From Bdellovibrio sp. (GTDB lineage Bacteria; Bdellovibrionota; Bdellovibrionia; Bdellovibrionales; Bdellovibrionaceae), in contig JAGIAF010000004.1 of the NCBI GenBank assembly GCA_017745015.1, forward strand, positions 1 to 32,509: a DNA stretch of 32,509 nt, written 5' to 3'. This document shows, piece by piece, positions 1 through 32,509 of the stretch. A program made the position numbers and the translations under genes. The notes beneath the pieces are model-generated. The model made no database searches, was not told the DNA's origin, and saw only the letters and a list, made by a program, of their open reading frames with translations. The number at the start of each line of letters is the position of its first letter. Positions within the stretch are counted from its first letter, which is position 1.

Positions 1-588
1 GATCGGGACAATCATCCGGAAATGGAAGGCGAAATCAGTATTGATCTGGCCAATCATCCCCTGGGCGTGATGGTCGGATACCGTGACTCAGATGTGAGTA
101 AGACTGCGACCTCAAGTTTCTACCGGACTGGAGACTTGGCCACTCGTGATGACGAAGGCTACTACACCTTTGTGGGGCGAGCCGATGATGTTTTTAAATG
201 TTCAGATTATCGCATCAGTCCTTTTGAAATTGAGAGCATTCTTTTGGAGCATCCGGCAGTGCGCGAAGTCGCCGTGATCCCAAGTCCCGATCCTTTACGC
301 CTCAATGTGCCTAAGGCAGTGATCTTTTTAGCGAAGGGGATGGAACCCACTAAGGAGTTGGCATTGCAAATCATGAATCACTCGCGCTCGCGTTTGACGC
401 CATTTAAGCGTATTCGCAGAGTGGAATTTTCTGATTTGCCGAAAACAACTTCAGGAAAAATTCGTCGCGTGGAACTGCGAGTGCGCGAGCAAAAACGTGT
501 CGCCGCGAATGAGAAATCTCCTTATGAATTTTGGGAAGAAGACTTTAAAGCGATTCTTCCAGAGACTTGGGCGCAGGATCTTCCTTAA
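1..588 (+). CDS. AMP-dependent acyl-CoA/acetyl-CoA synthetase family protein, C-terminal part (5' end outside window)
   Basis: Frame 1 is open from base 1 (DRDNHPEMEGEIS...). Contains YRTGDLATRDDEGYYTFVGRADDVFK and PKTTSGKIRR, core motifs of the adenylate-forming family. Confidence 0.9.
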   Translation, partial: DRDNHPEMEGEISIDLANHPLGVMVGYRDSDVSKTATSSFYRTGDLATRDDEGYYTFVGRADDVFKCSDYRISPFEIESILLEHPAVREVAVIPSPDPLRLNVPKAVIFLAKGMEPTKELALQIMNHSRSRLTPFKRIRRVEFSDLPKTTSGKIRRVELRVREQKRVAANEKSPYEFWEEDFKAILPETWAQDLP

Positions 589-1420
589 AAAAATCCGACA
601 CGGCATGGATGTTAAAATTAATTTGAAAGAGTCTGCGTTCGGCAAACGCGTCGGAATTATATTTGCTAAAAACTTGCTTCACAAAATTTTCAAGATCGCC
701 GAGAAATTGTTCGAAGTTTTCTTCTTTCAACGCAAGAAGCAGGCTGCGATAGCGACGATCACTTTTGGGAAGTTGGCCTGCGTGGATCGCTTCCAGCAAA
801 CTTTGTTTGTGATATGCAAGAAGAACGTCGTTGCCTAAATTGTCGGGAACTCTGAAGGACTTGGTGAGCGCATGCCAGTGAATTTGTTCGTCAATCAATG
901 AGGATTCAGCCAATTGTAAAGAGCGTAAGACCTCCAGGGCTTCCAGAGTATCCTCTAAAGAAACATTCAGAAGTAGCGCAAGTTTCAAAGGGGTTTTCTG
1001 AATATCGCTGAATCCAAGAATAGTAAGAAGACGTGGATAGATAGTTTTTAACGTCAATTTCGCAGGATCGAGAATCTGCTTCTGCGGATAATCCATATGA
1101 ATGAGCTGGCGAAGACGACGTCCATAGAGGTCTCTTTGTTCTGCTGTACGAGCTCGGGAATACAAGGATAGAAGCTGAAAGTATTCTTTTTCAGAGTTAT
1201 CGAGTTCTAAGTTTTCACAAAATAAGGGAATGGTTTCGGTGGTCAGATTTCTTCGCCCGACGATAATTTGTCTTAAGAAGGATTTGTTAGTGAGTCCCAA
1301 CTCCTGAGCCCATGTTGCATAGGAAAATTCCGGATCTATCTGCTTCTTGTATGTATACACGTCAGTAAGAAAATCATTGATATTCAGATAGTTTTTTATA
1401 TTCGGGCGAGGTGTGTTCAT
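545..1420 (-). CDS. TIGR02147 family protein (Bdellovibrio/Fibrobacter-type putative regulator)
   Basis: 291 aa ORF; N-terminus NINDFLTDVYTYKKQIDPEFSYATWAQELGLTNKSFLRQIIVGRRNLT resembles TIGR02147 proteins. The 3' end overlaps the convergent CDS by 44 bp. Confidence 0.75.
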   Translation of the reverse strand: MNTPRPNIKNYLNINDFLTDVYTYKKQIDPEFSYATWAQELGLTNKSFLRQIIVGRRNLTTETIPLFCENLELDNSEKEYFQLLSLYSRARTAEQRDLYGRRLRQLIHMDYPQKQILDPAKLTLKTIYPRLLTILGFSDIQKTPLKLALLLNVSLEDTLEALEVLRSLQLAESSLIDEQIHWHALTKSFRVPDNLGNDVLLAYHKQSLLEAIHAGQLPKSDRRYRSLLLALKEENFEQFLGDLENFVKQVFSKYNSDAFAERRLFQINFNIHAVSDFFKEDPAPKSLEESL

Positions 1421-1671
1421 TGGAGAATTCCAGCATTTTATTTAGAACTTGTAAAGCGCTCTAGGGGTGTGCAAACGTGCGCACGCAGTTAGGTGGGGTG
1501 AAAAAAAATGCTGAAATTCGTATACTATTTAGTCATCGAATTCTAAGTGGAAGGATGGAAACGATACTGAATCGAGATGGAGAGTGGCGTCGCTTTTGCT
1601 ATGAGCTTGTCCAACAACCAATTCGACCTTTAAGCATTCCGCAATTTCGCGAGCAGTTGAAGGCGCAAACA

Positions 1672-2196
1672 ATGAACGAAAGGAATGTTTTTATGAAAGC
1701 AGTTTTTTTATTACCTCTTTTGGTCGCTACCAATGTGTTTGCCTCTACGGGCGATATTGGATCTGGAGGCGTATCCAGCTCAGTTTGTAACGATTCGGAG
1801 AAATCTTATTTTTTATTGTGGGAAACCGACCGGATTTCAGAAAAGTATGACTGTGAAGGTTTTGAGTCTGCTCTGTGCGTTGTGAAGGCTACGTGGAAGC
1901 ATAATGGGGACGAGTATGTAAGTGTTTTTGGAAGTCTTGGAGGAGAAAGAGTAAACATGAAAGTCAGATTAGAGGACGACGTTCAGGGCAGTGTTTCCGA
2001 AGAGGATGGTCTTCTTGTTATTAAACAGCAGCCAGTACCTGCAGCAATTATTGATCAATATAAGTACAAACATCTGTTTGTCTTGGATAAGAATACAGGC
2101 AGTGCTGGCTATCGTAGTGAGAAGAAAGAAGTTATGTCGCTTTCATCGTGGAAGGTCCGTCGTACAGACAAACTGTCTTGCAAAAGAAGTATATAA
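1672..2196 (+). CDS. Hypothetical secreted protein
   Basis: ORF called from 1477, but the signal peptide MKAVFLLPLLVATNVFAS starts at 1693 (or 1672 MNERNVFMKAV...). Confidence 0.6.
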   Translation: MNERNVFMKAVFLLPLLVATNVFASTGDIGSGGVSSSVCNDSEKSYFLLWETDRISEKYDCEGFESALCVVKATWKHNGDEYVSVFGSLGGERVNMKVRLEDDVQGSVSEEDGLLVIKQQPVPAAIIDQYKYKHLFVLDKNTGSAGYRSEKKEVMSLSSWKVRRTDKLSCKRSI

Positions 2197-2204
2197 TCTT
2201 GAAA

Positions 2205-2228
2205 GGGTCCCAATGAGGACCCTTTTTT
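2205..2228 (+). terminator. Rho-independent terminator
   Basis: GGGTCC-caatga-GGACCC followed by TTTTTT just after the stop at 2196. Confidence 0.85.
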
Positions 2229-2409
2229 ATTCATCAGTCCAGTCTTCCTTAGTGATCCCTGTCAATTGACACGTTTGAAATATCAACTGCATTCGCATTC
2301 AGATTATTTTAGACAATCCTCCAGCGCGAACCCGAGACATCTTCGATACAGTTATCTCAACCCCCGGATTAAACTGAAGGGCCTGCACCCAAAGCAAACA
2401 ATTGAAAGG

Positions 2410-2778
2410 ATGAATATGTCTGACGGTCGAGAACTCAAAGTGGTAAGATTGCCTCTGAGATCCTCAAGTACCGCCACTGCGGTGTCTGTGCAAGAAAGCG
2501 AACTTAAAGATGGAGCTCGTGAGCGCGGACGCTCAATATTGCAATCGATTCTGATGGAGATGATTGATCACGCGGATCATATTGTTGTGGATTATTCTGT
2601 CGGGGAGCGAACGACGATTTTCAAAGTCGATTGTCATCCAAGAAGTTTGGGGCAGCTGATTGGTTCTAAAGGAAAAAACATTAGTGGGATTCGTGCGGTG
2701 ATAGCTGCAATGATGGCTCGCCAAGGAATTCGTGCGATTGTTGAGATTCCTTATATTGCGCCGGTAGCTGGGGATTAG
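2410..2778 (+). CDS. KH-domain RNA-binding protein (KhpA-like)
   Basis: HPRSLGQLIGSKGKNISGIRAVIAAMMARQGIRAIVEI contains the KH signature GxxG (IGSKGKNI). Start is probably 2410 or 2416 rather than 2266. Confidence 0.75.
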   Translation: MNMSDGRELKVVRLPLRSSSTATAVSVQESELKDGARERGRSILQSILMEMIDHADHIVVDYSVGERTTIFKVDCHPRSLGQLIGSKGKNISGIRAVIAAMMARQGIRAIVEIPYIAPVAGD

Positions 2779-2784
2779 CGAAAA

Positions 2785-3060
2785 TAGAGGAATTTTGGCT
2801 TTGCCAAAATTGGCGAAGCCCCTCTCTCAGAAGTGCAAGTCTTCCGTGGCACTTCTTTTAGTGAGAGAGAGCCTCGCTTCATAATAAATCAAAAGCGGTT
2901 TGTTAAGTATGCTACGGCTGGGTGGCTAAAGTCGAATCGCTAATTTTTATGGTATCCATAAGAATAACGCGCCGTCGCCAAGGCTTTGGCGCGCAGGCGC
3001 GCGTCGGACCGCGAACGCGGATTTTCGTTGCATGGAAAATGGGTACAGCGTACCTCCTAA
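2785..3060 (+). other. Dense array of inverted repeats in the khpA-like/pgpA intergenic region (candidate structured RNA/leader)
   Basis: 2791-2799/2803-2811 AATTTTGGC/GCCAAAATT; 2822-2836/2849-2869 CTCTCTCAGAAGTGC/GCACTTC-ttttag-TGAGAGAG; 2947-2961 TTATGGtatCCATAA; GCCAAggctTTGGC; GCGCGCagGCGCGC; CCGCGaaCGCGG; GGTACagcGTACC. Confidence 0.5.
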
Positions 3061-3063
3061 ATA

Positions 3064-3543
3064 ATGAGAAACTTCCTTAAAAAACTAGCAACATTTTTTG
3101 GTGTGGGGCTGAGTCCTAAAGCGCCGGGAACTGTGGCTACTGTTGTGACTATTCCCTTGGTTTTGCTTTTGAATTTGGCGGGACCAGTGGTTTACATGAT
3201 AGCGACTGTGGTGTTGTTTGCGGTGGGTATCCTTGCTGCGCAAGCTTACGAGACCGACATGGGTGGTCATGATCACAGTGAAATCGTGATCGATGAGGTT
3301 GTTGGCTTCCTGATTACAATGGTTTGGATGCCGATGACATGGCAGGCCATTTTAATTGGATTTGTGCTGTTCAGATTACTGGACATTACGAAGCCTTTAT
3401 TCATAGGATATTTAGACAAGAAGATCCAAGGAGGTCTTGGCGTGATGGCAGACGACGTTGCCGCTGGTATCGTTGCGAGCTTAATCATGCAACTTCTCTT
3501 TACCCACACCAATTGGTTGGGTTCACAAATCGTGGTTCCGTAA
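3064..3543 (+). CDS. pgpA: Phosphatidylglycerophosphatase A
   Basis: FFGVGLSPKAPGTVATV, YETDMGGHDHSEIVIDEVVGFLITM and LLDITKPLFIGYLDKKIQGGLGVMADDVAAGI are typical PgpA motifs. Confidence 0.92.
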   Translation: MRNFLKKLATFFGVGLSPKAPGTVATVVTIPLVLLLNLAGPVVYMIATVVLFAVGILAAQAYETDMGGHDHSEIVIDEVVGFLITMVWMPMTWQAILIGFVLFRLLDITKPLFIGYLDKKIQGGLGVMADDVAAGIVASLIMQLLFTHTNWLGSQIVVP

Positions 3544-4029
3544 ATGGCAGCACGAGACGAGAAGCTCCAAGAACTTATTAGATCCCTTCGCGACCAAAAA
3601 CTCACAGTGGGTTTTGCGGAAAGTTGTACTGGAGGTGCACTTTCGGCATTTTTGACAGAGCAAGCAGGTATATCCGACATCTTTTTAGGCTCTGTGGTTT
3701 CTTACTCTAACGAGGCGAAGGTGGATCTTCTGGGGGTCCGTCGAGACACTCTCATGCAAGAGGGTGCGGTGAGCGAGTCAGTCGCTCGTCAAATGGCGCA
3801 CGGAGTGCGTCGACAGCTTAAAACCGATTGGTCTGTGGCAGTCACAGGCATCGCTGGTCCGACCGGTGGAACACCGACGAAGCCAGTGGGCACTGTATGT
3901 ATTGCTATTGCTGGACCGAGCTTTGAAGAATCTCGAAAAGAAAACTTTTCGGGAGATCGCAAAGCCATCCAGCAAGCATCCGTAGACTATTCAGTTCGTT
4001 GGCTGGCTGAAGTTCTCGACAGGAAATAA
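3544..4029 (+). CDS. cinA: CinA C-terminal domain / nicotinamide-nucleotide amidohydrolase family protein
   Basis: LTVGFAESCTGGALSAFLT...GSVVSYSNEAK...VAVTGIAGPTGGTPTKPVGTV is the CinA/PncC signature. Start directly abuts the pgpA stop and the gene sits upstream of recA. Confidence 0.9.
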   Translation: MAARDEKLQELIRSLRDQKLTVGFAESCTGGALSAFLTEQAGISDIFLGSVVSYSNEAKVDLLGVRRDTLMQEGAVSESVARQMAHGVRRQLKTDWSVAVTGIAGPTGGTPTKPVGTVCIAIAGPSFEESRKENFSGDRKAIQQASVDYSVRWLAEVLDRK

Positions 4030-4070
4030 AACGGCAGCCCCGCTGCTCAAACAAAAACAATAAAAGTGTT

Positions 4071-4084
4071 GTGGTAAGTACCAC
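4071..4084. promoter_or_regulatory. Dyad GTGGTA-AG-TACCAC upstream of recA
   Basis: Perfect 6+6 inverted repeat 22 nt upstream of the recA ATG. Confidence 0.45.
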
Positions 4085-4105
4085 ATAAAAGAGAGGGATA
4101 CGCAG

Positions 4106-5245
4106 ATGGCAACAAATACAGCTGTGGCAGATGCAAAAGCACAAAACGAGAAAAACAAAGCCTTAGAATTGGCCGTTTCGTCTATCGAAAAGCAATTCGG
4201 TAAAGGTTCAATCATGCGTTTGGGCGCGAACGATTCTTTGGTTAAAGACGTTGAAGCTATCAGCACGGGTGCATTGAGCTTGGATTTGGCTCTGGGTATC
4301 GGCGGTCTTCCAAAAGGTCGTATCGTAGAAATCTACGGGCCTGAGTCTTCTGGTAAAACGACTCTTTGCTTGTCCGTTATCGCTCAAGCTCAGAAAAAAG
4401 GCGGCGTGGTCGCATTCGTAGATGCTGAGCACGCTTTGGATATCAACTATGCTCGTAAATTGGGTGTGAACACTGAAGACATGTTGATCTCTCAACCTGA
4501 CACTGGTGAACAAGCTCTTGAAATTGTAGAAACTCTTGTTCGCTCTGGCGCTATCGACGTATTGGTTGTCGACTCCGTAGCAGCATTGGTTCCTCGTGCG
4601 GAGATCGAAGGCGACATGGGTGATTCTCACGTGGGTCTTCAAGCTCGTTTGATGTCACAGGCTCTTCGTAAATTGACAGCGGCTGTGAATCGTTCAAACA
4701 CTCTTGTTATCTTCATCAACCAACTTCGTATGAAAATCGGAGTGATGTTCGGTAACCCAGAAACGACTACGGGTGGTAACGCGTTGAAGTTCTACTCTTC
4801 TGTTCGTTTGGATGTACGTCGTGTGGGCGCGATCAAAAACGGTGAAGACGTGACTGGTAACCGTACTGCAGTTAAAGTTGTGAAAAACAAAATGGCTCCT
4901 CCGTTCACTAAAGTTGAATTCGACTTGATGTACGGCGAAGGTATTTCTGAAGAAGGTGACTTGCTGGATCTAGCAGTGACTGCAAACATGGTTGAAAAAT
5001 CTGGTGCATGGTTCTCTATCAATGGTGAGCGCATGGGCCAAGGCCGCGATGCTGCTAAAAACTTCTTGAAAGAGCACCCAGAATACATGACTGAACTTCG
5101 CAACAAAATCTTGGCAGCGAACGGTATCGGTAAACTTTTGATCGACGCTGAAGGTAACAACGGCGAAGACCACGAAGGCACTGAACCAACAGAAATGCCA
5201 ACTGAAGACGCAGCTCCAAAAAAAGCTAAAAAAGCTAAGCACTAG
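4106..5245 (+). CDS. recA: Recombinase A
   Basis: [17 protein letters not shown] Walker [36 protein letters not shown]; 379 aa. Confidence 0.99.
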
Positions 5246-5259
5246 GGCCATCTGGCACC

Positions 5260-5302
5260 GCAGTGCCGGAGCGATGGTCGTCGCGCAGGCTGAAGCAGTT
5301 TG
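5260..5302 (+). repeat. Dispersed 3'-flanking element, copy A
   Basis: gcagtgccggagcgatggtcgtcgcgcaggctgaagcagtttg; 38/43 identical to copy B at 21114-21156. Confidence 0.6.
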
Positions 5303-5310
5303 AATTTTCA

Positions 5311-5341
5311 AAACCCGCCTCGAAAGAGAGCGGGTTTTTTT
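5311..5341 (+). terminator. Rho-independent terminator downstream of recA
   Basis: AAACCCGC ... GCGGGTTT followed by T run. Confidence 0.85.
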
Positions 5342-5388
5342 ATTGTTTAGGACTCAGGTCTAGGTTCCTTCATTCTTGAAGTAGCAAT

Positions 5389-5396
5389 TCCGATAA
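5389..5396 (+). promoter_or_regulatory. Sigma28-type -10 box (TCCGATAA), 7 nt before the ATG
   Basis: Matches GCCGATAA 7/8; no recognisable -35 at canonical spacing. Confidence 0.4.
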
Positions 5397-5403
5397 AGAG
5401 GGG

Positions 5404-5844
5404 ATGAAGAAGTATGTTGAACACAAAGTATTTAGCGAAGAGTTGGAGTTGTGGTTTTACCTCCAATCTTTGAAGGGAATCAAACTAGGGGTTCCTGATG
5501 GCTATTACTGCGTGGAGTTTTTGGATACTTCTGAAGGTTTACGCTTCCGTATGATGCTGAGATTCTCTGAGATGAAAACCCTGGGTCGCGTGTTGTATCA
5601 CCGTCCCATGGAACCGCGTTTTTACTTCTATGTAAAAAACGATGAGGTTTTTTGCATGGGAGTTGAATCTCGTTTCTTAAGATCTCGCGACGAGATTGTA
5701 GCTGGTCAGTGGCAGATTCAAGAGTTTCGTGACAGACTCTCGCCGGCAGAGGGCCCTAAGCATCACTTTACCTCAGAAGACTATGCAGCGGCTTGCGATG
5801 CCTTAGTCGAAGCGCTTGTAGTGCAGTCTAAAAAAATCGCCTAG
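5404..5844 (+). CDS. Hypothetical protein
   Basis: 146 aa ORF between a terminator upstream and a convergent gene; plausible composition (LEFLDTSEGLRFRMMLRF-type), no family recognised. Confidence 0.7.
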   Translation: MKKYVEHKVFSEELELWFYLQSLKGIKLGVPDGYYCVEFLDTSEGLRFRMMLRFSEMKTLGRVLYHRPMEPRFYFYVKNDEVFCMGVESRFLRSRDEIVAGQWQIQEFRDRLSPAEGPKHHFTSEDYAAACDALVEALVVQSKKIA

Positions 5845-6189
5845 ATTTTGGCATAAAAGATAATATCCCTGCGCCCTAGTTCCTTTGTAAAATCTTGGAC
5901 TATCAAGTAACGAAATGATGACACTCTTTAATGGAAGAAAATCTTTCCCGTGAATCAACTCGCTGAAAGCAAAGGATCGATCTTCTCGTAAATAAAATAA
6001 CGGAACCGAGGTTGTTTGTTGTAAATCCGTTGTGGAGCAGAAGTAAAAGCCATCTTCCATGGCGCGAAACCAGGGCTCTCCAGCTAGATCTAGAATTGAA
6101 CTACGTTGCAAAAGTTGATAAAGCCGATGGCAGCATTTCGTGTTTTCGATTTCTGAAAATTCCATGGGGAACTTACATGAAAAATTCAT
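5803..6189 (-). CDS. Hypothetical protein
   Basis: 128 aa ORF downstream of and co-directional with 6250-7173 (minus); protein-like composition (AGEPWFRAMEDGFYFCSTTDLQQTTSVPLFYLRED). Overlaps the convergent ORF by 42 bp. Confidence 0.5.
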   Translation of the reverse strand: MNFSCKFPMEFSEIENTKCCHRLYQLLQRSSILDLAGEPWFRAMEDGFYFCSTTDLQQTTSVPLFYLREDRSFAFSELIHGKDFLPLKSVIISLLDSPRFYKGTRAQGYYLLCQNLGDFFRLHYKRFD

Positions 6190-6249
6190 GCGTTGTTCAA
6201 AGAAGGCTCTGGTTTCTATAGCGAAGAAAGCTATGCGAGCGGCGGACCT

Positions 6250-7173
6250 TTAGAAATAGTAGGCGTCGTAGGGAGCTTTACCTGCGAGGTGGACTTTTTC
6301 TGGTTGGCTTTGATAAACGCGGATTTCAATGTACTGAGGTTGGATTACGACCACCACGGAGTTCATATATCCCAAGCTCTTCAGTTGGTGAGGTCTTACC
6401 ACATGGGGAAGAGCATCTGACAATGGGAATTCTTCGAGCATGTTGAGAGTGTTGAATTCACGAATGGCTTGCTCCATGCGCGGGTCGATGACTGCGGAAT
6501 CCATGTCACTGGTTCTTTCATAGGCGCGACCATTCACGAAACTTCCGTACAGAACCAAAGGTCCTTTAAGACCTTGTTGTTCAACGAATTGGTATTTCAT
6601 ACGAAGAGAAGAAAGCAGAATGTCGCTTCCTTCAAGTACCACGGGAGCTTTAGTGATCTCTTGAACTTGCTTGAAGTAAAGGTCCAAAGTTTTTTCCACA
6701 GAGGCATTGCGTTTATTGATCATGTTTCTGAAGAAGCGAGGAGCATCGACGTATTCCGTGATCATCATATCCAGATGACGTTTAAAGAATTTGTAGGGAG
6801 CATCTTTGGAGTATTTCAAAAGCTTTACGTCATTATAGATTTCAGAAACGAGGTCGATCATTTCTTTCTTTTGCTCAGGAGTCAGGGCTTTAAAGCGTGT
6901 CTTCACTAGATCCAAAGAACTGCCTTTTTGATCGATGACATCAAAGCTCATCACTTTTTGATAGCGGCTCATGGCTGAAGAGACTTTTTCTTTATTTACC
7001 AATTTTGCGATTACAGCAGCGTACTCAGGCGTGTGAGAAGCGGCCTCGGTTTCTGGAGAGAACTTCTCCGACAAGATGTATTCACAGACCGGTTTAAAGG
7101 CATAAGCGTGGCCACCCAGCAATACAACGGCTGAGAAAACAAGAGTATTTAGAATACCTAGTGGCAGACGCAT
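6250..7173 (-). CDS. Secreted protein with a nucleotidyltransferase-like GS...DxD motif
   Basis: Signal peptide MRLPLGILNTLVFSAVVLLGGHAYA; LVLYGSFVNGRAYERTSDMDSAVID fits hGS-x(n)-SDxD. Confidence 0.75.
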   Translation of the reverse strand: MRLPLGILNTLVFSAVVLLGGHAYAFKPVCEYILSEKFSPETEAASHTPEYAAVIAKLVNKEKVSSAMSRYQKVMSFDVIDQKGSSLDLVKTRFKALTPEQKKEMIDLVSEIYNDVKLLKYSKDAPYKFFKRHLDMMITEYVDAPRFFRNMINKRNASVEKTLDLYFKQVQEITKAPVVLEGSDILLSSLRMKYQFVEQQGLKGPLVLYGSFVNGRAYERTSDMDSAVIDPRMEQAIREFNTLNMLEEFPLSDALPHVVRPHQLKSLGYMNSVVVVIQPQYIEIRVYQSQPEKVHLAGKAPYDAYYF

Positions 7174-7252
7174 ACGGGCTCCATGACCGAAAAAGTTAAC
7201 CTCTGGTTTTCCTCAGCAAGTGATTTGCCACCCTCAATAAAGCCTCCTTTGA

Positions 7253-7276
7253 TTTGACATACTTTCCTCTGTCAAA
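7253..7276. promoter_or_regulatory. Dyad TTTGACA-N10-TGTCAAA upstream of the small Cys-rich gene
   Basis: Perfect 7-bp arms, 10-bp spacer; the left arm contains TTGACA. Confidence 0.45.
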
Positions 7277-7343
7277 CGATTTACCACTGGGCTGATTCAG
7301 GGATTTTTGTTTAAATCCCATAAATCGATATAAGGAGTTCCAT

Positions 7344-7598
7344 ATGAAGCTAGTATTGGCAGTGATGATGTTAGTGGGTAACTTTGCATTCGCGGCAGAC
7401 ATGGGTGATGTGATGTCACAGGGTAACAAGATGGTCGATCAAGCAAAGGCCAAAGCTCAAGACATCATGGCGGCCTGCAAAGAGGATAAGGTTAAGTACT
7501 GTGACAAGTACAATGAGATCGAAGCATTGAAGCAGTGCTTGAAGATGAATCAAGCAAACTTGTCTGCGGGTTGCAAAGCATCCATGGGTTTGAAATAG
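7344..7598 (+). CDS. Small secreted Cys-rich protein (resembles Cys-rich GLG1/FGFR-type repeat)
   Basis: Signal peptide MKLVLAVMMLVGNFAFA; ACKEDKVKYCDKYNEIEALKQCLKMNQANLSAGCKASM spacing; SD taaggag. Confidence 0.75.
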   Translation: MKLVLAVMMLVGNFAFAADMGDVMSQGNKMVDQAKAKAQDIMAACKEDKVKYCDKYNEIEALKQCLKMNQANLSAGCKASMGLK

Positions 7599-7618
7599 TC
7601 GAAACGTATTTTTGTCTT

Positions 7619-8194
7619 TTAAGAGTTAGCGGCAACTTTTTGAGTGCTTCCGCGCAGACCTTTTTTCGTTTTCTTAATTTTCTTTACTGAAGCCGCCACT
7701 CTTTCTGGTGAAGATTTCTTTTTTGTAGAAGCTACAGCTTTTGGTTGTGAGCTCTTTGTCGCTTTTGCAACGATCGTTTTGATCTTCGATTCTTTCTTTG
7801 CGACCACAGGCGCAGACTTTTTCGTAACTACATCACTCTTTGAAGCCACACTACGTACTGCTTTTGGCTTTGGGAGTTTTTTGCTTTCCGTGCGTTGAGG
7901 AGGGTAAGCTTGCCAGCGACTTGCCACAGTTCTTTTCTTTGAAGTGACAGTCTCGTTGCTCTTTTTGCTCTTCAAGCGAACAACCATCGGAGCCGCAGCA
8001 ACTTTCGCAGATCCTGCTTTCAATTTGGATTTAGATTTCTTTTGTGAGTACTGGCTGGTGCCGACATTTTTAGATAGTTGAGAGTGAAGCTTCGATTGAC
8101 GAGTGAAGCCCGCGTCGATCTCGTGATTTAGATCAACGGCGAATGCGAGGTTGGGAACAATCGCAATTAGTATCAAGAAGATGCACTGTCTCAT
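7619..8194 (-). CDS. Secreted highly basic Lys/Ser/Ala-rich protein
   Basis: MRQCIFLILIAIVPNLAFA signal peptide from 8194, then low-complexity KKS/VAKK-rich region. SD AAGGA. Confidence 0.7.
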   Translation of the reverse strand: MRQCIFLILIAIVPNLAFAVDLNHEIDAGFTRQSKLHSQLSKNVGTSQYSQKKSKSKLKAGSAKVAAAPMVVRLKSKKSNETVTSKKRTVASRWQAYPPQRTESKKLPKPKAVRSVASKSDVVTKKSAPVVAKKESKIKTIVAKATKSSQPKAVASTKKKSSPERVAASVKKIKKTKKGLRGSTQKVAANS

Positions 8195-8531
8195 TATGAA
8201 TCCTTGGTGTAGACCATCCAATTTTGAAAGTGCAATCGCGATGCCGTCTATAAACAACTACCAGTGATTTGATTGAAAAATTCTGTGGAAGTTTGTGACA
8301 GTGTCTAAAACAAATTAGACAGTATAAGCATACATTTTCAGAGTGAGACTTGGACTCGCTGGTGTCAGGAAGTATCTCGTCAATCAAAGCTTCATTGTGA
8401 AACACCGCGCGAAGGTGCATTTTGACTCTTACAAACTGACCAGAGTGCTTTAGATTTCAATAGAGTTCCTTGAATCCTTGGCAAGGTCTTTGTATACCGA
8501 CCCAGCGTACGAACAGATGAAAGGAAATCAG

Positions 8532-8942
8532 ATGAGAAAATTTCTAGCAGCATTTGCAGTTCTCGCAATGGGTGCTTCCGCAGTAGCAGGTCCTCACCAC
8601 GGTCATGGCGGCGGTTATGGTCCGCGTCCATATCCACCACCACCTCCTCCACATCATGGCGGCCCTCATGGTGGCGGCAGCGACAGTAACGAAGTCGCGT
8701 CTATCTTGAGCGCATACACTGGCGTGCTAATGCTGACATCGGCAAGCATGTGTGCAAGTGATGCAGGCTGCGCTTACAAAGAGATTATCGTGGATTCAAA
8801 AGACGATGCTGCTTTGTACATCGCAACGGAAGGTGACGTGAAGGGCGTAAAACTCTCGCGCGCGTTGGAACTTCTTCGCGAGATGGATCCGGCAACACAA
8901 AGCTCAGATCTTGAGCTTGCGGAAGATATCATTAACTTCTAA
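8532..8942 (+). CDS. Secreted protein with His/Pro/Gly-rich segment
   Basis: MRKFLAAFAVLAMGASAVAG signal peptide preceded by SD gaaaggaaatcag; then PHHGHGGGYGPRPYPPPPPPHHGGPHGGG. Confidence 0.75.
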   Translation: MRKFLAAFAVLAMGASAVAGPHHGHGGGYGPRPYPPPPPPHHGGPHGGGSDSNEVASILSAYTGVLMLTSASMCASDAGCAYKEIIVDSKDDAALYIATEGDVKGVKLSRALELLREMDPATQSSDLELAEDIINF

Positions 8943-8978
8943 GCGGCGGTAGCCGAGCAGAGCTGTAGCTGAAGCAGC
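8943..8978 (+). repeat. Dispersed 3'-flanking element, divergent copy C
   Basis: gcggcggtagccgagcagagctgtagctgaagcag resembles copy B (agcggcggtagtcgcgcaggctggagcag) with a 7-nt insertion; starts immediately after the stop. Confidence 0.45.
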
Positions 8979-8987
8979 ATAAAAAAA

Positions 8988-9011
8988 CCCGAGATGACCT
9001 CTCGGGTTTTT
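8988..9011. terminator. Bidirectional Rho-independent terminator
   Basis: A-run, CCCGAGA-tgacc-TCTCGGG, T-run between converging genes. Confidence 0.85.
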
Positions 9012-9040
9012 CTTTGGCACCAAGTGCTTGGTTTTGATTT

Positions 9041-9931
9041 CTAGAACAAGAAGCGGCCAGTAAGACCTAGAAGAACGCCATTGTATTTATCAATATTCAA
9101 TTTGTCTTTGTTCAACATTGTCGCCAATGCAACATGCGGCAATAATTCTACATATTGATTTACAGCTACTCTGAGTGAGCCAGTAAGAGTTAGGAGCTCA
9201 GAACCACTGCTTGTGGTTGTGCCACCGTTATCGCTCACGCTTTGAGATGAATACATATGCAGGTAAGTAAGGTCCACATTGGGGTGGAAGTCGTTCTTGA
9301 ACTCAGTGAAAGCAGAAAGTGAGTATTTGTTACCGTGCTTAATCTTGCCTGAGTCACTAGTGTCGTTTAAATCATCAGTTTCAGAGTATTTACCTTCTTG
9401 ATTCATTTGGTATGAGCCAGAGAAGCCCCAATCAACGGCTTGCTCAGGGAATACTAAACCAACTTGTACCAGCAAAGCATTTTGACCGCTGGCTGCATTG
9501 TTGTCCTTGTCTCCGCTAGTGTCGATACTCACTTTCTCTTTATCCGGTGTTAAATTAAGAGCACCACGGACGAATAGAGTTGGTGTACCGAGATCAAAGT
9601 TGCCTTTGTAACCCAGTAAAATTGATTGAAGACCACTAGTTTTGATTGTTGAGCTTATATTTCCAAGTTCAGATTTTGATTTAGAACTCAGGGCTTGCAA
9701 TCCGAAACCAATGGCTTGAGTGTCAGTGAGGCCATAGAAGTATTCTGCGCCAATAGAGGCTCCTGTAGCATTTGTTTCAATGCCAGATTCAGTTTCAGCG
9801 CTCACAAAAATAAGATCAAGAGTCCCATTCACTTCGTTTTGAGAAGCTGCTGGATTTAAGTTTTGTTGAACCATTGTCACGGCCATCGCTGAGGACGTGA
9901 ATAAGCTTAAAAGCGCGAAAATCATTTTCAT
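9041..9931 (-). CDS. Putative outer-membrane beta-barrel protein
   Basis: Signal peptide MKMIFALLSLFTSSAMA; alternating amphipathic strands, Gly/aromatic rich, terminal aromatic residue (GRFLF). Confidence 0.7.
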   Translation of the reverse strand: MKMIFALLSLFTSSAMAVTMVQQNLNPAASQNEVNGTLDLIFVSAETESGIETNATGASIGAEYFYGLTDTQAIGFGLQALSSKSKSELGNISSTIKTSGLQSILLGYKGNFDLGTPTLFVRGALNLTPDKEKVSIDTSGDKDNNAASGQNALLVQVGLVFPEQAVDWGFSGSYQMNQEGKYSETDDLNDTSDSGKIKHGNKYSLSAFTEFKNDFHPNVDLTYLHMYSSQSVSDNGGTTTSSGSELLTLTGSLRVAVNQYVELLPHVALATMLNKDKLNIDKYNGVLLGLTGRFLF

Positions 9932-10015
9932 ACGATAGTTATCCTTTTCTATTCTGGAACAACTATCTTTCTAGAGTTTGATTTCCTTGTGAAGAGAATT
10001 CTTTGTGAAAAAACA

Positions 10016-10049
10016 AACAAAAAAGCCCCGAAGATTCGGGGCTTTTTTT
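10016..10049 (-). terminator. Rho-independent terminator (bidirectional sequence)
   Basis: AAGCCCCGAA-ga-TTCGGGGCTT with flanking A/T runs, downstream of the lipoprotein gene. Confidence 0.85.
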
Positions 10050-10057
10050 AAACTCTC

Positions 10058-10600
10058 TTAGCGAGCGAAATTTCCGTAAATATAAACAGGGTCTTGAACC
10101 CAATTGCAAACCTGGAACGGCGGGTTATCATGGTCACCTTGATACCAACGGCATTCGCGACGTTGACGCATTTCGCGTAGGATTGAAAGACTCAGTTTGG
10201 TAACACCGTTCTTTTCTTTGAAGTCTACATACATACTGCGGCCTTGAACCATCAAGGAGCAACGACCCGAGTTGAAGGCAAACTCAACAGCATCGAGGTT
10301 GGGATTCGTTTTCTTTCCTGTGATGTAAACTTTCGTCAAATTTCCGAAAGAAGAAGCGCAGTTGTTATTTAGGATATCTGTGCCCATAGCATTGCGATAA
10401 GTAAGCACGGCTTTGGAACCTTCGAAGGTCAAGATCAATTCGCCAGGAATGCCATTGAAAGTTCCTTTGTAAATGCCTTCGTATTGTTTTGCTTTAGAAA
10501 GATATGCGTCTGGAACGCGACCGTTTTTTATATCAACAACTTTACAACCAGCGACTGCCAGCAGAGCCACGCCAGCCAAAAGAATCTTAGCAATTTTCAT
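10058..10600 (-). CDS. Putative lipoprotein
   Basis: MKIAKILLAGVALLAVAGCK lipobox (LAVAGC) from 10600; SD GGGAG. Confidence 0.75.
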   Translation of the reverse strand: MKIAKILLAGVALLAVAGCKVVDIKNGRVPDAYLSKAKQYEGIYKGTFNGIPGELILTFEGSKAVLTYRNAMGTDILNNNCASSFGNLTKVYITGKKTNPNLDAVEFAFNSGRCSLMVQGRSMYVDFKEKNGVTKLSLSILREMRQRRECRWYQGDHDNPPFQVCNWVQDPVYIYGNFAR

Positions 10601-10691
10601 AAGTACTCCCGTGGCGGCTGTTAAATCATAGGCTCCGCGCCAGGGCAAAAGGAAAAAACAAAGGCGCCTATTTAGCGCCCTTATTTCTTAA

Positions 10692-11105
10692 CTAGCTTGC
10701 AATTTTCTTTTGGGAGGTCATATCCGCGACGGCCTGGCGTCGCATATAATCGTCATAAAGGGGATTTCCCAGGTGGTCCTCGTAAACCTCGGTCCATGAG
10801 GTATTTGCGGTGAAGACCACCGTGGCATAAAGTTCACGGCTGCCAAAAGAGAATCGCTTCTCGCGACCCGTGGCATCGACTCCACAGAAAGTGTCGTAGT
10901 CAGGGAACCGCGAGATAAATTCTTGAGTGCGATCGTGATTGGATCCCGACAGCATGTCATCAAGGAGATACTCGGTCTCTGATATCTTCGCGAAGTGGAA
11001 GATGGTGAAGTGACGGGAATTAAAATCCCCGAAGGTCACCGTCGATTTAATCTGACCGTATAACTCAAACGCATTTTTGGCTTTAAATACTTGTCCGATG
11101 TTCAT
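10692..11105 (-). CDS. Hypothetical protein (start re-assigned to MNIGQVF at 11105)
   Basis: ORF called from 11126, but GCCGATAA on the minus strand (11120-11113) lies inside that N-terminus, 7 nt before the internal ATG. Confidence 0.6.
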   Translation of the reverse strand: MNIGQVFKAKNAFELYGQIKSTVTFGDFNSRHFTIFHFAKISETEYLLDDMLSGSNHDRTQEFISRFPDYDTFCGVDATGREKRFSFGSRELYATVVFTANTSWTEVYEDHLGNPLYDDYMRRQAVADMTSQKKIAS

Positions 11106-11112
11106 ACCAGAC

Positions 11113-11120
11113 TTATCGGC
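11113..11120 (-). promoter_or_regulatory. Sigma28-type -10 box GCCGATAA (minus strand)
   Basis: 8/8 match to the consensus -10; 7 nt upstream of ATG 11105. Confidence 0.5.
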
Positions 11121-11182
11121 TGCCAAGACTTGAGTCTAGAGTCGTATTTTAAATCCTTTAATTAATGTCAAAGTTGTCGACA

Positions 11183-13069
11183 TCAATAAGAGTAAGGCGC
11201 AATCCATTGAGTTCCCGCAGCGGTTTCAACGGACAGTCCCATGCCTTTATTGGATGGATCGGGTTTGAGTTCAACATCGTAGACCGGTGGCAGCTCATGG
11301 CGAATGAGGCAAGGGGTGGCTTTATTTCCCGCAAATACCAATTGCTGTTCACTGTCGATACCAATGCCTTTTCCAAACCAAGGATCGCGAACGCTTTTTT
11401 GAATGTGGCAAGTTTTTTCAAATTGGTGAGTGTCTATTTTAGTTGGAGCGACACTTGTGTCGAATGTTGAAACCTGCGCGAAAGTGAAGTCGCGAATATC
11501 GTGGCCCGCGAAAACTTTGAAATCATTTGTGTTGTAACCTTTAAGGTAGAGATCACCATTCTTTGTAAGTTGTACCTCAGTTTGTAGGCCCTGGAGATAT
11601 TTAACTGATTCGGGAACTTGAAACTCAATGGGTTTAAATGAGTAAGTTTGTGTGGAGTGGATATCGTCAATTTCTTGCAAGGTTACGGTTGCAACTTTTG
11701 CTTCACCACGACCATTCACAAGATAGAGATTGTCATAGGTAAGACCGCCGGTCCCATTCACCCAGCCGGAAGGATCTTGCATGTCTTCACGGAGAATGAA
11801 AGTTTGGCGATCTAGTTGGTGACCACTCAAATAGACTTGCCCTTGGTTGTTGAGGTAAGCGGTATCGCCATAGCTGGCAAGAAAGAAGCGCTTCCAAATA
11901 GTGTGGTTCTGTTTAGCAGAGTCGGTTTCCATATAAGGAAAGGGAGCTAAAATATAATCTAGTATTTCAGGACTAAACTTTACCCAATACATTTTCCCAT
12001 TGGTGTCTTGGGCGACAAAACGGCTGCGCCCAGACTCATTTGGCAAGGCGATTCGAGCGGCCTCGCTTACTTTGATGTCGTTATTGAAAATACTTTTGTA
12101 AAGAGGGCCCATACCTGAACGAGGAGTCCATGTCAGGAGGCGTTTCTTATTTGTGAAGAGCAAAATTCCAGAGTTACGAACAGAGAATTCAATTCGCTCT
12201 ACGAGTTCTGAGTGATCTTTGAAGGAAATTTCCAAGGGCAGAAGATCCTTGGTGAATGGATGAAGAATTTGAAGTTTATTATTCTTATCCAATGTGATCA
12301 ACATATCAGAGTGAGCAGAAAGAGATGCTGGCAACTCATTAAAGCGCGTGCCAAGTCCTCCTAAGGCCGAGCTCATAAGAAACTCGCGGTCTGCGGAATT
12401 CAGGCCAACTCCGAAAATTGCCAAGGCTGACTGGAAAATAACATTATAGGAATAGGCACCAGCATGCTCACCGACGTCAAAGGCAGCATCGCAGCCACCT
12501 CTAGTACGAGGAATGTCGCCACCAATACATTCGACGTGAATATTAGCTGTCTTTTCCGAGTGGCGAGCTTCATGGATCAGAGTCGCAATAGAGTCGAGCG
12601 GATCTTCCATCAGCATACCGCCGCCTAAGACAATCGTGCGATCTCCCAAGTTTTTCGCAAGAGCGTTTGTTTCAGACAAATCGAAGTACATTTTATCAAC
12701 TTGTTTTACGAGATATTCAAAAGGCTTCGTCAATTCCGCTTGAATAGTTGGCAACCAATTTGGCGGCGCTTGGAGGCGTGTCTTATCCATTAAAAGCAAG
12801 AGTTTACCTACGCCTGCAGTGATTTCAGTCGAACAACCTTGCGCTTTGTCAGGAAGGGTCAGGTGTAGACGTCTTTGAATGTCTTTGTACTGAGCCTTGT
12901 TTGGACAGGGCAAAGTCTTATAGTCATTTACACTTGCGGGTCCCTGTGATGGGCTCGTAGAGCTGAAATCAGAACTTTCAACAGAAGTATTTTGGTAGAG
13001 ACCCAAAGAGGCTCCAGCAATCGCTGTAAAAAGAAAGAGTGCGTAACTAGCGAGATCCGTTTTTTTCAT
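11183..13069 (-). CDS. Secreted/anchored protein with HExxH motif (putative metallopeptidase)
   Basis: N-terminal hydrophobic segment; SIATLIHEARHSEKTANIHVECIGGD...GEHAGAYSYNVIF contains HEARH; long beta-rich C-terminal region. Confidence 0.7.
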   Translation of the reverse strand: MKKTDLASYALFLFTAIAGASLGLYQNTSVESSDFSSTSPSQGPASVNDYKTLPCPNKAQYKDIQRRLHLTLPDKAQGCSTEITAGVGKLLLLMDKTRLQAPPNWLPTIQAELTKPFEYLVKQVDKMYFDLSETNALAKNLGDRTIVLGGGMLMEDPLDSIATLIHEARHSEKTANIHVECIGGDIPRTRGGCDAAFDVGEHAGAYSYNVIFQSALAIFGVGLNSADREFLMSSALGGLGTRFNELPASLSAHSDMLITLDKNNKLQILHPFTKDLLPLEISFKDHSELVERIEFSVRNSGILLFTNKKRLLTWTPRSGMGPLYKSIFNNDIKVSEAARIALPNESGRSRFVAQDTNGKMYWVKFSPEILDYILAPFPYMETDSAKQNHTIWKRFFLASYGDTAYLNNQGQVYLSGHQLDRQTFILREDMQDPSGWVNGTGGLTYDNLYLVNGRGEAKVATVTLQEIDDIHSTQTYSFKPIEFQVPESVKYLQGLQTEVQLTKNGDLYLKGYNTNDFKVFAGHDIRDFTFAQVSTFDTSVAPTKIDTHQFEKTCHIQKSVRDPWFGKGIGIDSEQQLVFAGNKATPCLIRHELPPVYDVELKPDPSNKGMGLSVETAAGTQWIAPYSY

Positions 13070-13730
13070 TTAAGACCTCCATCAATAGTTCTGGCTCTGA
13101 CTTCATGGAAAGACGGACTACACGATTATCTAATGTCGCGTAGTATTTTGTGATCTCACCCGCAGGTAAAGATGACTTTAAATTTTGAAAGGCTTGGCGT
13201 TGAACCAACCAGTGCTCCCGGCGGTTTGCCAAAATACGTTTGTATATCTGAGCCAACTCTGTTGGGGGCACTGAGCTCGGAGAACGTCGTTGTCCTACTT
13301 GGGCAAGGGCCTTTAATACTCCAAGGCGTCCTGTAACTTCTACTTGAACGTTCGAAGTGTAGGGTGTGAAGAAGCGTTGTTCCACCGCTGCGCGAAGATC
13401 TGCAGACCATGGACTACGCAAAAGTTCGTGATCAGTAAAGAGGTGTTTAAAGAGTTTGGCGCCTTGTCCACTAGCCAGTGTGTTCGCAAAGGGCTGCTGA
13501 GTTGTTGAAGATGAAGGAGCTGGTTGAGTCGGCGTTACTGCGAATGTCGTCGCCGTTGAAGGTGGGGGAAAATCTTCTGTGATCTCTGAAGCAGTTTGAG
13601 GTTGTGGCAACCGCAAGAGGTGGCTTGTTGATTTCGGTGTGCCGCTGTAATTCCACGCTCGTCCAGCTAAATAAGCGAAAGCGAAGATCAAAATGAAAGG
13701 TACGACTTGTGGAGTTTTGAATTTCTTCAT
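13047..13730 (-). CDS. Hypothetical membrane-anchored protein with Pro/Thr-rich linker
   Basis: MKKFKTPQVVPFILIFAFAYLAG TM segment from 13730; SD GGAGCAAATG; overlaps the next gene's start by 23 nt. Confidence 0.7.
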   Translation of the reverse strand: MKKFKTPQVVPFILIFAFAYLAGRAWNYSGTPKSTSHLLRLPQPQTASEITEDFPPPSTATTFAVTPTQPAPSSSTTQQPFANTLASGQGAKLFKHLFTDHELLRSPWSADLRAAVEQRFFTPYTSNVQVEVTGRLGVLKALAQVGQRRSPSSVPPTELAQIYKRILANRREHWLVQRQAFQNLKSSLPAGEITKYYATLDNRVVRLSMKSEPELLMEVLNEKNGSR

Positions 13731-13800
13731 TTGCTCCGTATCGGAATTTTTCGAGAGCAACTGCAGGTCAGGACACTGGACCTTGGTGTAATTTGAGCAT

Positions 13801-13835
13801 AAAAAAACCCGCCTTCGGGGGAGGGCGGGTTTTTT
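13801..13835 (-). terminator. Rho-independent terminator (bidirectional)
   Basis: CCCGCCTTC-gggg-GAGGGCGGG with flanking A/T runs, downstream of the 13862-14146 gene. Confidence 0.8.
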
Positions 13836-13861
13836 AAGTTACGGCTCTTAGAGCGACAAAA

Positions 13862-14146
13862 CTAGTTTTGTGCGCAAGTAGAGTAGCTGTAGCCTTTAGC
13901 GATGCAAGAGATCAATGCTGCATTTGATTCCAATTTGTGTTGGCAAAGAGCGATTGCAGAAGCGTAGTTCAAACCTGCATTGTTTTTGATGATTTCAGAA
14001 ACGTTACAAACTTTTTCAGAAGTACGGCACATATCAGCTGCAACTTCACGGTTACCTTGAGCTGCGCCAGCCATCATTTCAGATACGCAGTTAGCAGAAG
14101 CGAACATTGGAGCAGCGATAACAAGAGCGATTACTAGAGATTTCAT
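13862..14146 (-). CDS. Small secreted Cys-containing protein
   Basis: MKSLVIALVIAAPMFASA signal peptide; six Cys in the ~75-aa mature part; SD AAGGATCC. Confidence 0.75.
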   Translation of the reverse strand: MKSLVIALVIAAPMFASANCVSEMMAGAAQGNREVAADMCRTSEKVCNVSEIIKNNAGLNYASAIALCQHKLESNAALISCIAKGYSYSTCAQN

Positions 14147-14321
14147 TTTGGATCCTTTCGGTTTAAAAAAACATTAACTTCGATGGATGTAGAAATCTTC
14201 GATCTCGCTTTTTTAGTCAAGCGGGTGCTTGTTTAGTTTGTGCCTTTTCCTTCACCTATGCTGTGAACGTGACGTTCACAAGACTTGTGAAAAGCCCTGT
14301 GAACGGTGTTCTAAAAGGGGA

Positions 14322-14807
14322 TTAGCCAAGAGCTTTGATAATGTCTTCGGTGATCGCTTCAGGCTCTTCATTAGGAGCGTAGCGCTTGATAACCTGGCCA
14401 TCGCGACCAATCAAAAACTTCGTAAAGTTCCACTTAATCATCTCCGTGCCGAAGATGCCTGGTGCAGATTGCTTCAACCATTGATACACCGGAGAAGCAT
14501 CGCTGCCATTGACGTTGACCTTTGCCATCACGGGAAATTGCACACCGTAGTTCAAGCTGCAGAAGCTTTGGATTTCTTCGTTGCTGCCAGGCTCTTGGGC
14601 GCCAAATTGGTTGGATGGAAAACCCAAAACCACAAGGCCTTTGTCTTTGTATTTTTCGTAGAGTTCTTCGAGGCCCTTGTATTGCGGAGTGAAACCGCAC
14701 TTGCTGGCGACGTTAACTATCAAGATAACTTGGCCTTTGTATTTCTCGAGTGAAACGTCCTTGCCACTAGCATCTTTTACTACAAAAGAATGAATGTTCT
14801 GCTCCAT
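14322..14807 (-). CDS. Glutathione peroxidase (Cys type)
   Basis: ILIVNVASKCGFTPQYKGLEELYEKYKDKGLVVLGFPSNQFGAQEPGSNEEI and KWNFTKFLIGRDG are GPx motifs; SD GAGGAGG. Confidence 0.95.
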   Translation of the reverse strand: MEQNIHSFVVKDASGKDVSLEKYKGQVILIVNVASKCGFTPQYKGLEELYEKYKDKGLVVLGFPSNQFGAQEPGSNEEIQSFCSLNYGVQFPVMAKVNVNGSDASPVYQWLKQSAPGIFGTEMIKWNFTKFLIGRDGQVIKRYAPNEEPEAITEDIIKALG

Positions 14808-14891
14808 GAAAACCTCCTCAATGACAAGAGGGTAACGCTTCCATCTCGTTTTGAGAATATGAATTTTTCTACTCCGCAGCTTGTCTAAATA

Positions 14892-14899
14892 ACCGATAA
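14892..14899 (+). promoter_or_regulatory. Sigma28-type -10 box ACCGATAA, 8 nt before ATG 14908
   Basis: 7/8 match to GCCGATAA; weak -35. Confidence 0.45.
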
Positions 14900-14907
14900 G
14901 ATAAGTG

Positions 14908-16335
14908 ATGATGACAATCCGTGGGGGAAGACTTTTTTTTATAGGATTGAGCTTGGTTTTAGGACTGAGTGTTTCGGACTCCTATGCTGCGGAGGTCTCG
15001 GAAGTCGTTGCTAAACTCTGTGATGGCGGTTGCCCTTACGGCGATACGAAATGTTTAAATACTTGCTACTCAACTGGCAAGGTCGTGCCGTCCACTTCTT
15101 CAAATAAATCCACGGGAACGCAGACATCATCAACTCAATCTTCGGTTGGAGCATGCCAACAGCAACTGGCGTCCTTGGTGCAATCTTGTAACGACTCTGT
15201 CAGCAGTGCCGATAACTACTGTGATGAAAAAAACAGTAAAGAGATGAACTCGGTATCAAGCCAAGCATCTGCAATCGCTTTGGCCTTCGCTTCTCAAACA
15301 GCGGCTAGTGTGCAGGCGGCCTGTTCGAAAGCTGCCTTGTTGAGTCAGGCAGCCAATGCCGCAGTTGCAGCATATCGTACGGCTTGTTCGGGTGCGATCG
15401 ATAGTTGTACTTCGGCTTGTGATGCGGCGATCACTTACTACAATCAGTCGAAGGGTTGTTCAGATACCTCGACGATTTCTTTGAATTCTCAAGCGACGAC
15501 ATTGAAGCAGCAGTGTTCGAATTATACTGCAAGAACGGACCAAGCCCAGCAAGCTATTCAGAACTATGCTTTGACGGCATCGAATGGTGCGAACTGTGCT
15601 TCTGAAACTTCCGCTGACGATAACACATTGGTGGCGATCTGTGAGAAGAATCCTTCTCTTGCGGGTTGTACCAATACTATTGCTGACTGTAAGAATCCGT
15701 CGATGGCCACTAATAAAGTTTGTGTCTGTGCGAACAATCCTAACGATCCTCAATGTCTTGGAACTTCTTCCTCGACAGTTGCCGATGGTGGTTCCTTGAA
15801 TACTGGCAACATGGATATGTCATCTCGTAAAACGGGTGATACAAGCGGTGTGGATAATTTGCTAGGTGATATTCCTGATACCCCAGGCATTCAGCAAGGT
15901 AAGTTGAACGGTGGTGCCGGCGCTCCGGGTGTCGATGGTAAGCAGGGACAAGGCGTTGCATTTGGCAGTGGTGACTCCTCACATGGGTCATCGGGTGGTC
16001 GCTCAGGGAAAGCTGACGGCGCAGAAGAGGGTGGTGCCGGCCATCAAGTGAATAGCGGATATTATGGTGGTGGCGGAGGCTCCGGCGGTGGCTGGGGTGG
16101 TTCAGGCGATGGCGAAGGTGGCCGCGGTGAAGGTGGTCTGTGGAGTCGCATCTCTGACAAGCTTTCTGGAAAAAGTGGACCGGATCTGCGACAGTTTCTT
16201 CCGGGAGGAGCCAATGATCCTCGTCGCGGTATCGCTGGCGCTTCGGGGCCAGATGGAATTACCGGACCTCACTCGAATATTTGGCAGAAGATTCAAAACC
16301 GTTATCAAGTCGTGAGTCCGTCCTTGATTCCATAG
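14908..16335 (+). CDS. Secreted Cys/Ala/Ser-rich protein with Gly-rich C-terminal part (paralog 1)
   Basis: Signal peptide; shares a long central region and C-terminal GPDLRQFLPGG...GIAGASGPDGITGPHSNIW with the next ORF. The ORF-track start at 14905 is a GTG. Confidence 0.85.
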   Translation: MMTIRGGRLFFIGLSLVLGLSVSDSYAAEVSEVVAKLCDGGCPYGDTKCLNTCYSTGKVVPSTSSNKSTGTQTSSTQSSVGACQQQLASLVQSCNDSVSSADNYCDEKNSKEMNSVSSQASAIALAFASQTAASVQAACSKAALLSQAANAAVAAYRTACSGAIDSCTSACDAAITYYNQSKGCSDTSTISLNSQATTLKQQCSNYTARTDQAQQAIQNYALTASNGANCASETSADDNTLVAICEKNPSLAGCTNTIADCKNPSMATNKVCVCANNPNDPQCLGTSSSTVADGGSLNTGNMDMSSRKTGDTSGVDNLLGDIPDTPGIQQGKLNGGAGAPGVDGKQGQGVAFGSGDSSHGSSGGRSGKADGAEEGGAGHQVNSGYYGGGGGSGGGWGGSGDGEGGRGEGGLWSRISDKLSGKSGPDLRQFLPGGANDPRRGIAGASGPDGITGPHSNIWQKIQNRYQVVSPSLIP

Positions 16336-16388
16336 TCCTGTCTCAATCTGAGATACTTCGAGTTACAGTTAAGTAAACATATTCTCGT

Positions 16389-16396
16389 ACCGATAA
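16389..16396 (+). promoter_or_regulatory. Sigma28-type -10 box ACCGATAA, 8 nt before ATG 16405
   Basis: 7/8 match; TAAG at the canonical -35 position (16370-16373, 15 nt upstream). Confidence 0.5.
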
Positions 16397-16404
16397 AATT
16401 CGGT

Positions 16405-17874
16405 ATGGGATTGAAGCGCTTTTTCCACAGTATGTTACTCGTTTTTTCGATGCTATTTTTCTTTCCAGAGATCGGAAAAGCAGATCGCATTTCATGCAGC
16501 TATGATCCCAGCAGTCCTCAAGCAAATTGTCCTGCAAACTACGTTTGTCTTTCTACGGGAAGTGGGCGTTCAGCCTATGCATGTCGTCCGGCTCAATGTC
16601 AGCAAAACTATACGGAATGTCCGTCAGGGAAAGTTTTGAAATATCAAAACGGTGCTTGTACTTGTGCCGCGACTTCATCCTCTTCGACGGCTTCCGTGGG
16701 AAGTTGCCAACAACAATTGGCATCTTTGGTACAAGCTTGTAATGACTCAGTAAGCAGTGCCGATAACTACTGTGATGAAAAAAACAGTAAAGAGATGAAC
16801 TCGGTATCAAGCCAAGCATCGGCAATCGCTTTAGCCTTCTCTTCTCAAACGGCGGCCAGTGTGCAAGCGGCCTGCTCGCAATCAGCGATGTTAAGTCAGG
16901 CCGCTAATGCCGCTGTGGCTGCTTACCGCATGGCGTGTTCAGGTGCGATCGAGAGTTGTAGTTCTGCCTGTGATGCGGCGACAGCATACTATAATCAAAC
17001 GAAGGGTTGTTCTGATACCTCAACGACGACGTTGAACTCTCAGGCGACAACTTTGAAGAAGCAGTGTTTGAACTACACAGCCAGAACTGATCAAGCTCAA
17101 CAAGCTATTCAGAACTATGCTTTGACGGCATCGAATGGTGCAAACTGTGCTTCGGAAACGTCCGCTGACGATAACACACTGGCGGCGATCTGTGAGAAGA
17201 ATCCTTCTCTTGCAGGTTGTTCAAATACTATCGCTGATTGTAACAATCCATCCATGGCTTCAAACAAAGTTTGTGTCTGTGCGAAGAATCCTAACGACCC
17301 TCAATGTCTTGGTACCTCTTCGACGGTGACGGATGGTGGCAGTTTAAATACGGGCAACATGGATATGTCATCGCGTTTGACTAGCAATTCAGCTGGTGCG
17401 GAAAATTTGTTGGGTGATATTCCGGATACGCCTGGTATCGCACAAGGTAAAGCAAACGCCGGTGGCGCTGCGGGTGTCGATGGTAAGCAAGGTAATGGCG
17501 CAAACTTAGGTGGAAATTCTGACGGTCATGGCGGGGGATCTGCTGGTTCCAAAGGAGCTGCGGGTGAAGCTGAAGCCAATGGTTCTGCAGTCAATGCAGG
17601 ATTCTATGGTGGCGGCGGTGGAGGCGGCGGAAGCTGGGGTGGCGGAGACGGTTCTGGCGGCGGCGGTGGCGGCCTTTTTGGAAGTGCGGCAGCAGCTATC
17701 GCAGCAAAGGGTGGTCCGGATTTACGTCAGTTCTTGCCAGGTGGAAAACTTGCTCCAGGAGCACGCGGAATCGCGGGAGCTTCGGGACCAGATGGAATCA
17801 CTGGTCCTCATACGGATATCTGGAAAAAGGTCAACAATCGCTATCAAGTGATGTCGACCACTCTTTTACCTTAA
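16405..17874 (+). CDS. Secreted Cys/Ala/Ser-rich protein with Gly-rich C-terminal part (paralog 2)
   Basis: Signal peptide; tandem paralog of 14908-16335 with a different Cys-rich N-terminus. Confidence 0.85.
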   Translation: MGLKRFFHSMLLVFSMLFFFPEIGKADRISCSYDPSSPQANCPANYVCLSTGSGRSAYACRPAQCQQNYTECPSGKVLKYQNGACTCAATSSSSTASVGSCQQQLASLVQACNDSVSSADNYCDEKNSKEMNSVSSQASAIALAFSSQTAASVQAACSQSAMLSQAANAAVAAYRMACSGAIESCSSACDAATAYYNQTKGCSDTSTTTLNSQATTLKKQCLNYTARTDQAQQAIQNYALTASNGANCASETSADDNTLAAICEKNPSLAGCSNTIADCNNPSMASNKVCVCAKNPNDPQCLGTSSTVTDGGSLNTGNMDMSSRLTSNSAGAENLLGDIPDTPGIAQGKANAGGAAGVDGKQGNGANLGGNSDGHGGGSAGSKGAAGEAEANGSAVNAGFYGGGGGGGGSWGGGDGSGGGGGGLFGSAAAAIAAKGGPDLRQFLPGGKLAPGARGIAGASGPDGITGPHTDIWKKVNNRYQVMSTTLLP

Positions 17875-17877
17875 TGC

Positions 17878-19065
17878 TTAAATCAACGCGTGCAGACTTT
17901 CGATAGCTTGCTTACGTGCAGAAGCTTCAACTAATACAGTCACACTCATCGCACTCATAATAAGCTTGTGAGCTTGAATCTGTGCCTGATCGATTTTCTC
18001 TAAAACTCTTTGTGGAATCTCTGGTGAGGTCGCGCCTGTGCAAGTCAATGTCACAGTCGAGAAGTCTGTGCCGTGCAAAGAGAACTGCTTTTGATTTTGC
18101 AATTCGCGTTTCACCGCACCCATGATCTCTTGTGGACCTGTGAGTAGGATTTCGGTGTTGTCTTTAGAAATTTCACAATGCAAAAGTTGCGGGAAAGCGA
18201 TTTGTTTTTCTTCAAACAGATCTTGCAACTGCTTCAACGCTTTCGCGGTGTTTTTCTCTTGAGATTTGATTTCAAGAACAGTTTCGTGAGAGTTCAAAGA
18301 AAGTGCTTTGCAGGATTCAAACATATTTAATCCTTTTTTAACGAGAGTACCGTCAGAAGTTTTGCTAGAAGCCGGGCCGATGTATAAAGGTACATCGCGA
18401 AGTTTTGCCAATTCCACCGAGCGATAGTGCAGAACTTTGGCGCCCCAGAAAGTCATTTCCATCAATTGATCATAGCTCAGCTCTTGAAGAGGGCGAGCGC
18501 TTTTCACAATATTCGGATCCGCAGTGAAGACTGCCGGAACGTCTTTCAGAATTTCACAACGATCGGCTTTAAAGGCCGCCGCCATTGCAACGGCTGATGT
18601 ATCAGAGCCACCGCGACCAAGAGTTGTGATTTCTTTTGTCGTTGGCGAAACACCTTGGAAACCGGCTAAGATCACAACCTTGTCGGTTTTCAAAGCTTCT
18701 TCCACGCGGAACGCTTTCACATCTTTGATAAAGGCATTGACGTGAGAGTCATCGGTGAAAATACCGGCCTGGCTTCCCGTGAAGCTGATTGCCGGGCAAC
18801 CCAAATCATTCAACGCCATAGAAACAAGAGACATACTGATACGTTCGCCCACAGTAAGAAGCATATCCATTTCACGGCGTTGAGGATGAGAGGAAACTTG
18901 GCTGGCAAGATCAATCAGGGAGTTGGTGGTTTTTCCCATGGCGCTGACAACAACGATCAAAGAATTTTCTTTGGCTTGTTCGGCAACGCGCGCTGAGACG
19001 GCTTTGATCTTTTCAGGATCAGCAAGAGTGGCTCCACCATATTTCTGTACAATCAGTGGTTTCAT
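17878..19065 (-). CDS. lysC: Aspartate kinase
   Basis: VQKYGGATLADPEKI, TLGRGGSDTSAVAMAAAFKADRCEILKDVPAVFTADPNIV, C-terminal ACT-like region. Confidence 0.93.
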   Translation of the reverse strand: MKPLIVQKYGGATLADPEKIKAVSARVAEQAKENSLIVVVSAMGKTTNSLIDLASQVSSHPQRREMDMLLTVGERISMSLVSMALNDLGCPAISFTGSQAGIFTDDSHVNAFIKDVKAFRVEEALKTDKVVILAGFQGVSPTTKEITTLGRGGSDTSAVAMAAAFKADRCEILKDVPAVFTADPNIVKSARPLQELSYDQLMEMTFWGAKVLHYRSVELAKLRDVPLYIGPASSKTSDGTLVKKGLNMFESCKALSLNSHETVLEIKSQEKNTAKALKQLQDLFEEKQIAFPQLLHCEISKDNTEILLTGPQEIMGAVKRELQNQKQFSLHGTDFSTVTLTCTGATSPEIPQRVLEKIDQAQIQAHKLIMSAMSVTVLVEASARKQAIESLHALI

Positions 19066-19089
19066 TATCTTGGGGCCTTCATGCCTTCG

Positions 19090-20058
19090 CTAGTAGACAG
19101 GCGGAGATTGTTGATACACGTAGTTGGTCACCATTTTTCCAGCGCCCTTAGGAACGCGGATAAAGTGACTTGCGACCTGACGAGGAATGTATCCTAGATA
19201 CAGCTCAGCATTCAAATCTTTTAGTGATTTTCTTGTGACACCCAAGTGGTCAGCTAAGCGATCTAAATCTGTACCCCCAGGAACAGAAACGATTTCGTAC
19301 TCCAATGGATCCATCTTTTCTAAGTCGCGGAAGCCATAAAGATTCGGCGCTTTTGAAATCAACATCGCTGCTAAAATTTTCGGGACGTATTCTTGAGTTT
19401 CAGCAGGAAGTGCGGAAAGTTTAATGAGCGTCCAGTAATCTTTGGTGCCGTACTTTTTAATCTGACGACGAAGACCGTTTTCACCCATGTTGTAACTTGC
19501 TGCAACTAGATACCAAGAACCGAACTCACCATAGAGGTCTTTCAAATATTTAATTGCCGCCGATGTGCTTTTCTTCAGGTCACGGCGCTCATCCAACCAC
19601 CAAGTCTTAGACAGACCATAGCGATTGCCCGTAGGTTCGATAAACTGCCAAGGTCCCACCGCATCTGCATGGCTGATGGCGTTTGGTGCGAAACCGCTTT
19701 CGATCATCACCATATAAGCAAGATCCGTTGGAAGGCCTGAGCGTCTTAATTCAGTTTGAATGAAGGGCATGTACTTATAAGAACGTTGCAACCATTCACG
19801 GAACCACTTGTTGCCACGGCCTTGATAATAGGCGACCCACTTACTGACTTTTTTATTGTAAGTCACAGGCAGATCAAAAATCAGATTATCAGATTGAACG
19901 TGCGAAGATTTCGCCGTCAGGGCTTTCAATTTTTCCTTAAGAGTGTGGGCATTAGAAGTCGTTGGGTTCGCCGCCGCGCTTGCCGCTGCAGGATTCGTTT
20001 CTGCGTGGGCCGGAAGTGAAATTGAAATCGATAAAAGTGCTGCTACCAACGTTCTCAT
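19090..20058 (-). CDS. Lytic transglycosylase, MltD-like (SLT domain with LysM-like C-terminus)
   Basis: Signal peptide; RRSGLPTDLAYMVMIESGFAPNAISHADAVGPWQFIEPTGNRYGL; AASYNMGENGLRRQI; LDRLADHLGVTRKSLKDLN resembles LysM. Confidence 0.88.
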   Translation of the reverse strand: MRTLVAALLSISISLPAHAETNPAAASAAANPTTSNAHTLKEKLKALTAKSSHVQSDNLIFDLPVTYNKKVSKWVAYYQGRGNKWFREWLQRSYKYMPFIQTELRRSGLPTDLAYMVMIESGFAPNAISHADAVGPWQFIEPTGNRYGLSKTWWLDERRDLKKSTSAAIKYLKDLYGEFGSWYLVAASYNMGENGLRRQIKKYGTKDYWTLIKLSALPAETQEYVPKILAAMLISKAPNLYGFRDLEKMDPLEYEIVSVPGGTDLDRLADHLGVTRKSLKDLNAELYLGYIPRQVASHFIRVPKGAGKMVTNYVYQQSPPVY

Positions 20059-20239
20059 ATTCTTTCATTATGGGGTCGATTCTTTGACACTGTCGACAAA
20101 GAACTGCCAGCATCTTGTCGCCATCGACGAAGGTCTTTACACGGTCAAATCGCAGAAAACTTGAGTCCATATTATTTTTCCTAGAAGAAAGTCTAGTAGG
20201 CAGATCTTTTCCTCGACCGAAGTCGGTCCTGTCAAAAGC

Positions 20240-20255
20240 TGGCACAACGCTTGCT
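20240..20255 (+). promoter_or_regulatory. Sigma54 (RpoN) -24/-12 promoter upstream of flgF
   Basis: TGGCAC-aacgc-TTGCT with GG-N10-GC spacing, 24 bp before ATG 20280. Confidence 0.85.
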
Positions 20256-20279
20256 GCTCAACAGAGTGAGGGAGAACCG

Positions 20280-21101
20280 ATGAGCGTAAAAGGCGTCTAT
20301 ACAGCACTTAGCGGAGCCATGGCCCAAAGTACAAAACTAGATACAATCGCCAATAACTTGGCGAACGTGAACACGCCTGCATTCAAGCGTGATCAACAAC
20401 TATTCCAAGAGTACCTCACGGCCAACGAGAAGCCGCCTGAAGTGATTCAAGTCCCGCGCGACGTCGCTTCTATTGAAAGCTTTTATAATATGCAAGGTGG
20501 CGACAAGAGTTATGTCGACACTAAAGGAACGTTCACTGACTTCTCTCAAGGTGGTTTGAAGCCAACGGGTAATGCGTTGGACGTAGCCATTGATGGTAAA
20601 GGTTTCTTTGAAGTGGCCACTCCAGGTGGAGTGAAGCTGACACGTGCGGGTAACTTCACGTTGGATGGCAATGGTCAGCTTGTTACTAAAGAAGGCTACC
20701 CAGTTTTGAAGGCGGATGCAGCCGGTGGAGCAGATCCTGCTTCTCGTGTGATTCGCTTTGAAGGTAACGGCCCCGTTCAGATCTCTGACAACGGTGATGT
20801 TTACCAAGGTACTAATAATCTCGGTAAGTTATCTCTGGTCAATGTGGCAAATCCAGACTCTTTGTTGAAGCAAGGAAGTTCACTGTATGGATTTAAGCCC
20901 AACATGAATGCCGAGATCACCAACATTAACAACCCCAGCTTGAAGCAAGGGTTCTTGGAGACGTCAAACGTCAATATCGTGCAAGAGATGACGGATATGA
21001 TTTCTACCAATCGCGTGTTTGAAAGCACGCAAAAAGCCATCTCCGCCTACGATCAAATGGCAGAGAAGATGGTTAACGTTGTTGGTAAAGTTACTCCGTA
21101 A
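20280..21101 (+). CDS. flgF: Flagellar basal-body rod protein FlgF
   Basis: MSVKGVYTALSGAMAQSTKLDTIANNLANVNTPAFKRDQ; SD gagggag; first of two adjacent rod proteins. The ORF-track start at 20115 is upstream of the promoter. Confidence 0.88.
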   Translation: MSVKGVYTALSGAMAQSTKLDTIANNLANVNTPAFKRDQQLFQEYLTANEKPPEVIQVPRDVASIESFYNMQGGDKSYVDTKGTFTDFSQGGLKPTGNALDVAIDGKGFFEVATPGGVKLTRAGNFTLDGNGQLVTKEGYPVLKADAAGGADPASRVIRFEGNGPVQISDNGDVYQGTNNLGKLSLVNVANPDSLLKQGSSLYGFKPNMNAEITNINNPSLKQGFLETSNVNIVQEMTDMISTNRVFESTQKAISAYDQMAEKMVNVVGKVTP

Positions 21102-21113
21102 CCGCGGCAGCGG

Positions 21114-21156
21114 GCAGTGCCGGAGCGGCGGTAGTCGCGCAGGCTGGAGCAGATTG
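21114..21156 (+). repeat. Dispersed 3'-flanking element, copy B
   Basis: gcagtgccggagcggcggtagtcgcgcaggctggagcagattg; 38/43 identical to copy A. Confidence 0.6.
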
Positions 21157-21192
21157 TTTTTCTATTTAATGTGCATAGCGGAAGGATTCGTA

Positions 21193-21975
21193 ATGCTTAA
21201 AAGTTTGAATACTGCAGCGACAGGGATGGCGGCTCAGCAGACTAATATGGATGTTATCGCCAATAATATCGCCAACTCCTCGACTTCGGGTTTTAAAAGA
21301 TCCCGCGCGGAGTTCGAAGATCTCATGTATCAAACTCAAAAAGAGCCAGGTGCCGCTACAGGTTTGAATTCTTACTCACCAAATGGCGTGCAAACAGGTC
21401 TTGGTGTTCGTACGGCTGCGATTCAAAAAGATTTTGCGAATGGCAGTGCTCAAGTCACTAAAAATCCATTGGATATTCAGGTGGAAGGCTCAGGCTTTTT
21501 CCAAGTGATGACTCCAGATGGTGAAGTTGCTTTTACGCGTGACGGTTCATTTAAAAAAGATCCATCGGGTCGTATCGTTGATAAAAACGGCAACATTTTG
21601 CAACCTGAGATCACAGTTCCGGCTGATTCGACAGGTTTGGAAATTGCTCCAAATGGCGAAGTGCGCTCGGTGTCTGGGAATGCAGCTCCGACAACAATCG
21701 GTCAAATCGATCTTACTAATTTCGTAAATCCAGCTGGTTTGAAAGCCATGGGTAAAAACTTGTTCGGTCAAACGCCGGCCAGTGGTCAACCGGTGCAAAC
21801 TCGTCCTGGCTTGAACGGTGCGGGTTACTTGGCGCAAGGTCAACTTGAGGCCAGTAATGTGAATATCGTTGATGAAATGGTGAATATGATCACGGCTCAA
21901 CGTGCTTACGAAACAAATTCGAAAGTGATCCAAGCATCAGATCAGATGCTTCAATCTATTAACAACATGAGATAA
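21193..21975 (+). CDS. flgG: Flagellar distal rod protein FlgG
   Basis: MLKSLNTAATGMAAQQTNMDVIANNIANSSTSGFKRSRAEFEDLMYQ and ASNVNIVDEMVNMITAQRAYETNSKVIQASDQML. Confidence 0.96.
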   Translation: MLKSLNTAATGMAAQQTNMDVIANNIANSSTSGFKRSRAEFEDLMYQTQKEPGAATGLNSYSPNGVQTGLGVRTAAIQKDFANGSAQVTKNPLDIQVEGSGFFQVMTPDGEVAFTRDGSFKKDPSGRIVDKNGNILQPEITVPADSTGLEIAPNGEVRSVSGNAAPTTIGQIDLTNFVNPAGLKAMGKNLFGQTPASGQPVQTRPGLNGAGYLAQGQLEASNVNIVDEMVNMITAQRAYETNSKVIQASDQMLQSINNMR

Positions 21976-21981
21976 TAGCGA

Positions 21982-22917
21982 ATGAAGAGTGTTTTCGCTT
22001 TGCTTATAATGTTGGGAGCTCAAGCGTGGGCCGGTGGTCGTCCTGAGATTTCTATTCCCTCAACGGTGGAAGTTTCTCAACGCCCGGTATTGCGCTTGGG
22101 TGACATCGCAGTTCTGAAGAACGGGAATGAAGCATTGCTTGCGCAAATGGATGCGTTGGTGTTGCGTGACGATGCCCGCGAGTTGTTGTTATCACAACAG
22201 TTCGAATCTAAAGAATTGCTGACTAAAATTAAGCAAGCGTTGGAAGAAAACGAGGATCTGAAAGAACTCAATCCGGCGTTTAAGATTCCCACTCAAGTAA
22301 AAGTGAACTTTGCTTCGACGATGATTTCTCGCCAAGAGGTTCAACGTCGTATGACGAATTTCCTTTCCGTTCGTTGCGATACTTGCGAATACAATATCTC
22401 CATTCAATCCGTTCCTGTTCCGGCGAATCGCCAATGGGACTTGGATATGACGCAGCTTTCAGCTAAGGGCGGCTTCCTTTTGCCGGTCCGCGACGGAGAA
22501 AATCGTCAAATTAAATGGATTTCGGGAACAATTCGCGTTTCTCGATTAACCCCGGTGACGACGAAAATGATCTCACAAGGAGAGCGCGTAAACGCCCAGG
22601 ATCTTCAGATGTCTATGGTGGATGTGACCTTTGCTAAGGACTCCAGCATGCGCATTGAAGATTGCCAAGGGTTGTTGGCAGCTCGAACACTTCCCGTCGG
22701 AACTCCAGTATGGTCTTCCGATCTCAAACGTGAACCGGCAGCTAAGAGGGGACAAATTGTTAAAGCCTTGATCGGCGACGACAGTTTTGAAATCTCGGTC
22801 AATGTGCAAGCAGAGGACAATGGCTTTGTCGGGGATATTATTAAAGTAAAAAACCTGGAAACCCAAAAAGTCCTCTCGGCAGTGATCACTGAAAAAGGTG
22901 TGGTGAAGTTACAATGA
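21982..22917 (+). CDS. flgA: Flagellar P-ring assembly protein FlgA
   Basis: SAF-like C-terminus (VTTKMISQGERVNAQDLQMSMVDV...LPVGTPVWSSDLKREPAAKRGQIVKAL); between flgG and flgH. Confidence 0.88.
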   Translation: MKSVFALLIMLGAQAWAGGRPEISIPSTVEVSQRPVLRLGDIAVLKNGNEALLAQMDALVLRDDARELLLSQQFESKELLTKIKQALEENEDLKELNPAFKIPTQVKVNFASTMISRQEVQRRMTNFLSVRCDTCEYNISIQSVPVPANRQWDLDMTQLSAKGGFLLPVRDGENRQIKWISGTIRVSRLTPVTTKMISQGERVNAQDLQMSMVDVTFAKDSSMRIEDCQGLLAARTLPVGTPVWSSDLKREPAAKRGQIVKALIGDDSFEISVNVQAEDNGFVGDIIKVKNLETQKVLSAVITEKGVVKLQ

Positions 22918-23687
22918 TTAGAGAATTTAAAACCCCATTCATTAAATTACTTACGATGAGTGCCATCTTGGTATCGATGGTTCTCGCTTCAGGTTGCGCG
23001 ACAATGGATGACCTTGTGGCGAGCATCAATGGGAAGAAAGAAAACCCACCACTTGAGAAAATTCAATCAGCACCTCGCTATTCGGATTCTCAAAACATGG
23101 GTGTACCCACCGATCGTCAGTATAAAAAAATGACTCGCAATCGTATGGAAGAAGAATCTGATTTGGGTTCTAACGCCGGTTCGACGTGGGTGATGGAAGG
23201 CCAAGTCGCTTACTTGTTTGCGCAAAACAAAATGCGCAGAGAAGGCGACATGGTCAATGTGAAGTTGGATGGCAACGCGCAAAAGCAAGTTGAAACCAAA
23301 GTCGGCGTGATCAAAAAACTTTTGAAACAACTTGAAGACCAGGAAAAAGGTCCTCAAAGCAATGGTGAGTTGAGCAACGGTTTGGCAGCAAATGGCGAAG
23401 CCACTCGTGCTCCAGCCGCAGCGAAGCCTGAAGAGAAAAAAGAAGACGATAAAGAAGGTTTGGCAGATGTGAAAGACATCCCAACGAAGATTGTCGAAAA
23501 ACTTGCTGACGGTAACTACCGTGTGAAAGGCCAACAACCTTTCATGATCGGCAAGCGCGAATACAAAGTGATTTTGACGGGTCTCCTTCGTCCGGAAGAC
23601 TTTAACGATGAAGGGATTACGTCACAAAAATTGTTAGACCCTCAGTACGATGTTGTCAGCATTAGAAGGAACACAAGCAATGAATAA
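22914..23687 (+). CDS. flgH: Flagellar L-ring lipoprotein FlgH
   Basis: Lipobox LASGC; ...GQVAYLFAQNKMRREGDMVNVKL, NYRVKGQQPFMIGKREYKVILTGLLRPEDFNDEGITSQKLLD; ATGA overlap with flgA. Confidence 0.9.
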   Translation: MIREFKTPFIKLLTMSAILVSMVLASGCATMDDLVASINGKKENPPLEKIQSAPRYSDSQNMGVPTDRQYKKMTRNRMEEESDLGSNAGSTWVMEGQVAYLFAQNKMRREGDMVNVKLDGNAQKQVETKVGVIKKLLKQLEDQEKGPQSNGELSNGLAANGEATRAPAAAKPEEKKEDDKEGLADVKDIPTKIVEKLADGNYRVKGQQPFMIGKREYKVILTGLLRPEDFNDEGITSQKLLDPQYDVVSIRRNTSNE

Positions 23688-24690
23688 GCTCATTAAACTT
23701 TTCGTTTTGACAGCATTGATGGTGGCCGCAACTTTTGAAATGGCTCAAGCCGCTCGATTGAAAGACATTGCTACAATTCGCGGTGTGCGTGAGAATCAAT
23801 TGATCGGTTACGGTATCGTAGTGGGTCTTAAAGGCACTGGTGACGGTAAGAATGAATTTATGAGCAAGAGTGTCGTGCGTATGTTCGACAAACTTGGAAT
23901 GAAATTGGATTCTCCAGATTTCGCCAGCAAAAATGCGGCTGCGGTTATTATCACGGCGTCTATGCCAGCTTTTGGTAAAGCAGGAAATCCAATTGATATC
24001 ACAGTGAGTGCCATCGGCGATGCTTCGTCCTTGGCGGGTGGTACTTTGTTGCAATCTCCTTTGCGTGCTGCCAACGATCAAGTGTTTGCAGTGGCACAAG
24101 GTAATATCGTTATCGGCGGCGATCCTAAAGATGCGCACACGACATCCGGAAGAATTCCAAACGGTGCGATCATCGAACGTGATATGACAGCGGACTTTGC
24201 AACTCGCAAAATGTATCGTCTGACATTGATCAATCCTGATTTCACGACGGCGGCGCGCTCAGTGCTTACGATTAACAAAGAGTTGGGCGGTCACTATGCC
24301 TCTGCGAAAGATGCAGGAACGATCGACATCATCACTCCCTTTGCCTATGAAAATCGCGGCGTTGAATTGCTGGCGACGATTGAGTCTATCGACATCAACC
24401 CTGACATGAAGGCACGTGTCGTTGTAAATGAAAAAACCGGTACAATTGTTATCGGTGACAAAGTGAAGATCTCAAAAGTTGCTCTTTCTCATGGTTCACT
24501 TTCAGTGAAAGTGGGGGATGGCAAAAAAGGAACTGCTGACGAGAAAGTGGCAGTTCTTGAGAGCGGTGTGAGTGTCGGTGATTTGGTGCAAGCTCTAAAC
24601 AAGCTTGGCGTCTCGCCAAAGGACCTGATTACTATACTTCAGTCCATCAAAGCAGCTGGAGCTTTGCACGGGGAACTCGAAGTATTATGA
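23680..24690 (+). CDS. flgI: Flagellar P-ring protein FlgI
   Basis: AARLKDIATIRGVRENQLIGYGIVVGLKGTGDGK...; start MNKLIKLFVLTALMVAATFEMAQA overlaps the flgH end. Confidence 0.97.
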   Translation: MNKLIKLFVLTALMVAATFEMAQAARLKDIATIRGVRENQLIGYGIVVGLKGTGDGKNEFMSKSVVRMFDKLGMKLDSPDFASKNAAAVIITASMPAFGKAGNPIDITVSAIGDASSLAGGTLLQSPLRAANDQVFAVAQGNIVIGGDPKDAHTTSGRIPNGAIIERDMTADFATRKMYRLTLINPDFTTAARSVLTINKELGGHYASAKDAGTIDIITPFAYENRGVELLATIESIDINPDMKARVVVNEKTGTIVIGDKVKISKVALSHGSLSVKVGDGKKGTADEKVAVLESGVSVGDLVQALNKLGVSPKDLITILQSIKAAGALHGELEVL

Positions 24691-25199
24691 AATTTTTGTT
24701 TCATAATGACGCGCCTTTTAATAAACTGATTTTATATGTTTCTGACACATGGAAGTGTTTGAAACGCGGGGAGGGTGAGGAAGAGATCGCGAACCATGGA
24801 AGGTCAAGAGTCGAAAGTTTCTCGCAGGAAACAGAGGCAATAGGTCAGCAAGGTCACGGAGTGACTAAATTGAGCCGAAGCTACACTCAAATGAATCAAG
24901 TGCAGGATGCACGAGATTCTCGAACTCTAACTCCCCTTTTTTCTTCCTTCAAAGTTACTGGTACTGGTGGTCATTTGCGCGAAGACGGATCTAGAGAAAG
25001 CTTCTACGGCAGAGGCTTTTCTCTTCGGACAGTCCTCGCTCTTTTTTTTCTTTCGCTTCTAGCAATGATTTTCGATTCGATGGCGTTTGTCGCTTTTAGT
25101 GTTCCCGCATTGCTGCGGAACTCGTTCAAAGCCTCTGCCGTAGAAGCTTTCTCTAGATCCTCTGTGCAATATTCGCAATATAGGAATTTTTGGTCGTGA
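24687..25199 (+). CDS. Uncharacterised ORF coupled between flgI and the flgJ-like gene
   Basis: 170 aa; ATGA overlap with the flgI stop and GTGA overlap with a possible flgJ-like start; central TM segment TVLALFFLSLLAMIFDSMAFVAFSV. Confidence 0.5.
   Translation: MKFLFHNDAPFNKLILYVSDTWKCLKRGEGEEEIANHGRSRVESFSQETEAIGQQGHGVTKLSRSYTQMNQVQDARDSRTLTPLFSSFKVTGTGGHLREDGSRESFYGRGFSLRTVLALFFLSLLAMIFDSMAFVAFSVPALLRNSFKASAVEAFSRSSVQYSQYRNFWS
24987..25160. repeat. Perfect 33-bp inverted repeat (24987-25019 / 25128-25160) flanking 108 bp
   Basis: ggatctagagaaagcttctacggcagaggcttt and its exact reverse complement aaagcctctgccgtagaagctttctctagatcc. Confidence 0.97.
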
Positions 25200-26035
25200 G
25201 AACGGGGAGCTTTAACTTTACTACTCTTGTTTTCTTGATCTGCACTCTCCTTGGGAGACTTTCACTGGCTGCGCCTTCGGCGGCCGCTGAGGAGGCTCCT
25301 GCTGCGCAGTCGCAGGGGCGGGGGAAGTTTATGGCTTTGCCTTCGCGATTTATGGGGAGACCTGTTCAAAAATCTGCTGATGAAAAATTGAAAGATGTTT
25401 CTGAGATGTATGAGAAACATTTTTTGAGAGAGATGATGAAGGCGATGCGTTCTACTGTGCATGAAGGTGGAATGATTCAGCAGAATCAGGCGGAGAAAAT
25501 TTTCCGTGAGCAACTTGATGATCACTATGTTGATAAGTGGAGTGAGAAGGGTGGCATTGGGCTTTCCAAAGTTATCTATGATCAGCTTATTGATAAGTTT
25601 GGTGCGCAGCTTGGGATTAAGAAAGCGGTTGATAAGCCTCGTGGGCCTTTGCCGTTGGATGAGCGCAGTAATTATTCTGCTCATCAGTTTCGTCATCCGA
25701 GTCATCAAGAGGGATTGTCTTATCGCATAGATAAAACGAAGCCTCCTGTTGCTGGAGCGCAGGCAGTGAATGCGGACTCTGGAGAGGTGAAAGCCCCGTG
25801 GGGTGGGGTTTTGCGGAATGTGCGTAACTTGGTGGATAACCAAACTATGATGGAAATTGAACACGACAATGGTCTTAAAAGCCAAGTTGTGTTTAAGGGG
25901 ACACTGTCTAAAGTTTCGACAGGGGATGCCGTGCAAGCTGGCGAGACCCTTGGGGTTTTGAGTCCTGAGGCGAAAAGTTTGTATTGGACTGTTGAGCCGG
26001 ACAAAGAGACTGGACCACAAACTGTCTCAGAATGA
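25190..26035 (+). CDS. flgJ: FlgJ-like rod-binding protein fused to an M23/LytM-like C-terminal domain
   Basis: EMYEKHFLREMMKAMRSTVHEGGMIQQNQAEKIFREQLDDHYVDKWSEKGGIGLSKVIYDQL (rod-binding domain); APWGGVLRNVRNLVDNQTMMEIEHDNGLKSQVVFKGTLSKVSTGDAVQAGETLGVL (M23-like). Start is TTG 25190 or GTG 25196. Confidence 0.82.
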   Translation: MVVRTGSFNFTTLVFLICTLLGRLSLAAPSAAAEEAPAAQSQGRGKFMALPSRFMGRPVQKSADEKLKDVSEMYEKHFLREMMKAMRSTVHEGGMIQQNQAEKIFREQLDDHYVDKWSEKGGIGLSKVIYDQLIDKFGAQLGIKKAVDKPRGPLPLDERSNYSAHQFRHPSHQEGLSYRIDKTKPPVAGAQAVNADSGEVKAPWGGVLRNVRNLVDNQTMMEIEHDNGLKSQVVFKGTLSKVSTGDAVQAGETLGVLSPEAKSLYWTVEPDKETGPQTVSE

Positions 26036-26116
26036 TTTGGTAGAAATGTCTCGTTGTGATACTATGATGAGAATAGAAAGAGTGTTTTCTAACACTCGAG
26101 AAAGAGGGAGCTGTCG

Positions 26117-26446
26117 ATGAAAATTACGCACAATAAAGTTGGTCAAAATTTGAACCTAACTGATGCTGGTAAATCCGACAAAGCTACGAACATTGCGAAT
26201 AAATCTGCGAAAGATGTTGCAGGCACAAAAGCTGATTTGCTTTCTTCGTCATTGGGCGATTCTTCAAAAGTTGAATTGTCTCCAAAAGCTCAAGAAGCAA
26301 AACGCATCAAGGAACTTGCGATGGCAGCTCCTGATGTTGATGAAGCGAAAGTTGCTAAGTTCCGCGACATGATCGACAAAGGAACTTACAAAGTTGACGC
26401 AAAATCTATCGCCGACAAAATGGTCGACGAGCATTTAGAATTCTAA
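26117..26446 (+). CDS. flgM: Anti-sigma28 factor FlgM
   Basis: SSKVELSPKAQEAKRIKELAMAAPDVDEAKVAKFRDMIDKGTYKVDAKSIADKMVDEHLEF. Confidence 0.92.
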   Translation: MKITHNKVGQNLNLTDAGKSDKATNIANKSAKDVAGTKADLLSSSLGDSSKVELSPKAQEAKRIKELAMAAPDVDEAKVAKFRDMIDKGTYKVDAKSIADKMVDEHLEF

Positions 26447-26527
26447 TTTCCCGGGCGCAAGCCACGCCGAAGCGCCAATGGCGCGAAGGCGGGTGTGATT
26501 GAGATAGCACGGTAAAGAATAGTTCTC

Positions 26528-26553
26528 ACTGCTAACCAAGGATGATTAGCAGT
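26528..26553 (+). promoter_or_regulatory. Candidate CsrA-binding hairpin upstream of flgN
   Basis: ACTGCTAA-ccaaGGAtga-TTAGCAGT; loop contains CAAGGATG. Confidence 0.55.
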
Positions 26554-26620
26554 AATTCCAAAAAACCTACTGAAGAAAAAGGTGGCCTGTCCGCCGAAGC
26601 TTCAGCGAAGGAGGAAAAAG

Positions 26621-27145
26621 ATGGATGTAGCTGTAGCAGAAAGAGCGTTTCAAAAGCTCGAAGCCAATCTTGAAGAACTCACTAAAATTTATCGCAACCT
26701 TCTTGAGGTTGTTCGTAAAGAAAAAGAAATCCTGATCCGCGCAGATCGTGAAGCATTGGATGAAAACAATGCGATCAAAGAAGAGTTGCTCTACAAACTC
26801 AGAGCACAAGATTCTTTGCGTTCTCGTTATGCGATGGATCTTGCGACGATCGTTGGTGCTGATGTTGAAAATCCACGTTTGTTGGAGCTGGCTCAGAAAT
26901 TGGCTGCTCTTCCAACGGCGGCGGACAGACTTCGCACTCAACACGCGGCATTGGATATCTTGATCAAACGAATCACTGATATCAACAAAGACAACGAAGA
27001 GTACACGAAGTCGGCACTTAAAACTTTGAATGGTGCCTTGGATGACGTGAAGGAAGCTCTTTCTGGTAAGAAAACTTACGAGAAAAAAGGCGGCTACAAA
27101 TCTGGCCCACAAGTTTCCGGCAACTTCGTTAGTAAAGAAGCATAA
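26621..27145 (+). CDS. flgN: FlgN-type flagellar chaperone
   Basis: Helical protein MDVAVAERAFQKLEANLEELTKIYRNLLEVVRKEKEILIRADREALDENNAIKEELL between flgM and flgK; SD aaggagg. Confidence 0.85.
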   Translation: MDVAVAERAFQKLEANLEELTKIYRNLLEVVRKEKEILIRADREALDENNAIKEELLYKLRAQDSLRSRYAMDLATIVGADVENPRLLELAQKLAALPTAADRLRTQHAALDILIKRITDINKDNEEYTKSALKTLNGALDDVKEALSGKKTYEKKGGYKSGPQVSGNFVSKEA

Positions 27146-27196
27146 GCAAACTGGCTTACACTCCGACTCCGTCGGAGTAAACCGAACCACCCCGCG

Positions 27197-27215
27197 GCTC
27201 ACTAGGATGGTGAGC
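27197..27215 (+). promoter_or_regulatory. Candidate CsrA-binding hairpin directly upstream of the flgK Shine-Dalgarno
   Basis: GCTCAC-taGGAtg-GTGAGC followed by tttta-GGAG-acaga-ATG. Confidence 0.55.
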
Positions 27216-27229
27216 TTTTAGGAGACAGA

Positions 27230-28636
27230 ATGTCGAAGATTTCGGCAATGATGGACACAGGCAAAAGATCTCTGATGAATTCTCAGACATCTTTGCAAAC
27301 TGTTGGCCACAATATCGCCAATAAATCTACTGAAGGGTACTCTCGTCAGAGAGTAGAACTTCTGTCGAACACTCCTATTGGTGAAGGTGGCTTGCAAATC
27401 GGTATGGGTGCCCGTGCCGGTGTTGTGACTCGCGTGAACAATCCTTGGCTGGAAAAACAAATCCAAAAAGAAGGAATGAGCATGGGTTACGAGGATTCTC
27501 GTGCCGATGCCATGGGCCGCGTAGAGCAAATCTATAATGAACAAAATAATAAGGGCTTGAACCAATACGTGACGGATTTCTTCAACGGTTTCCGTGAGCT
27601 TTCTAACAACCCAGAAAGTTTGGCGTCTCGTACTATGGTGCGTGAAGCAGCCGTAGGTGTGGTTAAAGACTTCTCTCGTGTGACGACTCAATTGAGAGGC
27701 GTTCAAGAAGACCTTGATGGTCAAATCAAGACGACGGTTGATGAAGTGAATCAGATCACTAAAGAGATCGCATCTTTAAATGAAAAAATTCAAACGGTTG
27801 AAGTTCAAAAAGTTCCAGCTAATGACGAGCGTGACCGTCGTGATCTTTTGCTTAAAAAATTGGGCGAAAAGATCGACATCAGTTGGGCTGAAGGTAAAGA
27901 CGGACTAGTAACAGTTACAGCGGGGCGCACAGCGATCTTGGTTTCTGGTACCGGCTCGTCGGAATTGAAAGCGCAACAAACGGATACTCGCGATCGTATG
28001 GAAGTCTTCTTCGTAGGAACAGGTACGCCAGCGAATATTACCGAGCAAATTACGGGTGGTCGTATTGGTGGTGCTTTGGATGTTCGTGACCATGTGATTG
28101 AAGATCTTTTGGGTCATGTTGATAAGCTTGCTTACACTCTTGCGACTGAAGTGAATAAAGCCCATATCGAAGGTTTCGATAAAACGGGTAAGAACGGCGT
28201 TTTGTTCTTCGAAATGCCGCCAGAAGAAAAAGGCGCTGCTTCGAATATGGCGTTGAATAAAACAATCTTCAACGACGTATCTCGTATCGCTGCGGCCTCT
28301 AGACCGGATGCTCCGGGTGACAATACTGTGGCGAACGTTATCTCCTCTTTACAATATAGACAGGTGATGGACGACGGTACCGCAACGATGGACGACTACT
28401 ACAATACTCAAGTAGGTCAGGTCGGTGCGATGGCGCAAAGAGCAGTAAAGGCTCAAGAGTCGCAAAAGAACGTAATTAATCAGTTAACGAACATCCGCGA
28501 AAGTATCAGTGGCGTAAGTTTGGATGAAGAGACGACGAAAATGATCGAATTCCAAAAAACTTACGATGCGTCAGCTCGTTTGATCAAAACAGCCGACGAG
28601 ATGTTCGATACGGTTTTGAATTTGAAACGCCTCTAG
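27230..28636 (+). CDS. flgK: Flagellar hook-associated protein 1 FlgK
   Basis: SLQTVGHNIANKSTEGYSRQRVELLSNTP; C-terminal ETTKMIEFQKTYDASARLIKTADEMFDTVLNL. Confidence 0.96.
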   Translation: MSKISAMMDTGKRSLMNSQTSLQTVGHNIANKSTEGYSRQRVELLSNTPIGEGGLQIGMGARAGVVTRVNNPWLEKQIQKEGMSMGYEDSRADAMGRVEQIYNEQNNKGLNQYVTDFFNGFRELSNNPESLASRTMVREAAVGVVKDFSRVTTQLRGVQEDLDGQIKTTVDEVNQITKEIASLNEKIQTVEVQKVPANDERDRRDLLLKKLGEKIDISWAEGKDGLVTVTAGRTAILVSGTGSSELKAQQTDTRDRMEVFFVGTGTPANITEQITGGRIGGALDVRDHVIEDLLGHVDKLAYTLATEVNKAHIEGFDKTGKNGVLFFEMPPEEKGAASNMALNKTIFNDVSRIAAASRPDAPGDNTVANVISSLQYRQVMDDGTATMDDYYNTQVGQVGAMAQRAVKAQESQKNVINQLTNIRESISGVSLDEETTKMIEFQKTYDASARLIKTADEMFDTVLNLKRL

Positions 28637-28656
28637 TAGGTAAAGGGTAAGCAGAC

Positions 28657-29739
28657 GTGAGAATCGCAGATAAAATGGCCTTCAATCAGGTAAATCAGAA
28701 TCTGGGCAAGAACCGCTCAGACATGTCTGATTTGCAGAATCAGGCGGCGACTCAAAAACGTATCAACAAACCTTCCGATGATCCTTTGGCATCGGCGCGT
28801 GTTCTTGCGGCTCGTACTGAAGAGCACGGAAACGCTCAATTTATTAAAAACATCAATACAGCGAAATCATTCCTGGAGTTCTCAGACCAATCTTTGGGTG
28901 AACTTTCAGATATCTTGGTTCGCGCAAAAGAACTTGCGATCAGTCAATCCAATGATGCCAGCGGGAACTCTGAAACTCGTATGGTGACAGCGGCAGAGGT
29001 TGAGCAGATCTACAATCAGGCTGTTCAAATCGGTAACCGCAAGTTGGGTGAACGCTATGTGTTCGCCGGTTTCAAAACGCAAACGGCTCCTTTCGATCAC
29101 AGTGGTGAATACTTCGGTGATGACGGGGATATGAAAGTTCAGACTCAGAAGGATTCTTTCGTGGCGATGAATATCGCCGGAAACAAAGTCTTCTTGGGTC
29201 GTGGCTTGGATGGCGATGGTATCGTTCGTCCTAACTACGACACGCCAACGAATGTTGAGTCTTTGAAGCAGTTCCAGGGCGATGAGATCCAGCGCCAGCA
29301 GCAGAATCGGGACGTGGAGCAGAATTTCCTGCCGACACGTGGTCCCGCGTCAGAGCGTCGTCAAGGTGGCGCGGATAAAAGAGATCCGGTCACGGGTGGT
29401 GCGGGTGTTAATCTTTTCTCGACGCTGAGAGGCTTAGAAGTCGCTCTGCGCGCCAATGACAAAGAAGCCGTACAAGAAACTTTGGACACACTCGATCAGG
29501 CGATTTCCCAAGTAGTTTTAGCCCGTTCCGAGGTTGGGTCCAGAATTATGGCTGTGAATAACACGTCTGATTCTCTCCAAAAAGCGATCGTTGATAACAA
29601 AACGACGGCTTCGCAATTGGAAGATGCGGATGCATTTCAGGTCATTTCAGATATCAATAAGACCGATTCCACTCTAAAAGCGACGCTCGAAACGTCGGGC
29701 AAGCTTATTCAGCCAAGCCTTCTTGACTTTCTAAGATAA
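28657..29739 (+). CDS. flgL: Flagellar hook-associated protein 3 FlgL (GTG start)
   Basis: MRIADKMAFNQVNQNLGKNRSDMSDLQNQAATQKRINKPSDDPLASARVL; follows flgK. Confidence 0.95.
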   Translation: MRIADKMAFNQVNQNLGKNRSDMSDLQNQAATQKRINKPSDDPLASARVLAARTEEHGNAQFIKNINTAKSFLEFSDQSLGELSDILVRAKELAISQSNDASGNSETRMVTAAEVEQIYNQAVQIGNRKLGERYVFAGFKTQTAPFDHSGEYFGDDGDMKVQTQKDSFVAMNIAGNKVFLGRGLDGDGIVRPNYDTPTNVESLKQFQGDEIQRQQQNRDVEQNFLPTRGPASERRQGGADKRDPVTGGAGVNLFSTLRGLEVALRANDKEAVQETLDTLDQAISQVVLARSEVGSRIMAVNNTSDSLQKAIVDNKTTASQLEDADAFQVISDINKTDSTLKATLETSGKLIQPSLLDFLR

Positions 29740-29749
29740 AAATAATACC

Positions 29750-29776
29750 TACAGTTCCGCCAAATTTTACCGATAA
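29750..29776 (+). promoter_or_regulatory. Sigma28 (FliA)-type promoter upstream of csrA
   Basis: TACAGTTC-N11-ACCGATAA; 13/16 identities to TAAAGTTT-N11-GCCGATAA with exact spacing. Confidence 0.75.
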
Positions 29777-29799
29777 CGACTGCAGCAAAAGGAGTTGTC

Positions 29800-30027
29800 A
29801 TGCTGGTTCTCACACGGAAGTTGGGTGAAAGCATCGCTATCGATGATCATATTAAGATCAGAGTAGTTCAAATTAAGGGAAAACAGGTTCGTCTAGGAAT
29901 CGAAGCCCCTAAAGATACTAAGATTCACCGCGAAGAAGTATACGTAGCCATTCAAGAACAAAACGTTCAATCGGCTGACGTTTCGGCTGACAAGACTCGT
30001 TCCGTTGCTAAGCTATTAAAGCCTTAA
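29800..30027 (+). CDS. csrA: Carbon storage regulator CsrA
   Basis: MLVLTRKLGESIAIDDHIKIRVVQIKGKQVRLGIEAPKDTKIHREEVY. Confidence 0.98.
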   Translation: MLVLTRKLGESIAIDDHIKIRVVQIKGKQVRLGIEAPKDTKIHREEVYVAIQEQNVQSADVSADKTRSVAKLLKP

Positions 30028-30364
30028 CAGCCTCTAGGTGGGATGTGCCGCTAAGCAGGCACTTCCCGCGTTGGTCGGGGTGTTTCGGGCTCCTGCCCTC
30101 AACCCTTCGGGCTTCGCAACAAAATAGCATCCTGCTATTTTGTTCAGCGTACAGGCGTACGCCTCCTTCTCCCGCCTTGGAATTGCCTCCTTATCGACAC
30201 ATCCTTTATGCGAAGCGGTTTTCACGCGTCTGTAGTGCGTCATATCTGCTTAATTTTATTGAGTCTCCCTAGATTTAGGTCCAGATTTATATATGAACTT
30301 ACCCGTATAGCGCCTTGGTGTGTCTAAAATTAGTGTAAGTCCTGCTTTTTTTTGAGGGGGAGCA

Positions 30365-30892
30365 ATGATCATTTCAACATCGAGATTCGGCCAAGTTGAG
30401 CTGAAGCAAGAAGATGTTCTGACTTTTCCAGAAGGCCTTTTGGGCTTTGCGGATTTGAGAAAGTTCGTTCTTCTCGATGACCCATCTGATGAGATCTTCG
30501 CATGGTTGCAAAGCTGTGAAGCCGCGCAAATCGCGTTCCCTGTTCTTGAGCCAGAATTATTTTCTGCGACTTACAAAGCGAACCTGACTAAAGGTGACAT
30601 GGAAGCTTTGAAACTGACTTCTCAAGACAAAGCTCGTTACTTCTCTATCGTGACTATTCCAGATGATCCGACGCAAATGACTGCGAACTTGAAAGCTCCG
30701 ATTGTTATTAACGTTGCGGAGAAAACCGCTCGTCAGTGCGTTTTGCAAGACAACAACTTGGCAATTCGCGAACCGATCTTCACCAAGCTTCAACAACGTG
30801 TTGTGCAAAACCCAGCAGTGGCGATCAAAAATCAATCCACTGGTATCGACGTTGCGACGAAGTTGCACGTTGTCCGTGACGCTGAACTGTAA
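30365..30892 (+). CDS. fliW: Flagellar assembly factor FliW
   Basis: STSRFGQVELKQEDVLTFPEGLLGFADLRKFVLLDD; IPDDPTQMTANLKAPIVINVAEKTARQCVLQD; adjacent to csrA. Confidence 0.96.
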   Translation: MIISTSRFGQVELKQEDVLTFPEGLLGFADLRKFVLLDDPSDEIFAWLQSCEAAQIAFPVLEPELFSATYKANLTKGDMEALKLTSQDKARYFSIVTIPDDPTQMTANLKAPIVINVAEKTARQCVLQDNNLAIREPIFTKLQQRVVQNPAVAIKNQSTGIDVATKLHVVRDAEL

Positions 30893-30918
30893 TCATTAAG
30901 AACAAAAGATTTTTATTA

Positions 30919-30947
30919 GGCTTCGGTCCAAGACCGAGGCCTTTTTT
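30919..30947 (+). terminator. Rho-independent terminator downstream of fliW
   Basis: GGCTTCGGTC-caa-GACCGAGGCC followed by TTTTTT. Confidence 0.9.
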
Positions 30948-31005
30948 ATTTTTGGGGATTTTTAAAAAGACTTTTCTCTCATTCGAACCATGGTAGGCTA
31001 TTTCC

Positions 31006-31953
31006 ATGAAAAGATGTGGGCTTACACTGTTGATTTGCAGTTCTTTGCAGCTTCTGATTGTGCCGGCGATTGCTGCGGCACCGGTGCCACATGTTTCTGT
31101 TTTTAGCGAAGTGCAAACTTGGGGCTCTGTTTTAAGTGTTGTTACGGCGGCAACTGGCAGCGACAAGTTTGAAAAAGGTGCTCGCGATATTTTCAAGAAA
31201 TTCAAAACAGATCTGAATCAACCCTTCGTAAAAGTGGATTCCGATGGGAGCAAGGTGCACTTGGATGGTGTCGAGCAGCCGTTGATCTTGGGCGCAACAC
31301 CCTATGAGTTCACCTATCAAGGTGTGAACTTCATTTACAATCCAAAGCGCAGCGTGAAGCACAACTTTGAAGAGATGGTAAAAAACTGGGGCGGGGGAGT
31401 TGAATCCCGTGGTCTTGCAAATGTCGCTGAAGACTCTGTATTTCCAAAACTTTTCACTTACGTTGGGATGTCCGCTGCTTTAGCTGATTCAGGTGTTCCA
31501 GTGGGTGGCTATTTTGGATTCAAATGGTTCAAAGCATCTCCTGAGCCCATCAAACTGGAATGTTTGCCAGGCAAGATCAGTCAAATCAAAGGCAAAGATC
31601 GTCTTGTGATCGAGACATTGCCTACGGGCCAACAGGTTTTCTTTAGTGAAGAAGGCGGGCAAAAAGGCATTCAAGGTGAACTTGAAAAGATCACTTTGCG
31701 TGGTAAAGAAAGTTACGCCATCACCAATGGTAACGAAACTGTGAATGAACTTCGCATTGCCGATGCGATGGAGTTGAATAAGAAACTCATGGCAATGAAA
31801 ACGATGTGTGCAAATCCGGAAGAAGTTGAGCAATTCAACTCGTCTTCACGTCGCATTCAAGAAGCGATCAACTCTGGGAAAATCAAAGTAGCTGCGGACC
31901 ATCACGCAGCCCCTTCAGTAAAAGATCCCGACTCTGTTAGCGGTGTTCGCTAG
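31006..31953 (+). CDS. Hypothetical secreted protein
   Basis: Signal peptide MKRCGLTLLICSSLQLLIVPAIAAA; 315 aa, no recognised family. Confidence 0.75.
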   Translation: MKRCGLTLLICSSLQLLIVPAIAAAPVPHVSVFSEVQTWGSVLSVVTAATGSDKFEKGARDIFKKFKTDLNQPFVKVDSDGSKVHLDGVEQPLILGATPYEFTYQGVNFIYNPKRSVKHNFEEMVKNWGGGVESRGLANVAEDSVFPKLFTYVGMSAALADSGVPVGGYFGFKWFKASPEPIKLECLPGKISQIKGKDRLVIETLPTGQQVFFSEEGGQKGIQGELEKITLRGKESYAITNGNETVNELRIADAMELNKKLMAMKTMCANPEEVEQFNSSSRRIQEAINSGKIKVAADHHAAPSVKDPDSVSGVR

Positions 31954-32035
31954 TACGGACCTCCATTAGTAAATTCGTGATTTTAATCTCGATGCGGTTT
32001 AGTGTGAAAACGCAAACTCTATCGGAGATTAAGTA

Positions 32036-32509
32036 ATGAAGTTTTTGTTAGCAGCAAGTTTGGTTCTGGCAGGTTCTTCCGCAATGGCGGCCAGGGATTT
32101 GACTCAGAGCTCTCCTTCTTTGAAGTGGCATTCAATTTCTAACGATGCCGTTCGAGTGATTTATCCTGAGCAAATGAAACCCGAGTCGATTTATATCGCC
32201 AACTTGGTGGAGCACTACTCTCATGTGGTGGGCCAAACTTACGGCATTCAAAAACCATTGCAGTTTGATTTGATCTTGCGTCCGGAAGTTGCAGAACCCA
32301 ATGGTTATGTGACTTTGGGACCTCGTCGCAGTGAGTGGTTCTCGTCCTCGACGTTTTTTCCATTGGTGGGTGGCACTGAATGGTATCAAACACTTTCTAT
32401 TCACGAATATCGTCACGTGAATCAATATGACTTCTATAATCGCAAAGCTGCTGAAGTTCTGTATTGGATCATGGGGGATATGGGGCGACAGGTCGCGATC
32501 TTCTTAGCG
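32036..32509 (+). CDS. Secreted HExxH protein (putative metallopeptidase), 3' end outside window
   Basis: Open from ATG 32036 to the window end (missing from the ORF track): MKFLLAASLVLAGSSAMAARDL...WYQTLSIHEYRHVNQYDFYNRKAAEVLYWIMGD; HEYRH motif; SD ggag. Confidence 0.8.
   Translation, partial: MKFLLAASLVLAGSSAMAARDLTQSSPSLKWHSISNDAVRVIYPEQMKPESIYIANLVEHYSHVVGQTYGIQKPLQFDLILRPEVAEPNGYVTLGPRRSEWFSSSTFFPLVGGTEWYQTLSIHEYRHVNQYDFYNRKAAEVLYWIMGDMGRQVAIFLA

Follow-up and report, generated by a model that had tools for sequence, protein, structure and literature searches.

A conserved GGA-loop hairpin before flgK is a candidate CsrA operator in the Bdellovibrionales

The flgK leader in the window (the whole 32,509-nt stretch of Bdellovibrio sp. 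DNA analyzed here, part of a draft genome of 3.5 Mb) quite likely carries a CsrA operator, and translational control of flgK by CsrA and FliW appears to be the best reading of the hairpin found there. As the loop of this hairpin matches a CsrA site while its stem changes completely among relatives, CsrA control of FlgK, in addition to that of flagellin, is suggested. The hairpin, the identity of its loop, the covariation of its stem, its spacing from the Shine-Dalgarno (SD) sequence, its gene neighbourhood and a like hairpin on flagellin leaders are observed, and the candidate site, predicted as it is from sequence, can be seen as a well-supported new place in a known circuit. The gene order at the locus is flgM-flgN-flgK-flgL-csrA-fliW (by Pfam, with flgL named by position), csrA and fliW thus lying downstream of flgN and flgK in one cluster, as an earlier note on this DNA had claimed; none of the Rfam families matched at its gathering score within the window. 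The features referred to below are:

26117-26446, + strand: flgM, anti-sigma-28 factor, the upstream gene of the cluster (Pfam FlgM)
26528-26553, + strand: flgN-leader hairpin ACTGCTAA-CCAAGGATGA-TTAGCAGT, GGA at 26540-26542 (sequence, shuffles, fold)
26590-26614, + strand: REP-like palindrome TCCGCCGAAGCTTCAGCGAAGGAGG between the flgN hairpin and flgN, supplying the AGGAGG now acting as SD (sequence, relatives)
26621-27145, + strand: flgN, export chaperone for FlgK/FlgL, ATG at 26621 (Pfam FlgN)
27197-27215, + strand: predicted flgK operator hairpin GCTCAC-TAGGATG-GTGAGC, loop GGA at 27205-27207 (sequence, relatives)
27221-27223, + strand: GGA within the flgK SD AGGAG, putative second CsrA-dimer half-site (16 nt from the loop GGA)
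27230-28636, + strand: flgK, hook-filament junction protein, predicted target (Pfam FlgK)
28657-29739, + strand: flgL, flagellin-like protein, named by position, its own leader without an operator (Pfam)
29800-30027, + strand: csrA, 75 aa, with L4, R6, R44, E46, N55 and a C-terminal extension (Pfam CsrA, alignment)
30365-30892, + strand: fliW, protein antagonist of CsrA (Pfam PF02623, 3e-38)

Both hairpins described in the earlier note, the one before flgK and the one before flgN, were found exactly where it had placed them, and the distance of about 16 nt that it gave between the flgK loop GGA and the SD GGA proved to be 16 nt. The flgK loop is an AGGAU pentaloop with a U-G closing pair on an 8-bp stem (27196-27216), the hairpin standing out against dinucleotide shuffles at p=0.01, and a covariance-model scan of the whole 3.5 Mb genome gave just two strong matches, this hairpin (itself part of the set used to build the model) and one other. 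The other strong match, which is the best of the genome (GTGCTCCCAGGATGGGAGCAC, G000:C251:2884-2904, L156), lies between the 3′ ends of converging ORFs. For the flgN loop CCAAGGATGA, a match to the core of the SELEX consensus RUACARGGAUGU had been noted as well; it holds for the CARGGAUG core rather than the full consensus. The flgK loop is not of this hexaloop type, being mostly an AGGAX pentaloop among relatives, and in the window it reads TAGGATG, without the A before N. This consensus is an in vitro optimum, and natural sites need not match it fully. Between flgN and the predicted operator, a perfect palindrome, ACTCCGAC-TCC-GTCGGAGT, is also seen (27161-27179), the sequence of which is not common to relatives.

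In a first set of about 70 flgM-flgN-flgK loci from the genus, the family and the order (oriented by FlgK), the best GGA-loop hairpin beat dinucleotide shuffles at p<=0.05 in 32 of 71 flgK leaders, and 25 of 40 were significant at 0.05 in a held-out set of 40 further genomes. Under a stricter criterion (GGA in a loop of 5 or 6 nt, a stem of at least 5 pairs, the letters flanking GGA left free), such a hairpin was present in 54 of 110 flgK leaders across the order, and 53 of these 54 had loops starting with A, i.e., AGGAX or ANGGAX, a form recognized in solved structures of CsrA-family proteins with RNA. The A(N)GGAX hairpin was thereby found in 48% of flgK leaders vs. 1.1% of shuffled leaders and 2.0% of other windows from the same loci; when strong short hairpins with any loop were considered instead, GGA was held in 41/64 from flgK leaders and 28/255 from control windows. 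The motif is, admittedly, short, and GGA is common near SDs, which is what might be said for a chance match; an enrichment of more than 20-fold over both controls, the held-out confirmation and the covariation described below, however, make such a coincidence scarcely credible, the order-wide survey contradicting it, and, judging by these sequence comparisons, the flgK hairpin is no accident.

By the same stricter criterion, 31 of the 52 genera and 8 of the 10 families have the hairpin, the other 21 genera being without it, and in the order as a whole flgK leaders show loops of both types (with and without N). Outside the order, 28 flgK leaders from the rest of the phylum were readable, and the hairpin was found in none. 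It is also absent from a large subclade within the genus of the window, Bdellovibrio bacteriovorus strain kdesi included, where tandem GGA is seen at the SD; the predicted operator is lost there. Most members of this subclade (L010-L022, L150) have gatgAGGATAGGATG at the start codon. A scan of the order with the covariance model placed flgK as the most frequent gene downstream, with flgG occurring twice and a flgE-like gene once, and many matches had no clear gene start downstream. One small genome without flgK showed four equal-scoring matches (G111 C38, C85, C141, C218; AGCAGGCCAGGACGGCCTGCC in L160), which could represent either a repeat or a CsrA sponge.

The earlier note had proposed covariation of the stems around an invariant loop GGA as a check, and for flgK the outcome was strongly positive, with the loops (53/54) and the stems agreeing. 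The 31 gapless hairpins compared had been picked for an AGGA loop and a good stem, and both AGGA and the level of pairing are therefore partly a product of selection; within this set, 93.1% of paired cells were complementary vs. 47.7% after shuffling and 35–48% with slid partners. All 8 stem pairs vary on both sides, most stem columns hold 0.02–0.3 bits (0.3–0.5 for the two 5′-side columns beside the loop), and the stem is thus kept as a structure and not as a sequence. The position after GGA, which was not selected for, is T or C in 28 of the 31, and the next one is G in 27 of the 31. A structural or processing element unrelated to CsrA (a terminator, an RNase site or an SD-presenting hairpin) would find some encouragement in the window copy, where four T's follow a strong stem and the separate palindrome (27161-27179) comes shortly before it. 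No T run is seen in relatives, however, neither a terminator nor an RNase site would be expected to keep an A(N)GGAX loop through a complete change of the stem, and the SD lies outside the hairpin in the window and in most relatives, all of which renders such an element very improbable. Two more specific candidates were rejected: an intrinsic terminator, TTTT being peculiar to the window, and a leader peptide (ATG-GTG-AGC-TTT-TAG) inside the window hairpin, the ATG of which is gone in relatives with AGGACG.

A CsrA operator that represses flgK would also be in keeping with the layout, as the loop GGA has a median position of -27 relative to the flgK ATG, usually 20–35 nt before the start codon, and a second GGA is found at or near the SD in 43 of 51 relatives, 10–45 nt (median 17 nt) from the loop GGA. 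CsrA might, nevertheless, bind the flgK hairpin without repressing, either stabilizing or activating the mRNA or being soaked up by it in the manner of a sponge; CsrA can activate as well. Titration of CsrA by the flaA mRNA in Campylobacter jejuni (PMC4894983) provides a precedent for the sponge, but a loop mostly 20–35 nt before the start with a second GGA in the SD is a repressing layout of the kind seen at glgC (PMC7652899), and a non-repressing role seems unlikely. CsrA dimers bridge sites 10–63 nt apart, with a reported optimum of >18 nt (PMC7652899), and the 16 nt of the window fall within this range, slightly under the optimum, which, together with the median in relatives, upholds the suggestion in the earlier note of a spacing compatible with dimer bridging.

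The assignment of the flgN hairpin as an operator is weaker than that for flgK. It has an AAGGAU hexaloop with a C-G closing pair and a C-A mismatch beneath, is individually significant (p=0.01) and reaches -10 kcal/mol (z -3.0) when folded by itself; it does lie upstream of flgN, as had been noted, but its GGA is 81 nt from the flgN ATG and not at the ribosome binding site. At the same place, it recurs only in two close relatives, L006 and L008, the stems differing among L002, L006 and L008, and in these three loci a REP-like palindrome now sits between the hairpin and the start codon. This palindrome (TCCGCCGAAGCTTCAGCGAAGG) is recurrent in flgN leaders in both orientations (window 26590-26614; L006, L008, L015, L019, L025). 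In most of the remaining genus members, a CAAGGATGATG motif is seen at the flgN SD instead, and other relatives have similar loops right at the flgN SD (cttcaCAAGGATGAtgaag and others). Overall, 11 of 64 flgN leaders have an A(N)GGAX hairpin by the stricter criterion and 12 of 64 reach p<=0.05, making the outcome of the covariation check at flgN moderately positive. The flgN hairpin alone could, compatibly with the preferred reading for flgK, be a chance or decaying feature rather than a working operator, a possibility of real weight, if short of an even one, given a place common only to L006 and L008 and the intervening 81 nt with a REP-like insertion bringing its own SD; the AAGGAU loop (p=0.01) and the similar loops at the flgN SD of other relatives speak against it. 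Probably, the flgN hairpin is one more CsrA-type site, albeit a more labile one, the pattern in flgN leaders being read as operator turnover, which a decaying relic would fit too.

Flagellin leaders are the classic target, and a CsrA-type GGA hairpin was present in 34 of 42 of them, the genome's own (L210) included, which means that the analysis applied to flgK recovers the expected target. The L210 leader has tcgagtttcAAGGATCgaaactcgg 37 nt before the ATG; across flagellin leaders (L188-L217 and L210, G000:C233), the ATG is preceded at about 37 nt by a strong hairpin with GGA in its loop, the SD holds several GGA, and second flagellin genes have additional GGA hairpins. Per-gene counts from the same clusters let flgK (30/58) stand out, with flgN (12/57) being intermediate, flgG (5/46) slightly raised and flgI (0/45), fliW (1/53), flgM (3/52), flgF (3/43) and flgL (4/63) at background; fliD leaders reached p<=0.05 in 5 of 28, their starts being uncertain. 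A(N)GGAX hairpins upstream of flgG occur in scattered species (L168 in G005, L180 in G067, L224 in G018), and in the flgE leaders L268-L296 a small hairpin with a varying stem, gacATGGAGgtc (stems caacATGGAGgttg, agaacAGGAGgttct), holds the SD in its loop. The csrA leader showed a hairpin in 25 of 47 cases, which was not counted as an operator because it sits in the conserved codons ending flgL and its stem barely varies. In other families (L233, L130, L231), a ctttgacTAGGATgttgaag hairpin lies about 20 nt before csrA, within the last flgL codons (SLTRMLKE), for which autoregulation or mere protein conservation are both possible. The earlier note had proposed flgN/flgK as a node different from flagellin: flgK does come out as a predicted node, but flagellin is a predicted target too, and flgK would therefore be an added node and not a replacement.

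An alignment to 1t3o and 5dmb shows that the CsrA of the window (75 aa, with a C-terminal extension) keeps the RNA-binding residues L4, R6, R44 and E46 as well as the FliW-contact residue N55. Among the best matches of this CsrA is the one in complex with FliW in 5dmb, and FliW resembles the solved FliW-CsrA partner (5dmb_A, E 8e-21; PF02623, 3e-38). Order-wide, all 103 good genomes (103 of 103) encode CsrA and 95 encode FliW; several of the small genomes lacking flgK retain CsrA but have no FliW, and CsrA therefore has other work too. As to CsrA binding, repression and FliW relief at flgK, we infer that a CsrA dimer would dock on the A(N)GGAX loop and that its second site would reach the SD GGA some 16 nt further on, so that ribosomes would be kept off. 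FliW, the gene of which lies downstream, would relieve this block when not occupied by cytoplasmic flagellin, since, going by the known circuit of B. subtilis and C. jejuni, free FliW should block CsrA and cytoplasmic flagellin should occupy FliW. A build-up of flagellin would turn FlgK translation down, successful export would turn it up, and the synthesis of FlgK and that of flagellin would be held back in step, according to how export through the flagellum is proceeding. Because FliW would already be free before any flagellin is made, the circuit would work as a homeostatic throttle and not as a strict time gate.

In the window, the flgN loop is of the ANGGAX hexaloop kind, with flagellin loops being similar, and the flgK loop is of the form without N. 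RsmE structures show ANGGAX hexaloops bound at ~16 nM and forms without N at 1.5–3.5 uM (PMC4005645), so the flgK pentaloop, being of the weaker type, would count against an operator there; the loop preferences of this CsrA may, however, differ from those of RsmE. One hypothesis is that loop type sets a graded response between flagellin/flgN and flgK. Extended further, and quite tentatively, CsrA-FliW of the Bdellovibrionales might restrain exported axial proteins in general rather than flagellin alone, with operators on flagellins and flgK, in some clades on flgN, flgG or flgE, and perhaps on csrA itself, where loop type (hexaloop-like at flagellin/flgN, mostly a pentaloop at flgK) would grade affinity and hence the order of shut-off. 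From evolution alone, the flgK hairpin predicts that a whole order of relatives of the predator Bdellovibrio shares a conserved post-transcriptional control point at the hook-filament junction. The CsrA-FliW circuit, centred on flagellin, would be widened to a structural protein that has to be in place before the filament, and the presence of the flgK hairpin in some close relatives but not in others would offer a clean natural experiment.

A literature search (with subscription journals sparsely covered) turned up no paper describing a CsrA site for flgK, “flgK mRNA” and “flgK transcript” included, and what it returned on Bdellovibrio and CsrA were passing mentions, with no CsrA target or flgK report among them. 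The C. jejuni CsrA regulon resembles the present case in going beyond flagellin, with several further flagellar mRNAs being bound (flaG, flgI, flaB, flgM), but its flgK mRNA was not enriched with CsrA (0.7x, 1.0x; PMC4894983), which counts against the flgK-operator reading. The Geobacter flgJMNKL-csrA-fliW operon has a matching gene order and is co-transcribed, whereas flgK is not mentioned there as a CsrA target (PMC11934962). The hairpins of RsmE-RsmZ and hcnA share an A(N)GGAX loop on a stem as the recognition element (PMC4005645), the candidate site here being in an mRNA leader of Bdellovibrionales. The CsrA-FliW-Hag circuit of B. subtilis (PMC7652899, PMC6529632) is alike in having csrA and fliW in a late flagellar cluster with flgM-flgN-flgK-flgL, and the GGA hairpins of Bdellovibrionales flagellin leaders add to this likeness; the target described there, however, is hag, whereas the order-wide predicted operator here is on flgK. 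The E. coli glgC operator, where one CsrA dimer bridges the hairpin GGA and the SD GGA, is similar in its upstream GGA-loop hairpin, SD GGA and a spacing within bridging range (PMC7652899), while at flgK the target would be a flagellar junction protein, the loop is usually AGGAX and the expected antagonist would be FliW instead of CsrB/C.
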